From Acinetobacter boissieri (GTDB lineage: Bacteria > Pseudomonadota > Gammaproteobacteria > Pseudomonadales > Moraxellaceae), in NCBI RefSeq assembly GCF_900096955.1, contig NZ_FMYL01000003.1, forward strand, positions 1-64,000: a stretch of DNA of 64,000 nucleotides, in the 5' to 3' direction. Position numbers and translations under genes: made by a program. Below the pieces are notes generated by a model that saw nothing but the letters and a program-made list of their open reading frames with translations, did not search any database and had not been told where the DNA came from. Within the stretch, counting starts at the first letter, position 1. Each line of letters opens with the position of its first letter. Of this stretch, positions 1 through 64,000 are shown in pieces.

Positions 1-1569
1 AAGCAGGATGAACGTCAAGCCAATCATCTGATTCTACAGCGTCGCCATGTGGCCATTATTCCAGAGTACCACCCGAAACAGCACAAACCTGTTGTGCACC
101 CGCAACGTGCCAAAGTGGTTGGCCCAAGTGGTGAGGAAATTCATGTTGATGCATGGGGTCGCATTAAAGTTCGTTTTTTATTTACCCGTGCAGAAGATCA
201 CAGCCATGACAGCGGTGCAGGAAGCAATGACAATGACACCGACTCCGCTTGGGTGGATGTGCTGACGCCATGGGCAGGCGAAGGCTATGGTATGCGCCTT
301 CACCCGCGCATTGATGAAATGGTGGTCATTGACTTTTTTGATGGTGATATAGATCGCCCATTTGTATTGGGTCGTATTCATGAAGGCCAACGTCACCCTG
401 CACAATTTGATCAGGTCGGGCAGTTGCCAGAGACCAAAGTCTTGAGTGGCATTAAAACCAAAGAATACAAAGGCACAGGCTACAACCAACTGCGTTTTAA
501 TGACACGACTGGCCAAATCAGTAGCCAACTCCACAGCAGTCATGGTGCCAGTCAACTCAATTTAGGTAAGCTCAGCCACCCCAAAAAATCGGCAGACAGT
601 GCTGAGCGAGGTGAAGGCTTTGAACTTCGAACAGACCAATGGGGTGCGCTACGTGCAGGGCAAGGCTTGCTCATCTCTACGTATGCCCAATCCCAAGCCA
701 CAGGCCAACACTTAGAGAGTAGCGCTGCCAAACAACAACTCAACAATAGCTGTGACAATAGCCAAGTACTGAGTGAAGTGGCTAAAAACCAACAGACCGA
801 TCCCATTCAAAGTGTTGAACAACTCAAAGCTTTTGCTGCTCATCTGGAACAAGACATAGCCAAATTCAATCAAGCCCTGTTATTGCTCAGCTCACCAGAT
901 GGCATTGGTTTGAGTACGGCCCAAGACATTCATCTGTGTGCTAATGGTCAGATTAATCAAACTGCAGGGTCAAGTATTAATGTGAGTACACAAAGTGATT
1001 TCATTGCCCATGCACACGGCAAAATCAGTGCGCTTGCGATACAAGGTGGAATTAAAGCGGTGTCGGCAAAAGAGAAGATTGAGATTGCAGCCCATAACAA
1101 CGCTATTTCGGTATTGGCAAGGTTAGGCATAGATATTCAATCGACTGAAGATAAGATCATTTTACGCAGTAAGAAAGGGATAGAGCTTTATGGTGGTACA
1201 TCATCACTGAAAGTAGATGAAAAGATTGAGCTAAAAACCCCGGCACAGATTGAACTTAAAGCCGCACAGCATGCCTTTTTGAAAGGTGAAAAGGCACAGT
1301 TTGTGTTATCTGCCCTACCCATAACTGATTTAAAGCCCAATGATCTTGTTGTTGAGTATTTACACAGTGATGGACAACCCGTACAGGGTGCACCTTTCGA
1401 AGTTTTATTTATGGATGGTACACGTCAAAAAGGCAAACTTGATGAACATGGCAAAGCTGTTTTAAAAAATGTCCCCCAAGGCAAAGTAGTTATTCAATAT
1501 GGCGAAGATCAAAATGATCAAACATTTAAACCGAGTCCCAATGACGATTGGTTTAAAGCACTCGAATAA
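1..1569 (+). CDS. vgrG: VgrG type VI secretion spike, 3' part
   Basis: The open frame enters from the left edge (no start in the window) and ends at 1569; 522 codons are visible. The first visible part (AIIPEYHPKQHKPVV) is the end of the gp27/gp5-like core and the OB-fold region with the usual WGRIKVRF and PWAGEGYGMRLHPRIDEMVV stretches. Residues ~310-420 are the repetitive DUF2345-type beta region, followed by a transthyretin-like tail (about GAPFEVLFMDGT) that in this family binds effectors. VgrG is the puncturing tip of the T6SS and is secreted with its cargo. The next gene, 38 bp downstream, is the likely cargo effector. Family assignment is firm; delivery of this particular effector is inferred from position. 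Confidence 0.95.
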   Translation, partial: KQDERQANHLILQRRHVAIIPEYHPKQHKPVVHPQRAKVVGPSGEEIHVDAWGRIKVRFLFTRAEDHSHDSGAGSNDNDTDSAWVDVLTPWAGEGYGMRLHPRIDEMVVIDFFDGDIDRPFVLGRIHEGQRHPAQFDQVGQLPETKVLSGIKTKEYKGTGYNQLRFNDTTGQISSQLHSSHGASQLNLGKLSHPKKSADSAERGEGFELRTDQWGALRAGQGLLISTYAQSQATGQHLESSAAKQQLNNSCDNSQVLSEVAKNQQTDPIQSVEQLKAFAAHLEQDIAKFNQALLLLSSPDGIGLSTAQDIHLCANGQINQTAGSSINVSTQSDFIAHAHGKISALAIQGGIKAVSAKEKIEIAAHNNAISVLARLGIDIQSTEDKIILRSKKGIELYGGTSSLKVDEKIELKTPAQIELKAAQHAFLKGEKAQFVLSALPITDLKPNDLVVEYLHSDGQPVQGAPFEVLFMDGTRQKGKLDEHGKAVLKNVPQGKVVIQYGEDQNDQTFKPSPNDDWFKALE

Positions 1570-1607
1570 AAGTGTGCGCTAAAGAATAAATACCCGAGGA
1601 GTGGAAC

Positions 1608-3119
1608 GTGGAAAAACCACAGAATAATCAATTTTGGCAAGAAATTGCAAAACATACTGAAGCCGTGCAAAAATCTTTTTGGTATGCTGCTCAAGATTTA
1701 GCAAAACACTTAGATGATCAGCCCAAGCTATATTCAAGTTACATACAATACGATGTGAAGCAACCTGACCCGAGTTGGTCATGGTGGACAAAGCTATTTT
1801 TTTACTATGGGCAAGGTGAATATAATAAAAGCGTGACCCAGCACAATATGGTTGTGTCCTTGTCAGAAAAATCCAGTTGGATTTATGGCATGCTACAAGG
1901 CGACTTTAATAAAGATCCTACCCTATCACAGGTTGTTGTAGGGGGCATCATTAGCTTAATTCCTGTGGTAGATCAGGTATGTGATATTCGAGATTTAATA
2001 TCAAACCTCATCACACTGTCAGATGAAGGGCAAAGAAATACTGAAAACTTCATGGCACTTGCACTGACCAGTATCGGTTTAATACCCGAAGTGGGTTCAT
2101 TATTCAAAACGGTGATTAAATCCACTCAAGTCAAAGGTGCAACCAAGATTTCCTTGATTAAAACCATGGAGTCTTTAGAAACAATCACTGCCAAAGTGGG
2201 TATTCATTGCCCTTGGGGACGAGCACCTCAACGGTGGCTTCAAAATGACCCTTGGAAGCAATTGGCAACCAATGCACAGATGGTGTTGCGTAAAAATATA
2301 GATCGACTGAGTCACGTGTTAAACACACTGATATCAAAGACCATTGGGCCACTTCGAGCGAAGATACAATCTTTTTATATTGAAATCAGTAAGATTGTGA
2401 GTGCGACTGAGAAATATATTAAAGAACTTTGTGAAGAGATAAGTAGAAAAGTCAAAGAACTTTTACAAGTTCCCCATCAACCGCTTGCAATGGCGGGGCA
2501 TTCACATTCAGGGCCTAAGCCGACCAATCGTTACGAAACCAATACTGCAGGAAGTCAGCCGACACATGCACAGCATCAACAAAAAGAAACCAAACCACCA
2601 GATAAAGATAAAAAGAATAAAAATGACAAAGAACCAAGTTGTATACTCAGGCCGTACAAGCCAGATACCTGTAAACCGTTAGGGAAAACCGGCCATCATG
2701 TGGTGCCAGATCGATGTTTTAGACTGGGTGCAAGAAAAGGGGCTGAGCGTGGAGGGATTGACGGTGGTTTGACTGAAGCGGAAGGCTTGGTGATTTGTGT
2801 GGAGGGCGCAACTCCAAAACCATCAAATCAACATGGGCAAATTCATGAACAACATGACGTTTTTGAGAGGGAACTAAAGGGTTTATTTAAACCTATGGGC
2901 ACTGCAGCACTGATTGAAGTGGAAGTTGCTTGTGCGAAATCCGTAGCGTTGGTTTTAAAAAAATGCAGCGCAGCTAGTCTTGCTACACAGCTAAGAAGTT
3001 ATCATCAAAGTAAGGGTATGGGGCCTGACTTTATAGTGAGGGTAGACAATAAAGGCTATGATGCTCGAAAGATAGATGTGAAAGAGTTTGGTCACAAGAA
3101 ACGTGGGAGTGGGTATTAA
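1608..3119 (+). CDS. T6SS effector, C-terminal GHH-type nuclease toxin
   Basis: 503 aa, GTG start chosen because a strong GAGGAG ribosome-binding site lies 6 bases upstream. The N-terminal ~300 residues are helical, with a hydrophobic stretch around residues 105-125 (GGIISLIPVVDQV) like pre-toxin regions that accompany secreted toxins. A low-complexity Lys/Asp/His linker (~305-345) leads into a C-terminal domain beginning near residue 357 with TGHHVVPDRCF and later GGIDGG, HGQIHEQHD: the layout of a GHH/HNH (His-Me finger) nuclease toxin. It sits between VgrG and a gene with the expected position of an immunity protein. Function as a DNase is inferred from the GHH motif; the exact toxin subfamily is not certain. 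Confidence 0.75.
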   Translation: MEKPQNNQFWQEIAKHTEAVQKSFWYAAQDLAKHLDDQPKLYSSYIQYDVKQPDPSWSWWTKLFFYYGQGEYNKSVTQHNMVVSLSEKSSWIYGMLQGDFNKDPTLSQVVVGGIISLIPVVDQVCDIRDLISNLITLSDEGQRNTENFMALALTSIGLIPEVGSLFKTVIKSTQVKGATKISLIKTMESLETITAKVGIHCPWGRAPQRWLQNDPWKQLATNAQMVLRKNIDRLSHVLNTLISKTIGPLRAKIQSFYIEISKIVSATEKYIKELCEEISRKVKELLQVPHQPLAMAGHSHSGPKPTNRYETNTAGSQPTHAQHQQKETKPPDKDKKNKNDKEPSCILRPYKPDTCKPLGKTGHHVVPDRCFRLGARKGAERGGIDGGLTEAEGLVICVEGATPKPSNQHGQIHEQHDVFERELKGLFKPMGTAALIEVEVACAKSVALVLKKCSAASLATQLRSYHQSKGMGPDFIVRVDNKGYDARKIDVKEFGHKKRGSGY

Positions 3120-3120
3120 A

Positions 3121-4266
3121 ATGGCAAATGCAATTTCATTTACAACAGGTGTAGCGATCAGCGAAGATAATTTTTATTTAGCTTGTGTTTTAGACGAATT
3201 GGATCATTGGGATTATTATGCACGTATGTTTATATATAAACATACAGAAAGTGGTGAAGATGCCTGGTGCTATCATGATTTAGATGGTTGGGGGCTAGTT
3301 TCGACAGAATTTGTAGATAGTACTAAAGAGTTGATTACCATGAACTCTGAAGGTGATCTTGAAGTTTTAGTACCAGGCGATGAATACAATGAAAAAGTCA
3401 TTCCAAACAAAGATGAACATTTAGTTTATGGTTCATTTACTTGTCTCAAAGATTTAGGTTTTGGGGTATATGTCTGTGGAAGTGGTGGAAAGGTATATCA
3501 ACGAACTTCGGAAGGTTGGGGTAATGTTAGTTTTAACTTAGAAGAACCAATTATCGATACAAGAAAAACTAAAAAAGAAGATTTGCTTGATCTAAATAAA
3601 AGGTCAGGCTATGAGATATATTTATATGGCATTGCTGGCTTTGCCACAGACCAATTATATGTTTGTGGTCGCAACGGTGATCGAGGTTTTATTGCCTACT
3701 TTAATGGCGAGTACTGGGTTGATATTGATGCCAAAACCCCGTCTACCTTAAACAATATCATCGTGTGTGAGAACCAAACAGATATCATCGTCACTGGTGA
3801 ATATGGCACCTTACTGCAAGGCAATGTCAATACTGGCTTTAAAAATTTAAAAGACATGGGGATTAGTACTCCATTTTATAGCGCAGCTTATTATAACCAT
3901 GTACTTTATATTACCTCCGAAGATGGATTATACCGCTATGAAAATAATAGTTATAGCAAAGTCAAAGAAGTTGAACATATACGTGGCACTTCCGATGTAG
4001 AGGCCAAAGACGGCGTGTTGTGGGTGGTTGCAAACAAAGAGCTGATTCGCTTTGATGGGCAACATTGGCAAATTATTTGCTACCCTGGCAATGAAGAAGA
4101 AACAGGCCAACGCTTAAAATGTTATGCCGGCAAAGTGTGCCCAAAAACAGGGGATTGGTATAGCACCGCAAATAAGATGCAAAAACGTCATTTTAAGCAA
4201 GGTGAAGTGATGCCAGAGGTGCCAGATAATGACTGGGGTGAAACCATTTGGTATATGGATTGTTAA
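3121..4266 (+). CDS. Probable T6SS immunity protein, propeller-like
   Basis: 381 aa starting at the ATG one base after the effector stop codon; an in-frame start 33 bases upstream would overlap the effector, and GGAG lies ahead of 3121. No signal peptide or membrane segment, so a cytoplasmic protein. The sequence shows recurring short repeats of the kind GFGVYVCGSGGKVYQR, DQLYVCGRNGDRGF, DIIVTGEYGTLLQG, NHVLYITSEDGLYRY and GVLWVVANKELIRFDGQHW, spaced ~45-60 residues apart, which is a beta-propeller pattern. Position directly after the toxin gene suggests it binds and neutralises that nuclease; this is inference, no immunity family is recognised with certainty. Confidence 0.6.
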   Translation: MANAISFTTGVAISEDNFYLACVLDELDHWDYYARMFIYKHTESGEDAWCYHDLDGWGLVSTEFVDSTKELITMNSEGDLEVLVPGDEYNEKVIPNKDEHLVYGSFTCLKDLGFGVYVCGSGGKVYQRTSEGWGNVSFNLEEPIIDTRKTKKEDLLDLNKRSGYEIYLYGIAGFATDQLYVCGRNGDRGFIAYFNGEYWVDIDAKTPSTLNNIIVCENQTDIIVTGEYGTLLQGNVNTGFKNLKDMGISTPFYSAAYYNHVLYITSEDGLYRYENNSYSKVKEVEHIRGTSDVEAKDGVLWVVANKELIRFDGQHWQIICYPGNEEETGQRLKCYAGKVCPKTGDWYSTANKMQKRHFKQGEVMPEVPDNDWGETIWYMDC

Positions 4267-4296
4267 AAATATTATCGTTAGAAAAATCTATGAAAA

Positions 4297-4336
4297 TTGG
4301 AACACTGAAAAACGGCGTTTTTCAACTATGTAAACA
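4297..4336 (+). promoter_or_regulatory. Late-type promoter box P1
   Basis: TTGGAACA (4297-4304) followed by GAAAAA and, after 26 bases, TAAACA as -10 candidate. It precedes the capsid gene. It is the leftmost of 12 copies of the same arrangement. It lies only 31 bases after the T6SS immunity gene, so the element begins, or was joined, within this short gap. Confidence 0.6.
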
Positions 4337-4373
4337 TACCATCATCATATGTTGATTGATGAATGGATATCCA

Positions 4374-6131
4374 ATGACTTTAGCAAAAGAAGTACAGAAA
4401 ATTTTCGATGCGCAGAATAAAAGTATTGCTGATTGTGAGCGGTACTTTTATAAAAATGGTACACTCGCATCATTTGACAGTGTTGCAATGCAACCAGAAC
4501 GCCGTCCTACCGCTTTACAAGCTATTTTTGACAGCATTGGTGTAGAACATCACAGTGACATTGATAATGCAGTCCGTTTAGGTGTTGCAGAATATCAAGC
4601 TCGAAATGGTGGTGATTTACCTGATGCCAGTGTGATTGCGACCGCATTATGTTCAGCATCTCAACTGAGCCAATCACTTAAAGGTGATCAGGCTAAACCT
4701 ATGTTTGACAGTATTGCTCAAATTGCAGGTTTTGACAGCATTAGTAATCAAAACTATGAACAAGCTGCCATCGTTCCAGCAATGGCAATTGTGACGATTG
4801 CTTCAGTGATTGCAAATAGTTTACCTATTGTGACAATGTTGCCTAATCCAAGTAATTCAGTGCGTGTACCGGTTGTCGCTGTACGCTATATCACGGATTC
4901 TAAATTTGGTGCGATGCAAGCTGGTGATTATTTAGATGGTGCAAATGCAGGTTTACCTTATGCAGAAGGTCGCTTTCGATTCAAGCTCACAGCTAAAGGA
5001 AATGCTGCTTACGCCGTGACAGCACATTCAGCATATGCAGATTTTAAAGGAAAAACACCTGATAATACGGCTGTATTATTACCATTCTTGTCAGGTAACG
5101 TATCCATTCGTATTAATGGAATTGAAGTTGCTCATACTCGTGCGGATCAATCATCATCTGTGGCAAGTGGTATTGTTACTGCAATGCCAAAGCGTGGTGT
5201 GCTGATTAACGGCATTGAATACAAAGTCATTTCAAGTGAAATTAATGTAGATACGAGCGAAATTAGCGTCACGTTGAATATTGATTTACCTGAAGAAGCA
5301 ATAATTGAAGTTGCATTGGTCGTTGATTTTGATGCAAAAGACGCACAGAAAAAACACAAAATAAATCCAGTTGGCCTATCGCTTAAACCAGAATATGACA
5401 GCATTCAATCCGTGCCTATTCAAAACCGTATTACATTGTCATATACCACCCAAAATCAGCTGGCATCAGAGTTAGGTTTAGGGTTTGTGGGTGCGGCACT
5501 TGTTGCAATTCAAGGTAAGGTTTTCTTAGAACAGAATCTACGCTTACTTGGTGAAGGTAAGGAACGAGCACAATATAATGGCCGAGAATATACTTTTGAT
5601 GCTTCTCGTTCAGTTGCTGGTAACTTGACTGCCGCAGTTACTACGTTTAGTGACTTGATTGGCCGTGTAACGGCAACATTGGATCTTGCTAAATTGTCAA
5701 TTCGCCAGGCAACAGGTTCTAATGCTGGTTTTACACTGTATGTCGGAAATAAAGGCACCGTGTACTTTAATCAATTAGATGCATCTATTTTCAAAAAAAC
5801 AGGTGCAACAGCTGCTTTTGGTGAGATTGTTCGTATTGGTACATTGTCAGATGGTACAGATGTGTACCACGCACCGACTGAATATGGGCTTTTGGCCGAA
5901 GAAGGCAATGCAGTTGAAGCACTATTGGTCGGTCGTGGTAGTGAGCCGACACGTAATCCTTTTGTGGGCACAATTACTGAGGCACCAACTTTCCGTGAAG
6001 CCAAGCCTGATTCTCGTGATGTAGAGTTTGGATCACGAGCACAAATGGCAGCTGAGCTTAATCCATTATCACGTTATGCCGATCAAGTGGCGGTGATTAG
6101 TTTGATTAACTTACCAACTTTGGGTAACTAA
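4374..6131 (+). CDS. Major capsid protein (probable), with processed-type N-terminal region
   Basis: 585 aa from the ATG at 4374 (in-frame TTG 4356 and ATG 4359 also exist; GGA lies 8 bases before 4374). Size, position after the first late box and the run of beta-rich residues (SNSVRVPVVAVRYITDS, then NRITLSYTTQNQLASELGLG and AALVAIQGKVFLEQNL) resemble large myovirus major capsid proteins. The first ~125 residues differ in character: helical, charged, with four FDS tripeptides (residues 34, 52, 111, 120) and none in the remaining ~460. That is what a removable scaffold-like N-terminal domain would look like. Identification rests on overall resemblance, not on a signature motif; an alternative would be another abundant head protein. 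Confidence 0.65.
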   Translation: MTLAKEVQKIFDAQNKSIADCERYFYKNGTLASFDSVAMQPERRPTALQAIFDSIGVEHHSDIDNAVRLGVAEYQARNGGDLPDASVIATALCSASQLSQSLKGDQAKPMFDSIAQIAGFDSISNQNYEQAAIVPAMAIVTIASVIANSLPIVTMLPNPSNSVRVPVVAVRYITDSKFGAMQAGDYLDGANAGLPYAEGRFRFKLTAKGNAAYAVTAHSAYADFKGKTPDNTAVLLPFLSGNVSIRINGIEVAHTRADQSSSVASGIVTAMPKRGVLINGIEYKVISSEINVDTSEISVTLNIDLPEEAIIEVALVVDFDAKDAQKKHKINPVGLSLKPEYDSIQSVPIQNRITLSYTTQNQLASELGLGFVGAALVAIQGKVFLEQNLRLLGEGKERAQYNGREYTFDASRSVAGNLTAAVTTFSDLIGRVTATLDLAKLSIRQATGSNAGFTLYVGNKGTVYFNQLDASIFKKTGATAAFGEIVRIGTLSDGTDVYHAPTEYGLLAEEGNAVEALLVGRGSEPTRNPFVGTITEAPTFREAKPDSRDVEFGSRAQMAAELNPLSRYADQVAVISLINLPTLGN

Positions 6132-6138
6132 TGTAGGG

Positions 6139-6166
6139 AAATGAGGGCAGAGGTGTCCTCATTTTT
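6139..6166 (+). terminator. Terminator after capsid gene
   Basis: AAATGAGG pairs with CCTCATTT around a 10-base loop and is followed by a T-run. It lies between the capsid gene and the next small virion gene and probably reduces readthrough. Confidence 0.6.
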
Positions 6167-6194
6167 AATTCATTATTTTTTAGGACATTGAGAT

Positions 6195-6575
6195 ATGGCG
6201 ACTAAGAAAACCACCAATACAACTGATGATACAGCAACGACAACGGATCAAGCGGATACTACCAGTACCAATGATACAGCAGCTGCAACTGATGTGACTA
6301 ACACCACTAAAGATACAACAGCAATTACAGATTCAACAACAGATACGAAAGTGGAAAATAGCTCTAAAAGTACAGCAACTACGGCGCAGAAAGATATTTT
6401 ATTGATTACGGCAAAAAACAATGGTGTACGCCGTGTGTTTGAACCATATTCACGTACGTTAATTGGTACAGGTGAGCAGGTTGAAATACATTGCACTTCT
6501 GTTGATGCAGTTGCTCAGGTTAAAAATAATTTGGCCCAATTAAATACATTGGGCCGTCGTATTGTTTACAGTTAG
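6195..6575 (+). CDS. Small head-associated protein with Thr/Asp-rich N-terminus
   Basis: 126 aa. Residues 2-68 are almost only Thr, Asp, Ala, Ser, Asn and Lys in imperfect TTD/TTT-type repeats, a disordered region. Residues ~70-126 form a compact domain (NNGVRRVFEPYSRTLIGTG, then VAQVKNNLAQLNTLGRRI) that resembles the small proteins encoded directly after capsid genes in other phages, but I cannot name a family. No box of its own; it follows the capsid gene after a terminator-like hairpin and so may be expressed at a lower level from P1. Confidence 0.6.
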   Translation: MATKKTTNTTDDTATTTDQADTTSTNDTAAATDVTNTTKDTTAITDSTTDTKVENSSKSTATTAQKDILLITAKNNGVRRVFEPYSRTLIGTGEQVEIHCTSVDAVAQVKNNLAQLNTLGRRIVYS

Positions 6576-6587
6576 TTTCAAGCTAAA

Positions 6588-6618
6588 GAAAAAAGCCACT
6601 TCATATAGTGGCTTTTTT
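6588..6618. terminator. Bidirectional terminator at left edge of the restriction-modification island
   Basis: AAAAAAGCCACT and AGTGGCTTTTTT form a perfect stem with a short loop, with A-run and T-run on either side. It separates the rightward virion gene from the leftward HTH gene and works for both strands. Confidence 0.85.
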
Positions 6619-6624
6619 AAATTA

Positions 6625-7026
6625 TTAAAAGAAAGTATCAGAACTGACGTTAAAGCTTTTACACAAGAGTTTTATATGACGAATATTAAGATGACGTTTA
6701 CCACTTATAATCTCAGAAATAACTGACTGTGGTGCAATATCAGATAGATCAGCCTGAGTTAATCCTTGTTGTTGCATCAAAAAAACCATTGCAGATATAC
6801 CATGACTGTCTGGCATTGGCGTATGTTCATTTTCATATTCAAAAACCAATGTACCGAGCTGATGCATAAGACTTGAAAGGGGATGTCCTTCGTCATCTCC
6901 AACGATATCAAGTAATTCATCGAGCGATTCAACAAGCGTATCATAGTCCTCGGCCGTTTCAGGTCTGCTTAAAAGAGGAGCAACATAACGCCAGTGATCT
7001 ACAGCTTGTTTAATCATTGCATTCAT
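6625..7026 (-). CDS. HigA-like XRE-family HTH protein, no adjacent toxin
   Basis: 133 aa from the ATG at 7026, preceded on this strand by CAGGA; an in-frame ATG at 7059 has no ribosome-binding site and lies inside the operator. The N-terminal half (YDTLVESLDELLDIVGDDEG, HQLGTLVFEYENEHTP) is the usual HigA-antitoxin lead, the C-terminal half an XRE helix-turn-helix (QQQGLTQADLSDIAP, SVISEIISGKRHLN). HigA represses its own promoter and neutralises the HigB mRNase, but there is no HigB-like ORF beside it. It is the last gene of a leftward block with two DNA methyltransferases, so a role as controller of the restriction-modification genes is plausible; that is inference. Confidence 0.75.
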   Translation of the reverse strand: MNAMIKQAVDHWRYVAPLLSRPETAEDYDTLVESLDELLDIVGDDEGHPLSSLMHQLGTLVFEYENEHTPMPDSHGISAMVFLMQQQGLTQADLSDIAPQSVISEIISGKRHLNIRHIKLLCKSFNVSSDTFF

Positions 7027-7056
7027 GGTCTTAGTCCTGTTTCCAATGGCTTTTAT

Positions 7057-7081
7057 CATATTCTTTGTGTGTCAGAATATG
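7057..7081 (-). promoter_or_regulatory. Operator and promoter of the HTH gene
   Basis: Perfect inverted repeat CATATTCT-N9-AGAATATG. Read leftward it lies between TTGACA (-35-like) and TATGAT (-10-like), immediately upstream of the HTH gene and just behind the stop codon of the methyltransferase gene. This is the expected place for autorepression by an XRE protein. Confidence 0.65.
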
Positions 7082-7957
7082 TCAATAATTAAGCAATAGG
7101 ATTTCTTTTGATTCTCCAGTACTTGTATTATAAGAACTGTTGTTATAATGTTTATTTAGTTCTATAACTCGATATTTCTTTGAAAACTCAAGTAGGATCT
7201 CATTTGTTTTACCTTTATGAGTCAAAACATTTGAAAGAGCAAATTTCACTTTATTTTGATTTAAATCGTCTAATGTATTTAATAAAAGTCTTTCTTGGGA
7301 AACTGTCCAATTTTTAAAACCACGATTTCCATCATTATAACTACCTGTTGTTATTAAATAAGGGGGATCGAAATATAAAAAGCTATCTTGAGTAAATTTT
7401 TGTTCCTTTAAAAAGGTATCAAAAGACTGGCAAGATATAGTAACGTCCTTTTCTTTGAGTTTGCTCACAAAACGTATTAACTTATCTTCTAAAACTTTAG
7501 AAAAATGACTGCGTTCTAATCCAAATGGATTGTTGTAATCATGATTATTATTAAAGCGAAATTGATAGTTAAATGAATAGCAGATTAACGTATATAATTT
7601 AATTGGATTTTTATCTTTGTTGTAGTCCGTACGAAGTCTCAAAAACCCCTCTTTATTTGTTTTGCTAAGACTATATTTTTCGATATAAAAATAGATAGTG
7701 TTTAGAATGTTATCAATTTCATTTTCTTTAAAAAAAGAAATAATATCTATTACATATTTATTTATGTCATTTATGAAAACTTTTTGAGCATTTATATTTA
7801 CAGCAACATTTGCTCCACCAGCAAAAATATCATAAAAATTATCTATTTTAGCTGGAAAATATGGCATCATCTGCGTGAGCAATTTAGCTTTGCCACCAAT
7901 ATAATTCATTGGACTTGCAACAATCTGCTGGTTGTTTTTTACTGTTAGTTTATTCAT
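7082..7957 (-). CDS. D12-class adenine-N6 DNA methyltransferase (second)
   Basis: 291 aa from the ATG at 7957, overlapping the end of the upstream methyltransferase by 8 bases (ATGAATAA), so translation is coupled. Motifs of the Dam/DpnII-type D12 class: NYIGGKAKLL near the N-terminus, the SAM-binding IFAGGANVAVN, and catalytic FDPPYLITTGSYND. The target-recognition region between them is unlike that of its neighbour. Two D12 enzymes side by side are typical when a restriction enzyme recognises an asymmetric site and each strand needs its own methylase. The recognition sequence cannot be read from the protein. Confidence 0.9.
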   Translation of the reverse strand: MNKLTVKNNQQIVASPMNYIGGKAKLLTQMMPYFPAKIDNFYDIFAGGANVAVNINAQKVFINDINKYVIDIISFFKENEIDNILNTIYFYIEKYSLSKTNKEGFLRLRTDYNKDKNPIKLYTLICYSFNYQFRFNNNHDYNNPFGLERSHFSKVLEDKLIRFVSKLKEKDVTISCQSFDTFLKEQKFTQDSFLYFDPPYLITTGSYNDGNRGFKNWTVSQERLLLNTLDDLNQNKVKFALSNVLTHKGKTNEILLEFSKKYRVIELNKHYNNSSYNTSTGESKEILLLNY

Positions 7958-8987
7958 GGTTTTGTTTCTCAATATAAAATAAATATTCGTTTACTTTAGG
8001 CTTCAAAACAATTTTTGACTTATAACGACGATATTCAATTTCCATGAAATCATAAGTTTCGGGAATACCTACAGATAGTAAAATTTCTTGAATCTGTTCT
8101 TTATTTAAAAGTCCATCAGAATTATAGCTTAAAAACAAGTGTTTACAATTAACTTGCACCAGAACTTTTTTAAAAGCATTATAAACTTTTGACTTTTTAC
8201 AAAAATCAGAAGTTTCATTATCGTCAAATCGTCTAATACCTGTAACACCTTTTATAACAGGGTTATCATATTTAGCAATTGTTTCTAATAAATGGTAGTT
8301 TGAGGTGTACTGTCTGCCGTTATAAGGTGGGTCTATATAACAAATATCAGCTCTTATACTGTGAGTGATATTTTCAGCTTTACTGTTAAAGGATTCGTTG
8401 ATTTTATTATTATTGTACAAAATGGGATGTTTAAGGACCAAATCTTTAAATGCTCGTTTATCCCAATGTTTTAGATAAGCGCCGTAAGTTCCTGTAATAT
8501 TAGACACAAAAGGAACCGCTTCTATTAGTGTTGCTAATAAGTATTCAAATTCTTCGTGATTGATATGTTTTTTATTTAACCATAGATCTAAAGTAAGTCG
8601 AATATCATCAATTTTTCGAGCATTTTTAGGAGTCAAATACATACGCCCATTGCTATCACTCGCATAATTAGATTCAATAAAACCCATTTGACCAGATAAA
8701 TTATTTAAATAATCAAGAGGATCATGTATTCCTAGTTTAATTAGGCCTGTAAATTTTGGTACATTATTGGGTGTGACATATCCTTTAGCTAGAATGTATG
8801 AAAAATAAAGTGAATCATTCGTTATAACCTTGAAGTATTTCTTGAAATGATAGGCTACAACTCCTGTTCCTGAAAATAAATCTAAAAAAATTTTATTGCC
8901 ATGGTTATTAACTTTTTTCAATATCATGTTTTCAATTTCACTGAGCAATTTTGTTTTGCCACCAATATACCGCATAAAAACATCCAA
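7950..8987 (-). CDS. D12-class adenine-N6 DNA methyltransferase (first)
   Basis: 345 aa; starts at 8987 with AGGA upstream, or 12 bases later at MRYIGGKTK. Motifs: MRYIGGKTKLLSEIE, SAM-binding LFSGTGVVAY, catalytic CYIDPPYNGRQY. First gene of the leftward block methylase-methylase-HTH, divergent from the putative nuclease at 9060 with 72 bp between. The gene is visibly more AT-rich than the virion genes, a sign of separate acquisition. The enzyme protects host or phage DNA from the partner nuclease by methylating adenine; partner and specificity are inferred from arrangement. Confidence 0.9.
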   Translation of the reverse strand: MDVFMRYIGGKTKLLSEIENMILKKVNNHGNKIFLDLFSGTGVVAYHFKKYFKVITNDSLYFSYILAKGYVTPNNVPKFTGLIKLGIHDPLDYLNNLSGQMGFIESNYASDSNGRMYLTPKNARKIDDIRLTLDLWLNKKHINHEEFEYLLATLIEAVPFVSNITGTYGAYLKHWDKRAFKDLVLKHPILYNNNKINESFNSKAENITHSIRADICYIDPPYNGRQYTSNYHLLETIAKYDNPVIKGVTGIRRFDDNETSDFCKKSKVYNAFKKVLVQVNCKHLFLSYNSDGLLNKEQIQEILLSVGIPETYDFMEIEYRRYKSKIVLKPKVNEYLFYIEKQNHE

Positions 8988-8999
8988 TTACATCCTACT

Positions 9000-9026
9000 T
9001 ATATCATATTCTATGAATTTGATATA
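9000..9026. promoter_or_regulatory. Inverted repeat in the divergent methylase/nuclease promoter region
   Basis: TATATCA-N13-TGATATA is a perfect 7-bp inverted repeat centred between the divergent genes. It contains CATATTCT (9005-9012), the same half-site as the HTH operator at 7057, followed by GAATTTG, an imperfect mate. It may be the site through which the HTH protein times nuclease versus methylase expression. Confidence 0.5.
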
Positions 9027-9059
9027 GTCAATTTCTAAATTGTAGTACATGGGAATAAA

Positions 9060-10457
9060 ATGTTCAAAAACCAAAACTTATGGATACTAACGGAAGAGTA
9101 TCCTAAACCAACTGTTATTCAAATGATTGTAGGTACGTTTTGCCAAGATAGAGGTAATGGTGTCTTTTTTGATAATATTAGAATTATTCCGATTTTGGAT
9201 AAAAATAATTTTTTATTTACCTATGAGATTCTGGGTATAAATACACCTTTAATAAACAAAATATTTATTAAAATAGCTACAGGGTATTCAAGTTTTGTGG
9301 ATTTTTTAGTCTTTTATCAAGATTATGAACCCACCCAATTAGACATTCCTGTTTATGTTATAGAGGAGACGAAGACAACTGATAAAGAAAGTCGTAATAC
9401 AGGAGTATCTCAAAGATCATCTAAATTTAGCTATGTTCACTCATTTTATCCAAATGCACAAAAAATAATGCTTTATTCTTTACGGAATGAAGAAAATCAA
9501 ACGTTGAGTGATACCAATATTTTTGGTAGTCGTTTACTTACTACACAAGGAGTTCGTATTTTAGGGAAAAATCGTACTGACTTTTTACCTTTTACGAGTA
9601 TTGATGAGCTAATTTCGGCTAAAAATAGTATGAGGAATCCACCCGCAGGTAATGTTCCTATAAAAATCACTCAGTATGAAAATAAAATACAAATATCAGG
9701 CAGGCTTTTCAAGAGTGATAGTTTATCTCATGATCCCAATATAGGTACTCTAAGTTCTATTGCTTATACATTACGGGTACTCGGGTATCAAGGACAAATA
9801 GAGATTACACATCATGGGTTATTTCAGAAACACGTCCAAAATGGCAAAAATAAATTTATTAGAATTGCTCAAATATTGGGTATAACCTTGGAAGGTTTAC
9901 AGCTTCCATCTCAAATAGCTCAGGTTGATTATTGGCGATATGATACGAAAGGTGAAAAGTTAGGTACAATATTTATTCACTTGTTGGTAGAAAATTTTTC
10001 TGAAGGATTTTCGATATTTGATAACCATGCCGGTTCTGAAAAAGGTTATTTTTTTACACCTGATGGGCAGTACTTGTCTTTAATAAAGTATGAAGCCGAA
10101 AATAGAGAAGCCTATAAAGCAGGCGATAAGACTAAAATAGTATATATTCCTGACTTAATTCTTTTGGATCCTAAACAGATGGAGGTGATCAATGTTGAGG
10201 GTAAAGTATATTCAAATATGCTTAAAGGAATTAGTGAGTTAAATAATTATGATCCAGTTGAAAGGCTTTATATTAATAGGTACTATCCAGATTTCAAAGT
10301 TCTAAGAACAGTTGTTTTATATGGAAGTTTCGAAAATCAAATCACTAGAGCTGAGGTAAGCTTCTTGCTAAATAAAGATGGAAATTTAATTTTAGGAATA
10401 CAAGCGCCTGATTTATTTAAAAGAGCATTACAAAACTTGTACTCTTATTGGCACTGA
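9060..10457 (+). CDS. Putative type II restriction endonuclease
   Basis: 465 aa, GGGA 8 bases ahead of the ATG. I do not recognise the family by overall sequence. Two stretches could be a PD-(D/E)xK nuclease centre: FVDFLVF ... VYVIEETKTTD (about residues 85-110) and YIPDLILLDP ... VINVEGKVYS (about residues 365-385), the latter having PD followed by EGK. The gene is divergent from two D12 methyltransferases and sits on the same AT-rich insert, the classic arrangement of a type II system with an asymmetric site. Assignment as the nuclease is by context plus these motifs. It has no late box and the insert separates two virion transcription units. Confidence 0.6.
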   Translation: MFKNQNLWILTEEYPKPTVIQMIVGTFCQDRGNGVFFDNIRIIPILDKNNFLFTYEILGINTPLINKIFIKIATGYSSFVDFLVFYQDYEPTQLDIPVYVIEETKTTDKESRNTGVSQRSSKFSYVHSFYPNAQKIMLYSLRNEENQTLSDTNIFGSRLLTTQGVRILGKNRTDFLPFTSIDELISAKNSMRNPPAGNVPIKITQYENKIQISGRLFKSDSLSHDPNIGTLSSIAYTLRVLGYQGQIEITHHGLFQKHVQNGKNKFIRIAQILGITLEGLQLPSQIAQVDYWRYDTKGEKLGTIFIHLLVENFSEGFSIFDNHAGSEKGYFFTPDGQYLSLIKYEAENREAYKAGDKTKIVYIPDLILLDPKQMEVINVEGKVYSNMLKGISELNNYDPVERLYINRYYPDFKVLRTVVLYGSFENQITRAEVSFLLNKDGNLILGIQAPDLFKRALQNLYSYWH

Positions 10458-10526
10458 GTCACATTAATTCCTACAAACTAGTTTTTTAGGCTTTTTAGAA
10501 AGTTTTATTTTTACTGTGGACTATTC

Positions 10527-10567
10527 TTGGAACACAGTAAAACGCCCCATTTTCAATTTGTCAAAAT
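10527..10567 (+). promoter_or_regulatory. Late-type promoter box P2
   Basis: TTGGAACA (10527-10534), CAGTAAAA, then after 27 bases CAAAAT as -10 candidate; precedes the sheath gene by 28 bases. Confidence 0.7.
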
Positions 10568-10595
10568 ACAACAATAAAGAAAATAGGGGTAAAAG

Positions 10596-11894
10596 ATGAC
10601 AGCATTAGCCGTCGGGGTTTTAACCAGTGGTCAACTCGTTACAGTAAAGGACAGTACCGCAACATTGCAGATTGACTATGATTTACATAGTTACTTAGGT
10701 AGTGATGTTGAGCTACAAGTCAAGTTTTCATCAAAAGTGATGACACCGACTACAGGTAGCCAGATTGTTTGTCAGTTACGTTGGGTTGATACAGCGACAG
10801 ATACTTTGATTTACCAGGTGCAAGGTACACTTAATGATGATGAAGATGATTATGCGTCATTATGGAGTATTGCAGGTGCAACTGAGTATTTTAAATCTTT
10901 TGAAATTACATACAATAATGCCACGCTTATCACGGCGATCACGTCAAGTAGTGCTTATAATAGCTTAAATAGTTTAAGTAAGAATGTTACAACCTTTGCA
11001 TTAGCAGATGATCAACCAAGTGCATTTGATGCAGACCAAGCCTTCAATTTACTCACTACTTTACGTAATCGACCATCAGATATTGCAATCATTGGTCTTC
11101 AAAACTTGAGTGTATATAACACTATTCTTAGAGCTTTAGATCAACTTAATATTCCTTTTACCATTGAGTTAGATCCCACATTAACCATAGACCAAGCAGT
11201 GGCTATCGCAAATTCCCTTGATGCGAATGATCATCGAGTACAGTTAATTTGGTCGCCGAATCTTTGTCGCCCACGTGATGCAATATCTTTACGTGGTCGT
11301 AAAAAGCCTGCTTATGCTATGGGTATGTACCTTGGGTATAAGGCTCTGCGAAATGCCAACGTCACGGCAAAAGGTATCCCTCCGATTGGTACACCCATAG
11401 CAGGTGCAGATTATCCATTCTCACTCAAATCGATTGAACAGCGTGCTGATATTGTTTTTGGCCCACAAGAGTTAGAGCAATTGGCAGTGGCTAAAATCAA
11501 TGTAGTACGCCTAGAAAATTATGATATTGGCGAGCGCTTTGTACTTAGTGATGTACTCACACAATATCAAAGTAAAGACAGTGCATTGCGTATCGTGAAT
11601 GCTGCAGAAATTACCTGTTATACCGAAAATAAAGTCATCGATATTCTGAAACGTCACATGCTTAAAAAAACTGACCGTTTTTTAACAGAAGCCGGGCGAG
11701 ATATCACGACATTCCTTAACAACTGTGTGTCAGCAGACTTACTCAAAAATGCATCTGATCTTGGCGGTAAGCCGTATGCATTTAAATTAGAAGAAGATGA
11801 GCAGTACCCTTTTGAGAGAGTTCGATTATATCTAGCACGCCGTGTTGTTGGTGCTGTTCGTTCAGTTGTATTTGATGATGTCATTGTAAAATAA
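10596..11894 (+). CDS. Contractile tail sheath protein
   Basis: 432 aa. AGGGGT ribosome-binding site. The C-terminal third has the features of tail sheath proteins: INVVRLENYDIGERFVLSD, then LRIVNAAEITCYTENK, KKTDRFLTEAGRDITTFLN and the end PFERVRLYLARRVVGAVR, i.e. the conserved fold that interlocks sheath subunits. The N-terminal half is beta-rich and divergent. The sheath contracts to drive the tube through the cell envelope, so the element codes for a myovirus-type or tailocin-type tail. It is followed after 12 bp by the 255-aa gene in the same unit. Unlike many phages, the tube-type gene is not adjacent. Confidence 0.8.
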   Translation: MTALAVGVLTSGQLVTVKDSTATLQIDYDLHSYLGSDVELQVKFSSKVMTPTTGSQIVCQLRWVDTATDTLIYQVQGTLNDDEDDYASLWSIAGATEYFKSFEITYNNATLITAITSSSAYNSLNSLSKNVTTFALADDQPSAFDADQAFNLLTTLRNRPSDIAIIGLQNLSVYNTILRALDQLNIPFTIELDPTLTIDQAVAIANSLDANDHRVQLIWSPNLCRPRDAISLRGRKKPAYAMGMYLGYKALRNANVTAKGIPPIGTPIAGADYPFSLKSIEQRADIVFGPQELEQLAVAKINVVRLENYDIGERFVLSDVLTQYQSKDSALRIVNAAEITCYTENKVIDILKRHMLKKTDRFLTEAGRDITTFLNNCVSADLLKNASDLGGKPYAFKLEEDEQYPFERVRLYLARRVVGAVRSVVFDDVIVK

Positions 11895-11906
11895 AGCGAG
11901 AAAATT

Positions 11907-12674
11907 ATGTTTGGATTTAAACGAGCGAATCAAAGTAAACCAGAGCAGGATCATATTCACTTTGGTTTTGATAGTGCGAAAGCGAGTGACTTGCAAGATA
12001 GCGTGCAAGCATTGTCTAGCACTGAAGTTCGTGAACAGCAGTCAATGCAAGAGCATTTTCGTGAGTTAGCAGTAGGTATAGTTGCATCACTGGTTGAGCA
12101 AGTGGGTGAAGGACTTGATGAAGACACTCTACCAACAGATGTACTTGATGCACTCATGCTCAGTGCCACAGATGGTTTAGATGACCAAGAGACTGATGAT
12201 ACTGCTTGGGAGTTATTATTGGGTAGCTTACAAGATGCACTAAATGCTTTTGGTGTTGATGATAGTGCATTGGCTGAAATGTTTAACGATGATCTTGAAA
12301 TTGCTGATGCAGCGATTGAATCCGTGTGCGATACCGTTTTGGGCAATATGCCTGATGATGGTGAGCCTTTAGATATCTTTATTCGCGATTTCGTGTACGG
12401 TCATGAAGATGACGAAGCCTCGTTTGATTCGCTTGCAGTTGGTCATACTATGGTGCGTAAAGTCGCTGGTAAGAATATTCAGTATAAGGCGAAAGCAGTC
12501 ATACGCCGTGGTAAAAAAACAATTGTTCATAAGCGGTTACCAAATCAAAAAGTACGCTTAACAGCGAAGCAAAAAGGTGCATTAACTAAGGCTCGAATGA
12601 AAGCACATACTGCCAATGCCATTAAAATGCGTGTTAAGTCATTTAAAAAAGGCCGTAAACTTGGTTACTATTAA
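11907..12674 (+). CDS. Acidic/basic two-part virion protein with FDS motifs
   Basis: 255 aa, family not recognised. It has two very different parts. Residues ~24-172 are strongly acidic and helical (EGLDEDTLPTDVLDALM, DDLEIADAAIESV), like a scaffold or internal protein. Residues ~176-255 are strongly basic (RRGKKTIVHKRL, LTAKQKGALTKARMKAHT, end KSFKKGRKLGYY), like a nucleic-acid or capsid-binding tail. The tripeptide FDS stands exactly at the two borders (residues 21-23 and 173-175). The arrangement suggests cleavage releasing the acidic part. Co-transcribed with the sheath. Alternative: a chaperone or tail-terminator; the split charge makes a head-internal role more likely. Confidence 0.5.
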   Translation: MFGFKRANQSKPEQDHIHFGFDSAKASDLQDSVQALSSTEVREQQSMQEHFRELAVGIVASLVEQVGEGLDEDTLPTDVLDALMLSATDGLDDQETDDTAWELLLGSLQDALNAFGVDDSALAEMFNDDLEIADAAIESVCDTVLGNMPDDGEPLDIFIRDFVYGHEDDEASFDSLAVGHTMVRKVAGKNIQYKAKAVIRRGKKTIVHKRLPNQKVRLTAKQKGALTKARMKAHTANAIKMRVKSFKKGRKLGYY

Positions 12675-12693
12675 TTTATACATTTCATAATCC

Positions 12694-12721
12694 TAAAAGA
12701 CCTATTCACTAGGTCTTTTTT
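12694..12721 (+). terminator. Terminator after the sheath unit
   Basis: TAAAAGACCTA and TAGGTCTTTTTT pair around a short loop, with a T-run. It closes the sheath/255-aa unit before box P3. Confidence 0.85.
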
Positions 12722-12759
12722 AGTTTAGTCCAATGATGTTTTAAGCATTTCACTATCTT

Positions 12760-12800
12760 TAGGAACATATAAAACTTGTTCAAATATACGGTGCCATAAT
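12760..12800 (+). promoter_or_regulatory. Late-type promoter box P3
   Basis: TAGGAACA (12760-12767), TATAAAAC, then exactly 27 bases to CATAAT. Precedes the baseplate unit. Confidence 0.7.
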
Positions 12801-12828
12801 CAGAACATATCTGAATTGAGGAGATATT

Positions 12829-13359
12829 ATGGCAACAACACTACAATTATCGGATCTAAAAGCCACCGATGCATACCTTCAAAAAATTAAAGATGCTTTA
12901 GAAAAAGCAGTTGGACAAACTATACCTATTGTAAATGTAGATAAGTTAAAACGAGTCGGTGGTGTCAGTGCTTGCCCGGTATCTTTTATATTTGAAGGCG
13001 GTCAAACACTTAAACTTTATATTCGTGCAGGTGCCGATGCTTTTAAAGCTAATCTGAATGGTAAAGAAATTGTCCTGGCTGGTGATTTTTCTAATGACGT
13101 AAAAATGACATTTGATAACGGCGTAAAATCAGTTTCAAACCTGGTTCGTAATAGTCAAAAGAAGTTTGAGGCATCACGTAATAAAGAAAAAGTAATTATC
13201 CCTAAAATTATGAATTCTTCAAGTAAAAGCTCATCGGCTCAGATCAAGCAACTTAAAGAAGATGAACTTGTACTTGATCAAAATATTGAGCAAAAAAATG
13301 TATTGTTAATCCAGCTCAAAGAGCAATTAGCGACAGCACAAAACATTGTAATCTCATAG
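12829..13359 (+). CDS. Small protein resembling the DarA-like N-terminal region
   Basis: 176 aa, GAGGAGA ribosome-binding site. Residues ~40-85 (LKRVGGVSACPVSFIFEGGQ then TLKLYIRAGADAFKANL) align by eye with residues ~235-270 of the 970-aa DarA-like protein (FKRKGVAQVAVSYLMKDGQ then TITILFH). Both then continue with a short region and a coiled coil (here AQIKQLKEDELVLDQNIEQ, residues ~140-170). So this appears to be a compact paralogue of that domain. In P1 such proteins are head-internal. First gene of the baseplate unit, followed after 16 bp by a membrane protein gene. Function unknown. Confidence 0.5.
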   Translation: MATTLQLSDLKATDAYLQKIKDALEKAVGQTIPIVNVDKLKRVGGVSACPVSFIFEGGQTLKLYIRAGADAFKANLNGKEIVLAGDFSNDVKMTFDNGVKSVSNLVRNSQKKFEASRNKEKVIIPKIMNSSSKSSSAQIKQLKEDELVLDQNIEQKNVLLIQLKEQLATAQNIVIS

Positions 13360-13375
13360 TTTGGAGTGACAAATC

Positions 13376-13729
13376 GTGAGTAATCTTGTGCTTGATATGG
13401 TTTTAGTTTTTGCATTTTTATGTATGACCTTGTACTGCATGTATTGGAAAAAACAGCATCAAAAAAGTATTGAATTGACCCTGTTTAGTCCAATGCTCAA
13501 ATTTATGATACACCGTTTGAAATGGTTCTTGATGATAGCGATTAGCATACAGTCGATCATTTGTTTATTTTTAGATTGGCGACTAATTACAGTACTTAAT
13601 ACATTGGGGTGTGAAGGCGTTTCTGTCTGGTTTGTTGCTGTAGTACTTGGCGTGATTTCAATGTGGTTTAGTGGTGTTTATATCGCATTTTCTCTATTGA
13701 ATACGATCAGGCCAAAGGGGGCAGTATGA
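13376..13729 (+). CDS. Small membrane protein in the baseplate unit
   Basis: 117 aa, GTG start preceded by GGAGTGA. Three hydrophobic segments: residues ~4-24 (VLDMVLVFAFLCMTLYCMYW), ~51-66 (WFLMIAISIQSIICLF) and ~82-105 (VSVWFVAVVLGVISMWF). The loop between the first two is basic (KKQHQKS). Its stop overlaps the start of the gp25-like gene (ATGA), so it is translated with the baseplate genes. Possible roles are an extra holin-like protein or an assembly factor at the membrane; no family recognised. Confidence 0.55.
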   Translation: MSNLVLDMVLVFAFLCMTLYCMYWKKQHQKSIELTLFSPMLKFMIHRLKWFLMIAISIQSIICLFLDWRLITVLNTLGCEGVSVWFVAVVLGVISMWFSGVYIAFSLLNTIRPKGAV

Positions 13730-14025
13730 TTGTCAGTGCAGATGTAATTTCAATGATTAATCATTGGTTAAGTACGCCACCCAATGGATATTTTGGCTCA
13801 AGTTACGGTGCAGATTTGAATGGGTTACTTTTGCGTCCGATGACATCAGATGTTGCAAATACATTTATTGCCAAAATGAAAGAAGATTTACCTATTTTGG
13901 CACAACTTCATAGTGATCAATTGAGCCTTTATACAGAAAACATCAGCTTTGAGCAAAAGAAAATTTATTTAGGTGTGGGCAATATCAATATTAATTTAAC
14001 TGACATACAGCAGATGCAGTCATGA
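13726..14025 (+). CDS. gp25-like baseplate wedge protein (GpW/gp25 family)
   Basis: 99 aa. Small size, position directly before the J-like gene, and the pattern STPPNGYFGSSYGADLNGLL ... QLSLYTENISFEQKKIYLGV fit the gp25/lysozyme-like baseplate wedge family, which initiates sheath assembly on the baseplate. The gene overlaps both neighbours by four bases (ATGA), indicating translational coupling. Confidence 0.75.
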   Translation: MIVSADVISMINHWLSTPPNGYFGSSYGADLNGLLLRPMTSDVANTFIAKMKEDLPILAQLHSDQLSLYTENISFEQKKIYLGVGNININLTDIQQMQS

Positions 14026-15473
14026 CGATAAAAGTAGATTTTGAGAAACGATTGGTTGCACAAATTACCGATAGTGCCATTCTTGAACGATATTGGGTGA
14101 AAGATCCTCTAGTGCTTCAGCAAGTACGAGCAATAGCATCTTATTTAGAGGCAATTTCCCAAGATATTGAAGTTGCATCGCTTGAGCCGTTTATTCGTAC
14201 ACGTGATAGATCGATCTTGGCTGATGCGAGTAATAAGGGCATCTTGCCAACTGCAGTCGCATGCCAGTTTAAAATTGATGTAAAAAATAAAGCATCAAAT
14301 GCTGTTACATTGAGTCAAGGTCGACATATTGAAGACAATGGTGGGCGAGTATGGCGATTGCTTCAATCGGTGACGGTTGGACCACAGCAAACAGTGACGG
14401 TCACGGCGGAACAAAGTGAATATCGTGAAGTAGAGTATGTTGCAGATATTACCGAGCCATTCCACAAAAAAAGTATTGATTTACTCGATGACTTATATCT
14501 TGCCAGCTTAACTGTGGTTGATCACAGTATTCCATTACGTAACACGTACCTTATTCAGCCACAGTGGTTAAATGTTGAAAAAGGGGTATATGCGATTAAT
14601 GTGACCACTGATAGTTTACGTCGTATATTTGTTGAGTTTGGAGACAGTGAGCGTGCAGGGGTGACTGTTCATGCAGGAGATACATTTACCTTTGGTATTA
14701 CAGAAACGTATGGTGATATCGATGTCTCTAAACTTAAAGATGCCTCTTTAACCGAGGTGAATAGTACAGATGAACAGCGTATTAGTGTTGTATTTCAAAG
14801 TGGTGGACTAGTTCGCTCAGGTACAACAGCATTAAGTATTGATCAGTTACGCGTATTGGCAAGTTATCCGTCGATGTATGGAGAGAACGCCGTATTTTTA
14901 GGGAATTTTGATTATTTAGTGCGTAAAAAAGTCATGAGTCGCACAGACTTTGTGAGCGTCTGGAATGAGAATGTACAAGACACATACTACGGTGTCACAT
15001 ATAAAGATATAAACCATCTGCATGTTGCATTTAAAGCAAAGGTGGCTGCAGAGCAAACCATGATTGAAAACGAAATTAAAACGATTATTGGCCGAGCAGA
15101 TACTTTGTTTAAAGAGCGAGTAATTGTACACGATGTTGTTGAAAAGCCGCTTTACCTGACAATTACGGGTCGCTTAGCATCAGTTCATGATATTGATAGT
15201 GTCGTCAGTCAAATTAAAGGGCTTTTAGTAGACCGCTATGGCCGTTCTAGTTTATCTGCTAGTCGTTGGTTACTCAATGGATTCAACTCACAAGAAGTCG
15301 CAAATTTATTGAGAAATAATATTGCTGCTTTCCAAGATCGTGTCAGTGATTTTGTGATTAATATCCCATCACAGCTCAATTTGCCTCATGAGTGGGTGTA
15401 CTTGAGTGAAGGAAGTATTTCAGTCCAGCTTGATCGCACAGCAGATTCAGTAGGTACAGCATGGATACTTTAG
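14022..15473 (+). CDS. Baseplate J-like wedge protein
   Basis: 483 aa. Best-matching region is the middle, with GLVRSGTTALSIDQLRVLAS, ENAVFLGNFDYLVRKKVMSR and the FVSVWNENVQDTYYG segment typical of J-like/gp6/Mu gp47 wedge proteins, and a C-terminal repeat-domain with YLTITGRLASVHDIDSV. The first ~100 residues (ERYWVKDPLVLQQVRAIASY) are helical as in T4 gp6-type versions. It forms the baseplate ring that links tail hub and fibres. Overlaps gp25-like upstream by 4 bp and the I-like gene downstream by 13 bp. Confidence 0.85.
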   Translation: MTIKVDFEKRLVAQITDSAILERYWVKDPLVLQQVRAIASYLEAISQDIEVASLEPFIRTRDRSILADASNKGILPTAVACQFKIDVKNKASNAVTLSQGRHIEDNGGRVWRLLQSVTVGPQQTVTVTAEQSEYREVEYVADITEPFHKKSIDLLDDLYLASLTVVDHSIPLRNTYLIQPQWLNVEKGVYAINVTTDSLRRIFVEFGDSERAGVTVHAGDTFTFGITETYGDIDVSKLKDASLTEVNSTDEQRISVVFQSGGLVRSGTTALSIDQLRVLASYPSMYGENAVFLGNFDYLVRKKVMSRTDFVSVWNENVQDTYYGVTYKDINHLHVAFKAKVAAEQTMIENEIKTIIGRADTLFKERVIVHDVVEKPLYLTITGRLASVHDIDSVVSQIKGLLVDRYGRSSLSASRWLLNGFNSQEVANLLRNNIAAFQDRVSDFVINIPSQLNLPHEWVYLSEGSISVQLDRTADSVGTAWIL

Positions 15474-16081
15474 CGATTAACTCATTTACTCAGCCCATAG
15501 ATGCATCATTTAAACAAGATGGGCTAGAAACATCCCTTGTATCAGCTTTTCAGTATGTATTTGAAAGTATGCTACAAGCACAGCTTCAAGACCTTATAGA
15601 TTACGGTTGTCCTCATATTGGTAGCCGTGATGTGGTGGAGAGATTTGCAAAAAAAGATGGTTTAGTTGTTTTACGCCGTGATGATGCAACAGATCGTCTA
15701 ATGCAAATTATTTTTTCAAATTGGTCAAGTATGGCGAGTGCAAGAGGGCTTACTTTTGTTGAGTTTGTTTTAACTTGCTTGTGGCAAAACCATTGGACGC
15801 TAACACGTTTATGGCATGACCTAGAAAAGGTAAAACAATATCCACGTTTTTTGACAGATATACCTTCTGAAAATACTTTTTTGACCAGCCGAGTGAACTT
15901 ATATTTGAGTCGTGATGTCGCACTCAAGGAAATTATTGAGCTGTCACCGATTGTACGCCGTTTAGTGCCTGCACATATTGTTTTAAAAGTTATCGCTGAT
16001 GAACTCAATACTGATATAGGCGATAGTGTATTTGGCATCACCGTTGCAGGGCGAGGCTATCATTTTTTTGATTTGAGCTAA
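15461..16081 (+). CDS. Tail protein I / gp48-like baseplate protein
   Basis: 206 aa. Gene order after J and sequence features (DGLVVLRRDDATDRLMQIIF, SIIRR-type segment ELSPIVRRLVPAHIVLKVIA near residue 165) fit the gpI/Mu gp48 group that closes the baseplate wedge. The start overlaps the end of the J-like gene by 13 bp. Its stop is one base before box P4, so it ends this transcription unit. Confidence 0.65.
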   Translation: MDTLAINSFTQPIDASFKQDGLETSLVSAFQYVFESMLQAQLQDLIDYGCPHIGSRDVVERFAKKDGLVVLRRDDATDRLMQIIFSNWSSMASARGLTFVEFVLTCLWQNHWTLTRLWHDLEKVKQYPRFLTDIPSENTFLTSRVNLYLSRDVALKEIIELSPIVRRLVPAHIVLKVIADELNTDIGDSVFGITVAGRGYHFFDLS

Positions 16082-16082
16082 A

Positions 16083-16123
16083 TTGGAACATCGCTAAATG
16101 GTGATGGGTAAAAAATAGATAAT
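16083..16123 (+). promoter_or_regulatory. Late-type promoter box P4
   Basis: TTGGAACA (16083-16090), CGCTAAA, then 27 bases to GATAAT. Starts one base after the preceding stop codon. Confidence 0.65.
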
Positions 16124-16153
16124 AAATCCATAAGCCAATATTGAGAGCTCAAC

Positions 16154-16801
16154 ATGATTCAAAGTAATCCAATCTTACTTAATCAGCTGAAAAATGACTA
16201 TTTAGCCATTCAACAACAAGGATCACCACTACTTGCATGCCAAGGCATGCTTGTACCTCGTGGCATGGAAGATATGCGACTTTTGATTAAAGGTTCGATG
16301 CGTCCAATTGTCTCGAATGGTGATCCGGCTGAAGTAGCTTATGCTGGTGGATTTATGGGCATTGTTGCAGGTGTGCCACATACAAAATATAGCGGTAACT
16401 TACAAATGATTGTGACAGAAGCAGGCCATGATCAAAAATTTGCAGAATATATTGTTGCCAGCGGTGGCATGATTGACTGTGATTACTATGATGGCCGTAT
16501 TGATCGATTTACAGCAGTTTATGAGTTATTAAACTGCGCTATTCGTTTTGAACAAGCTGAATTTGATTCAGAAAGTAAATCCCAAGTCATGCATATCTCA
16601 TGCCCGTGTGATTATAACTATTTCGGTAATTTTGCGAGTGTAGGAACAAATGGCACAGTCCAACCAGGGGCGTTAAATGTAGATGGCGCACAAAGCTTAA
16701 CCAATCGTGTGCAAAGTGTCATTAATACAGCGAATGCGGCAGTGGGCGTTGCAAACTCCATCAATGGCGTTGCTCGATCTCTTGGCTCATTGTTTGGATA
16801 A
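16154..16801 (+). CDS. Virion protein, possibly tail tube or hub component
   Basis: 215 aa. A beta-rich body (GMEDMRLLIKGSMRPIVSNG, SGNLQMIVTEAG, DRFTAVYELLNCAIRFEQAE) followed by a Gly/Ala/Asn C-terminal tail (residues ~185-215, VINTANAAVGVANSINGVAR). The body is consistent with a tube-fold protein, and the Gly/Ala tail recalls hub-associated proteins in this element (see 37928). One FDS tripeptide is present (residues ~137-139). First gene of a three-gene unit. Assignment is tentative. Confidence 0.45.
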   Translation: MIQSNPILLNQLKNDYLAIQQQGSPLLACQGMLVPRGMEDMRLLIKGSMRPIVSNGDPAEVAYAGGFMGIVAGVPHTKYSGNLQMIVTEAGHDQKFAEYIVASGGMIDCDYYDGRIDRFTAVYELLNCAIRFEQAEFDSESKSQVMHISCPCDYNYFGNFASVGTNGTVQPGALNVDGAQSLTNRVQSVINTANAAVGVANSINGVARSLGSLFG

Positions 16802-16806
16802 CAGCT

Positions 16807-17226
16807 ATGCAATCGTATGCAGGTAATGGAACGCTCACGGCGTTTGCACAGCAACTTCATCAAGAGTTATCGCTGACTGGCTACTCATTATTGCTTGAAG
16901 ATATGTTACATGCATTACAACTTGACGCACAGTATTATGCATCTTGGGCGGTACTTGAAGTACAAAACAATAGTACAGTTCCGATATTAATTAATGAAAA
17001 TACGCCGTTACAGTTGTATGAATGGGCGATCATTGAGCCTGTGTTTAGAAGTCATTGTGATTTATTACAAGCACGTTTAGTCGAAGGTAGTCGTAGCTTG
17101 GGGGGAGACGGGTTTGGATTAAGTGTTGCAGAGGCCAATCAGTTATATACTGAATCTAAAAAAATTATGCAAAATGAAGCTTTTATTGAACCTCCAATCA
17201 GCTTCAAAACATTTGAGGGCCTATGA
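16807..17226 (+). CDS. Uncharacterised tail protein
   Basis: 139 aa, mostly helical with a central WAVLEVQNNSTVPILINE beta stretch and PLQLYEWAIIEPVFRSHCDL. No membrane segment or signal. Located between a tube-like and a hub-like gene, overlapping the latter by 4 bp (ATGA). The position suggests tail or tail-terminator function; family not recognised. Confidence 0.5.
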   Translation: MQSYAGNGTLTAFAQQLHQELSLTGYSLLLEDMLHALQLDAQYYASWAVLEVQNNSTVPILINENTPLQLYEWAIIEPVFRSHCDLLQARLVEGSRSLGGDGFGLSVAEANQLYTESKKIMQNEAFIEPPISFKTFEGL

Positions 17227-18116
17227 AAATTTACTTTGATGATGGTAGTTTAATTTCAGCATCTGATTTGCTCAAGGCGACATTACGTACTGATCTTATT
17301 CCTGTACCCATAAGTTTAGAGTTTAGTACGCAAAAGACAGAACAATTAGAAAATAAATTAAAACTTGGTTCAATCATTCAGGTGGGTTCAATCAAAGTTA
17401 AACTCGTTATCATTAAAGTGATTCCACTTGAAACACAAACACTTAAAGAGGGTAAGCCCATAGGAGGGATTGCTTGTGTCGCCATTCCTCAAGGCTGTGA
17501 TGCACTGATTTCAGCACGAAATCATGCAGTGGTATTAAATGATACGTCATTTAATGATGCGATGAGATCATGTGGGGTAAAAATGGCTATGGGGAGTGAC
17601 TTGCCCTTACTTTCTTTTGTTTGCTTAAAAGGCACGATTTCAACCACTCGATTTGCATGGTATGCACAACAAGAGGCTGTTGTATTTGCTTATAGCAATC
17701 ATCAGCTTAGCGTATTGAAAATCGATCAACTCTTCAAAAAAGAAGTCGTAGCATACTTTGATGCGAGTGCAGTGGTTTGGGTCAATAGCGAGCATTTACG
17801 TAATATGGGTAAATCATCGTACGTGTCTACGGATCCCGATGGTAGTACAGTGCTTGGGCATGAAGACACCAAACAAGACCAAGCTGTCATACAACAAGGT
17901 GGTATGAGCCAAAGACAGCTTAACAATATGAATAAGGTTTTACTTACCAAAGGAACGATTATCAGGCCACTCAATGACCAGATTTATGCAGGCGATTTGG
18001 TTGAGATAGATCATAAAAAGTATGTTGTTTTAACGGCAGCACATGTTTTTGACACAGGTGCATTGGGTGGACCTTCGGTGATGGCAAGTAAGTTTTGGTT
18101 AGCGTCATTGTCATAG
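17223..18116 (+). CDS. Hub-like tail protein
   Basis: 297 aa. Beta-rich throughout, starting MKIYFDDGSLISASDLL, then VPISLEFSTQKTEQLENKLK and LKLGSIIQVGSIKVKLVIIKV, a layout seen in baseplate hub proteins (gpD/gp27-type). The middle (STTRFAWYAQQEAVVFAYS) and the C-terminal NMNKVLLTKGTIIRP, GDLVEIDHKKYVVLTAAH segment look like separate small beta-domains; the last resembles OB/SH3-type folds. Overlaps the upstream gene by four bases and ends the P4 unit. Hub assignment is by fold impression and context. Confidence 0.5.
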   Translation: MKIYFDDGSLISASDLLKATLRTDLIPVPISLEFSTQKTEQLENKLKLGSIIQVGSIKVKLVIIKVIPLETQTLKEGKPIGGIACVAIPQGCDALISARNHAVVLNDTSFNDAMRSCGVKMAMGSDLPLLSFVCLKGTISTTRFAWYAQQEAVVFAYSNHQLSVLKIDQLFKKEVVAYFDASAVVWVNSEHLRNMGKSSYVSTDPDGSTVLGHEDTKQDQAVIQQGGMSQRQLNNMNKVLLTKGTIIRPLNDQIYAGDLVEIDHKKYVVLTAAHVFDTGALGGPSVMASKFWLASLS

Positions 18117-18234
18117 AGGTGAATCAGTTTTTTAGCATATGTTGCCAATTATTCATATATTTGTATTTAATTTGTTTTATTGTAAAATCACCAACATTTT
18201 ATGAATAAATATTATTAGGGGTAATAAATTAAAT

Positions 18235-20046
18235 ATGGCTTACGAATATAACTCTAAAGATCAACGTTTTGAATTTCCTAATCCTTATAAAATAGAAAAT
18301 ATATTTAAATTTTTAGGGGCAACTCTTTTTATTTTATCGGGTGTTTTATTGTTGCTTAATGCAAAAAATGCATTGAGTGGTGGACCAATCATTGCAGCGA
18401 TACCTTTGGTCATGGGTATTATGATGTTGATTTATGGTGGTTTGTTACTAACTAAAGGGCTATCTAATTTAAAGTTTTATTTTGGTCGTGATCAGCCTGC
18501 CAGTTTAGCTCCTGAGTATTCTGATCAAGAGATAGGTATTAGCCAAAATGCGCAGCGTATTAAAGATCTTCTTCGACAAAGTGCACTGAGTTATCATGAG
18601 CCAAGAGGTCCAATTAACGGTATTTTATATAGTCTTTTCCCTAACCTTATTTTTTCACCTTTATTTATTCGAAATGCAGCAGAAGTTCAATTTCAAAGTG
18701 CAATTGTTTTTATAATTACGCTGATTAGTGCATTGGTGACCAAAATGGGAGCATCTGGAAATGCATTAGATTGGTTGGGTATATTTTATAATATTTTGAC
18801 ATTATTTGTTTTAGTCAAACCAATGGGGCATACGGGGTCAAGCTCATATAATATTGAAATATTCAAAGTTGTTGCATTAATTGTGCTTGCGATTATTGGG
18901 CCTGTTGTGATTCCAATGCTAACACATAATGCAATTGCTCCAGCGTGGTTACCAAGCATGGGTAAAGCTATTTTTATACTTGTTATGGCACTCGTTGCGA
19001 TCGGAATATTTTTCCTAGCAGTCATTTCTCAAATGGTGAAGAGTCCACCTCCAGCAAATGCAGGTATGGTACAAGATAGCATGAGTATGAATTGTCAACC
19101 TATGCAAATATTTGATGAATTGGAGAGAAACCTTCAAGACCAATGGGTGAGCTCGATACCAAATCGTATCTATTCTAGAATATTGCCAATCTTAGAAAAT
19201 AATAAAGATCGTGGAACATTTGAGGGTGAAATATTAGAAGAAACACAACCTGTACCAGCCAATACTTTAAAGGATATGACATTTGCATCATGTTTTAAAG
19301 AAAAATACTATCGTTGGTTAGGTGTTTTGAACAGTTTTGGACTTCTATGTTTTTTTGCATCAGTGATTTTATTGAGTATGTTTACAAAAGGCATCTATAA
19401 TGGTCACTATCTAGATATGTCTTATTTTAGTCTTGGCTTTTTGGGTATATCACTATGGATATTAGGAAGATTTTGTTTTACTCATGGTAGCTATTTATGG
19501 AGCCGGTTTGATTTTGTATCCAAGCTGATTTGGGTAGAGGTCAAAGGAAATTATCAAGCATCACAAATGAATTTTGGTCGTTATTTGGAAGATACTGTTA
19601 AGACTCAAAAAGAAGTAATCAATGTGGAAACAATGACGATTCGAGTATGGGTTGCTGAAATTGCAACAACAGCTTTTGGTAAGTTCAAAGATCGAAGTAT
19701 TCTAAGTATGGTTGCATGTAAAGATGATGCCGTTCAGTTGAAAGATCACTTGGTATATTTTGCACAGGAACAAAGTTTAATTATTGCTCCAACAGCTAAT
19801 AGTGATTTAGATAAATTATCAACATTAAATCAAATCAATGCTTCAGTACATAAATCAGTTGATCATTCTAAAATATCTGGATTATCTTCTAATAAGTCTC
19901 ATGATAGCGTGTTAGGGGGGCATCAAGCCAAACAAGATGAAAGTGAGCCTCATGAAATGCCGATAAAGAGTAGCTTTTGTACATCATGTGGCTTCAAGTT
20001 AGAAACTAACATGGCATTTTGTCCGCAATGTGGTACAAAAAAATAG
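18235..20046 (+). CDS. Polytopic membrane protein with C-terminal zinc ribbon
   Basis: 603 aa, AGGGGT ahead of the ATG. About eight hydrophobic segments: near residues 24-44, 54-76, 142-180 (two), 183-198, 212-232, 242-266, 365-388 and 398-418. A soluble C-terminal part ends in a zinc ribbon with CTSCG and CPQCG separated by ~14 residues (positions ~582-600). It lacks the late box found before the virion units and has its own terminator, so it appears to be an independently expressed insert. Possible roles are superinfection exclusion or host-membrane modulation; none is shown by a motif. The lack of long coiled coil argues against tape measure. Confidence 0.6.
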   Translation: MAYEYNSKDQRFEFPNPYKIENIFKFLGATLFILSGVLLLLNAKNALSGGPIIAAIPLVMGIMMLIYGGLLLTKGLSNLKFYFGRDQPASLAPEYSDQEIGISQNAQRIKDLLRQSALSYHEPRGPINGILYSLFPNLIFSPLFIRNAAEVQFQSAIVFIITLISALVTKMGASGNALDWLGIFYNILTLFVLVKPMGHTGSSSYNIEIFKVVALIVLAIIGPVVIPMLTHNAIAPAWLPSMGKAIFILVMALVAIGIFFLAVISQMVKSPPPANAGMVQDSMSMNCQPMQIFDELERNLQDQWVSSIPNRIYSRILPILENNKDRGTFEGEILEETQPVPANTLKDMTFASCFKEKYYRWLGVLNSFGLLCFFASVILLSMFTKGIYNGHYLDMSYFSLGFLGISLWILGRFCFTHGSYLWSRFDFVSKLIWVEVKGNYQASQMNFGRYLEDTVKTQKEVINVETMTIRVWVAEIATTAFGKFKDRSILSMVACKDDAVQLKDHLVYFAQEQSLIIAPTANSDLDKLSTLNQINASVHKSVDHSKISGLSSNKSHDSVLGGHQAKQDESEPHEMPIKSSFCTSCGFKLETNMAFCPQCGTKK

Positions 20047-20065
20047 TCATATTCATGTTGTATTG

Positions 20066-20097
20066 AAAACACCTCTTATCTTAGGAGGTGTTTTTTT
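20066..20097 (+). terminator. Terminator after the membrane protein gene
   Basis: AAAACACCTC and GAGGTGTTTT form a perfect stem followed by a T-run. It isolates the membrane protein gene from box P5. Confidence 0.9.
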
Positions 20098-20120
20098 GGA
20101 ATATGAATAACTTTTCTCCA

Positions 20121-20161
20121 TTGGAATACTTAAAAATCACCGATAAAAAAGGTCTTACGCT
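20121..20161 (+). promoter_or_regulatory. Late-type promoter box P5 (variant)
   Basis: TTGGAATA (one change from consensus), CTTAAAAA, then 27 bases to TACGCT. Weakest of the series. Confidence 0.4.
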
Positions 20162-20186
20162 ATATCTATCTAAATAATCGGTATAG
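20160..20186 (+). other. Leader hairpin of paralogue 1
   Basis: CTATATC pairs with GGTATAG (one G-U pair) across 13 bases, just ahead of the start codon at 20191. Equivalent hairpins precede the two other paralogues. Confidence 0.4.
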
Positions 20187-20190
20187 ATGT

Positions 20191-21294
20191 ATGACTACAA
20201 AGATATTAGGCGAGGCAGTTGGAGTTCAGTGGCAAGGGGTGCAAGACCGCACACAAGGGCAACCATCTTCTAATGGTGTACCGTTGTTGGTTGGTTCTTT
20301 TAAGCGAGGTCGTACTGATAAACCAATGCTTATTCACAATGGCAATATTAAATCTGAATTAGGATATGAGCCACATAATCCTGATTATATTGCTGTACAG
20401 TCTATGCTTGATATGGGGGTATCCAACATCAATGTATTAAAAGTGAATAGTCAAAAACAAGAAAGTGAATTACCTATACCTGCTGTACCACCAAGTACAA
20501 ATATTAGCTGTGATGGGGCAATGCCTATAGCAGTTTTTTCTCTAAAATCTAAAACTACTTACGGGTTTGGTGGAATGTTTTTATCCGTGACGGATAAAGA
20601 CAACAACAGGATTGATTTAGCACCAGATGTATACTCATTAACACAACCAGCCAACAAGGACAAATACCCATTCAGGGTATTTGTGGATAATCTAACTGAT
20701 GGTGATGGTTTTATCTCTACCTTATACTTTTTCGTAAATGATGATACGTGCCGAATTACAGATTTATCTTTTATCGAAAATTGGCAAGTGAGTGATAAAA
20801 ATACAAACCCATGTATTTATACAAAAAGTGATGGAAGCGGTAAGAAAATTTATGATATTTGTTTAAAACAAGAAGTTTTAGAAAGTACATATCTAGCTTC
20901 AAATAGTGCCATCATTCGCTTATTTGTTAAAAATAATAATGATTATGCTGACAACATTGGGTTAAACAGATCCTATTCAGTAAATGGTATAAATTTTGAT
21001 AGGTTTATGGAGTTTTTACCAACGTCTGAAATCGCAATATATTACGATTTGATCTATTTAGGCTACAAAGTAAATTTAATTGAATCTACTGATGGTGTAT
21101 ATATTTACGATTTGGTTATTACAAATACCGATAAAATGGATTTAGACATCAAAAATATGTTTTTTGATATTAAATCCAAGTATCCCCAGTATGAGACTTA
21201 TTGGCAGAAGCCACCTGAGATATCACCACTCAACACCAACAAAACGCTCACATTAACAGATACCGGGTTTAATTTTACTTTACTTCCAATTTAG
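20191..21294 (+). CDS. Sheath-N-domain paralogue 1 with large variable C-terminus
   Basis: 367 aa. Residues 1-84 are nearly identical to those of the proteins at 21366 and 22750. They include GVPLLVGSFKRGRTDKPM, GNIKSELGYEPHNPDYIAV and NVLKV, the order of elements seen in the N-terminal domain of tail sheath proteins (a VG..KRG...P start, a register motif, then VLRV). After residue ~90 the sequence is unique: a beta-rich ~275-residue region with AVFSLKSKTTYGFGGMFLSV, weakly shared with paralogue 3 (PISVFEI...GMFLS). Probably a virion surface or tail-tip protein with an exchangeable outer domain. No tail-fibre gene is seen elsewhere, so these could be the receptor-binding proteins. Confidence 0.5.
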   Translation: MTTKILGEAVGVQWQGVQDRTQGQPSSNGVPLLVGSFKRGRTDKPMLIHNGNIKSELGYEPHNPDYIAVQSMLDMGVSNINVLKVNSQKQESELPIPAVPPSTNISCDGAMPIAVFSLKSKTTYGFGGMFLSVTDKDNNRIDLAPDVYSLTQPANKDKYPFRVFVDNLTDGDGFISTLYFFVNDDTCRITDLSFIENWQVSDKNTNPCIYTKSDGSGKKIYDICLKQEVLESTYLASNSAIIRLFVKNNNDYADNIGLNRSYSVNGINFDRFMEFLPTSEIAIYYDLIYLGYKVNLIESTDGVYIYDLVITNTDKMDLDIKNMFFDIKSKYPQYETYWQKPPEISPLNTNKTLTLTDTGFNFTLLPI

Positions 21295-21296
21295 TA

Positions 21297-21337
21297 TTGG
21301 AACATCTAAAAATAATTAATTAGTAGCATATTAATCT
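21297..21337 (+). promoter_or_regulatory. Late-type promoter box P6
   Basis: TTGGAACA (21297-21304), TCTAAAAA, then 27 bases to TAATCT, with TATTAA three bases earlier as an alternative -10. Confidence 0.6.
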
Positions 21338-21359
21338 ATACCTATTGAAAAACAGGTAT
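21338..21359 (+). other. Leader hairpin of paralogue 2 covering the ribosome-binding site
   Basis: ATACCTATT and AACAGGTAT pair (one mismatch) around a GAAA loop. The AGG in the 3' arm is the only plausible ribosome-binding site for the ATG at 21366, so the hairpin would hide it. Confidence 0.5.
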
Positions 21360-21365
21360 GAATAG

Positions 21366-21977
21366 ATGACTACAAAAGTACTCGGTGAAGCGGTAGGGAT
21401 CCAGTGGCAGGGTGTACAAGATCATACACAGGGGCAACCATCTTCTAATGGTGTGCCCTTGCTGATTGGTTCATTTAAACGTGGGCGAATTGATAAGCCA
21501 ATGATTATTCATAATGGGAATATTCGGTCTGAGCTAGGATATGAACCTGATCGCTCAGACTATCTTGCAGTGCAATCTATGCTTGATATGGGTGTGCCAA
21601 ATGTGAATGTATTACGAGTTGCAAATGGTGTAAATGCCGTTACATATCTTGAGATGAGTTTTGGTACTATTGCTGATGCAGATATTGGACGTATTGTTGT
21701 CATTAATCTCAATGGAACTGACTTCTCTAAATTAATTACATCACAAGATGTGATTCAATATGGCAATAGTTTGAATAACTTTATTTCTAATATTTTTAAC
21801 TATTTTAACTTAACGAATACAATTTCTTGTTATGACGACAGTGGTAATGGCGAAGGGAAAGAACATTTGGTTTTTCAAAATGTAACATCTCAAGATGCAA
21901 AAATGATGATAAAAGTTGGTGATAAAGTGATATTGCCTACAGTGGTATTTTTTGCTGCAGTTAATTCTAGTTTATGA
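21366..21977 (+). CDS. Sheath-N-domain paralogue 2, paired with a glycosyltransferase
   Basis: 203 aa. Residues 1-84 match paralogues 1 and 3 (GIQWQGVQDHTQGQPSSNG, then VPLLIGSFKRGRIDKPM). Residues ~90-203 are unlike either: VTYLEMSFGTIADADIGR, DFSKLITSQDVIQYGNSLNN, and a Cys-containing CYDDSGNGEGKEH. The stop overlaps the start of a glycosyltransferase gene (ATGA), so the two products are made together and the enzyme may act on this or another virion protein; that link is inferred from coupling only. The promoter, hairpin and first ~250 coding bases are duplicated between the cassettes. Confidence 0.5.
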   Translation: MTTKVLGEAVGIQWQGVQDHTQGQPSSNGVPLLIGSFKRGRIDKPMIIHNGNIRSELGYEPDRSDYLAVQSMLDMGVPNVNVLRVANGVNAVTYLEMSFGTIADADIGRIVVINLNGTDFSKLITSQDVIQYGNSLNNFISNIFNYFNLTNTISCYDDSGNGEGKEHLVFQNVTSQDAKMMIKVGDKVILPTVVFFAAVNSSL

Positions 21978-22654
21978 AAATTTCTTTTTGTACCACGTGT
22001 AAAGGTCGTCTTTGGCAACTAAAAAAAACAATTGCCCATAATATCAAGCAACTTGATGATGAGTGTGAGATTGTTTTATTGGATTACAAATCGAATGATG
22101 GGCTAAAAAATTATATTTTTAGTGAGTATTTAAACGAACTCAAAATGGGAAAGCTTAAATACTTTGAAATGGTTCATGAGTATGCATATACATCAAGTTA
22201 TGCCAAAAATGTGGCCCATCGTCTTGCTCGTGGTAAAGTTTTATTCAATCTTGATGCAGATAACTTTATCTATGATGGTTTAATTGATGAGCTGAAGACT
22301 CTAACAGAAAATCAATTATTTTTGCCAAAACTCACCGGCCATTATGATGAGGGATGCTATGGCCGCATTGGTTACTCTAGAAAAGCCTTTTATCGATTGA
22401 ATGGCTATAATGAAAATATTATAGGTATGAAAGCAGATGATGGTGATTTGAGAAAACGAGCCATTCCTTTAAGACTTATTCCGATCCATGCACAGCAGTC
22501 AACAACGGCGATTCAAAATACACGTCAACAAAAGGATATTTATACTACAGACAACCCAAACAATACATTAACAAACCCACCGTTGAAAATGGTAGATGAA
22601 TGGGGGTATGCACTCGTTTTGGATTGGCAGGGACGTACATTTCTTACTATATAA
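21974..22654 (+). CDS. Family 2-type glycosyltransferase
   Basis: 226 aa. GT-A fold features: start KISFCTTCKGRLWQLKKTI, a nucleotide-binding ECEIVLLDYKSNDG, and the metal-binding LFNLDADNFIYDG (DxD) at residue ~95. GRIGYSRKAFYRLNGYNENI and MKADDGDLRKRA correspond to the acceptor-loop and ED/DD region of galactosyltransferase-like enzymes. Residues after ~175 look non-conserved. No membrane segment. It is translationally coupled to paralogue 2 inside a virion operon, which suggests modification of a virion or host-surface structure late in infection. Confidence 0.75.
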   Translation: MKISFCTTCKGRLWQLKKTIAHNIKQLDDECEIVLLDYKSNDGLKNYIFSEYLNELKMGKLKYFEMVHEYAYTSSYAKNVAHRLARGKVLFNLDADNFIYDGLIDELKTLTENQLFLPKLTGHYDEGCYGRIGYSRKAFYRLNGYNENIIGMKADDGDLRKRAIPLRLIPIHAQQSTTAIQNTRQQKDIYTTDNPNNTLTNPPLKMVDEWGYALVLDWQGRTFLTI

Positions 22655-22680
22655 ATTGAATATAGATGATCTTTATAACT

Positions 22681-22721
22681 TCGGAACATTACCAAATAGT
22701 TTTGTGTAAAGGTATTAACCT
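22681..22721 (+). promoter_or_regulatory. Late-type promoter box P7
   Basis: TCGGAACA (22681-22688), CCAAATA, then 27 bases to TAACCT, with TATTAA three bases earlier as in P6. Confidence 0.55.
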
Positions 22722-22743
22722 ATGTCTATTGAAAAATAGGTAT
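22722..22743 (+). other. Leader hairpin of paralogue 3 covering the ribosome-binding site
   Basis: ATGTCTATT pairs with AATAGGTAT (two G-U pairs) around GAAA. Compared with the hairpin at 21338 the bases differ at two stem positions while pairing is kept. The AGG of the 3' arm lies 9 bases from the ATG at 22750. Confidence 0.5.
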
Positions 22744-22749
22744 GAATAG

Positions 22750-23337
22750 ATGACAACAAAAGTACTCGGTGAAACGGTAGGGATTCAGTGGCAGGGTGTG
22801 CAAGATCGTACACAGGGACAGCCAACGAGTAATGGTATGCCGTTGCTGATTGGTTCGTTCAAACGAGGTCGTCTTGATAGGCCGATGATTATTCATAATG
22901 GGAATATTCAGTCTGAATTAGGTTATGAGCCGCATAATCCTGATTATATCGCTGTACAGTCTATGCTTGATCTGGGCGTGCCAAGCGTTAGTGTGCTGAG
23001 GCTGTCAAATGTACAAGATATGGATTGTATTAATCCTATCTCCGTATTTGAAATACCAGGCGATTCTGATGGTATGTTTTTGTCTGCTATTTCTGCTTTT
23101 GAAATAAAGGGTACGCTTTACAACGTGCCTAGTCAGCTAGGATCTATCGACCAGCTAATTTCTTTTGAACAGATTAAAAAAAGAGTGGACTATCCTGATG
23201 GTGGCTGGGATTGGAAATATGTTATTCAGATTTATAATTTAACTTCTAAAAATATGAAAGTGAAGCTGTATATCAGTGGGGATTTATCTGCGGAATTTTG
23301 TTTGTTGCCATCACCGAATGATTCAAGAGTCCAATAA
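22750..23337 (+). CDS. Sheath-N-domain paralogue 3 with short variable C-terminus
   Basis: 195 aa. Residues 1-84 match the other two copies (MTTKVLGETVGIQWQGVQDR, QPTSNGMPLLIGSFKRGRLD). Residues ~90-195 form a compact beta-domain with PISVFEIPGDSDGMFLSAIS, related by eye to the same region of paralogue 1, then DYPDGGWDWKYVIQIYN. Followed after 18 bp by the spike gene, so its product is probably made in the same proportion as spike and may sit at the tail tip. Confidence 0.5.
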   Translation: MTTKVLGETVGIQWQGVQDRTQGQPTSNGMPLLIGSFKRGRLDRPMIIHNGNIQSELGYEPHNPDYIAVQSMLDLGVPSVSVLRLSNVQDMDCINPISVFEIPGDSDGMFLSAISAFEIKGTLYNVPSQLGSIDQLISFEQIKKRVDYPDGGWDWKYVIQIYNLTSKNMKVKLYISGDLSAEFCLLPSPNDSRVQ

Positions 23338-23355
23338 GATACTAAGGTAAGGCTA

Positions 23356-23844
23356 ATGTTCCAAAGAGCAAAAATACTAAGTTATAATCCAATCGATCGA
23401 ACAGCCCAAGTTCATATCTTTGGTTTAACTGACGGCGTAGAGAGTGGCTTAACAGCTACTTTTGCTTATCCTGTGGGTGATGATGATCGAGATACAGAAC
23501 GTCAGATCATCGAAGGTAATGATGTATACATTTTTTTTGATGGTGGAGACCAAGCCCGTCCTGTAATTGCTTTTTACTCGAGCCATGGTCAGGGTAATGT
23601 TCAGGATGTACGCCGTATTAGACAAAAAAATATTGAGCTATTGGCAGATCGAAATATTAATATTAATGCACAAATTATAAATATAGAAGCGAATGTAAAT
23701 TTTACTGGAAAGACTACATTTAATGGTGATATTGAGCAGACAAAAGGAAAAATCATTACTCCTGATATTGTAATTGATGGTAAAAGTACTAAAAAACATG
23801 TTCATATAGATTCAAGAGGAAGTAAAACATCAGTCATGGAGTAA
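23356..23844 (+). CDS. Baseplate spike protein (gpV/gp45-type)
   Basis: 162 aa. N-terminal OB-fold-like domain (RAKILSYNPIDRTAQVHIFG, GNDVYIFFDGGDQARPVIAF), then a short beta-helix of alternating hydrophobics (NIELLADRNININAQIINIE), ending with KKHVHIDSRG. The HxH near the C-terminus is the metal-binding apex of P2 gpV-type spikes. It is the membrane-piercing tip at the end of the tube. It follows paralogue 3 and ends the P7 unit. Confidence 0.8.
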   Translation: MFQRAKILSYNPIDRTAQVHIFGLTDGVESGLTATFAYPVGDDDRDTERQIIEGNDVYIFFDGGDQARPVIAFYSSHGQGNVQDVRRIRQKNIELLADRNININAQIINIEANVNFTGKTTFNGDIEQTKGKIITPDIVIDGKSTKKHVHIDSRGSKTSVME

Positions 23845-23857
23845 CCTAAACTCGTGC

Positions 23858-23898
23858 TTGGAACAACCTCGATTAAGCTCAAAAATATCAGCCAAAAT
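23858..23898 (+). promoter_or_regulatory. Late-type promoter box P8
   Basis: TTGGAACA (23858-23865), then exactly 27 bases to CAAAAT; precedes the portal gene. Confidence 0.65.
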
Positions 23899-23926
23899 AA
23901 TTGAATAATTGTTTTTGGCATTTCTT

Positions 23927-25519
23927 ATGGCTGTATCAGATATTTTAGCAATACTACTCAATACAACATCTAGTGGTGATGTAAGTTCAAATGCCATTGT
24001 AACAGCAAGCCAAGAAAGTATGGCTCATGCTCAAGATGCAATGAATCCATTCTCATTAGGTACGTTTGAGGGAAAAAAGAACAAACGGCGTACCAGAAAA
24101 GAAATTTATACTAAATGGGAACAAATGTTACGTTTTGCCCCAATATCAGAAGCAATGGGTATTCATATTACAGCTGCTCTCGGTGGTGATGTGAATACTA
24201 GCCAACAAGTATTTATCACACCATCGGAAAGTTTACGTCAAGCTATTGAAAAAGGTGGTAGTAAGGAACAGTTACAACGTTTAGAAAAACGTATTAAGCC
24301 AATGGAACGCTTAATTAATAAGTATATTGTGAAGGTTTGTCGTGATGCGATTGGTTTTGGTGATGGTTATATCCGAGTATATGGTAAGAAAGGAATCGGT
24401 GTTGTTGATTTCCTTGCCAATGAATATACCTATCCACCGCTGATACAAGCCTATGAACAAGGTAACAAAACGGTTGTATATCAGGCTCTAGATGCAAAAA
24501 CATGGCAAAAAGTGGTATCTAAATTAAATATGATTCAAATGTTACGTTTGAAGATGCCACGTATTACCCATGTACCACAATATGATCTGACAGACACGCT
24601 CTATATCAGCAAAACATTACAAGCAGATACATTAGAAGAATTACCGATTATCCAGGCACCTGTTGGCGGTTCATTTTGTGCAGAGGTTGAAGAATTTTAC
24701 GACAATATCGTGTTGGCATTATCGAGTATGAATAGTCAGCAGATTGCTGATGCAGTCAACCAGATGTTTCTATCCGTTAATATGACGGCTATGCCACCGG
24801 CTCAACGTAAGGCATATGTTGATGGCTTACAGGGGATCATTCAAGACCATGAAAAGTATGTGAGATCTGCTTTAGAGGGTGGTGAGGCATTATGGAATAC
24901 AAAATACCATCTACTACCAACAACCAATGAGAAACAAATTTTAAATCCTATTGGAGATATTAAAGGGCAACGTCAGCAAACGATTAATACTGAAACATTT
25001 ATGATTAATGTACGGCTATTGATGGGGGGATTAGGCTTAGACCCAAGTATGGTTGGTTGGGCGGATATGATGTCTGGAGGTTTAGGCGACGGTGCAGCTT
25101 TTCATACATCAAGTCAAATCATGCGCCGTTCTTTAATGATTCGTCAAGCAACTTCAGAGTTTATTAACAAGATTCTTGCTTTAGATTGGGGCTATGCTTT
25201 TGGTGAGGAGTTTACACATAATGATTATCCATGGCAGATCGATTTTTACAGTGATCAATCTGCTGCAATGACGGAAGCAATCAGTAATCAGCAAACACGT
25301 ATGAATGCAGTTGCAATTAAAGCACAAGCGATTGCCGCTCTAAAAGAGTTGCAACTGAGTGAAGCAGTTTTAGTACAAATGCTAGAGCGGGATGCTGGTA
25401 TTGATTATGACGAAGCTGTCGCCATGGCGAAAGATTTATCTCAAAGTGTTGAAACGCCATTAATGGGAGATGGTGAGGAAAGTCAAACATTAGACAATAT
25501 TGATGCTGAGGAGATTTAA
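23927..25519 (+). CDS. Portal protein (probable)
   Basis: 530 aa from the ATG at 23927 (an upstream TTG at 23909 would add six residues). Typical portal features: KEIYTKWEQMLRFAPISEAM followed by GIHITAALGGDV early on, a CRDAIGFGDGYIRVYGKKGIG segment, a long central region, and the C-terminal MSGGLGDGAAFHTSSQIMRR with helices ending in an acidic tail. The portal is the dodecameric ring for DNA entry at one head vertex, and its presence argues for a DNA-filled head and not only a tailocin. No terminase gene is found near it. Confidence 0.7.
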   Translation: MAVSDILAILLNTTSSGDVSSNAIVTASQESMAHAQDAMNPFSLGTFEGKKNKRRTRKEIYTKWEQMLRFAPISEAMGIHITAALGGDVNTSQQVFITPSESLRQAIEKGGSKEQLQRLEKRIKPMERLINKYIVKVCRDAIGFGDGYIRVYGKKGIGVVDFLANEYTYPPLIQAYEQGNKTVVYQALDAKTWQKVVSKLNMIQMLRLKMPRITHVPQYDLTDTLYISKTLQADTLEELPIIQAPVGGSFCAEVEEFYDNIVLALSSMNSQQIADAVNQMFLSVNMTAMPPAQRKAYVDGLQGIIQDHEKYVRSALEGGEALWNTKYHLLPTTNEKQILNPIGDIKGQRQQTINTETFMINVRLLMGGLGLDPSMVGWADMMSGGLGDGAAFHTSSQIMRRSLMIRQATSEFINKILALDWGYAFGEEFTHNDYPWQIDFYSDQSAAMTEAISNQQTRMNAVAIKAQAIAALKELQLSEAVLVQMLERDAGIDYDEAVAMAKDLSQSVETPLMGDGEESQTLDNIDAEEI

Positions 25520-25521
25520 TC

Positions 25522-26235
25522 ATGGCTGATGCCGTTGTTGCCAATATGGATACTATTCACGTCAAAGCCAATCCCGATACTCCAAAAATAAGCAATATTG
25601 GACCTTGGGCTGGGATGGCAGGAGATCAAGCACAAGGTGTTTTTTCTGAGTTATATGGGCTTGATGTGTTATCTATGGCTCATTTTGGTGTCACACTTGA
25701 GGCATTTTACGATGATGCTGAAATTGTGAGTAAACAGGTGGATTTATATTCATCTTTTGATTTAAAGACGATGCTTTCTCGTGGTTATGCACCAGCGAAA
25801 TCACCACAGAACATTCCACTGATTGATCCTGATTTTAAGCTGATGTGGCTCGCCACTAATATTGATCTGTCTACTATGGATGCTCAAAGTGACAGTGTTC
25901 ATGTGGGCCATTATCAATTGAATTACTTCACTACAAATGGTACTGGCGATATAAGCATCACTTTTATTGAAACTCGTAATGCTTCAATTATCAACAGTGC
26001 TAAAGCAATTAAGTCAGTTATGTTTAGAGAAGATGGTACACAGGCTTTACCGAAAGATTATTTGATGCGATTAAAAATATATATTTTTGACAAACATAGT
26101 AACAGTACAAGGCCGTTTGAGGTGGAGCATATTGTGGCATTACAAGCAGCAAACTTACCACTTGAAACCAGTATGGCAAACGGTGTGGGTATGGTGACGT
26201 TGAATTTCACTAAAATGTTTCCGATGTTGGCATAG
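25522..26235 (+). CDS. Tail tube-like structural protein
   Basis: 237 aa, two bases after the portal stop, GAGGA ribosome-binding site inside the portal gene end. Beta-rich, with GHYQLNYFTTNGTGDISITF, then ETRNASIINSAKAIKSVMF and the end NGVGMVTLNFTKMFPML. This ordering recalls gp19-type tube proteins, where the C-terminal strand is used for stacking. It ends the P8 unit directly before box P9. The gene order portal-tube is unusual; a connector protein is the main alternative. Confidence 0.5.
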   Translation: MADAVVANMDTIHVKANPDTPKISNIGPWAGMAGDQAQGVFSELYGLDVLSMAHFGVTLEAFYDDAEIVSKQVDLYSSFDLKTMLSRGYAPAKSPQNIPLIDPDFKLMWLATNIDLSTMDAQSDSVHVGHYQLNYFTTNGTGDISITFIETRNASIINSAKAIKSVMFREDGTQALPKDYLMRLKIYIFDKHSNSTRPFEVEHIVALQAANLPLETSMANGVGMVTLNFTKMFPMLA

Positions 26236-26276
26236 TTGGAACATGAAAAAAAATGAGTTTTCAAACCCGACATAAT
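26236..26276 (+). promoter_or_regulatory. Late-type promoter box P9
   Basis: TTGGAACA (26236-26243), TGAAAAAAAA, then exactly 27 bases to CATAATGGCTAT. The same 12 bases occur at the same distance in P11. Confidence 0.75.
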
Positions 26277-26304
26277 GGCTATTATTTGATAATTAGGCCT
26301 TTGT

Positions 26305-29217
26305 GTGAAAAATACAGCGATATTTAAACAGCAATATGCACCATACCAAAGCTACTGTGTTGCAGGGTTTGACTCGATAATGAACACAGGAGCATGTTTT
26401 CTTGGATGTGTACACGGTGAATATGGTGTGTTGAAAGCAGTTGTTACTGAATCAGTCACAGCACATGATCAGTGGCGTGTTGTGAACCTTCAGTCTGAAG
26501 ATCACTTTGATTCTGTCGCTGTATTGGGTGCAGTTGATGATGTTGAAGCATCAAGTCTCGCACTCATGCATTATGGGCATTTATTTGATTCAGCGAATGT
26601 ACATGTAGATACGATGGAAACGTCTGTATATGGCCTAAAGCGTCATCTTGATTGTGCTTATTATCATGATAAACCACGCCTTATTCAGCCATGGCAATTA
26701 AATGAATTGCAAGATGTGGCCACTGCTGAAAAGCCGATGTGGGATAACATGAGCTTAAAGTCACATAGCGGACAGTTATCTACGTTGTTATTTGATATGC
26801 AATCCCACGATGACCATAATGGGTTGTTAAATTCATTTGACGGTTTGGCATCATATTTAGAGCAAATTGGTTCAATTGAGCAAGCATTTGATTCAATCAT
26901 TGTTGACTATCAGCATTTAGAATACTTTATGGGCCTTTTGCATAAAGCGATGAATAATGCATCAAAGGGTGGTGTACACGTTGAGAATATTGAAATAAGC
27001 AAGCCGTTTAAACGTAAGGGCGTTGCACAAGTGGCTGTATCGTATTTGATGAAAGATGGGCAAACTATCACCATATTATTTCATAACCCAGACAGTACAC
27101 CATCTAAGCTGGCACAATCCGATACATTGATTTCTTGGAAAACTTTACTTAATCGCCGTGATGTGACGGGCGTGGTCCAACCTAACCAGGGCGAAGGTTT
27201 ATCGATGCCCGTACTGGCAGGTCGTATCATGCAGTTAGTCAATAAAAACTCGGCTCGTTTTGTGCGTACGCAAGCTAAAAAACAGCAAGTTGAAAAAGAG
27301 TTGAACGAAACCCAAGCAAGATTGCAAGATAAAAAACTTAAATTAGATCAACTCAATGCTGATATTGAATCTGTGAAAAAGCAATTAGATGAAGTGCAAG
27401 CCAATACTAATCAGGTGTTGGAAGAAAAAAAGGCAAAAGATCGTGAATCTAGCAAGGTATTGACGGCATGGAATAGCCAACAGGCTGAACAGGATTTTCA
27501 AGGTTATATTGGTGATCTAGCAGAAGATGAGCGCCCATCTGCTGGGGCAAAGCGTTATTTTAGTGCAAAATTACAAGACTTGATTGTTCAAACTAAAGTG
27601 GGTGATGTTCGTATTAGCAGTAAGTCAAGAGGAAAAATATTTGATCGTATTCGTCCGATGAAATTATTGGCAATACCGTATATTCCAGAAGTCTTGCTAA
27701 GAGGTGTAGTGGGGCAGTTAGAGCCGTTGAGTAAAGTACGTAAAGATGGCATTACGGGTTTTTACCAGTTTGATAAAGTGGTAGATACAGCACAGTTTAA
27801 GATTCATATTACATTAAAGGTGGGTGCAGGTCAGCAGGGGCAGTTATTGTATTATATGGGGACTTCAAAAATAACAAACCCACGACAAAGCGTGGGTTCG
27901 GATGCTCTGAGCATCACCGAAGGGCTTCCTCAAAGAGAGGTTACTCACCTTGATTCCATTCAAGCAAATTATGTTGATGAAGTCAATGGCTTTGATTCTG
28001 CATCTAGTGATGATGGCGTGAACATTGAAATTACTCAGATTATAGACAAGACAACAGGGAAAAAATTAACTGAATCTGAGGCGGAGCAGTTATTGTTGGC
28101 TCGATCTAAACCAGTCGATGATACGCCTATCGTGATTCAAGGTGATGAATTTGGTGAGTTTCCAGATACGCCTGAAGGGAAAAAAGCATTATTAAAAGTT
28201 GCAAAACAAAAACTAATGGACATGCGAGGTCATCCTGTTTATTGTCCAGCTTTGCAAAGCATGGTGGATATAAGCAGGGAGGGAGTCAGTAAAATAACCT
28301 CTTTTAGTGCGGATACTAGAAAGCTAAAAATTATTCCAGTTATTCCTAATTTGATTGCTACTGCAAGTAATTTAGTTACAAAGGAAAGTTATTTAGAATC
28401 TGAAAAATTAAAAGGATTAATTGCTTATCATTACATGCAAAGTAAAATTGAATTAGACAATAAGTTTTTAAATGTAAAATTTGTGATCAAAGAAAAAATA
28501 GGTGGTCATTTTCAATATGATTACACTATTGAAGATGAAATTAGTCATTTTGATAATATTTTAGGCAAAGAAAATGCCTCAATAAAAGAGGCATTTAGTG
28601 CTACTAATTACAAATCAGGAGACCAGTTGGGATCTCATCTGCTGGCTAGTAGCCAACCTAGTGTGCCAACTCACACACATAATATACAAATAAATGATAA
28701 TGTCGTCAAGATGGTAAAAGATAATGAATTTGGGTGTATTGATGAAGTAAAAAAAATCCCATCTTTCGACGGGATTCTATCTGCAACAGCTACATGCGAC
28801 AGGGGTGTAGTGAATACTTCACCTGACCTACCTGTTTCGTGTGTTGCCAACTTAGAGATTAGTTTAGAAAATAAACAAAACAATGTCAATGAGTTTGATT
28901 CTGTAGATTCAGATGCGTCGAATAACGATGAATATGTACTGAATTTATTTATTGAAGGAGAAGATTATGTTGTAAATACGGATCGCTCAACGATTCCAAC
29001 TGTAACAGATAAGTCAAACGATGATGATGTTGAGTATTTACAGGATATCCTTGATGGTAAAATTGATTTCTCAGATCATCAACAAACTGATGATATGGTC
29101 GCAAAGCTTGAAGAAATACATGGGCGTTTAACGCCAGAAAGCCAGACCTTGTTTGAAAAAGTTGCCGATGCCTTTGCGACGTATGCGATTTCTCTGGAGG
29201 TGCCAGGTCATGATTAA
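26305..29217 (+). CDS. DarA-like polyvalent head-internal protein
   Basis: 970 aa, GTG start. The first ~320 residues resemble the DarA N-terminal region of phage P1 (YCVAGFDSIMN, GVLKAVVTESVTAHDQWRVV, AQVAVSYLMKDGQTITILF), followed by a coiled coil (~325-380). Two copies of a barnase/EndoU-related associated domain seem present: ~410-520 (KRYFSAKLQDLIVQTK, MKLLAIPYIPEVL) and ~625-740 (MVDISREGVSKITSFSADTR, LKIIPVIPNLIA). Six FDS tripeptides occur (residues 22, 68, 94, 195, 563, 864). In P1, DarA is packed in the head, cleaved, and protects injected DNA from restriction. Three terminator-like hairpins lie inside the coding sequence of the C-terminal half. Confidence 0.7.
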   Translation: MKNTAIFKQQYAPYQSYCVAGFDSIMNTGACFLGCVHGEYGVLKAVVTESVTAHDQWRVVNLQSEDHFDSVAVLGAVDDVEASSLALMHYGHLFDSANVHVDTMETSVYGLKRHLDCAYYHDKPRLIQPWQLNELQDVATAEKPMWDNMSLKSHSGQLSTLLFDMQSHDDHNGLLNSFDGLASYLEQIGSIEQAFDSIIVDYQHLEYFMGLLHKAMNNASKGGVHVENIEISKPFKRKGVAQVAVSYLMKDGQTITILFHNPDSTPSKLAQSDTLISWKTLLNRRDVTGVVQPNQGEGLSMPVLAGRIMQLVNKNSARFVRTQAKKQQVEKELNETQARLQDKKLKLDQLNADIESVKKQLDEVQANTNQVLEEKKAKDRESSKVLTAWNSQQAEQDFQGYIGDLAEDERPSAGAKRYFSAKLQDLIVQTKVGDVRISSKSRGKIFDRIRPMKLLAIPYIPEVLLRGVVGQLEPLSKVRKDGITGFYQFDKVVDTAQFKIHITLKVGAGQQGQLLYYMGTSKITNPRQSVGSDALSITEGLPQREVTHLDSIQANYVDEVNGFDSASSDDGVNIEITQIIDKTTGKKLTESEAEQLLLARSKPVDDTPIVIQGDEFGEFPDTPEGKKALLKVAKQKLMDMRGHPVYCPALQSMVDISREGVSKITSFSADTRKLKIIPVIPNLIATASNLVTKESYLESEKLKGLIAYHYMQSKIELDNKFLNVKFVIKEKIGGHFQYDYTIEDEISHFDNILGKENASIKEAFSATNYKSGDQLGSHLLASSQPSVPTHTHNIQINDNVVKMVKDNEFGCIDEVKKIPSFDGILSATATCDRGVVNTSPDLPVSCVANLEISLENKQNNVNEFDSVDSDASNNDEYVLNLFIEGEDYVVNTDRSTIPTVTDKSNDDDVEYLQDILDGKIDFSDHQQTDDMVAKLEEIHGRLTPESQTLFEKVADAFATYAISLEVPGHD
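27877..27898 (+). other. In-frame hairpin H1 in the DarA-like gene
   Basis: AACCCACG and CGTGGGTT form a perfect 8-bp stem with a six-base loop, preceded by A-rich sequence. Directly behind it is a second palindrome (GATGCTC-T-GAGCATC, 27901-27915) and a weak CCTC/GAGG pair. It codes for residues ~525-532 without breaking the frame. Confidence 0.6.
28572..28596 (+). other. In-frame hairpin H2 in the DarA-like gene
   Basis: AAATGCCTC and GAGGCATTT: perfect 9-bp stem, seven-base loop, A-rich on the left and T-rich inside the right arm, like a bidirectional terminator, yet inside the coding frame (residues ~757-764). Confidence 0.6.
28755..28776 (+). other. In-frame hairpin H3 in the DarA-like gene
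   Basis: AATCCC and GGGATT pair, with two further pairs inside and a TTTC loop; preceded by a run of A. Residues ~817-824. Confidence 0.5.
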
Positions 29218-29560
29218 ACTAGAACAGATTAAACTTTCAAAAGAACGTATTCACTTAATTGCACAGCTAAAATCTGGTCAGATTAAGGGTTTTGATGTAA
29301 TTAAAGCGACCAAGCGAGTGATTGAAATTGTTATGTTATTGGGAGGGCAATCCCAACAAATAATCAATACGCTTTACCAAGCTGTGATTGATGGTAAAAA
29401 AACACTTTCTATCCAAACAGTCAGAGATGTATTTGCCGAAGCACAAAAAGATCAAAAGCACTGGCAGTTATCTAACGCCGTTGAAGCCTTAGCACGTGAA
29501 GCGATAGAGAAAGATGTGATTACATCATCAGAGTACGATGCATTGGTCAGTGGAACATAG
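29210..29560 (+). CDS. Small protein coupled to the DarA-like gene
   Basis: 116 aa from the ATG at 29210; GGAGG lies 9 bases upstream and the start overlaps the preceding stop by 8 bases, so an upstream in-frame start is unlikely. Helical, amphipathic (SKERIHLIAQLKSGQIKGFD, KATKRVIEIVMLLGGQSQQI, NAVEALAREAIEKDVITS), no membrane segment. Translational coupling to the DarA-like gene suggests a partner or chaperone for its packaging, as P1 also has small proteins in its dar operon. Family not recognised. The last codons contain box P10. Confidence 0.6.
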   Translation: MIKLEQIKLSKERIHLIAQLKSGQIKGFDVIKATKRVIEIVMLLGGQSQQIINTLYQAVIDGKKTLSIQTVRDVFAEAQKDQKHWQLSNAVEALAREAIEKDVITSSEYDALVSGT

Positions 29561-29590
29561 CCATATTAGGTATGAGGTTTTTGTAAAAAT
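29550..29590 (+). promoter_or_regulatory. Late-type promoter box P10
   Basis: GTGGAACA (29550-29557) overlaps the last codons of the previous gene; 27 bases later AAAAAT. Precedes the ddrB-ParB gene. Confidence 0.5.
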
Positions 29591-29618
29591 AGCGAGATAC
29601 ATTATCTGGCTATTTTTT
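29585..29618 (+). terminator. Terminator-like hairpin abutting the start codon of the ddrB-ParB gene
   Basis: AAAAATAGC, AGATA pair with TATCT, GCTATTTTT: a nearly uninterrupted stem followed by T residues, ending one base before the ATG at 29620. It overlaps the P10 -10 position and leaves no room for an ordinary ribosome-binding site. Confidence 0.6.
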
Positions 29619-29619
29619 T

Positions 29620-30939
29620 ATGAAAAACATTAAATCTAATAATCTTGTATTGCATTACCTCGATAGCCGTCTATCAGAAAAGTTGCAAAAAACAGCCCAA
29701 TCTACAGGATTTAGGGGCCGTCATGTTGAGGTGAAAACGGCGAATGGAAAAAGTTATTTAACAGCCCTTGCATTGGTTGATATTGATTCAATTCAAGCAT
29801 CACATAGTGAAACGGGTGCAGAAAATAAGTTATATCCACAAGAGTTACAGCCTCGTGATCGTTCTCGTCATTCATCAATTGCTTGGGTACAAAAAACGGC
29901 ACAAAATATTGATTATGATAGCTTGGGGCGTAGTCGTAGAGCTGATACAGGTGCTCCAATTGTCGGTGAGGATATGGCGGTTGAGTCGGGTAATGGTCGA
30001 ACGATGGCCCTTAAGTTGGCTTATGCACAGGGAAAAGCCGAGCAATATAAGCATGATCTTTTAGAAGATGCAGAGTATTTAGGCTTTAGTCGTTCAGAAG
30101 TATTGGCAATACAAAAGCCTATATTAGTAAGAATCAGAACATCATCAAATATGCGTGAGCGTATTGAGTTTGCGATTGCAGCCAATCAAGATGACAAGCT
30201 CAGTCAAACAGCGACTGAACGAGCATTAAGTGATGCAAAATGGCTGGATGATCATGTGGTTTCACTGTTTTCTCCGAGTGAGAATGGTGATTTTATGGCA
30301 GCAAGCAATCATAAATTTTTAGCAGCATTCTTAGCCAAACTAGGCGATACCGAAGCTGCTCAATACTTAGATAAAAATGGGTACTTTACACAAGCATTTG
30401 TGGTTCGTGTACGACAGGCTCTATTTGCAAAAGCCTATGATGATGAAAGATTATTAGAGATGATGGCCGATCAAACGAAGCCCGATTTACAAAATATGAT
30501 TAATGCATTGGCAGTATCGGCAGTTAAATTCATGGAAGCCAAGTCATTGAGTGTAGTCAGTCAAGCACAGGTTGAGGATGTGAGTGCAAATATTGTTGAT
30601 GGTATGCATGCATCAATGAATGATGAGCTTATGGCGGCCATTAATGAAGCATCTGATGCGATTGTATCGGCACAAAGGCAAGGTCAAGATGTCGGTGAGT
30701 TTTTAAAGCAACAAGGATTATTTGGTGACTTATCTGATGGCGTTGCCGAAATTGCCTTATTCGTCAGTCAAAATAGTCGCTCTGTAAAAAAAATGGCCAA
30801 GTTTTTTGCTGCACTGGCGAAGTATATTGAAAAAAATGAAATTGAAGGACAATCTTTGGGGTTATTTGGTGAGCCTCAACCCGTATCTGTAGCTGATGCA
30901 GTTGGCTTTGCATTGTCTGAGGTGGAGCGATTGGTTTGA
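29620..30939 (+). CDS. DdrB-like ParB-superfamily protein
   Basis: 439 aa. The region ~20-200 shows the ddrB-ParB pattern: SYLTALALVDIDSIQASHS, PQELQPRDRSRHSSIAWVQ, then ESGNGRTMALKLAYAQGKAE and the conserved KPILVRIRTSSNMRERIEFA with FAIAANQDDKLSQTATERAL. In phage P1 and related elements such proteins belong to the Dar/Ddr anti-restriction, head-internal set; the fold is a ParB-like nuclease/NTPase fold. The C-terminal half is helical. It stands between the DarA-like and DarB-like genes, each with its own box. The function is inferred from this company. Confidence 0.75.
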   Translation: MKNIKSNNLVLHYLDSRLSEKLQKTAQSTGFRGRHVEVKTANGKSYLTALALVDIDSIQASHSETGAENKLYPQELQPRDRSRHSSIAWVQKTAQNIDYDSLGRSRRADTGAPIVGEDMAVESGNGRTMALKLAYAQGKAEQYKHDLLEDAEYLGFSRSEVLAIQKPILVRIRTSSNMRERIEFAIAANQDDKLSQTATERALSDAKWLDDHVVSLFSPSENGDFMAASNHKFLAAFLAKLGDTEAAQYLDKNGYFTQAFVVRVRQALFAKAYDDERLLEMMADQTKPDLQNMINALAVSAVKFMEAKSLSVVSQAQVEDVSANIVDGMHASMNDELMAAINEASDAIVSAQRQGQDVGEFLKQQGLFGDLSDGVAEIALFVSQNSRSVKKMAKFFAALAKYIEKNEIEGQSLGLFGEPQPVSVADAVGFALSEVERLV

Positions 30940-30980
30940 TTGGAACAAGCTAAAAAGCATTCTTTTGTAGTGACCATAAT
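30940..30980 (+). promoter_or_regulatory. Late-type promoter box P11
   Basis: TTGGAACA (30940-30947) begins directly after the previous stop; AGCTAAAAA, then exactly 27 bases to CATAATGGCTAT, identical in 12 bases to P9. Confidence 0.75.
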
Positions 30981-31011
30981 GGCTATAACAATATAGTGAT
31001 TATGGTTTCTT

Positions 31012-34000
31012 ATGTGTCATGTTAACTCTAGCAATGCTTTGGATATTTTGTCATTCATTTTAAATGCGATGACGAAAAAACAAACGTTACTATTTTCAGA
31101 TCGTGTTAAAAGTGCATCGGTGCGTCAAAAAGATAATAACCAAGCAGTACAGTTGCTCAGACAGCTTCAAAATAGTGGTGAAAATGCAACGATTGAGCAA
31201 AAGGAAATTTTAGCAAAATATACTGGCACAGGCGGTAACTTAGTTGGTGAAGATGGGCTCAAGGGAAGTGCCTATGAATACTATACGCCGACTGAAGTTG
31301 CTTCCTCAATGTGGGACCTTCTAAAAGCGCAAGGCTTTAGCGGTGGGAGTGTATTAGATCCAAGTGCCGGAACAGGTATATTTTCAGCAACAGCGCCTAA
31401 AGATATTTTGATGCACAGTGTGGAGTTGTCGGACATCTCAGGTGGGATTAATCAGTTAGTTAATGGTAGTGATACGCATAAAGTGACTGTATCGCCATTT
31501 GAACAGGTAGCATTTGCGACAGAAGATGAAATGTTCGATGCTGTGATGACCAATGTACCATTTGGAAGTAACTCAGATCGCGGTAAAAACAAAATTTTAG
31601 ATAAAAAATATCAGCGTGATACGTTGGAAGAGTACTTCATTAAACGGTCTTTAGACAAATTACGCCCTAATGGCTTGGCAATGTTTGTTGTACCGACAAA
31701 AGTGCTAGATGGGGTGAAGTTTAGAAAGTTTAGACAGCAGATTCTAATCCGTGCAGATTTGCTCGGTGCATATCGGCTACCGAACAAGGTATTTGATGCC
31801 ACGGGTGCTGATGTGACCACTGATATTATTGTGCTGAAAAAGTTTGGTCGAGATGTTGGGGAAAAAATTAATAATTTGTTTGAACATGGTGAGCTATCTA
31901 CACTGGTTGATGCACAGGTATTAGATAGTGATATTATTTCTGGTCGATATTTTAAAACCTATGGTCGGCATTTTATATTGGGGGATACAGTCACTGCCAG
32001 TGGACGTTTTGGTGAGGTTGAACGTGTTGTTAATGATGACTCATTAAGTAATATTCTAGCATTGGTTAAAAAGTTTCCGAGCAGTCGTATCGATTATGCT
32101 TTGTTAGATGCCACAGCTGAAGTTGAGCCATTAGATGTGCAAGAGGGTGATACTCGATGTGTTGATGGGGCGACATTTACTTTAGAGAATGGTGCATGGA
32201 CGCAAGTAGACACGGTATTTAATTTTAACAGTAATGTACTACAAACGCCGTATGCATTACTTGAAGCTAATATTGATCTAGATACGCTAGCATTGTACCA
32301 ATCGCAAATGTTAGCTCAGCAATTAAAGCAACCTAATTGGCTAGTATTTCTGCAAGATGCAATAGCTGGTGCAAATAAGCACCAATTTGATTTTTGGCTA
32401 TGCATATTGTCAATTATCGATGCATTAAAGCAACCGCAAAATAATATGGCCTATAGTGAGCGTTATCCAACGCTGACTAAATATATGACCGGATATGCTC
32501 AAGCGTATTTAAATGGTGCCTATACACCTAAATCAAGCGATTTTAAGCGGTATTTGAAAACAGTCTCTGTTGTTTTTGATGGATCGCAACCTGATGGTTT
32601 GTCACGCTACTGGCATGGCGAAAGTGAGGCTCAGGTTTTTGAGCAAGAATTAAGTGCTCAACAAAGTTATGAAAAAGCGATTTACACAGGTAATGCCGAC
32701 CATTGGCAAGTTGATATTCAGCAATTGAAGTTAAGTAATCCTGATTTTGATCCGATGGAAGATCATCACTTTTGTATTAATGCAGATGGTACGAAGGTGA
32801 CGCTTGCTCGTGATTATTATGTGGGGAATTATCAAGAGTTTTTAACAAACATTGAGTATGAAATAAGCCAGGCACATGATCCGTTGATTAAAGAAAAACT
32901 AATCCACCAAAAAAATGAAGCCAAAAACAGAGTTTCCGTCATTGATGTAAAAAAACTGCAGTATGACTTGATTGGTACAACGGTCTCTATACAAGTAAAA
33001 GCACAATTTTTTAATGAGTTTGTTGATGGCTTGGCCATTTTAGATGCTGAAGATCGTTTGTTGGTTGAAAGTAAGGTCACTTTGGCTGAATTAATTAAAT
33101 ATGAAAAAGCGGATATTGAACGAGGTTTGATGAATGATTCAAATACCAGATTACGCCGTTTTATATTAAATCGAGTTTTTAACTCTATTAATAATAATCA
33201 ACGCCTTTCAGTACCAGATCACGACAGCTTGAGCAAAGTTGATCATGTTCATTTACAGAATATGCTTTTAGAGTATTACAACTCGCTCAATGTGAGTTTT
33301 AATGTCTGGTTAAAGTCGAATGATCAGTTTATGGCTCAACTTGATCAAGCCATGAATGCGCCTTCAAATAAAACGTTTGCCGTTGAATTAGATGATGCTC
33401 CTTTAACGATCAATGGTTTTAATCCGAAGAAAACTGGGTTTATAGCCTTAAATAATTATCAAAATGAAGAAATACGCCGTTTATCTCGTAAATTTAGTGG
33501 GATATGTGGCTTTGATGTGGGCTTAGGTAAAACATTGACTGCATTGGCATCGGTTCAGAATATGCATAATATTGGTGTTAAGAAAAGAACGATGTTTGTT
33601 GTGCCAAGTCATACCATTAGTAAATGGCAAACTGATGTAAAAATGGCCTATGACAATACCGATGATGTGCTAGTGATTGGTACGAATGAAATGGCTAATG
33701 AGTCTGTAAATTCTAAATTTAATGCAACTGATTTGTCCTTGCTAGTGCGTGCTCAGGGTAAAAAGTATCGGAAAATTTTAATCACAGTGGATGCATTTAA
33801 TATGATTCCACTGCGTGAACTCACGATTGAACAGCATGATCGAGAAAATAATGCAAAAGCGATTGAACGAAATCAAGATCATGAGCGTCAAGATGCTCAT
33901 TTAGCCACAAAAATCAAAAAACTCAATCGTTATGAATCGAAGTTGGCATATTTCGAGGATTTGGGTGTCGATTCTTTGGTTTTTGATGAAGCTCAAATGT

Positions 34001-37000
34001 TTAAAAATGGTAAGAGTGGTGGTGATTCATTTTCTCGTGTGAAAGGGCTTTCATTGCTTAGTGAGAATACCTTGTCTACACGGGCACTCAGTGCAGCGAT
34101 TAAGTCATGGTATGTCAGAGGTATGAGTGGTTCACTCAATGATGGTGTGGTCCTATTGACAGCCACGCCTTTTACCAACTCACCGGTTGAAATATTAACT
34201 ATGCTTTCATTAGCGATTGGTGATAAGGAAGCAATGCGATTGATGGGTGGAGAAACTATTCACACAACAGATGACTTTTTAAGTACATTTGCAAGTGTTC
34301 AAGCAATCCCACAAGAAAATATCACCGGGCAATTACATGCACCAGATACCTTTATCGGCTTTAAAAATGTCAACTTGTTAAAGTCGGCGATTCACGGTAT
34401 TGCAAATATTCAAACTGCCCGGGAACGGGGTTTAAAGATTCCTGATGAGCATGAAGTACAAATTTCTGTAGATTTACCTGACGTCGATCAAGCATCTATT
34501 AATGACATGAAAAGATTTTATGATATCGCGAAAGATTTGGTGAAAGGTGGTGCGATCAATGCCAGTGAAAGCGATTTATTGAAATATGAGCAATATAAAG
34601 CAATGACAGGTGATATAGATGAAACGATTGCCCACCCATTTAATTTGATTGGGCGTATGTCAGATGTGATTTTAACGGGTAAAGAAATGGGGTTAATGCG
34701 GATTACACCATTTGATTTTGACCCCAGTGACATTGAAGTAGCAAACAAAGTCATGCAAAAGTTTAATGCTAAGCAGGTTAAAATCAAATCGGAACGCCGT
34801 TTCCCAAGTGTTGATGATGAGTTAGTTACATCAAAGTTTGTTGAAGCAAGTGACGGAAGTGTATCAGAGATATTCACTGTACAGTGTCAAGTTTCACTTG
34901 ATGATCAGAACTCACGTTTGATATTGAATGTTGATCATGCTGGTGCTGTGGCTCAGTTATTGTCGCTTGTCGATCAAGAGCAGCTGCAGGTCAAGCCTAA
35001 GTTGTCTGCTAAAGTCCAAACGATGATTGAAAATTTCAAACTAGAGCAATCTAGTCCAAAGTATCAAGGAATTACAAAACAATTGATTTTTTGCGATGCC
35101 TTGGCAATGCAGCAGATTATTAAGCGCGGTTTGATGGCTTTTTGTGGTGTAAGGTCGAGTCAAATTGCGATTATTAATGCACAAACGTTACCTAATGGTG
35201 AAAAAGGCACGCCTGATACTGAGCAAATGCAAGCGGTTCAGGATATGTTTGCATCCAATCATTATCTTGTAGTCATTGCGAACAAAAAAGCAGAAACAGG
35301 CATTGATCTACAGATTGGTACGCAAGCTATTCACCATCTAACGACAGGCTGGACCCCAGATTCTATACAACAACGTAATGGCCGTGGTGTACGTCAAGGT
35401 AATAATCAAGATCGGGTATCTGTGTATTATTATAATGCCAATGGGACCTTTGATGAGTATAAGCAACGTTTGATTTCTGGTAAGTCGGATTGGATCGACC
35501 AACTTATGCAACAAGGCACCAATGTTGATGGCACACTTACCGTTTCTCGTGAATTGACAAAAAGGGATTACGAGGAGTTGATTAAGGCGAATAACCCAGA
35601 TGAGATTGCCTCTTTAATGAAGGCAAAAGAGAATCGAGAAAAATCGGAATTTTTGGCAAAAACACAGGCCCAATCGAAGTTGTTATATCGCAACATGATG
35701 AAAAGTAAATACCAGGAAGCGGTTGGTTTCAGTGCACTATTTTTCACCAGAGCACAGCATGATTTTGAACGTATTATACAGTTGCTTAAAAAACAACAAA
35801 AAGCTCAAAAAGACAGTGTAATTCAGGAATATAAAGCCAAGATTGCTACGATTACTCAGCAGTATGATGGGTTATTGGGTGATGATGATGCATCTTCTAA
35901 AATATTGAATGCTCTTGCTTCTAAAGTTGATATCAGTACCCGATATAGTATCAGTGCAAAAAGTATCATTGGATCTATCAATCCTGAGATTGGCTATTCT
36001 GATTCAATCGAGTGGGTTGATCAAAATGAATCTTTAGATAACGCCGTGTTTAATCAGGTGAGAAATATTCAATCTAATGCCAATAATATGAAGATGGCAA
36101 CAGCACAGGCATTTTTAGATTATGCAGATGGTCCTTGGAGTCTTTCTGAGCGACAACAGTTGGTTGATGGCGTGGCAGCACTTGATGAAAATGGGGTGTT
36201 TTGGCGTGATCTTGATCTCATTCAATCACTTGATGGAAGTCAGTTTAGTTATATCAAAATTACTTCAATAGATAATAATGAAAATATTGCTATCCCTAAA
36301 AAGTGGGATAAACGTGATGAGTATAAAGCGATTGAGCCTAAAAAACGCCAGATAGCTTTAGATTTTATGGCTCATCATGATTTGGCCTTATGTAAAGAGC
36401 ATAAAGTTTTTGATGTGAACAAACTGCCACGTTGGGCTTTGGTTTTTTCAAAAGATATTGTTGAAGTTGAAAATCTCGTAAATCAACGAGTGATTGAAAA
36501 TCAGCAAGCGTGGGAAAAAGAATATACCTCAGTGAGGACTGGGAGAATAGTTCATAAAGTAACAGGTCGTATTTATCTGTCTAAAGGCTGTTTACATGAG
36601 CTTAAAGATACGATTTCTGATGTTGTCGATGGGTACAACAGTATATTCCCTTTTGATGCAAATAGTGAGTTTTTGGGTAAGGTATCAGTCCAAAATATTT
36701 ATCTCAAAGATTTAGATATTCAAGGCTTCGCTAAAACAAGTGATGTTTATTTTTTTAATGAAAGTTTTGTTCCTTATCTTGATTCGATCAATCAAACCAT
36801 CTCGGTACCTGAAGAATGGGCTTTTTCTTTTCTTTCGTCTGATTTGACCGTTCGTTCTTTACAGAGCGAGGCTTTAACAAGTTCAGAACAGGGATTAGCG
36901 GTTAAAGCATTTAAGGAGGGGATTGATAACGATGAGCTGAATAGGCTGTTAAATGCAGTAATGCGATCTTTGTTCAGTAATGTGGTATCAAACACTAATG

Positions 37001-37347
37001 ATCTTATTGATACGTTTAAAACAATTGCAGTTGTAAAACGTTGGATTGCAGACATGGTGCTATTGGATAGTAATGGCCAAGCACTTGAGGTAAATCAAAT
37101 TGAATTGGCTAATCGTATTGCAATTACAAATACTCGTAATGTAAAAGTTATCGGTCTAAAAGCAGGTGATAATAAAGATAATATTCTCTACCAAAATAAA
37201 AATGCGCTCAAGAAAACAGTAAAGTATGCTTATTGGTCTAGAGCTGGTGGTATGTGGATTATTGACCTGGCATCTTTTGAAAACCTAATTGGTCTACAAT
37301 GGTATGATGATCAAGAGATTGAAATTGTTGAGGCGAAATACAAATGA
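31012..37347 (+). CDS. DarB-like N6-adenine methylase/SF2 helicase fusion
   Basis: 2111 aa with no interruption; ATG 31012 or, 57 bases later, the in-frame MTKKQTLLF. Methylase part near residues 60-300: TGGNLVGEDGLKGSAYEYYT, SAM-binding LDPSAGTGIF (~116) and NVPFG in place of NPPF/Y (~180). Helicase part: FDVGLGKTLTALASV (Walker A, ~834), SLVFDEAQMF (~990), LLTATPFTNSP (~1048), and motif VI QRNGRGVRQG (~1455). This is the architecture of P1 DarB, which is injected with the DNA and protects it in cis against type I restriction. The last ~600 residues are helical and unassigned. Overlaps the next gene (ATGA). Confidence 0.85.
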   Translation: MCHVNSSNALDILSFILNAMTKKQTLLFSDRVKSASVRQKDNNQAVQLLRQLQNSGENATIEQKEILAKYTGTGGNLVGEDGLKGSAYEYYTPTEVASSMWDLLKAQGFSGGSVLDPSAGTGIFSATAPKDILMHSVELSDISGGINQLVNGSDTHKVTVSPFEQVAFATEDEMFDAVMTNVPFGSNSDRGKNKILDKKYQRDTLEEYFIKRSLDKLRPNGLAMFVVPTKVLDGVKFRKFRQQILIRADLLGAYRLPNKVFDATGADVTTDIIVLKKFGRDVGEKINNLFEHGELSTLVDAQVLDSDIISGRYFKTYGRHFILGDTVTASGRFGEVERVVNDDSLSNILALVKKFPSSRIDYALLDATAEVEPLDVQEGDTRCVDGATFTLENGAWTQVDTVFNFNSNVLQTPYALLEANIDLDTLALYQSQMLAQQLKQPNWLVFLQDAIAGANKHQFDFWLCILSIIDALKQPQNNMAYSERYPTLTKYMTGYAQAYLNGAYTPKSSDFKRYLKTVSVVFDGSQPDGLSRYWHGESEAQVFEQELSAQQSYEKAIYTGNADHWQVDIQQLKLSNPDFDPMEDHHFCINADGTKVTLARDYYVGNYQEFLTNIEYEISQAHDPLIKEKLIHQKNEAKNRVSVIDVKKLQYDLIGTTVSIQVKAQFFNEFVDGLAILDAEDRLLVESKVTLAELIKYEKADIERGLMNDSNTRLRRFILNRVFNSINNNQRLSVPDHDSLSKVDHVHLQNMLLEYYNSLNVSFNVWLKSNDQFMAQLDQAMNAPSNKTFAVELDDAPLTINGFNPKKTGFIALNNYQNEEIRRLSRKFSGICGFDVGLGKTLTALASVQNMHNIGVKKRTMFVVPSHTISKWQTDVKMAYDNTDDVLVIGTNEMANESVNSKFNATDLSLLVRAQGKKYRKILITVDAFNMIPLRELTIEQHDRENNAKAIERNQDHERQDAHLATKIKKLNRYESKLAYFEDLGVDSLVFDEAQMFKNGKSGGDSFSRVKGLSLLSENTLSTRALSAAIKSWYVRGMSGSLNDGVVLLTATPFTNSPVEILTMLSLAIGDKEAMRLMGGETIHTTDDFLSTFASVQAIPQENITGQLHAPDTFIGFKNVNLLKSAIHGIANIQTARERGLKIPDEHEVQISVDLPDVDQASINDMKRFYDIAKDLVKGGAINASESDLLKYEQYKAMTGDIDETIAHPFNLIGRMSDVILTGKEMGLMRITPFDFDPSDIEVANKVMQKFNAKQVKIKSERRFPSVDDELVTSKFVEASDGSVSEIFTVQCQVSLDDQNSRLILNVDHAGAVAQLLSLVDQEQLQVKPKLSAKVQTMIENFKLEQSSPKYQGITKQLIFCDALAMQQIIKRGLMAFCGVRSSQIAIINAQTLPNGEKGTPDTEQMQAVQDMFASNHYLVVIANKKAETGIDLQIGTQAIHHLTTGWTPDSIQQRNGRGVRQGNNQDRVSVYYYNANGTFDEYKQRLISGKSDWIDQLMQQGTNVDGTLTVSRELTKRDYEELIKANNPDEIASLMKAKENREKSEFLAKTQAQSKLLYRNMMKSKYQEAVGFSALFFTRAQHDFERIIQLLKKQQKAQKDSVIQEYKAKIATITQQYDGLLGDDDASSKILNALASKVDISTRYSISAKSIIGSINPEIGYSDSIEWVDQNESLDNAVFNQVRNIQSNANNMKMATAQAFLDYADGPWSLSERQQLVDGVAALDENGVFWRDLDLIQSLDGSQFSYIKITSIDNNENIAIPKKWDKRDEYKAIEPKKRQIALDFMAHHDLALCKEHKVFDVNKLPRWALVFSKDIVEVENLVNQRVIENQQAWEKEYTSVRTGRIVHKVTGRIYLSKGCLHELKDTISDVVDGYNSIFPFDANSEFLGKVSVQNIYLKDLDIQGFAKTSDVYFFNESFVPYLDSINQTISVPEEWAFSFLSSDLTVRSLQSEALTSSEQGLAVKAFKEGIDNDELNRLLNAVMRSLFSNVVSNTNDLIDTFKTIAVVKRWIADMVLLDSNGQALEVNQIELANRIAITNTRNVKVIGLKAGDNKDNILYQNKNALKKTVKYAYWSRAGGMWIIDLASFENLIGLQWYDDQEIEIVEAKYK

Positions 37348-37796
37348 TTAATTACTTAACTCCAAGCAATGATATTCATGAAGTAACAGAAGATGTTCGC
37401 CAGACACTTAAACAGCAAGGTGTGTTGGATAATGATTTAGTTGATCATGTGATTAAACACGCATTTTTTAATAATGCAAAACTGATGGCGGATCGTGGTG
37501 TAGATTTCTGGTTATATTTAGGTGGATATTTACCTGCAGTTGAATGGGTTATTGCGAAACAAAATAATGAATCCGAAGATGCGTTTTATGAGCGTACTCA
37601 GTATCCTAAAAGTGTGATTGAAGCGTATTCTGTAGAAGCTGATGATTTAGCAACTTTAGTCGCTGCCGATGCTTTTAAAAACTATCATCTTGGTCAAATT
37701 GTGGCAAATACATCACGATGGTCACTTAATGAAGATGAAGAGTTATTTATTGATCTGTCTCAGTTTGAGAACAGGTTGAAAGGCTTTCATAGTTGA
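37344..37796 (+). CDS. Small protein coupled to the DarB-like gene
   Basis: 150 aa, start overlapping the DarB-like stop by four bases. Soluble, helical, acidic (EVTEDVRQTLKQQGVLDNDL, KLMADRGVDFWLYLGGYLPA, WSLNEDEELFIDLSQFENRL). A late accessory or stabilising partner of the large enzyme is likely from coupling; family not recognised. A terminator follows. Confidence 0.6.
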   Translation: MINYLTPSNDIHEVTEDVRQTLKQQGVLDNDLVDHVIKHAFFNNAKLMADRGVDFWLYLGGYLPAVEWVIAKQNNESEDAFYERTQYPKSVIEAYSVEADDLATLVAADAFKNYHLGQIVANTSRWSLNEDEELFIDLSQFENRLKGFHS

Positions 37797-37821
37797 AATA
37801 ATTAGACTCTTCTGAGTAAAT

Positions 37822-37852
37822 GGCGGTGTAAGATTTTCTTACGCCGCTTTTT
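37822..37852 (+). terminator. Terminator after the DarB-like unit
   Basis: GGCGGTGTAAG and CTTACGCCGC form a GC-rich stem with a four- to five-base loop, followed by TTTTT. Box P12 begins six bases further on. Confidence 0.8.
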
Positions 37853-37857
37853 GCATA

Positions 37858-37897
37858 TTGGAACACCCAAAAACCCATAAAATAATCACTTTAAAAT
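37858..37897 (+). promoter_or_regulatory. Late-type promoter box P12
   Basis: TTGGAACA (37858-37865), CCCAAAAA, then 26 bases to TAAAATGGCAGT, similar to the P9/P11 -10 surroundings. Precedes hub and lysis genes. Confidence 0.7.
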
Positions 37898-37927
37898 GGC
37901 AGTTAAGAAATTAATTAAACTTCCATT

Positions 37928-38746
37928 ATGTCTGATCAACTTTTAGCAACAGCTGCTGCTGACAATCAGCAAAGTCATCAACAACAAAAAAATAATACGA
38001 GTGTGGTTTACACATCAATTTCACCACATAAATTAGTGACATTCACTTTGCTTGATGACAAAGAAAAAACCACGAGCACGGCAGTGAGTGCGTTGTTTGT
38101 TGAAGGCGAAATGGCATTAGAAAGCCAATGGCAGACTCCATTTGAAAACTCGAACCCTGAACATAAGTTACCGACCCTTATGGCCGGGTTACAGTCTGGG
38201 CAACTTATGGAAACATTGGGTAGTGTTGCCGGTGGTGTGTTAGGAAATGCCGCTGGTAGTGCGGTATCGGCGGTGACCGATCCTATTTTAGGGACATTAC
38301 AAAAGTTGGCAGATAGTGCAAAAGGGCGAACTAATCTCACCAAAGTAAATACAGAGCAAATCTTTCTAAGTACCCAGTCGGTACGTTTAACAATGACTGT
38401 CTTTTTGATTGCCATTGAAGATGCAGTTTCTGAAGTTGAAGAGATTATTCAAACATTGCAAGCGTGGTGCTTACCGCAAGAGTTATACGCTGGAACTCTT
38501 GTGCAAGGCATGAGTGATTCTAAGCTAGATAACAAACTATTTCCAAGTTCTATACCGCCTTTTATCTCATTAACGTTACATGGCAAAACCTATACGCCGT
38601 TTATTTTAGAGAGTGTATCAACGCCACTTGGTGGTGCAATTGATAAAAATGGGAATAGGTTAAATGCGACATTAAGCCTCAACCTTGTAAGTAAAACCGC
38701 TTGGGATGCTAAAGATATTTCTAAGTTATATGGTGGATCAAAATGA
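37928..38746 (+). CDS. Baseplate/hub structural protein with Gly/Ala-rich segment
   Basis: 272 aa. After a Gln-rich start (residues 8-24) comes a beta-region (KLVTFTLLDDKEKTTSTAVS), a Gly/Ala stretch (VAGGVLGNAAGSAVSAVTDP, ~98-118), and a C-terminal beta-region (FISLTLHGKTYTPFILESVS, TLSLNLVSKTAWDAKD). The C-terminal part looks like baseplate proteins that test against a smooth strand pair. Overlaps the next gene (ATGA) in a unit that carries hub and lysis genes, so a hub or tail-completion role is likely. Not assigned to a family. Confidence 0.5.
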   Translation: MSDQLLATAAADNQQSHQQQKNNTSVVYTSISPHKLVTFTLLDDKEKTTSTAVSALFVEGEMALESQWQTPFENSNPEHKLPTLMAGLQSGQLMETLGSVAGGVLGNAAGSAVSAVTDPILGTLQKLADSAKGRTNLTKVNTEQIFLSTQSVRLTMTVFLIAIEDAVSEVEEIIQTLQAWCLPQELYAGTLVQGMSDSKLDNKLFPSSIPPFISLTLHGKTYTPFILESVSTPLGGAIDKNGNRLNATLSLNLVSKTAWDAKDISKLYGGSK

Positions 38747-39432
38747 TTACTTTCAACCCAATCACTATACATGATCAGCATTATCAAATGCATGAGATTA
38801 GCTTTAATGATGCACTAAAAGTGTCAGTTATTCCTCAGATACAGAATGAGCGCCGTTTGAGTGAGTTTTTACGAGCCACTTTGAAAGGCACTGTAGATCC
38901 ATTAAAAATGACAGTACAAGAGCGGTATTTTTTATTGCTGAAGTATTTGGAAACACAGTCCGATACCTTGCTTGGTGTTGATGTGGATTTTTCTAAATTT
39001 TTAGGTGATAGCGCAAACTTTAAAACGTGTTTCAAACATGAGGACGTCTCTTTACGTCTAATCACAGGATTAGAGGCGGAGTATTTAGAGGCTAAGTGTA
39101 AAAGTGTTGCTGAGTGGATCGCATGTTGTATGGCTATACAGCTTTCTTACGTAGAGCATGATGTGTTGAAAGGTTTTTTAGATCCAGTGGCCTCAAGTTT
39201 TGAAGAAGGCTTCATGAAACGTTTGAATTATTTAAAAGATTTGCCGTTAAGTGAGTTTGAGGCTTATTTCGATGATTTCAAGATGTTATCTGAAGATACA
39301 GGGCTAATGATCGATATTGGCTTAGATAGTGATGGATTTACTGTAAGAGGTACAGATGATGCTCCTATGCGATTTTGTACCTCTAGTTGCTTTTTCGGAT
39401 TGTTCAAAGACTTGGACCAATATTCTCATTGA
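38743..39432 (+). CDS. T4 gp26-like baseplate hub protein
   Basis: 229 aa. Start MITFNPITIHDQHYQMHEIS, then FNDALKVSVIPQIQNERRLS and LKMTVQERYFLLLKYLE, an early part seen in T4-type baseplate hub (gp26-like) proteins; the end (GLDSDGFTVRGTDDAPMRFC) has the receptor-like small domain of that group. Two Cys residues near the end (RFCTSSCFF). The next gene overlaps its end by ~77 bases. Hub subunits of this kind assemble the centre of the baseplate. Assignment by pattern, moderate confidence. Confidence 0.55.
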   Translation: MITFNPITIHDQHYQMHEISFNDALKVSVIPQIQNERRLSEFLRATLKGTVDPLKMTVQERYFLLLKYLETQSDTLLGVDVDFSKFLGDSANFKTCFKHEDVSLRLITGLEAEYLEAKCKSVAEWIACCMAIQLSYVEHDVLKGFLDPVASSFEEGFMKRLNYLKDLPLSEFEAYFDDFKMLSEDTGLMIDIGLDSDGFTVRGTDDAPMRFCTSSCFFGLFKDLDQYSH

Positions 39433-39631
39433 AAAGTGCTATGTGCTGGGCTTTGACAGCGGTATTGCGATGAATCATGTCATGGATATGCCTCTCAGCT
39501 TTGATTACAGCTTTTATAAGTCAGAAGCATGGACCACGGCGAAAAAGATCGTTAAACAAAAATCAGATGAAAAATTGGCTTTATTCAAAGCTCTCAATGA
39601 AGTAATCAAATCTAATAATGTCAAAAGGTAG
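39356..39631 (+). CDS. Small hub-assembly protein, overlapping start
   Basis: 91 aa starting with two ATG codons at 39356/39359; AAGAGG lies 5 to 8 bases upstream, inside the previous gene, so this is an independent start and not necessarily a frameshift product. Segment VMDMPLSFDYSFYKSEAW resembles small T4 gp51-like hub-assembly proteins, which are catalytic helpers not kept in the virion. Contains one FDS. Overlap of ~77 bases with the hub gene. Confidence 0.5.
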   Translation: MMLLCDFVPLVAFSDCSKTWTNILIEKCYVLGFDSGIAMNHVMDMPLSFDYSFYKSEAWTTAKKIVKQKSDEKLALFKALNEVIKSNNVKR

Positions 39632-39635
39632 AACA

Positions 39636-39923
39636 ATGACAGATCGGCAACAACTGCTAGATACAGCAAGTACAGCATTTACAAGTAAAACAACAATAAC
39701 TGCAGCATATACAACGACTGGTGCGGGGATTGTATCTGCAATTTCACAACTTGATGTTGTTGCAAAAATAGGTATTTCTATTGCCCTGGTTAGTCTTGCA
39801 TTTACAGCATTTAGCTTTTTTATGAATTGGCGTTACAAGCATAAACAAGATCAACGTGCAGATGAGTTACACCGTCTAGAAATAGAAAAAAAGAAGGCGG
39901 AGCTAAATGAATACAAGAGATAG
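39636..39923 (+). CDS. Holin (class II-like)
   Basis: 95 aa from the ATG at 39636, with AAAGGT ahead; an in-frame ATG at 39618 has no ribosome-binding site. Two hydrophobic stretches (TTTGAGIVSAISQL and IGISIALVSLAFTAFSFF) and a strongly charged C-terminus (KHKQDQRADELHRLEIEKKK): the holin pattern. Holins open the inner membrane at the time of lysis; here they would also activate the membrane-anchored lysozyme by depolarisation. Overlaps the lysozyme gene by 17 bases. Confidence 0.8.
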   Translation: MTDRQQLLDTASTAFTSKTTITAAYTTTGAGIVSAISQLDVVAKIGISIALVSLAFTAFSFFMNWRYKHKQDQRADELHRLEIEKKKAELNEYKR

Positions 39924-40419
39924 AGTAATCGCTACACTTTTAGGGGTTTCTAGTTTAATGATTGCGGGCATAAAGATAGATGAGGGTTATACATCTATTC
40001 CTACCATTCCAACAAAGGGTGATGTTCCGACACTTGGCCATGGCACGACAATATATCCAAATGGTATGCCTGTAAAAATGACAGATAAACCCATCACACG
40101 TGAAAAAGCAGATTATTACTTACGTCATCACGTATCTAAAATTGAAAAACAGTTTAAACAATCGATACCGAATGTCGAGCTGTCTCAAGCTGAATATGAC
40201 GTGTATATCGACTTTGTTTATCAGTTTGGCATAGGCACATTCAACAAGTCATCTATTCGTTCAAGCTTAATTAAGGGTAATTACGTACAAGCATGTAAAT
40301 CGCTTTTGAAGTATCGGTTTACTGCAGGGCGTGATTGTTCAATCAGATCCAATAATTGTTATGGCGTATATACACGTCAGCTCAAACGCTATGACAAATG
40401 TATAGGTGAGAATCAATGA
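39907..40419 (+). CDS. SAR endolysin, GH24 lysozyme
   Basis: 170 aa, GGAG ahead of the start. N-terminal segment VIATLLGVSSLMIAGI, weakly hydrophobic with Ala/Gly/Ser, is a signal-anchor-release segment. The catalytic triad of R21-type lysozymes follows: Glu in KIDEGY (~26), Asp in TKGDVPTLGHG (~38) and Thr in GHGTT (~45). The C-terminal half keeps the family's YIDFVYQFGIGTFNKSSI pattern. It hydrolyses peptidoglycan after release from the membrane. Overlaps the Rz gene (ATGA). Several Cys (CSIRSNNCYG) could form a regulatory disulphide. Confidence 0.85.
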   Translation: MNTRDRVIATLLGVSSLMIAGIKIDEGYTSIPTIPTKGDVPTLGHGTTIYPNGMPVKMTDKPITREKADYYLRHHVSKIEKQFKQSIPNVELSQAEYDVYIDFVYQFGIGTFNKSSIRSSLIKGNYVQACKSLLKYRFTAGRDCSIRSNNCYGVYTRQLKRYDKCIGENQ

Positions 40420-40901
40420 TCTATTTAGCAGTTGTTTTGAAGTTCTGGCGAGAGTGCATCATTGCATTACTCGCTTTTTTATTCACTGTCTGTCTGTTGT
40501 ATCTCAATCATAAAGACATTGAGATACAACAGCAGAAACTTGATCATGCGAGTTATGTGCAGAAACAGACTGAAGCACTGGTTCAAGCCCAAGCCAATGC
40601 TCGAAAGATTGAACAAGATTATGCAAAAAAAGCACTCGAAGCGGAGAGAAACTACAGTGAAAAAATTAAACAAATCTCACATGATGCTCGTATTGCTGAG
40701 TCTCATGCTAACAGCTTGTCAAAGCAACTTGCCATTGCACACAAACGTCTGTCCACAGCTACTAGAGAAGCCAGTGACGAGTACACAAAAACACTCTCAA
40801 ACGTATTCGATCAGTGCGTCACAGAATATAGAAAGATGGCGGAAAGAGCTGATGGACACGAAGCTGATGCAGAGCGAATAAGCGAGAATTGGACTAAATG
40901 A
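40416..40901 (+). CDS. Rz-type inner-membrane spanin
   Basis: 161 aa. N-terminal membrane segment (CIIALLAFLFTVCLLYL, residues ~14-30) followed by a long coiled coil in the periplasm (KIEQDYAKKALEAERNYSEK, ~60-125). This is the i-spanin layout; together with Rz1 it fuses inner and outer membranes after lysozyme has acted. The outer-membrane partner is encoded within this gene in another frame (see 40657). Overlaps the lysozyme stop by four bases. Confidence 0.8.
   Translation: MIYLAVVLKFWRECIIALLAFLFTVCLLYLNHKDIEIQQQKLDHASYVQKQTEALVQAQANARKIEQDYAKKALEAERNYSEKIKQISHDARIAESHANSLSKQLAIAHKRLSTATREASDEYTKTLSNVFDQCVTEYRKMAERADGHEADAERISENWTK
40657..40881 (+). CDS. Rz1-type outer-membrane lipoprotein spanin, nested in Rz
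   Basis: 74 aa in the +1 frame relative to Rz and completely inside it. GTG start at 40657 with GGAGAG 8 bases upstream. Signal KKLNKSHMMLVLLSLMLTAC: basic start, hydrophobic core, lipobox LTAC with Cys at ~21 for lipidation. The mature part is short with Pro residues (LPLHTNVCPQLLEKP). Too short for common gene finders; an ATG-only reading would give longer, less likely starts. It pairs with Rz. Confidence 0.8.
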   Translation: MKKLNKSHMMLVLLSLMLTACQSNLPLHTNVCPQLLEKPVTSTQKHSQTYSISASQNIERWRKELMDTKLMQSE

Positions 40902-41366
40902 CTATTTGAGCTCTGCTGTATGGGACTTATACCAACTTATTAATCCTATAATAGTTGAAATTATACCTACAGCAAAAACAATTATTGTTATGAAAAGCCA
41001 AAAATTCCTTATTCTTTCAAATAAAACCAAGTTGTTAGATGCTTCTAGCATGTCAAGAGTGGCTTGTCTGATAATTGGATCATATTTCTCAACATCTTTT
41101 AGACTTTTGTTAATCTCAGTTTTATATTTTTTTGGGTCTTCCTTATTTTTAATTGCATTATTATAAATTTCAGCTCCTCTGTTTACTGCATTAGAATAGT
41201 CTTTATACTTATATTGAACATCTTGAGCAATAACCATCGCTTTAATTCTTGCATGTTCGGCTTTCTCATAATTTGTAACGGATATATTTACCGCCCAAAA
41301 TAATAGAAACATACCCCCTATGGTTAGAAACTTATCGAAACGATCAGTAGGTAACGAAAATGTCAT
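40902..41366 (-). CDS. Two-TM membrane protein, minus strand
   Basis: 154 aa, GGAAAA ahead of the ATG on the minus strand. Membrane segments near residues 12-32 (FLTIGGMFLLFWAVNISVTN) and 118-143 (FWLFITIIVFAVGIISTII) with a soluble helical loop (YKYKDYSNAVNRGAEIYNNA). It lies opposite the lysis genes with its stop touching Rz, no late box, AT-rich. Position between lysis cassette and integrase is where phages often carry lysogenic-conversion genes; a superinfection or defence role is possible but no family is known to me. Confidence 0.6.
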   Translation of the reverse strand: MTFSLPTDRFDKFLTIGGMFLLFWAVNISVTNYEKAEHARIKAMVIAQDVQYKYKDYSNAVNRGAEIYNNAIKNKEDPKKYKTEINKSLKDVEKYDPIIRQATLDMLEASNNLVLFERIRNFWLFITIIVFAVGIISTIIGLISWYKSHTAELK

Positions 41367-41429
41367 ATATTTTCCAATCTGATAAATATTACTAGTAAAG
41401 TAATTATTATCTGTATGTGGTTAAATTGA

Positions 41430-42272
41430 TTATATTTTATTTGAATATTTCTCTAAGGTTTTTTTATCACTTAGTTTAGAAATTATTTCATTATGGTTAA
41501 GATCTTTAAGTTTTTTGATAATATTTTCTATATAATCCTTGGTATAAGTATGATTTTCTTCTCTGGTATATATTATAATTTTATGACAGACCATACCAAA
41601 GAGAAATATTATCAGGAATATGCCTGAAAATATTATTAATGGGCTATGGTCGAATGGGTTTAACAATACAATATTTATTAGGCCTAGTGCTATTAGAGCA
41701 CTAGGAACTATAGTTTTTGATCTAGAAAACCATTTTTCTCCATTCTTAACTCTTATCCATTCATTTTTTAGGAGGATTAATAAGTTTGCATTTAATAAAT
41801 TCATATATTCTTTACTAGGGTTACTATTTTTATTTAAAAAATCTTCATAAATAATTTTTATTAACTCTTTTAAGATTCGATCATATATATCTTTTCCACT
41901 TAACTTCATATCAATATTCATGTATTTCTCATGAATATTATATTTTAAGTCATTTTTATGTTTTTTCTCCTCAGATTTTAAATCAGCTGATTTGAAATCC
42001 GAATATCTTTGTTGTTGTTGTTGTTGTTCTTCTTCTTTGAGATCATCTAATAAATTAATGCTACTAATAAAAATAGCTATATCTTCTCGTAGTTCATTAA
42101 TCCAATTTTGGCGAAACTGTGAAACACTATTTTCTTTAGTAACGACCATAGTAATAAATGCAATAGTTGCTGCAATGATTGCAGCAACTATTGCCCCTAC
42201 CGCTACCCATGGTATATTTGATGATGGAGAGTTTACTGGAAATTCAAAAATGTAAGATATAAATTGGAGCAT
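41430..42272 (-). CDS. Membrane protein with FRQxWINxLR motif, minus strand
   Basis: 280 aa, AGG ahead of the ATG. Membrane segments ~22-42 (WVAVGAIVAAIIAATIAFIT) and ~195-240 (two). After the first segment comes QFRQNWINELREDIAIF, a motif I know from a group of small phage- and defence-associated membrane proteins. An EEE-Q6 tract (residues ~79-88) stems from a triplet repeat. The gene is AT-rich and leftward, upstream of the 154-aa gene, so the pair may form one operon. Function unknown. Confidence 0.6.
   Translation of the reverse strand: MLQFISYIFEFPVNSPSSNIPWVAVGAIVAAIIAATIAFITMVVTKENSVSQFRQNWINELREDIAIFISSINLLDDLKEEEQQQQQQRYSDFKSADLKSEEKKHKNDLKYNIHEKYMNIDMKLSGKDIYDRILKELIKIIYEDFLNKNSNPSKEYMNLLNANLLILLKNEWIRVKNGEKWFSRSKTIVPSALIALGLINIVLLNPFDHSPLIIFSGIFLIIFLFGMVCHKIIIYTREENHTYTKDYIENIIKKLKDLNHNEIISKLSDKKTLEKYSNKI
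42009..42035. repeat. Triplet microsatellite (TTG)6(TTC)3
   Basis: Read on the minus strand it gives GAA x3, CAA x6, i.e. Glu3-Gln6 inside the 280-aa protein. Copy number may vary by slippage without changing frame. Confidence 0.8.
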
Positions 42273-42295
42273 TAGGTGCCTATAATATTACTAGA

Positions 42296-43897
42296 TTATT
42301 TTATGAGATGTAGTCTTTCATCAAGATAGTAGTTATCTGATATATCAATCCAAGCCTCTAGCTCTTGATCAAACTCAAGCACTCTGTTTTTAAATAATCG
42401 AATGACACGATTATTTTTAAATGAAAAGTGGGACGCTTCTTTTGGAAGTTCAGACCAATCGACTATACCATTTTCAGTAAACCAATCTAGCCAAGCAATT
42501 TGGATCTCAGCAATATAAAACTCTTGCTTATCCTTATTCCAAGCAAAAGGCTGTTTGGTATCTAACTTTTTAACATGCTTACGAATAAAAAACTTATCTT
42601 GTTTATGCTGCTCGATAAACTCATTTAGTTGAGCTTTAATAAAGGAGTAGGGTGTGATGATTTCATCACTACGGTTTAGGCCAAATGCTTCAAATTGGTC
42701 CATATTGGAATAACTACGTTGTGTCTTGTTCCATTCTTTATAATGGGTATTAAATCCCTCTTCAGCATTATGTAGTGCTTCTTCAAATTCTAATCTGTGA
42801 CCACGTTTTTTTAGGTTTACATAGCGTTTAAGTGTATTCCAAGACTCGTGCAGGGTGATTGTTTGTAGTTTTGGAATAGAAAAGCCATCTTCGGCATAGC
42901 GTGTTGCCGCTTCATGTCTCAGATCATGGAAACGTAGATCCTCTATGCCGCATGCTTTACATGCACGAGTAAAAAATGATGAAACAGTACGAGAGCTGAC
43001 AGGAATTAGTAAATTTGCATCATATCCCAATTCAAGCATTCTAGATCTCGTATCACCCTCCATGAATAAATTAACCAAGTGAATAGCTTTAGGCTCTAGG
43101 TGGGCATATTTATGATTTCCCTCAGAGCCATCAGGGTGTTTAGCATCTCTAACAAGCCACTGAGAGTTATATTGATCGTAGTCATTCAGCCGTAGTGAAC
43201 ATATTTCATTTTCTCTACGTCCAGAGTAAATTGCGAACCAAATAATAAGATGCATCGGTACAGATCGTTTTTCTCTTTTCCAACTTTTATAAAAGTGAGT
43301 TGTGAGTGCCTGAAGTTCTTGGCTTGTTGGTAATCTATCTCTAGTTTTACTTTTGGTCACAATTCTAGATTTACGTAAGCCTACTAAAGCCTTTTCATAT
43401 TCATTGATGACACCTTCAACATCTTCACCCCACACATATTCAGCATGGACCAAGACCGCTTTAACGTGACTTAGCTCTTTAAGAACAGTTGAGGGAGCAA
43501 CACCTTCAAGTCCGATAGATGGATCGCCTTTTCTACGATAGAGTGCATGATCTGAAAAATCTTGTCTGGTTAATGAATAGATATTTTTCTCGGAAATGCT
43601 TAAACTAGCTAGGTAGTTAAGCGTCCAAGTTTTTGTTCTAGCAAAGCCGTCTGCTTCATCTAAATATTTTTTGATCAGATCTTTTAATGTTTTGTATTTA
43701 GCTGCCGATTCAGGATTCAATAACTCGGGATTAACCAGTATCTCTGCTTCAATTCTTTTTATCCAATCTTTGGCATCATTTTCTTTGTTGAAAGTCCTGG
43801 TCTTATTGAATGTGGTTTTATCTGGTCTTTTAATTCGTATTTGTGCTGTATATGTAAATTTGCCATCTACTTTTTGACGCTTTGTAATGGTTCCCAT
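42296..43897 (-). CDS. Tyrosine recombinase (integrase)
   Basis: 533 aa. Start MGTITKRQKVDGKFTYTAQI is an arm-binding-type beginning; catalytic residues are seen in IYSGRRENEICSLRL (Arg), DLRFHDLRHEAATR (HxxR), LHESWNTLKRYV (His/Trp and Tyr nucleophile). About 150 residues follow the nucleophile, longer than most phage integrases. The gene reads away from dusB into the element and starts 135 bp from it. It would catalyse integration and excision at the dusB 5' end. No excisionase is recognised. Confidence 0.9.
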   Translation of the reverse strand: MGTITKRQKVDGKFTYTAQIRIKRPDKTTFNKTRTFNKENDAKDWIKRIEAEILVNPELLNPESAAKYKTLKDLIKKYLDEADGFARTKTWTLNYLASLSISEKNIYSLTRQDFSDHALYRRKGDPSIGLEGVAPSTVLKELSHVKAVLVHAEYVWGEDVEGVINEYEKALVGLRKSRIVTKSKTRDRLPTSQELQALTTHFYKSWKREKRSVPMHLIIWFAIYSGRRENEICSLRLNDYDQYNSQWLVRDAKHPDGSEGNHKYAHLEPKAIHLVNLFMEGDTRSRMLELGYDANLLIPVSSRTVSSFFTRACKACGIEDLRFHDLRHEAATRYAEDGFSIPKLQTITLHESWNTLKRYVNLKKRGHRLEFEEALHNAEEGFNTHYKEWNKTQRSYSNMDQFEAFGLNRSDEIITPYSFIKAQLNEFIEQHKQDKFFIRKHVKKLDTKQPFAWNKDKQEFYIAEIQIAWLDWFTENGIVDWSELPKEASHFSFKNNRVIRLFKNRVLEFDQELEAWIDISDNYYLDERLHLIK

Positions 43898-43935
43898 GCT
43901 ATTTATACCTAAATTTGGTGCTAAAAATTATGCAT

Positions 43936-44017
43936 TGCTACAAATGAAAAAATTGTAGCATTATTTTAGCAATGGATAGTATAGAATCATTGAAAATGTT
44001 TAAGAATCATTGAGAAT
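43936..44017. other. Putative integrase-binding region: nested inverted repeat and direct repeats
   Basis: TGCTACAA-N9-TTGTAGCA (43936-43960) lies inside an outer GCTAAAA/TTTTAGC pair, followed by two direct repeats GAATCATTGAAAAT (43984-43997) and GAATCATTGAGAAT (44004-44017), 20 bases apart. This pattern, between integrase and target gene, resembles attachment-site arm or excision-protein sites. The core crossover position is not visible without the empty site. Confidence 0.45.
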
Positions 44018-44032
44018 ATAGGAAACTATAAA

Positions 44033-45061
44033 TTGAGTAAAAACAAAGTAGTTACAGAATTGTTTGATAAATCAATAGATAAGAAGATTTGGGTTGCACC
44101 GATGGCAGGTGTTACAGATCGTCCATTTAGAACGCTTTGTAAGTACTTCGGGGCTGGCCATGCGGTAAGTGAAATGATGACATCAGATAAAACATTACGC
44201 ATGAGTAAAAAGAGTTTGTATCGCGCAAATTTTGATGGTGAAATCGCACCTATTTCTGCACAAATTGCAGGATCAGATCCTATTGAACTGGCTGAGGCTG
44301 CACGCTACCAAGTGGCAAATGGTGCTCAAATTGTAGACATTAATATGGGGTGCCCCGCTAAAAAAGTATGTAATAAGCTTGCAGGTTCTGCATTACTACA
44401 AGATGAAAATCTTGTCGCACGTATTTTAGATACGGTTGTAGCTGCTGTAGATGTTCCTGTGACATTAAAAACACGACTTGGTTTCTCAAATGGTCAGGAA
44501 AATATTTTACGTATAGCTTTACGAGCCGAGCAAGCAGGTATTTCTGCCTTAGCATTACACGGTCGCACTCGTGAGGATATGTATTTAAACAATGCCCGCT
44601 ATGATTTAATAAAAGTAGTAAAACAGACTGTGAGTATACCTATTATTGCAAATGGTGATATTGACTCACCTGAAAAAGCTAAGCAAGTGCTTCATGAAAC
44701 GGGTGCCGATGCATTAATGATTGGTCGTGCTGCACAAGGTCGACCATGGATTTTTCGAGAGATTTCACATTATCTTAAAACAGGTAAGCATATTGCTGCG
44801 CCTGAAATAATTGAAGTACGAGATGTTCTACTAGGCCATTTGTCTGAGTTGTATGATTTTTACGGCGAGTATTCAGGGTGCCGTATCGCAAGAAAACATA
44901 TTTCTTGGTATACCAAAGGATTACGTGGTAGTAATCAATTTAGACAAGATATGTATCAAGTTGAAAATACTGCAGATCAAGCCCAAGTCGTGGAGCAGTA
45001 TTTTACGCAACTACTTGATTTTGGTTTAAGAATTGATGATATACAAACTGAGATAGCCTAA
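44033..45061 (+). CDS. dusB: tRNA-dihydrouridine synthase B
   Basis: 342 aa. TTG start at 44033, AGGA 8 bases upstream. FMN-dependent reduction of uridine in the tRNA D-loop. Conserved DusB elements: WVAPMAGVTDRPFRTLCKYF, PISAQIAGSDPIELAEAA, DINMGCPAKKVCNKLAGSAL with the catalytic Cys (~107), ALHGRTRE, ANGDIDSPEKA and MIGRAAQGRPWIFREI. The protein is longer than the 321-residue E. coli enzyme, and its first ~20 residues (SKNKVVTELFDKSIDKKIW) lack the usual compact IG.Y.L.NR start. With an integrase immediately upstream this suggests a replaced 5' end and promoter. Confidence 0.9.
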   Translation: MSKNKVVTELFDKSIDKKIWVAPMAGVTDRPFRTLCKYFGAGHAVSEMMTSDKTLRMSKKSLYRANFDGEIAPISAQIAGSDPIELAEAARYQVANGAQIVDINMGCPAKKVCNKLAGSALLQDENLVARILDTVVAAVDVPVTLKTRLGFSNGQENILRIALRAEQAGISALALHGRTREDMYLNNARYDLIKVVKQTVSIPIIANGDIDSPEKAKQVLHETGADALMIGRAAQGRPWIFREISHYLKTGKHIAAPEIIEVRDVLLGHLSELYDFYGEYSGCRIARKHISWYTKGLRGSNQFRQDMYQVENTADQAQVVEQYFTQLLDFGLRIDDIQTEIA

Positions 45062-45077
45062 TTTTAAAGGAAATAAA

Positions 45078-45905
45078 GTGAAAGTTCGTTGCTTTAATCG
45101 ACTGCCTAAAGCGTATTTAACCTATCCGGCTATAATTAAGGGTATATTTAAAAATAAGAAAGTTTCCGCTGAGCAAATTGTATTACCTGACGTATCTTAT
45201 GAGGTTGCACCGTGTTTAGTACAACCAAAGCATTTAGTTACATATAATGAAATCTGTGGTTTTAAAAATGATGGCTATATTCCTGCTATATACTTTGCAA
45301 TGCGCGCACAAATTTTACATATGTATATGATGACAAAAGAAAATTTCCCAATTGCAGTCATGGAGTTAATTCATGATAAAAATCAAGTCATACAGTATCA
45401 ACGACTTAATGCAAATGTGGCTTACAAAATAACGTGTCAGTTTGGAAATGCTGTTCAGACAGAAAATGGTATTTTAATTGAATTTGTGAGCTTTATTTAT
45501 GAGCAAGATCGTATAGTTGCAGAATCAAAAAGTACTTATTTGAAACCAAAGCACAAAGATAGATTCAAATACTTAAACATTAAGACACAAACTATTGCAC
45601 AATGGAGAGTCACACAATCTTTAATTCGCCGTTATGCGTTTATTTCAGGTGACTTTAATGTAGTACATTTACATGATCTCGGTGCCAAAGCTTTTGGATT
45701 AGATCAAGCTATTGCACATGGTATGTGGAGCCAAGCAAGTATGATGGCGAGACTAAATTTACCAGCGTACTATGATTTTACGGTGTCTTTTAATAGTCCT
45801 TTATATATAGGGCAAGATGTTGTACTTTCATTAAGCAATTCAGATAACTATTTATTTGATCGGCAAACGCACCAAATTTATGTATCTGGTCACCTCAAGA
45901 CATGA
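45078..45905 (+). CDS. MaoC-like hotdog dehydratase family protein
   Basis: 275 aa, GTG start with AAAGGA ahead, 16 bp after dusB. The C-terminal part has the hydratase-2/MaoC signature: RRYAFISGDFNVVHLHDLGA, followed by AKAFGLDQAIAHGMWSQ, where Asp/His of GDxN..H would be catalytic for hydration of enoyl thioesters. The first ~150 residues are a second, more divergent hotdog-like half. Substrate (probably an acyl-CoA/ACP) not deducible. Likely in one transcript with dusB; a terminator follows. Confidence 0.7.
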   Translation: MKVRCFNRLPKAYLTYPAIIKGIFKNKKVSAEQIVLPDVSYEVAPCLVQPKHLVTYNEICGFKNDGYIPAIYFAMRAQILHMYMMTKENFPIAVMELIHDKNQVIQYQRLNANVAYKITCQFGNAVQTENGILIEFVSFIYEQDRIVAESKSTYLKPKHKDRFKYLNIKTQTIAQWRVTQSLIRRYAFISGDFNVVHLHDLGAKAFGLDQAIAHGMWSQASMMARLNLPAYYDFTVSFNSPLYIGQDVVLSLSNSDNYLFDRQTHQIYVSGHLKT

Positions 45906-46297
45906 CTCGGTTTTTTAAATAGCCTAAGCTATTTTTTAAAATTTAATTATACTGTTTTAATTTAAATTCATAATTAGAAAAAAATGCCATTTCAGATTGA
46001 GAAAAAGTGCTAAATCTATTTCAAATTGAACAACAATGATTGGATTTTAATATCAATATTTATTTATAACCTAGGTTAAATACATTAATAAAGATAGTCA
46101 GATCACTTATCAATGATTTGTATTGTACTTACTATATAAAAACTAAATTTAATTTAAACCCCGATGCCGAGCTTTTCTACCAATCAAGTAAAGCGAAAAT
46201 TTAAATAGACTGCTTAAAATTAAGTGAATCAGAACGTTAGTGAGTTCACTATTCGGTAGAAAAACAGTATGCTTATAGCTGTAGTCAGGGAGCATTC
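45906..46297 (+). other. Intergenic region before dnaX with terminator
   Basis: 391 bases without a credible gene. AAATAGC-CTAA-GCTATTT plus T-run (45911-45937) ends the dusB/MaoC transcript. The rest is AT-rich; a dnaX promoter is expected near 46200-46290 but no clear -35/-10 pair stands out. Confidence 0.6.
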
Positions 46298-48202
46298 ATG
46301 TATCAGGTTCTAGCAAGAAAATATCGTCCACGTAACTTCAACGAGTTGGTTGGACAAAACCATGTGTCTAGAGCGCTTACCAGTGCTTTAGAGCGAGGAC
46401 GTTTGCATCATGCTTACTTATTTACTGGCACACGTGGTGTGGGTAAAACAACCATTGCTCGAATTTTAGCTAAATGTTTGAACTGCGAAACAGGCGTTAC
46501 TTCAACACCATGTGAGCAGTGCAATACCTGTAAAGCTGTTAATGAAGGGCGTTTTATTGACTTAATTGAAATAGATGCCGCATCTCGTACCAGAGTAGAA
46601 GATACCCGAGAACTATTAGATAACGTTCCTTATGCACCAACGCAAGGCCGTTTCAAAGTGTACTTGATTGATGAAGTACACATGCTCTCAACACATTCAT
46701 TTAATGCACTTCTTAAAACATTAGAAGAACCGCCTGCACACGTTAAATTTTTATTTGCAACGACAGATCCACAAAAACTACCTGTAACGATAATTTCTCG
46801 TTGCTTACAGTTTACTTTGCGTCCACTAGATATGACTGAAATTAGTCAACATCTGGTCACAATTTTAGACAAAGAGCAAATTGGTTATGAGTCAGATGCG
46901 TTGTGGCAGCTTGCTGAGGCAGCACAAGGTTCTGTACGTGATTCATTGTCATTAACAGACCAAGCGATTGCATATGGGCAAGGTCAGATAAATCACCAAG
47001 ATGTCAAAGACATGTTGGGCTTAATCGATCGGTCTATTATTTACGATTTAATTTTAGCGATTCATGAGAACCAACAACAAAAAGTCGCTCAATTACTTTT
47101 ACAGTTTAGACAACAAGCTTTAGACGTAGCCTTGGTACTTGATCAGTTAATATCGACGTTACATGAATTGGCACTCATACAATACTTACCTGATTTATCA
47201 TTGCAGTATAGCCAAGATATTAATCAAAAAATTAAGCATCTTGCACAGTGTATATCGGCGCAAGATTTACAACTTTATTATCAAATTTCAAGTAAAGCAC
47301 GCGCAGAGTTGTCGTGGGCGGTCACGCAAGAGCAAGGCTTTGAAATGTGTGTATTGAGGTTGTTAGCATTCAAACCTTTGGCAATTAATGAATATATTCC
47401 ACCAAAAATAAATCACGCAACAGTAAGCACATCAGACATACTCACGACTGATACGACTGATACGACTGATACGACTGATACGACTGATACGACTGATACG
47501 ACTGATACGACTGATACGACTGATACGACTGATACGACTGAAAAAATTAATTTTGAGATTAATGCTGAAACATTGGTCTCAGTAGATGTACCTTCACAAC
47601 ATACAGCTGTAAATTTACCATATGTCGCGCCACAAAAAGAGATTTTCCCTTTTTCTTTAGATGAAATGGGCAGTCTTGATGTTGAACAGGAAGTTATTTC
47701 TGAACCATTCAGCGATGGGTTTGAATCACATATAGCACTAGAAGAAAATACTCCAATACGAGTACAGCAACCCGAAGTTGACTTAACACCACAGCAAATT
47801 TTACAAATACCACAGCAAACCATGTCGGGTGAGTGGAACGTTGAGAAGTGGGAATATTGGTTTAGATCAAGTGAACTTTCACCTGCTATACAAAATATTG
47901 CCAGTTATGGCACCATGAGTGGTGAAGTAAATGGCGTGTCTACTTTTCATATTCCAAATGAGTATGCCAAAATTTTGCAAGAACACCAAAATGATTTTGA
48001 ACAGATGCTACTCAAGACACTACCTAGCACACAATTCACCATCTTATATGGTGATGTTCATGGGACGACTGCATCAATGTTACAAGAGCATAGAAAAAAG
48101 CAAGCTTATACACGAGCAAAAACTATGTTGGAAAATGAACCTGTGATTAAAAACTTATTACACGCCTTTGATGCACAGATTGAAGATATCCAACTCAAAT
48201 AA
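46298..48202 (+). CDS. dnaX: DNA polymerase III subunits gamma/tau
   Basis: 634 aa, GGGAG ahead of ATG. Clamp-loader ATPase: start YQVLARKYRPRNFNELVGQ, Walker A GTRGVGKTTIARILA, zinc-binding Cys (CLNCETG, CEQCNTCK), Walker B YLIDEVHML and sensor TTDPQKLPVTIISRC. Residues ~375-425 are a Thr/Asp tandem repeat (9-bp unit, next entry), after which a tau-specific C-terminal region follows (VEKWEYWFRSSELSPAIQNI) that contacts polymerase and helicase. No typical slippery heptamer is seen, so gamma production by frameshift is not evident. Confidence 0.95.
   Translation: MYQVLARKYRPRNFNELVGQNHVSRALTSALERGRLHHAYLFTGTRGVGKTTIARILAKCLNCETGVTSTPCEQCNTCKAVNEGRFIDLIEIDAASRTRVEDTRELLDNVPYAPTQGRFKVYLIDEVHMLSTHSFNALLKTLEEPPAHVKFLFATTDPQKLPVTIISRCLQFTLRPLDMTEISQHLVTILDKEQIGYESDALWQLAEAAQGSVRDSLSLTDQAIAYGQGQINHQDVKDMLGLIDRSIIYDLILAIHENQQQKVAQLLLQFRQQALDVALVLDQLISTLHELALIQYLPDLSLQYSQDINQKIKHLAQCISAQDLQLYYQISSKARAELSWAVTQEQGFEMCVLRLLAFKPLAINEYIPPKINHATVSTSDILTTDTTDTTDTTDTTDTTDTTDTTDTTDTTDTTEKINFEINAETLVSVDVPSQHTAVNLPYVAPQKEIFPFSLDEMGSLDVEQEVISEPFSDGFESHIALEENTPIRVQQPEVDLTPQQILQIPQQTMSGEWNVEKWEYWFRSSELSPAIQNIASYGTMSGEVNGVSTFHIPNEYAKILQEHQNDFEQMLLKTLPSTQFTILYGDVHGTTASMLQEHRKKQAYTRAKTMLENEPVIKNLLHAFDAQIEDIQLK
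47444..47542 (+). repeat. 9-bp tandem repeat in dnaX, 11 units
   Basis: Ten copies of ACGACTGAT plus a final ACGACTGAA, coding (Thr-Thr-Asp)n in the linker of DnaX. Units are identical, so recent expansion or contraction is likely; nine-base steps keep the frame. Confidence 0.95.
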
Positions 48203-48219
48203 AGCTTATGAGGTTGAGT

Positions 48220-48720
48220 ATGAAACCGTATCGTGTCCTGTGTGTATGTTTAGGAAATATTTGTAGATCACCGACTGCTGAAGAAGTATTACGTTGCATT
48301 TTAAAACAGCACCATTTAAATGTATTGGTCGATTCAGCCGGGACAAGTAACTATCATCCAAATGCTGCACCTGACCCACGTAGTCAAGCCCATGCAAAAC
48401 GTAGAGGCTATGATTTGTCTACACTTAAAGCAAGACAAATACAGCTTAAAGATTGGTATGATTTCGATCTTATTTTAGCTATGGATTTAGAGAATTTAAA
48501 AGAGCTCAAAAAGTTACGGCAGCAGGCAGTTTTACAGGTCAAAGATTCATCAAAAATTGCAACATTGGCACTCATGACGGAGTCTGATGCTCACCAAACT
48601 AATCAACCGATTGAAGACCCTTATTATGGGGGTGAGCTTGGCTTTGATCAGGTGTTAGATCAATGTGAGTCTGCCAGTCAGGCATGGGCTACGTACTTTA
48701 AAAAACAACATATTGGCTAG
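48220..48720 (+). CDS. Low-molecular-weight protein-tyrosine phosphatase
   Basis: 166 aa from ATG 48220 with GAGG 8 bases upstream (in-frame ATG 48208 is less likely). The P-loop [16 protein letters not shown] (Cys-x5-Arg) near the N-terminus and the general-acid loop PIEDPYYGG near residue 130 are those of LMW-PTPs. These dephosphorylate phosphotyrosine; in Acinetobacter such enzymes are mostly coupled to capsule kinases, but this copy is with murB, so the substrate is open. Confidence 0.85.
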
Positions 48721-48728
48721 AGAAAAAC

Positions 48729-49757
48729 GTGCTAGAAATTCAAACCCAAGTTCAGTTGCAAGCCTTTAATACTTTAAAGCTGCCTGCAACAGTCAGTCAC
48801 TATTGTAAAATTTATAGTCATATCGATGTAGAAGATGCTTTAAATTTTGCAGATGAAGCACAACTAAACTGTGTGATTTTGTCTGGTGGCAGTAATATGT
48901 TACTACCTGAGCATTTAAATGCATTAATACTGCATATGCATATACAAGGTATTTCTGTAGTAACAGAAACATCAGCAGATATTACAGTTGATGTTGCAGC
49001 AGGTGAAAATTGGCATACATTTGTGTTATATAGCACAGCGCAAAAATGGTATGGATTACAAAATCTAGCTTTAATCCCTGGATTAGTTGGTGCATCACCT
49101 GTACAAAATATTGGTGCATATGGAGTAGAAGTTGGGGAGTTTATTGAATCCGTACAAGTCTATGACCGCATAACAAAACAGTACGTTTGTTTAGCTGCAC
49201 ATGAGTGTCAATTTGCATATAGGCAAAGTATTTTTAAACAAGACCTTACACGTTATATTATTCTCTCTGTTCGTTTTAAGTTATCTAGAACACCATATTT
49301 AAATTTGGCATATGGCGACTTAAAAGCAGCAGTTGGCGATGAAAAAACAGCAGAAAACTTGCAGTCACAAGTGATTAAAATTAGACAAAGTAAGTTGCCA
49401 GACCCCGAACAATATCCAAATGCAGGGAGTTTTTTTAAGAATCCAATCATTACACACACACAATATCAACAATTGAGTGTTCAATTTCCGAACATGCCAA
49501 ACTATCTGCAGCCAGATGGATATGTTAAGGTCGCAGCAGGTTGGCTTATTGAACAAGTCGGCTGGAAAGGGCGTAAACATGGTGCTGTAGGTATGTTTGA
49601 ACGCCAAGCCTTGGTTTTAGTAAATTATGACCAAGCTGGCTTACAAGAAGTTCAACACACGTATGCTTTGGTACAGCACGCTGTGCAACAGCAATTTTCG
49701 ATTTGGCTTGAACCAGAGCCTGTCAGATTTTTACCCAATGGCACAATTGCCTCGTAG
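48729..49757 (+). CDS. murB: UDP-N-acetylenolpyruvoylglucosamine reductase
   Basis: 342 aa, GTG start, 8 bp after the phosphatase. FAD-dependent second step of peptidoglycan precursor synthesis. FAD-binding [35 protein letters not shown], catalytic region [21 protein letters not shown] with the proton-donor Ser, and [20 protein letters not shown]. Domain order matches the type I (E. coli-like) enzyme of ~340 residues. Confidence 0.95.
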
Positions 49758-49770
49758 ATAGATTTAACTC

Positions 49771-50919
49771 ATGATGTCAAAAACCATTCAGCAATTACTT
49801 AAACTCATAAAATGGACTGTATGGCTGGCCATATTATGTGTTTGTATTGCTGTATTTGTGTTTACGCCATTTTACTCAAAGTCAGTTCTATTTATACTTA
49901 ACCATATTGTTTCTGTTGAAGTAAATGTTGTTGCTGCTAAAAGTCAGCAAATTGCAGCACTGAGCGAGCATAACGATTTAGAGCCAGGTTCTGCCTTATG
50001 GATTGCGCGCCAAGCCTATTTGAAAGTACTCCAAGACACTGCACAAAAAGAAGATATCAACAGCTTGAATGTCATTGCACAGCGCTATCAAGTCTTGGAA
50101 AAGCAAATACAAAAAACAACCTTAGATGAAGAAGAAAGTGCATCGGAAGTCGTACAAACTAAGAATGCCTCAGAGCCACTCAGCCATACTGAACATGGTC
50201 AACATGTGCATCTTAAACAAAAGATGCAACAAGAAGTTCTTGCGCTGAGCGCAACACATAGTGATGAAAACACCCAAGCCATGCTTGATAAATATGACTA
50301 CTTTTTAAAGCATTATCCAATTGATAAGCCAATATCACCTGTAACAGATCAGATGACGCAAGATTTAAAAAAATTATCTACAACAACCACTGAAGTCAGA
50401 GCTGACCCGGCTAAACCTTCTGCAATTGTTGTGCTTGGTGGTGGTTTAACTTTAGATAAAGCGACAAAAAAAATAATGGTGAATAATTATACACGCTTAA
50501 GACTGGAAACCACGTTACAGATAGAGCAACAAAACCCTCTACCCATCCTCTTAAGTGGTGTAGAGGCTCCCTATATGCAAACATGGTTACAAGCCCGTGG
50601 GGTCGATGCTAAATTACTTGAAAATAGAAGTATGAATACCTGTGAAAACTCACGGTTTAGTTCATTGTTATTGCAGAAAAAAGGTGGTGCGCCTAATGTA
50701 ATCTTAATTACAGATGCTTACCATATGCCAAGAACACGGCGCCTTTTTGCTTTAAATGGTATTGCAACAGTACCTGTGAGTGCACCAATGCCAGAACCGT
50801 TAACACAGTGGAGACCTGCTTTGCAAAATTACGACCATAGTCGCCGTGCAAACTATGAGCTTTTGGCAACAATTAGAGATATGTTATTTGGCACAAGCGA
50901 CTGCCGTGAGGTTCCATAA
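49771..50919 (+). CDS. ElyC/YdcF-family (DUF218) membrane protein
   Basis: 382 aa. One N-terminal membrane segment (~16-35, WLAILCVCIAVFVFTPFY), then a long periplasmic low-complexity helical region (~60-210), then DUF218: SAIVVLGGGLTLDKATKKI, MVNNYTRLRLETTLQI, NTCENSRFSSLLL, ILITDAYHMPRTRRLF. The family is linked to envelope polysaccharide/lipid-carrier metabolism in Enterobacteria (ElyC). The stop is directly followed by the next ATG, so co-translation is likely. The long insertion is unusual compared with shorter YdcF proteins. Confidence 0.75.
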   Translation: MMSKTIQQLLKLIKWTVWLAILCVCIAVFVFTPFYSKSVLFILNHIVSVEVNVVAAKSQQIAALSEHNDLEPGSALWIARQAYLKVLQDTAQKEDINSLNVIAQRYQVLEKQIQKTTLDEEESASEVVQTKNASEPLSHTEHGQHVHLKQKMQQEVLALSATHSDENTQAMLDKYDYFLKHYPIDKPISPVTDQMTQDLKKLSTTTTEVRADPAKPSAIVVLGGGLTLDKATKKIMVNNYTRLRLETTLQIEQQNPLPILLSGVEAPYMQTWLQARGVDAKLLENRSMNTCENSRFSSLLLQKKGGAPNVILITDAYHMPRTRRLFALNGIATVPVSAPMPEPLTQWRPALQNYDHSRRANYELLATIRDMLFGTSDCREVP

Positions 50920-51948
50920 ATGACCGATATTCCATTTCTAACACCGGATATATTGCAGCAGTTAAAGCTACCTATTCCAAGCAGAGAAGGTACACCAAAA
51001 AAGCTACCAGCACTCAATTTATATCGTCCATATAAGCCAAAAGGTGAGTTGCTTGCTTATCAAAAATTATATGGCTTAGATCAATTGGTATGTGAGTATT
51101 GGCAGGGAATGATTGAACTGGCACGGTTTAAATTACATACTCAAGTATTTGCACCTAAACAGGCACCCAAAGGTACTGTATTTTTATTACATGGTTATTT
51201 AGAGCACAGCGCATTATACCAGCCATTACTGAAAGAAATTTTAGCTCAAGGTTTTAGTATTGTTACCTTCGATTTACCTGGCCACGGGTTAAGTACGGGG
51301 TCGGCTGCTAATATCGACCATTTTGACCATTACCAAGAAGTATTAGATAAGGTCTACCAATATGTGAATCATGCACCTCAGTTGCCACAGCCGTGGTTTG
51401 GTATCGGGCAAAGTACTGGCGGTGCAATTCTCATGCATCACATTTTAGAGTATGCACAACAACGAAAGAATCCTTATGTTGAGCGTGTATTGTTACTTTC
51501 GCCATTATTAAGACCTGCAAAATCTGCATGGTGGCATAATCCTGTAGGTTTAGGCATCATTCGACGTATAAAAAAACAAGTACCGAGACATTTTAGGCGT
51601 AATAATCATAACCCTGCTTTTTTACGCTTTGTGCGTTTAAAAGACCCTTTACAACCACGCATGATGGGTATGGCTTGGATTCTAGCAATGTCTAAGTGGA
51701 TGCTTGAAATGGAACAAAGACCTGCATGTCGTATTCCTGTTTGGTTGGCACAAGGCGCTTTAGATCAAACGGTAGATTGGCGTTATAATATTGAATTTGT
51801 CAGAAAAAAATTTAGATTACAAACCCTTCTTATTTTAGAAGAAGGGTCGCATCAATTAATTAATGAACGAGAAGATATTCGCTCAGCGTTAACAGGATTA
51901 ATTCCTGCTTTTTTACATGCCAAATCTAATGGTCGTATTTACCACTAA
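50920..51948 (+). CDS. Alpha/beta hydrolase, monoglyceride-lipase type
   Basis: 342 aa. Hydrolase elements in order: TVFLLHGYLEHSALYQPLLK (oxyanion), VTFDLPGHGLS, GIGQSTGGAILMHHIL (nucleophile Ser), AQGALDQTVDW (Asp) and LEEGSHQLINERE (His): serine aminopeptidase S33/lysophospholipase-like. No signal sequence, so cytoplasmic. Its end overlaps the convergent ribosomal oxygenase gene by four bases. Confidence 0.8.
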   Translation: MTDIPFLTPDILQQLKLPIPSREGTPKKLPALNLYRPYKPKGELLAYQKLYGLDQLVCEYWQGMIELARFKLHTQVFAPKQAPKGTVFLLHGYLEHSALYQPLLKEILAQGFSIVTFDLPGHGLSTGSAANIDHFDHYQEVLDKVYQYVNHAPQLPQPWFGIGQSTGGAILMHHILEYAQQRKNPYVERVLLLSPLLRPAKSAWWHNPVGLGIIRRIKKQVPRHFRRNNHNPAFLRFVRLKDPLQPRMMGMAWILAMSKWMLEMEQRPACRIPVWLAQGALDQTVDWRYNIEFVRKKFRLQTLLILEEGSHQLINEREDIRSALTGLIPAFLHAKSNGRIYH

Positions 51949-53123
51949 ACAATATCTTCTTCATCTTGTGGTGGAATAAGCATAAGTACAGCATCATTAA
52001 TGAACTGAAGCACTGATGAGATGCTGTCATGTGCTAAAATTTCGCTGTTTAGAGCCAATGTTTCACCATCTGCCAAGGCTTTTAATACGTCAGATTCAGA
52101 CAGTAACACAGTGGTCTTTTCACCGTTACCCCAAAAAGTTACTTGATCTGCTTTTGTTTGATATAAGAGGCGTGAAGCAGGGTCGACTTGTAATTGATAA
52201 CTCTCTTCAGCAACTTCTAATAAATCACTGAGCTCTAGTTCATCTGCTTCAGGAATATTGTCTGGATATTTTGGTTCAGACATCAGTTGCATAATGCCTG
52301 CATCAAAACATGTACTGTTTTTGAGAGCATCAATCAACTGCGCTTTTAAGTGTTCAAATTCAAGGGTAGACACTTCACCGATTGCAGTACTATTTTGGCG
52401 GATAACGTCAACGACAGGATTTTTAAACGCATTGTTATCTGCAAACTGATCACTCACTCGGTCAAGCATACTGGCAACGTTAGGCATACGAAAACCAAAA
52501 GAATAAGTTAAACACTCATTTTCTGCCACGCCATAGTGAGATAGTCCTGGCGGTACATAGAGTAAATCGCCCGGTTGTAGAACTTCATCAAAATGAACTT
52601 GCATGTCTGGTAAAATTTTAAGCGGTTGATTCGGGACTAAGGGAGTGTTGGCATCACACATTTGCCCCAGTTGCCAACGGCGTTCTCCGTGCCCTTGTAC
52701 TAAAAAAACATCATAAAAGTCGAAGTGTTGCCCAACCGAGCCACCTTGGGGGGCATATGAGACCATAATGTCATCTCTACGCCACTGTGGAATAAAAGAA
52801 AATTTCTTCCACATCTCTGCAAGTTCTAAACTGTGCTGATCAACGGCTTGAACCAATAAAGTCCAATATTGTGGTAACTTTTTGAAATCTTTGGCTTTGA
52901 GGGGGGAGCTTTTCGTTTGCCACTGATCGTGTGCTTTGCCTTGTTGTAAAATAAGTCGTGCAGTGACATGATCTTCGAGCGCAAGTTCTTGAATATCGCT
53001 AGGTTCAAGTAATGTGACAAGCTCAGGCAGTGCATTACGAACCAATAACGGTTTTTTTTGCCAATATTCACGAAGGAAAGTTTCAGCAGATAACCCGCCA
53101 AGAACCTTAAGTGCCTGCGACAT
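51945..53123 (-). CDS. roxA: Ribosomal protein oxygenase, JmjC/cupin (RoxA/YcfD-type)
   Basis: 392 aa. N-terminal ALKVLGGLSAETFLREYWQK, then KPLLVRNALPELVTLLEPSD, the JmjC core with iron ligands GQHFDFYDVFLVQGHGER (HxD) and PPGLSHYGVAENECLT (second His), and a C-terminal winged-helix-like part. 2-oxoglutarate/Fe(II)-dependent hydroxylase of an arginine in ribosomal protein L16 in E. coli. Convergent with the hydrolase gene; length matches the family (~373-390). Confidence 0.85.
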   Translation of the reverse strand: MSQALKVLGGLSAETFLREYWQKKPLLVRNALPELVTLLEPSDIQELALEDHVTARLILQQGKAHDQWQTKSSPLKAKDFKKLPQYWTLLVQAVDQHSLELAEMWKKFSFIPQWRRDDIMVSYAPQGGSVGQHFDFYDVFLVQGHGERRWQLGQMCDANTPLVPNQPLKILPDMQVHFDEVLQPGDLLYVPPGLSHYGVAENECLTYSFGFRMPNVASMLDRVSDQFADNNAFKNPVVDVIRQNSTAIGEVSTLEFEHLKAQLIDALKNSTCFDAGIMQLMSEPKYPDNIPEADELELSDLLEVAEESYQLQVDPASRLLYQTKADQVTFWGNGEKTTVLLSESDVLKALADGETLALNSEILAHDSISSVLQFINDAVLMLIPPQDEEDIV

Positions 53124-53204
53124 AATAATTCCATATAGTATACAAGGAGAAGATCTCGCTTATCTTAAAGCATAAGTCTACACAGATATAGCATGTGTTT
53201 GGTT

Positions 53205-53588
53205 TTACACTGCATAATCAAGCAAAATATCCATTGGTACATAGCTCAGCATAGAATAATGGCATGCACTGAGTTTAAGTTGAGGAGCAACGCCTGCTTC
53301 GTATGCTTCCACCCAACGTGTGACACAAATACACCAGTAATCGCCCGGTTGTAAGCCATTAAAGCCAATTTCAGGTACAGGTGTAATTAAATCATTACCA
53401 ATTTTTTGAGAAAAATTTAAAAACTCAGCACTCATTAATGCACACGCAGTATGCTGTCCAAGATCACTTGGTGTAGTATGGCAAAAGCCGTTACGGAAGT
53501 AGCCCGTAATTGGGTCAAAACAACAACTGGCTAAAGGCTCGTGAAAGACGTTAGATTTATTTATTTTTGGATCAGGATGAATAGACAT
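53205..53588 (-). CDS. DUF2237 family protein
   Basis: 127 aa. Conserved pattern of this family: PLASCCFDPITGYFRNGFC, TTPSDLGQHTACALMSAEFL, QPGDYWCICVTRWVEAYEAG, with several conserved Cys/His. Small cytoplasmic protein of unknown function, widely conserved in Proteobacteria. On the minus strand, reading toward roxA. Confidence 0.85.
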   Translation of the reverse strand: MSIHPDPKINKSNVFHEPLASCCFDPITGYFRNGFCHTTPSDLGQHTACALMSAEFLNFSQKIGNDLITPVPEIGFNGLQPGDYWCICVTRWVEAYEAGVAPQLKLSACHYSMLSYVPMDILLDYAV

Positions 53589-53674
53589 AAAGGCTCGAAT
53601 TACACGTTTGAGTTAAAATGAAGATGATAATATTTTTTACCCATCTCTTATACTAAAGATACTAACGTTTTTAC

Positions 53675-53693
53675 ATATCTTGGTCTAAGATAT
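53675..53693. promoter_or_regulatory. Inverted repeat before pgk
   Basis: ATATCTT-GGTCT-AAGATAT, a perfect 7-bp inverted repeat 39 bases before the pgk start, in an otherwise AT-rich leader. Could be an operator; no known consensus assigned. Confidence 0.35.
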
Positions 53694-53731
53694 ATTACAT
53701 TGAAGATCAAATAATACTAGGGAGTAATACA

Positions 53732-54916
53732 ATGACATTTCAACGCATGACAGATCTTGATTTACAAGGAAAGCGTGTTCTTATTCGTGAAGACTTAAAT
53801 GTACCGGTTAAACAAGGACAAATTACCAGTGACGCGCGTTTGCGTGCTGCGCTTCCAACAATTAAAACAGCACTACAAAAAGGTGCTGCTGTCATGGTGT
53901 GTTCGCATTTAGGCCGTCCTGTAGAAGGTGAGCCAAAAGCCGAGCAGTCTTTAGCACCAGTTGCTGCTTATTTGTCTGAAGCATTAGGGCAGACCGTTCG
54001 TTTAGAAACAGACTACTTAGACGGCGTTGAAGTGGAAGCAGGGCAAGTCGTATTACTTGAAAATGTTCGTTTTAACCACGGTGAAAAGAAAAACAGTGCA
54101 GAGCTTGCGCAAAAATATGCCAATCTGTGTGACGTATTTGTCATGGATGCATTTGGTACAGCACATCGTGCTGAAGCATCGACAGAAGGTGTTGCACGTT
54201 TAGCACCAAGCGCTGTAGCAGGGCCATTATTGGCCACTGAGCTTGATGCACTTGGCCGTGCTTTAAAAACACCAGCAAAGCCGATGGTTGCGATTGTTGC
54301 AGGTTCAAAAGTATCGACTAAACTAGATGTTTTAAACTCTTTATCTACTGTATGCGATCAATTGATTGTTGGTGGTGGTATTGCCAATACCTTCCTTGCA
54401 GCAGCAGGCTATAATGTGGGTAAATCACTGTATGAGCCAAGCCTGATTGATACTGCAAAAGAAATTGCAGCAAAGGTTAGTGTTCCTTTACCTGTAGATG
54501 TTGTGGTTGCAGATGCATCAGATATTGGTAGTGACTTCATGGGTTTTGTGTCAAATAGTAAAGCGATTGTGAAAAAAGTCGCTGATGTGACTGAAAATGA
54601 TATGATCTTAGATGTAGGCCCAGAAACAGCAGCTACATTTGCACATTTACTGCAAACAGCTAAAACCATTTTATGGAATGGGCCAGTGGGTGTGTTTGAA
54701 GTAGAGCAATTCGGTGAAGGAACAAAAGCGTTATCTTTAGCGATTGCAAACAGTGAAGCATTTTCAATTGCAGGCGGAGGTGATACATTGGCCGCCATTG
54801 ATCAATACAACGTTGCAGCAAATATTAGCTATATTTCAACTGGCGGTGGTGCATTCTTAGAGTTTGTAGAAGGCAAGACCTTGCCAGCCGTTGCAGCTTT
54901 GTTAGATCGCAGTTAA
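53732..54916 (+). CDS. pgk: Phosphoglycerate kinase
   Basis: 394 aa, GGGAG ahead of ATG. Glycolytic/gluconeogenic transfer of phosphate between 1,3-bisphosphoglycerate and ADP. Motifs: [68 protein letters not shown] and [10 protein letters not shown], with [17 protein letters not shown] near the C-terminus. Full length. Followed after 16 bp by a small lipoprotein gene. Confidence 0.97.
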
Positions 54917-54932
54917 TGTAAAAGGATAAGTA

Positions 54933-55154
54933 ATGAACAGTAAAGTACTCGTAATGATTGCAATGGTTACACCACTCATGTTTGGTTGTGCAAAAAAAGT
55001 GGATGAAAAAGCGCATACAGAAGCAACAGCTTCAGCAGCAACGCCGTCCGCTACAACAAGTGCAGATCAACAAGCAAAAATTGATGCATTAGATAAGCCT
55101 GTACTTGATGAAAAATATACAGGTACAGCATCTACGGTGACACCAAGCCATTAA
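54933..55154 (+). CDS. Small lipoprotein
   Basis: 73 aa, AAAGGA ahead of ATG. Signal SKVLVMIAMVTPLMFGC with lipobox MFGC; the mature ~54 residues are Ala/Thr/Ser-rich and probably unstructured. Too short for function assignment. A terminator follows. Confidence 0.7.
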   Translation: MNSKVLVMIAMVTPLMFGCAKKVDEKAHTEATASAATPSATTSADQQAKIDALDKPVLDEKYTGTASTVTPSH

Positions 55155-55169
55155 GCGTACTTTTGCCTT

Positions 55170-55205
55170 AAAAAAACCTGTAACTTTTAAGTTGCAGGTT
55201 TTTTT
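55170..55205 (+). terminator. Terminator after pgk and lipoprotein
   Basis: AAAAAACCTGTAAC and GTTGCAGGTTTTTT pair around TTTTAA, followed by T-run. Confidence 0.85.
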
Positions 55206-55257
55206 ATGATACCTATAAAATAGCCTAAGAAAATATAATCATAATTTAAGGAAAAAC

Positions 55258-56124
55258 ATGTTACTTATTTTTCTAGCTGCACTATGCAGTGTTGGAGTAT
55301 CCCTTATTGTTAAAAAATATCTCAGCCAAGGATTAAATATTTTAGCAATCATTACATGGAATTATGCAGTTGCATCACTTTTATGTTTTTTGTGGTTTAA
55401 ACCAGACATGGCACATTTAATACCGCAAAATGTACCATGGTGGCTTATTGTATTATTGGGCGCGTTACTGCCAAGTATCTTTTTTGCATTGTCTAAGTCA
55501 CTACAACACGCAGGCATGATTAAAACTGAAATTGTACAGCGTTTATCAGTGGTACTGTCCATTTTAGCAGCGTACATCGTATTTAATGAAAGTATGTCAG
55601 CACTTAAATTCTGTGGTTTTACGATTGGAGTAGTTGCAGTCGTGTTGATGGTCTTACAAAAGACATCCATGTCACAACCCAATCTGTCTAGTAAAGGTAT
55701 TTGGGCGTTGGTCGCAGTATGGGTAGGCTATGCATTGGTCGATATTTTGCTGAAGTATAATAGCCGTTTAGGCTTAGGTTTTGCGATCAGTTTAAATTTA
55801 ATATTTGTTTTCGCTGGTATGCTTTCGTTGTTAGCAACCTTTATTAAAGCCAAAAAACAGCTTTTAAAGTGGCAAAATATTTGCGCAGGGCTCATTGTTG
55901 GCATGCTGAACTTTGCAAATATTGCATTGTATGTCAATGCACACCGAGCATTGCACGACAGCCCAGCGATTGTTTTTGCATCTATGAATATACTGGTTGT
56001 CGTATTCGGTGTCATGAGTGGTGTTGTTTTATTTAAAGAAAAGCTCACGCCACGTTTAAGCTTAAGTGTAACAATGGCTATTGTGGCGGTGCTTTGTTTA
56101 ATGTTGGCGATGAAACCAAGTTGA
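55258..56124 (+). CDS. EamA-family membrane transporter
   Basis: 288 aa, AAGGAA ahead of ATG. Ten hydrophobic segments in two halves (LLIFLAALCSVGVSLIV ... LIVGMLNFANIALYV ... LSLSVTMAIVAVLCLML), as in the drug/metabolite transporter family; the second half has the conserved VFASMNILVVVFGVMSGVV and FKEKLT. Substrate unknown. Convergent with the nitroreductase gene. Confidence 0.8.
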   Translation: MLLIFLAALCSVGVSLIVKKYLSQGLNILAIITWNYAVASLLCFLWFKPDMAHLIPQNVPWWLIVLLGALLPSIFFALSKSLQHAGMIKTEIVQRLSVVLSILAAYIVFNESMSALKFCGFTIGVVAVVLMVLQKTSMSQPNLSSKGIWALVAVWVGYALVDILLKYNSRLGLGFAISLNLIFVFAGMLSLLATFIKAKKQLLKWQNICAGLIVGMLNFANIALYVNAHRALHDSPAIVFASMNILVVVFGVMSGVVLFKEKLTPRLSLSVTMAIVAVLCLMLAMKPS

Positions 56125-56128
56125 ATAA

Positions 56129-56782
56129 TTATAGTGTGGTAAAAATATATTTATCTTGAAAACGTGCTTTAGGTAAAGTGGCATTGCTATCTGCCTCGCT
56201 ACGATAGCCTAAAGTCACCACAACAGAGGGTCTGAGGCCTTGTTGTTCTAGTTCAAATTCATCAGATATTATTTTTTCATCAAAACCACCAATTGGTGTG
56301 GCATCAATCCCTTCAGCACCTGCTGCTAAAAGTAGTTGACCTAATGCAATAAAAGTTTGATTCTCTAACCATTGATCTAAGTTTTGTAGTTCATTACGGT
56401 ATAAATTAACATAACCTGAACGGCCTTTGGCCTGAGCTTGTTTGGCTTCGGTGCTTTTAAAGCGCCCAGATCTGTCTTCTTGCTCTAATAATTGTGCTAA
56501 ATGATCTTCTGTCACATCTGTGCGAGTGCATAGAATGAGTGTGTGAGATGCATTTAGAACTTTGGCTGCATTGCTTTCGTACATGCCACCCATAGACAGT
56601 GCGACACGATGCTTTGCTACAGGCGTTTGTGCAATATAAACATGCCATGGTTGAATGTTGACAGAAGATGGCGTTAGGCGTAACACTTCAAGTAATTTTA
56701 AAAAATCTGCTTCGGCAATCACTTTGTCTGAATCATAAGCTTTGGTGGTATAGCGTGTTTGAGCAACTTCTAAAATATCCAT
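56129..56782 (-). CDS. NAD(P)H-dependent nitroreductase (NfsB-like)
   Basis: 217 aa. FMN-binding RYTTKAYDSDKV, LTPSSVNIQPWHVYIAQ, and LLAAGAEGIDATPIGGFDEK: the NfsB/FRase I subgroup. Reduces nitroaromatics and quinones. Minus strand, convergent with the EamA gene, followed on the other side by ~210 bp leading to cysD. Confidence 0.85.
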   Translation of the reverse strand: MDILEVAQTRYTTKAYDSDKVIAEADFLKLLEVLRLTPSSVNIQPWHVYIAQTPVAKHRVALSMGGMYESNAAKVLNASHTLILCTRTDVTEDHLAQLLEQEDRSGRFKSTEAKQAQAKGRSGYVNLYRNELQNLDQWLENQTFIALGQLLLAAGAEGIDATPIGGFDEKIISDEFELEQQGLRPSVVVTLGYRSEADSNATLPKARFQDKYIFTTL

Positions 56783-56997
56783 GTGTTATTTTCCAATAAA
56801 ACGAATGTTCTGTTATAACAAAAAAAGGAAGCCATTGCCTTTAAATGCTTTAGAAAAAAGCGTTAATTTTTGCAACAGACTAAAGCATAAAAATTGATTT
56901 AGTTATGTGAAAATCGTTATAACTCGCTTAGGTACGCAGGCCTTAGAAGCGTGATAACATAGTTTATTAACATTTTGCATTAAGCTGAGTAATATTG

Positions 56998-57906
56998 ATG
57001 ACTGAGGAAAGATTAACTCACCTGAAACAGCTTGAAGCTGAAAGTATTCATATCATTCGTGAAGTGGCTGCAGAGTTTGAAAACCCTGTGATGTTATATT
57101 CGATTGGTAAAGATTCGGCTGTGATGTTGCATTTGGCGATGAAAGCCTTTTATCCAGCAAAATTGCCTTTTCCCCTAATGCATGTCAATACAGGCTGGAA
57201 GTTTAAAGACATGATCACTTTTCGTGATGATATGGTCAAAAAACACGGCTTGGAACTGATTGAACATAAAAATCTAGAGGGAATGGCTGCCAACATTAAC
57301 CCGTTTGATCATGGTAGCTCAAAATATACTGACATCATGAAAACGCAAGCCTTAAAGCAAGCACTCGATAAGTATAAATTTGATGCAGCCTTTGGTGGCG
57401 CACGCCGTGATGAAGAAAAATCTCGTGCCAAAGAGCGTGTATATTCTTTTCGTGACAGCAAACACCGTTGGGACCCTAAAAATCAGCGTCCAGAGCTGTG
57501 GAATATCTACAATGGTAAAGTCAATAAGGATGAAAGTATTCGAGTTTTTCCACTGTCGAATTGGACAGAGCTTGATATTTGGCAATATATCTACCTAGAG
57601 CAAATTCCAATTGTACCGCTATACTATTCAGCAAAACGTCCAGTGGTTGAGCGTGATGGTACACTCATTATGATTGATGATGAGCGTTTTCCATTACGTG
57701 AAGGTGAAACTCCAACGTTAAAGCCAGTACGTTTTCGTACACTCGGTTGTTATCCACTCACAGGTGCAGTTGAATCAAGTGCAGACACCTTACCAGATAT
57801 CATTCAAGAAATGCTTTTAACCACCAGTTCAGAACGCCAAGGCCGTATGATTGATCATGATGAAGCAGGGTCAATGGAAAAGAAAAAGCAAGAAGGTTAT
57901 TTTTAA
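56998..57906 (+). CDS. cysD: Sulfate adenylyltransferase subunit 2
   Basis: 302 aa from ATG 56998 (a TTG directly before it is in frame). ATP pyrophosphatase of the assimilatory sulfate pathway: PP-loop [57 protein letters not shown], and [16 protein letters not shown]. Forms the ATP sulfurylase with CysN, encoded 17 bp downstream. Confidence 0.95.
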
Positions 57907-57923
57907 TTTAGTGGAGTAAACAC

Positions 57924-59534
57924 ATGTCGCATCAGTCCGAGCTGATCAGCCAGGATATTTTGGCATATCTAAAACAGCATGAACAAAAAGACTTACTTCG
58001 CTTTTTAACGTGTGGCAATGTCGATGACGGAAAAAGTACCCTCATTGGTCGTTTGTTACATGATTCAAAAATGATTTACGAAGACCAACTTGAAGCCGTT
58101 AAACGTGACAGTAAAAAATCAGGTACACAAGGTGAAAAAATTGACCTTGCACTGTTGGTTGATGGTTTGCAAGCAGAACGAGAACAAGGCATTACCATTG
58201 ATGTTGCGTATCGTTACTTTTCAACTGATAAACGTAAATTTATCATTGCAGATACGCCTGGGCATGAGCAATATACTCGCAACATGGCTACAGGTGCATC
58301 GACTTGCGACTTGGCAGTAATTTTAATTGATGCACGTTATGGTGTACAAACGCAGACGCGTCGTCATACGTTTATTGCGGCGCTGTTAGGTATTCGTCAC
58401 ATTGTTGTTGCGATTAATAAAATGGATTTAGTTGGCTTTGATGAAGCGAAGTTTAAGCAAATTCAAGCAGACTACCATGCATTTATTCAACACCTTGGAC
58501 AACGTGCCCCTAAAAATATTCATTTTGTACCCATCTCAGCACTTGACGGTGACAATGTTGTCAATGTTTCTGAGCATACGCCGTGGTATCAGGGTCAAAC
58601 CTTGATGAGTATTTTAGAAACAGTACAGATTGCACAAGATACCACACAGCAAGATTTTCGTTTCCCTGTACAGTATGTGAACCGACCGAACCTAGACTTT
58701 CGTGGTTTTGCAGGAACAATTGCACTGGGTTCAGTAAAAGTAAATGATGACATTGTGGTATTGCCTTCTGGTCAGCGTAGTAAGGTTAAAGAAATCGTCA
58801 CGTATGATGGTTCATTGCCTCAAGCAGGTATAGGGCAAGCAGTTACTTTAACACTGCATGATGAAATTGATGTGAGCCGTGGTGATGTGATTACCCATGT
58901 AGAGGCTAGACCACATATTTCACGTGCAGTACGTGCAACTGTGGTGTGGATGGCAGATCAGCCATTGGTTGAAGGTAAACTGTATAATGTCAAAGTAGGT
59001 ACACAAAATGTACCTGCCAAAGTCAGCCAAATTCATCATCGCATTGACGTAAACACTCTAGCACAGGGTGATGCTCATGGTGCTGTAGAGCTAAATGGTA
59101 TTGCTGATATTACAGTAGAATTTGACCGTGCAGTCGTGTTTGATGAATATATCAATAGTCGTCATACAGGTAGCTTTATTTTTATTGATCGCTTAACCAA
59201 TGTTACTGTTGGTGCTGCGATGATTGAGCATACTGCCCAGTTATCACAACAAGGGACAGTAACGGCTACAGAGCGTGCAGCACGTTTAGGGCAAAAGCCA
59301 GTGGTATTGGCCTTAAATACGGTGTTAATTCAAGATAAGACACTTGAGCGTGCTTTGCTTAATGAAGGCATAGTGGCTTTGGTGGTAGATCAATTAGATA
59401 CTTTAGTCGTGCTCAAACAAACAGGCCTTGTGCTTTTAGTTGATGAAGCACATAGCGCACAAGCAGACGGCGTGATTCAAACACAACGTCTTGAAGATGC
59501 ACTGAAGCATATTAAAAATGCTGTTTTACTTTAA
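57924..59534 (+). CDS. cysN: Sulfate adenylyltransferase subunit 1 with degenerate C-terminal extension
   Basis: 536 aa; the GTPase part matches CysN (E. coli 475 aa): [69 protein letters not shown], and [20 protein letters not shown]. The extra ~85 C-terminal residues ([20 protein letters not shown] and on) align in position with the APS-kinase (CysC) domain of CysNC fusions but have no P-loop, so they would be inactive. GTP hydrolysis drives APS synthesis with CysD. The APS kinase must be encoded elsewhere. Confidence 0.9.
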
Positions 59535-59551
59535 TATAGTGTTTAGATTTT

Positions 59552-59592
59552 AAAATATGCCCTTATCGTTTTACGATTGAGGGCATTTTATT
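59552..59592. terminator. Terminator between cysN and hipB
   Basis: AAAATATGCCCT and AGGGCATTTT pair around a central stem-loop (ATCG/CGAT), usable from both sides of the convergent pair. Confidence 0.75.
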
Positions 59593-59896
59593 TATTACCA
59601 TGAAGTACTTTATCAATAATATGCGCATGTGTAGGTATTAAACCTGTTTTCAATCCGAGTGGTTTAAATACTTTATCTAACACTTGTTGTGTTTGGTGGC
59701 CTTGGTTTTGCTCAATATTGGTTAATGTTCGTCTGCTTACATTAACTAAGGTTGCATATTGTTGCTGTGTTAATCCCAATATAGATTTGCGTAAATACTG
59801 TAGAAGCTCACCTTGTGAGAGCTGACCTGTTAAATATTGAATGTAGGTTTGAATAAGTAATTGCTGACGGTCTTCGGTTGGAATACGTGTGCTCAT
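59588..59896 (-). CDS. hipB: HipB-like antitoxin/HTH regulator
   Basis: 102 aa from ATG at 59896, overlapping the hipA stop (ATGA). XRE helix-turn-helix: LGLTQQQYATLVNVSRRTLT, NIEQNQGHQTQQVLDKVF. HipB binds HipA and represses the operon. Gene order is hipA then hipB here, reverse of the usual hipBA. Confidence 0.8.
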   Translation of the reverse strand: MSTRIPTEDRQQLLIQTYIQYLTGQLSQGELLQYLRKSILGLTQQQYATLVNVSRRTLTNIEQNQGHQTQQVLDKVFKPLGLKTGLIPTHAHIIDKVLHGNK

Positions 59897-61239
59897 AAAA
59901 GTTGCCACCGTTTTAATTTATTTTCAGTATAACTAAGACCTAATACAGGCATGTCAATGATCTGATGAGGTACACCACGATCAATTAAGTTTTGTTTGAT
60001 TCCGACCAAACGCTGTGCCAAATCTTTAAGGGCTTGCATAGATTTTTCAGGCGGGCAGTGTTTTCCTAAATGTTGGCAGATTTCAGCCCATCGATATTCA
60101 CCACCTTCTTCATATGGGCTTCCCCAAGACGTAGAGCGAATAATTCCTTCAGGGTCTGCTTTCATTGGCGCAAAATCATAAATCGGGGCAAGTTGAACAG
60201 CATCGGCAGACTTTAAAAAAGAGGTATTACGGCCGTGATTGTCTGAATTACCAAAAATAATATTAAGTAAATCGCGTTGTAGCCACTCACAGATAAAGTC
60301 TGAACTCTTAAATGTTGAGTCAATGGTTTTTAATATCTGACATAAGGATTCAATTACTTCAAAATGATTGAGATAACTTCCCGCAGGGCAATTTAAAACA
60401 GAATATACCGATTCAAGCCCACGGCGTTGCCACTGTTGATCTATCCAAACCGTATCAAAACGAGGTAGCCATAGGGAGGGATAGTGTTCTCCTTCAATCA
60501 ATTTCATCTGTTTGACATCAATGGTATTAAACCCCAAATCTGCTAGGGCATGATAATAGTGGTATTCCGCTCTTAAAATATTACAATCTATTTCTGTACG
60601 CTGATTTCTAGGGAATTTGACTAAATAATGCAGGTCAGGCTGATCAAAACGTTCTTGAAAGGTATCAATCCACACTTTTTCATCTGATGAAAATCGAATA
60701 AGTAATTTGGGTGCTTCACCACCTGCACCTGTAGCACCACCACTAATTGCCCCCATTTGCTGTGCATACTCTAAAAAGTCACTATGGCGGTTTGCGACAT
60801 CGCTAAGTTCAAATGTTCTTAAATGCAACGTTGAGTTTGGGTCTTTTATAGGAATAGACTCTTTAATACGTAAATGACCAACAGGTGCAATCACACCTTT
60901 TTCTAATAAGATGCTGTCTTGTTGCTGTGAGGTATAGTGTTGTAATTGTAGGTGATTAATCCAATAACGTCGTGCAGCACCAGAGGGTACAAGATCATCT
61001 AAAAAGCCAAACCAATGTTTGTTTTCATGCTGTACCATCATTTGTACAGGTAAAGATAAACTACAGGCATAGTAGTTGCGTTGTTCTAAGTATTCAATGG
61101 CATAATCTAAAGCATACTCTAAGCGTGCCACACTACTTGAACCTTTTTCTGGTTCACTCAGATACAGACTTGCAATATCTTGCCATGTTGTTTGATGAAT
61201 TAAGGCTTGAACAGTGAGTATTTTCATTGTTTTGGTCAT
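59893..61239 (-). CDS. hipA: HipA-like serine/threonine kinase toxin
   Basis: 448 aa from ATG 61239; other in-frame ATGs lie at 61245 and 61227. HipA kinase features: GHLRIKESIPIKD, GATGAGGEAPKLLIRF (nucleotide part), catalytic IFGNSDNHGRNTSFL (D and N of the loop), APIYDFAPMKADP (DF-type metal site). In known cases HipA phosphorylates glutamyl-tRNA synthetase and induces dormancy; the target here is unknown. First gene of a two-gene leftward operon with hipB. Confidence 0.85.
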   Translation of the reverse strand: MTKTMKILTVQALIHQTTWQDIASLYLSEPEKGSSSVARLEYALDYAIEYLEQRNYYACSLSLPVQMMVQHENKHWFGFLDDLVPSGAARRYWINHLQLQHYTSQQQDSILLEKGVIAPVGHLRIKESIPIKDPNSTLHLRTFELSDVANRHSDFLEYAQQMGAISGGATGAGGEAPKLLIRFSSDEKVWIDTFQERFDQPDLHYLVKFPRNQRTEIDCNILRAEYHYYHALADLGFNTIDVKQMKLIEGEHYPSLWLPRFDTVWIDQQWQRRGLESVYSVLNCPAGSYLNHFEVIESLCQILKTIDSTFKSSDFICEWLQRDLLNIIFGNSDNHGRNTSFLKSADAVQLAPIYDFAPMKADPEGIIRSTSWGSPYEEGGEYRWAEICQHLGKHCPPEKSMQALKDLAQRLVGIKQNLIDRGVPHQIIDMPVLGLSYTENKLKRWQLL

Positions 61240-61341
61240 GCGCATATATTTTCTCAAAATTAACACAAAAACGCCAAATTGAGTAAATTTTTGCGCATAA
61301 AGTTTGTTTATTCACATAAATGCGCAAAATTATGCGCATAA
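61239..61341 (-). promoter_or_regulatory. hipAB promoter region with four TGCGCA sites
   Basis: TGCGCA occurs at 61239, 61292, 61321 and 61333; the last is in the palindrome TATGCGCATA. Clustering over ~100 bases next to an XRE regulator gene fits multiple HipB operators. The first overlaps the hipA start. Confidence 0.55.
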
Positions 61342-61408
61342 GCTTATGAGCTGTCATATTTATTCTGTACTGTTAAGTTTTATTGCAATAAACAGAGGTG
61401 TTTTTAAT

Positions 61409-61654
61409 ATGGGTCATTATGCCAATATTACCTTAGCACACGATAAAGAGGAAAATAGCCGTTTAGATTTTGAAAGACACTATATTTCCCCCAAATACAT
61501 TATTCCACTATTTTGGACTACTTTTTTTAAAGTAGAACATATTGTGACCAAAGGTGTAGATGGAGAGCCTTATTACTATTTTGAAATCACTAAAGCAGAT
61601 GTCATGGCTAACTTTAAAGCGAGAATGCCTTTGTTTTTTAAATGGTATGGGTAA
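61409..61654 (+). CDS. Small hypothetical protein
   Basis: 81 aa from ATG 61409, GAGGTG ahead; further upstream in-frame codons lack a ribosome-binding site. Sequence MGHYANITLAHDKEENSRLD, then HYISPKYIIPLFWTTFFKVE and YYYFEITKADVMANFKARMP. No signal or family recognised. Divergent from hipA, so the intervening operator cluster could also affect it. Followed by a gap with a probable gene remnant. Confidence 0.55.
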   Translation: MGHYANITLAHDKEENSRLDFERHYISPKYIIPLFWTTFFKVEHIVTKGVDGEPYYYFEITKADVMANFKARMPLFFKWYG

Positions 61655-61716
61655 GAAGCTTTTGAATTATCAAAAAAAATTTGCAGTTTATTTTTGCCTT
61701 TGATTATAAATATATC

Positions 61717-61919
61717 ATGCTTGATGTAGATGATATCCTAGGTATGGATATTGAACACCCAGCAACAACAGGAAGCGCCTACAGCAGGTTAGAGCATTGG
61801 TACGTTGTTTTGACGACACGATATATGCAATAGACCAAAAAATGATTCCATCGTTAGATGAAATTCAACCAGACTTGAATGATTGGCTTGTAGGTTTAGA
61901 TGAAGAGTATTATCCATAA
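61717..61919 (+). pseudogene. Possible frameshifted remnant
   Basis: ATG 61717 gives MLDVDDILGMDIEHPATT and soon a stop; another frame continues from the same area to 61919 with RLQQVRALVRCFDDTIYAID, QKMIPSLDEIQPDLNDWLVG. Together they read like one ~65-residue protein broken by a frameshift near 61770. Could also be chance. The rest of the gap up to lepA (61920-62108) holds no gene; it should contain the lepA promoter. Confidence 0.35.
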
Positions 61920-62108
61920 GACTTAAAGCAGTTTGCTGTAAATTTATAATAGAAAGATGAAGTTGTCGTATAGTTTTTTGATTTTCTCTATATTTTTATA
62001 ACTCACTTGCTTATACTGTGCCACAGTTAATATATTTCATTTTACACACATCAAAATGCTACTTTAGTAATTAAGTACATGATTGTGTACATACCACTTG
62101 AGTGCTTT

Positions 62109-63929
62109 ATGGCTGTATCTAAAAAGTCTGTTGATATTAAAAACATACGCAATTTCTCTATTATTGCTCACATTGACCACGGTAAATCTACCTTGGCAGA
62201 CCGTTTTATTCAAATGTGCGGTGCTTTAGAAGATCGTGAAATGCAAGCACAGTTCCTTGATTCAATGGATATTGAGCGTGAGCGTGGTATTACCATTAAA
62301 GCGGCTTCGGTCACGTTGTACTACACCCATTCAAATGGGCAAGAGTATCAACTGAACTTTATTGATACCCCAGGCCACGTTGACTTTTCTTATGAAGTTT
62401 CTCGTTCATTGGCCGCTTGTGAAGGTGCATTATTGGTTGTAGATGCTGCGCAAGGTGTAGAGGCACAATCTGTTGCAAACTGTTATACCGCTATAGACCA
62501 AGGTCTTGAAGTCTTGGCTGTACTGAACAAAATTGATTTACCGCAAGCCGAGCCTGAGCGTGTTATTCATGAAATTGAAGAGATTATCGGTATAGATGCA
62601 ACAGATGCACCGACATGTTCTGCAAAAACAGGGCTTGGCGTAAAAGATGTTCTAGAGCGTTTAGTTGATGTTATTCCTGCACCCGAAGGTGATAGAGAAG
62701 ACTCACTACAGGCATTGATTGTGGACTCGTGGTTTGACAACTATCTAGGTGTTGTCTCACTTGTGCGTATTAAGCAAGGACGTATCCGCAAAGGCGATAA
62801 AATGCTGGTGAAGTCTACTGGCCAGTCACACGTTGTCACATCTGTGGGTGTATTTAGTCCAAAACACACAGAAACAGGTATGTTGGAAGCTGGTGAAGTC
62901 GGCTTTGTGATCGCAGGTATTAAAAATATTTTTGGTGCACCTGTTGGTGATACTCTTACTTTGGTTGGTACACCTAACGTTACATCATTACCTGGTTTTA
63001 AAAAGGTAAAACCACAAGTATATGCAGGTTTATTTCCAATCGATGCCAGTGACTTTGAACCTTTCCGTGAAGCATTACAGAAACTACAAATTAACGACTC
63101 TGCACTATTCTTTGAACCTGAAAGTTCAGATGCACTTGGTTTTGGTTTTCGCTGTGGCTTCTTGGGTATGTTGCACATGGAAATTGTGCAAGAGCGTTTA
63201 GAGCGTGAGTATAATTTAGATCTTATCACCTCTGCACCTACAGTAGTCTACGAAGCCTTGACTAAAGGTGGTGAAGTTGTTTATATCGACAGTCCATCAA
63301 AAATGCTAGATGGTACATTGGTTGAAGACTTACGAGAGCCTATTGCAGAATGTCATATTCTTGTGCCTAAAGAATACTTAGGTAACGTTATTACACTGGC
63401 AATTGAACGCCGTGGCGTACAAAAAGACATGAAGTATTTGGGTAATCAAGTATCTATTACATTTGATGTGCCAATGGCTGAAGTTGTGATGGACTTTTTT
63501 GATAAATTGAAGTCATGCTCAAGAGGTTTTGCATCATTAGATTATAACTTTACTCACTTCCAAAGCTCAAACTTAGTGAAAGTAGATGTGCTCATTAATG
63601 GTGATAAAGTGGATGCTCTTGCAATGATTTGCCATCGCAATGAAGCGCGTCAACGTGGTAACTCATTGGTTGAAAAAATGAAAGACCTGATTCCTCGTCA
63701 GATGTTTGATGTTGCGATACAAGCCGCTATTGGTGCACAAATTATTGCTCGCTCTACAGTCAAAGCAATGCGTAAAAACGTGTTAGCAAAATGTTATGGT
63801 GGTGATGTTTCTCGTAAGAAAAAATTGCTTTCAAAACAAAAAGAAGGTAAAAAACGAATGAAGCAGGTTGGTAGTGTTGAAATCCCACAAGAAGCATTTC
63901 TTGCTGCATTACAAATTGATAAAAAATAA
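62109..63929 (+). CDS. lepA: Elongation factor 4
   Basis: 606 aa from ATG 62109 (upstream in-frame starts would add 10 residues). Translational GTPase: [63 protein letters not shown], then the LepA-specific C-terminal part ending [13 protein letters not shown]. Back-translocates or helps stalled ribosomes. Seventeen bases later lepB starts, forming the usual lepA-lepB operon. Confidence 0.95.
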
Positions 63930-63945
63930 TCATTAGGATAAGTCC

Positions 63946-64000
63946 ATGGATTTTGATTTTAATTTGATCCTCGTTCCCGTTACTTTAATCTTATTTATAG
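63946..64000 (+). CDS. lepB: Signal peptidase I, 5' end
   Basis: First 18 codons only; AGGATA ahead of the ATG at 63946. MDFDFNLILVPVTLILFI is the acidic start and beginning of the first membrane anchor of signal peptidase I, and the position directly after lepA supports this. The frame continues beyond the window. Confidence 0.75.
   Translation, partial: MDFDFNLILVPVTLILFI

What the first reader, a model, noticed from the sequence alone, without database searches (positions are those of the whole stretch)
20121..23337. Three tandem cassettes: same promoter, leader and sheath-like N-domain, different C-terminal domain
At 20191, 21366 and 22750 the first 84 residues are nearly identical and resemble the start of a sheath protein, but the C-termini are of 275, 115 and 105 residues and largely unrelated (1 and 3 share a short motif). 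Each has its own late box and leader. No tail-fibre gene is seen in the element. This looks like a modular display array in which a common docking domain presents exchangeable outer domains, perhaps for receptor choice, decoration or effector delivery.
Basis: partly seen in the sequence, partly recalled or inferred. Interest (0 to 1): 0.75.

Follow-up and report, generated by a model that had tools for sequence, protein, structure and literature searches.

The report
Swappable domains on split tail sheath
A family of bacterial viruses seems to have detached the first domain of its contractile tail-sheath protein and to use that loose piece as a plug that carries different, exchangeable domains onto the outside of the tail.

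Summary
The three genes are real: their first ~84 residues are about 80% identical, each has the phage's late box, and the C-termini differ. The shared domain is the missing piece of the phage's own sheath. The window's sheath gene (10596-11894) lacks the first ~100 residues of P1-type one-chain sheaths; the shared domain matches exactly that part (5 of 5 one-chain sheaths; modelled, residues ~31-101 of P1 gp22). Relatives often carry it as a separate 91-105-aa gene, in three contigs directly 5' of the sheath, in frame, one stop codon between. All 31 Moraxellaceae genomes with a 430-503-aa sheath frame have a separate N-domain; one with a 547-aa one-chain sheath does not. Further copies, and in the window all three, are fused to varied payloads (some LRR, DUF285 or lectin). 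In P1 gp22 the chain turns to its outward domain III where the split falls, so payloads should stand on the tail surface. Split sheath: strong. Display: likely, not shown. Purpose: open. 'No tail fibre' is an edge effect: a collar-fibre gene lies on another contig.

The parts
10596..11894 (+). tail sheath body (432 aa) that lacks the N-terminal ~100 residues of one-chain sheaths
   Evidence: PHROG 1036 tail sheath, residues 17-431 on profile 109-530 of 531, E 4e-96; alignment with one-chain sheaths
20121..20128 (+). late box of cassette 1 (a second box at 20096)
20191..20442 (+). cassette 1: sheath N-domain (84 codons)
20443..21291 (+). cassette 1: payload, 283 aa, no Pfam family
21297..21304 (+). 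late box of cassette 2
21366..21617 (+). cassette 2: sheath N-domain
21618..21974 (+). cassette 2: payload, 119 aa, no Pfam family
21974..22654 (+). glycosyltransferase-like gene (GT2 families), overlaps cassette 2 by 4 nt
   Evidence: PF10111 and PF00535 above cut-off
22681..22688 (+). late box of cassette 3
22750..23001 (+). cassette 3: sheath N-domain
23002..23334 (+). cassette 3: payload, 111 aa; distant match to a ~105-aa payload module of relatives
   Evidence: blastp 26% over 86 aa to a G132 module, E 6e-9 in a 39-sequence set; borderline with the module profile
16154..16801 (+). tail tube protein with the same late box at 71 nt
   Evidence: PHROG 1120

Best explanation
The phage has a two-chain (split) tail sheath. 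The 432-aa product of 10596-11894 is the sheath body without the N-terminal arm and the first half of domain II. The shared N-domain supplies that piece in trans and completes each sheath subunit. In many relatives a solo N-domain gene does this. In the window's genome every N-domain copy found carries a C-terminal payload, so each incorporated N-domain brings a payload with it. The chain leaves the N-domain where P1 gp22 enters its outward domain III, so payloads should stand on the outside of the tail. Separate late promoters let several payload types be made together with sheath and tube, giving a mosaic surface, and payloads are replaced by recombination next to a conserved docking domain. 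Shown by computation: the split, the complementarity, the co-occurrence, the variation of payloads, purifying selection on the N-domain. Inferred: assembly in trans, surface position, use of the payloads for adhesion or receptor contact.
For: Sheath body matches PHROG 1036 only from position 109 and the N-domain matches its positions 6-65 weakly (E 0.001-0.007). The N-domain profile hits the extreme N-terminus of 5 of 5 one-chain sheaths (i-E 3e-7 to 9e-14); hhalign puts it on residues 6-98, E 3e-10, and the body on 164-533, E 9e-26. In L034, L035 and L036 the solo N-domain gene and the sheath gene are in one frame with a TAA and 0-6 nt between them. Family-wide, 31 of 31 genomes with a 430-503-aa sheath frame have a separate N-domain, and the 547-aa one-chain sheath of G156 has it in cis only. 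ABMM1, with this split arrangement, is infectious and shows relaxed and contracted tails (PMC10345192, passages). P1 gp22 domain borders: arm 3-34, domain II from 35 to 99, outward domain III from 100 (PMC10304247, passages). Same late box and spacing as sheath and tube. dN/dS 0-0.21 in the 16 within-genome N-domain pairs computed. DNA identity is high over the N-domain and drops directly after it in nine of nine pairs. Payload length differs at ten of ten loci at one site. Some payloads are LRR_5, DUF285 or Laminin_G_3.
Against: No virion proteomics or structure of the split form. The body profile alone does not find P1 gp22 (i-E 0.29); the link runs through the one-chain relatives. Fold matches of the N-domain model are modest: Foldseek best E 3e-3, VIA-align Z 4.4-6.2 for the first eleven rows, a range that the tool says may reflect only a common arrangement. 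Co-variation is not very specific: N-domain/sheath Spearman 0.83, N-domain/tube 0.73, and 11 of 34 copies in multi-copy phages have their nearest relative in another phage. None of the three window payloads has a Pfam or NCBIfam family. Several same-site payloads are related to each other rather than wholly unrelated.
Confidence: 0.72

Rival explanations
1. Position-specific docking: fused N-domains occupy only one ring (next to the baseplate or the terminator), so a few payload copies are shown as fibre-like appendages, while the rest of the sheath uses a solo N-domain.
For: Ten of 18 genus genomes with both genes also have a solo copy. [quoted passage not shown]
Against: Eight of 18, the window's genome included, have only fused copies, two of them on contigs that match plasmid records in length (G115, G023), so the whole sheath would have to use them. 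G004 (fragmented assembly) could hide a solo copy.
Confidence: 0.15
2. The payloads are the phage's main receptor-binding proteins, with the sheath N-domain borrowed as an anchor.
For: Payload turnover at a constant site resembles receptor-binding protein evolution; LRR, DUF285 and lectin-type domains suit ligand binding.
Against: The element has a tail-collar fibre gene on C23; ABMM1 has a collar fibre and only a solo N-domain.
Confidence: 0.08
3. The window's array is a decaying remnant: the solo N-domain was lost and the fusions are no longer functional.
For: No solo N-domain gene is found in G000; a methylase and possible restriction module occupies the stretch 5' of the sheath where several relatives have the solo gene.
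Against: N-domain dN/dS 0.04-0.10 between the window copies with dS above 1; intact frames and late boxes; other fusion-only elements exist.
Confidence: 0.05

Closest known systems
P1 gp22 tail sheath (PDB 8jaj, 8jan, 9ay3; PHROG 1036)
   Same: One-chain relatives of the split sheath match gp22 over its whole length (E 1e-28) and in fold (E 8e-27); the N-domain corresponds to gp22 residues ~8-101.
   Different: gp22 is one protein (PMC10304247); here the N-terminal ~100 residues are a separate, duplicated gene fused to payloads.
Type VI secretion sheath TssB/TssC (VipA/VipB)
   Same: A contractile sheath built from two polypeptides (PMC9230969, passages).
   Different: No Pfam match of N-domain or body to any family, T6SS sheath families included, at E up to 1; no payload-bearing small subunit is known to me (recalled).
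Phage sheaths with extra outer (often Ig-like) domains
   Same: Additional beta-rich domains carried away from the tube, proposed to help adhesion (PMC9230969, passages).
   Different: There the domains are inserted in one chain; here they sit on a separate, multi-copy subunit and vary between close relatives.
T4 Hoc-type head decoration
   Same: Conserved docking domain plus variable outer domains (PMC10385173, search listing and start of abstract only).
   Different: Hoc sits on the head; here the docking part is an integral sheath piece.

Membership tests
P1-type contractile tail sheath (PHROG 1036) | sheath body sequence | tested here: met
   window 10596-11891, E 4e-96, profile 109-530 of 531
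P1-type contractile tail sheath (PHROG 1036) | N-terminal arm and first part of domain II in the same chain | tested here: not met
   absent from the window's sheath ORF; present in trans in three cassettes
P1-type contractile tail sheath (PHROG 1036) | sheath fold | tested here: met
   met for a one-chain relative (model pLDDT 85, P1 gp22 first, E 8e-27); for the N-domain alone the fold match is modest; the window's body was not modelled
P1-type contractile tail sheath (PHROG 1036) | assembly into contractile rings | not testable with these tools
   only indirect: ABMM1 tails relaxed and contracted in micrographs (PMC10345192, passages)
T6SS TssB/TssC sheath | sequence membership in the Pfam T6SS sheath families | tested here: not met
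   0 Pfam families at E up to 1 for the body and the N-domain
Phage tail-collar fibre (PF12571) | fibre N-terminal domain in the cassettes | tested here: not met
   no Pfam family at E up to 1 in the three cassettes; the domain is in L226:10190-11824
Exchangeable display proteins (works like, not membership) | constant docking domain with variable payload between relatives | tested here: met
Exchangeable display proteins (works like, not membership) | payload exposed on the virion surface | not testable with these tools
   inferred from P1 gp22 domain borders (PMC10304247)

The most novel reading that the evidence does not exclude
A whole phage tail sheath used as a plug-in display scaffold: in fusion-only phages such as this one every sheath subunit is completed by an N-domain that carries a payload, so the tail bears one to a few hundred copies of two or three interchangeable, possibly glycosylated binding domains, in a mosaic whose make-up is set by separate late promoters and renewed by recombination at the split point.
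Probability: 0.5. Interest if true: 0.88.

Novelty: new variant of a known kind. Interest (0 to 1): 0.78.

Why it matters
A split phage tail sheath with a mobile N-terminal subunit would be a phage counterpart of the two-chain type VI sheath and would show that a contractile machine tolerates bulky, swappable cargo on its outside. It gives an identity to the N-terminal part of three PHROG families of unknown function (14345, 5283, 24956). It makes questions testable: how sheath lattices carry extra domains through contraction, what phages gain from decorating their tails, and how display domains are recruited. The split point is also a natural place to display proteins on contractile particles in laboratory systems.

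Tried and rejected
Rejected: recent gene conversion among the window copies. Third codon positions are only 54-64% identical while second positions are 92-94%. A recent event does fit G113, where two N-domains about 30 kb apart are 99% identical in DNA and carry different payloads.

Rejected as evidence: a looser iterative profile of the payload module (inclusion 0.1) drew in shuffled decoys, so only the strict search is used (19 hits in 17 proteins, two of them at E 0.006-0.009, no decoy among 780 shuffles at E 0.01). There payload 3 is borderline (i-E 0.059; best decoy 0.37) and payloads 1 and 2 are at noise level. A short motif chosen by eye occurs in 12 of 39 payloads against 0.23 in shuffles, but it was drawn partly from payloads 2 and 3 and is circular for them.

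Led nowhere: genome contigs with the three window copies; solved structures with the N-domain profile (chance-level hits); NCBIfam for sheath and cassettes; sigma-70 scan of the cassette region (9 found, 16.8 expected) and terminators (0 found, 1.6 expected); tRNAs in window 1-45000 (none). No fold is claimed for the payload module: Foldseek gave no PDB match at E 0.001 and VIA-align rows for it are Z 4.4 or less and mixed. Paper searches on split or decorated sheaths and this phage group listed nothing on this arrangement; apart from passages of PMC10304247, PMC9230969, PMC10345192 and PMC3322345 only listings and starts of abstracts were seen.

Dropped or partial: L033/L149 is the window's own assembly (same coordinates), was left out of the N-domain tree and is not an independent relative. 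Several IMG/VR contigs repeat G genomes; payloads were de-duplicated by exact sequence only (39 left). One-chain relatives: 65 of the 80 loci were checked and 2 dropped for stops; 61 of the 63 were aligned. Pfam: 20 of the 36 payload fusions from outside the window. Same-site test: ten loci that I chose. dN/dS: four multi-copy phages with the most diverged copies (G018, G023, G119, IMGVR2565) were not included. Moraxellaceae sheaths outside the window's genus were counted, not inspected one by one; G175 has a 219-aa sheath fragment and no N-domain.
Full report
Observation. The three ORFs exist as described, at 20191-21294, 21366-21977 and 22750-23337. Their N-terminal ~84 residues are 76-84% identical, depending on pair and span, without gaps; the tails are 283, 119 and 111 aa. 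Each has the phage's late box T(T/C)GGAA(C/T)A 69-70 nt before the start. The same box stands 69-72 nt before sheath, tube, g26305, the darB-like gene and g37928, 59 before the capsid gene and 51 before the portal gene. There are 12 such boxes on the coding strand and 4 on the other between 4001 and 42300; one of the 12 is inside a gene, and cassette 1 has a second one at 95 nt. So the cassettes are predicted to be expressed with sheath and tube. Only cassettes 2 and 3 share a leader. A glycosyltransferase-like gene overlaps the end of cassette 2.

Where it is. The window is the start of contig C11 of a 2.69-Mb genome. Two genomes of its genus have contigs of 76,885 and 71,539 bp that agree in length and N-domain position with plasmid records of Acinetobacter defluvii and Acinetobacter sp. 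WCHA55, so I take the host to be Acinetobacter. The element is P1-related: a ddrB-like ParB domain, an Hdf-type PHROG, a 2111-aa gene that I call darB-like from size and place (recalled; P1 darB is listed) and sheath relatives that match gp22. The window holds only part of it: terminase, collar fibre, wedge and tail genes like those of ABMM1 are on contig C23.

What the shared domain is. Three PHROG families of unknown function share it, and it weakly matches the start of the tail-sheath family PHROG 1036 (positions 6-65, E 0.001-0.007). The window's sheath matches the same family from position 109 onward (E 4e-96). A profile of the N-domain finds the extreme N-terminus of all five one-chain sheaths fetched from Pseudomonas, Burkholderia and Xanthomonas plasmids and a phage (539-550 aa). 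hhalign places it on residues 6-98 (E 3e-10) and the body on 164-533 (E 9e-26) of that alignment. Against P1 gp22 a profile that joins cis and trans N-domains aligns with residues 8-92 (i-E 6e-9 in a one-sequence search) and the trans-only profile with 9-66 (3e-5); the body profile alone finds nothing significant there (0.29), so the link of the body to gp22 runs through the one-chain family, which matches gp22 end to end (E 1e-28). Modelled with a payload, the N-domain superposes on P1 gp22 33-100 (rmsd 2.6, Z 5.4) and on the same region of KP1, phiKZ and phiCD508 chains; the first eleven rows are chains of contractile-tail or sheath entries, at modest Z of 4.4-6.2. A one-chain relative modelled whole (pLDDT 85) matches P1 gp22 first (E 8e-27). 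So in this clade the sheath is split into two polypeptides.

The split is systematic. In the genus, 19 of 175 genomes have the N-domain and 19 of 175 the sheath. Eighteen have both. G103 has only the N-domain: no sheath match in the genome and no tube gene in the 40 kb read. G156 has a 547-aa one-chain sheath with the N-domain at its start. Across the family, 33 of 348 genomes match each query: all 31 with a 430-503-aa sheath frame have a separate N-domain; the other two sheath matches are G156 and a 219-aa fragment in G175 that has none. Elsewhere one-chain sheaths are the rule: 63 of 65 checked viral-contig loci read open through the match, in frames of 540-649 aa. In L034, L035 and L036 the solo N-domain gene and the sheath gene are in the same frame with one TAA and 0-6 nt between them; in L038, L041 and L048 they are adjacent in other frames. 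In ABMM1 the solo gene stands two genes downstream. ABMM1 is infectious, has relaxed and contracted tails in micrographs, and its authors list two 'tail sheath proteins' without further comment in the passages I saw (PMC10345192), so a split sheath evidently works. Which of its proteins were found by mass spectrometry is not in those passages.

Payloads. Of the 18 genus genomes with both, ten have a solo copy and eight, the window's included, have only fused copies; one of the eight, G004, is a fragmented assembly. The 39 distinct payloads of 30 aa or more run from 39 to 1169 aa. Of 20 fusions outside the window scanned with Pfam, four have BspA-type LRR_5, two DUF285 and one Laminin_G_3 above the cut-offs; the window's three have none. 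Two have long proline-rich linkers after the N-domain. A ~105-aa module that begins near ISC and ends near FCL gives 19 hits in 17 payloads; in a model it folds as a confident beta-rich domain joined to the N-domain by a low-confidence linker. At one conserved site, just after the g38743 homologue, the ten loci that I examined carry ten different ORF lengths, 201-531 aa. These payloads are not all unrelated: five of the ten begin with closely related copies of the module (about 41-82% identity) and differ in what follows, such as a lectin-type domain in L209. Within phages, DNA identity is 70-100% per 60 nt across the N-domain, 31-51% in the 60 nt that contain its end, and 16-41% after that, in nine of nine pairs. 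All 16 within-genome pairs computed are under purifying selection (dN/dS 0-0.21). Copies mostly cluster by phage (nearest relative in the same phage for 23 of 34), which fits each N-domain having to match its own sheath, though shared ancestry explains part of it.

Mechanism. In P1 gp22 the N-terminal arm (3-34) makes the handshake with the neighbour's C-terminus, residues 35-99 open domain II, and domain III (100-242) extends outside the sheath; 53 rings of six give 318 subunits (PMC10304247, passages). The split therefore falls where the chain turns outward. The likely mechanism: body and N-domain associate to complete a subunit; the arm in the N-domain makes the handshake, so the N-domain should be needed for assembly; whatever is fused after it stands on the tail surface. 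In fusion-only phages all subunits would carry a payload; where a solo copy exists the ratio would follow expression. Everything after 'split' is inference.

Glycosylation. A glycosyltransferase-like gene overlaps or lies within 15 nt downstream of a fusion gene in four of about 26 phages with fusions: the window, G113, contig 3300046519_000323 and G076. Three have Pfam GT2 matches; the one of G113 matches the window gene at 32% but no Pfam family. This suggests that some payloads are glycosylated; untested.

Novelty. Two-chain sheaths are known in type VI secretion, and extra outer domains in one-chain phage sheaths (PMC9230969, passages). My library searches listed nothing on a split phage sheath or on sheath N-domains as carriers of exchangeable domains; nearly all full texts were unread. 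I file it as a new variant of the contractile sheath.

Noticed in passing
window 1-4266: The contig starts inside a VgrG-type gene (Pfam T6SS_Vgr, DUF2345, Phage_base_V), followed by a 503-aa and a 392-aa gene without confident families, just before the phage capsid gene; possibly a cargo island at a repeat that broke the assembly.
   Followed up: partly
window 7082-10457: Two minus-strand genes that look by eye like DNA adenine methylases and a 465-aa gene without family sit 5' of the sheath, where several relatives have the solo N-domain gene; possibly a restriction-modification module.
   Followed up: no
L032:16609-26964; also L049-L052: In ABMM1-like phages the spike homologue (162 aa in the window) is the start of a protein of 3451 aa in L032; in L049-L052 the frame runs to the edge of the stretch read at 1965-2569 aa.
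   Followed up: no
window 18235-20046: 603-aa protein with hydrophobic N-terminal stretches and a C-terminal zinc ribbon (PF13240, just above cut-off), no late box, placed between tail genes and the cassettes: looks like cargo.
   Followed up: no
L226:7619-10189: The terminase gene on contig C23 has an 856-aa frame and matches ABMM1's 663-aa terminase in two pieces, as if an intein were inserted.
   Followed up: no
window 20160-20190, 21335-21365, 22719-22749: The stretch just before each cassette start can be paired by eye into a short hairpin around the ribosome-binding site (ATACCT..AGGTAT in cassette 2); possible translational control, not folded.
   Followed up: no
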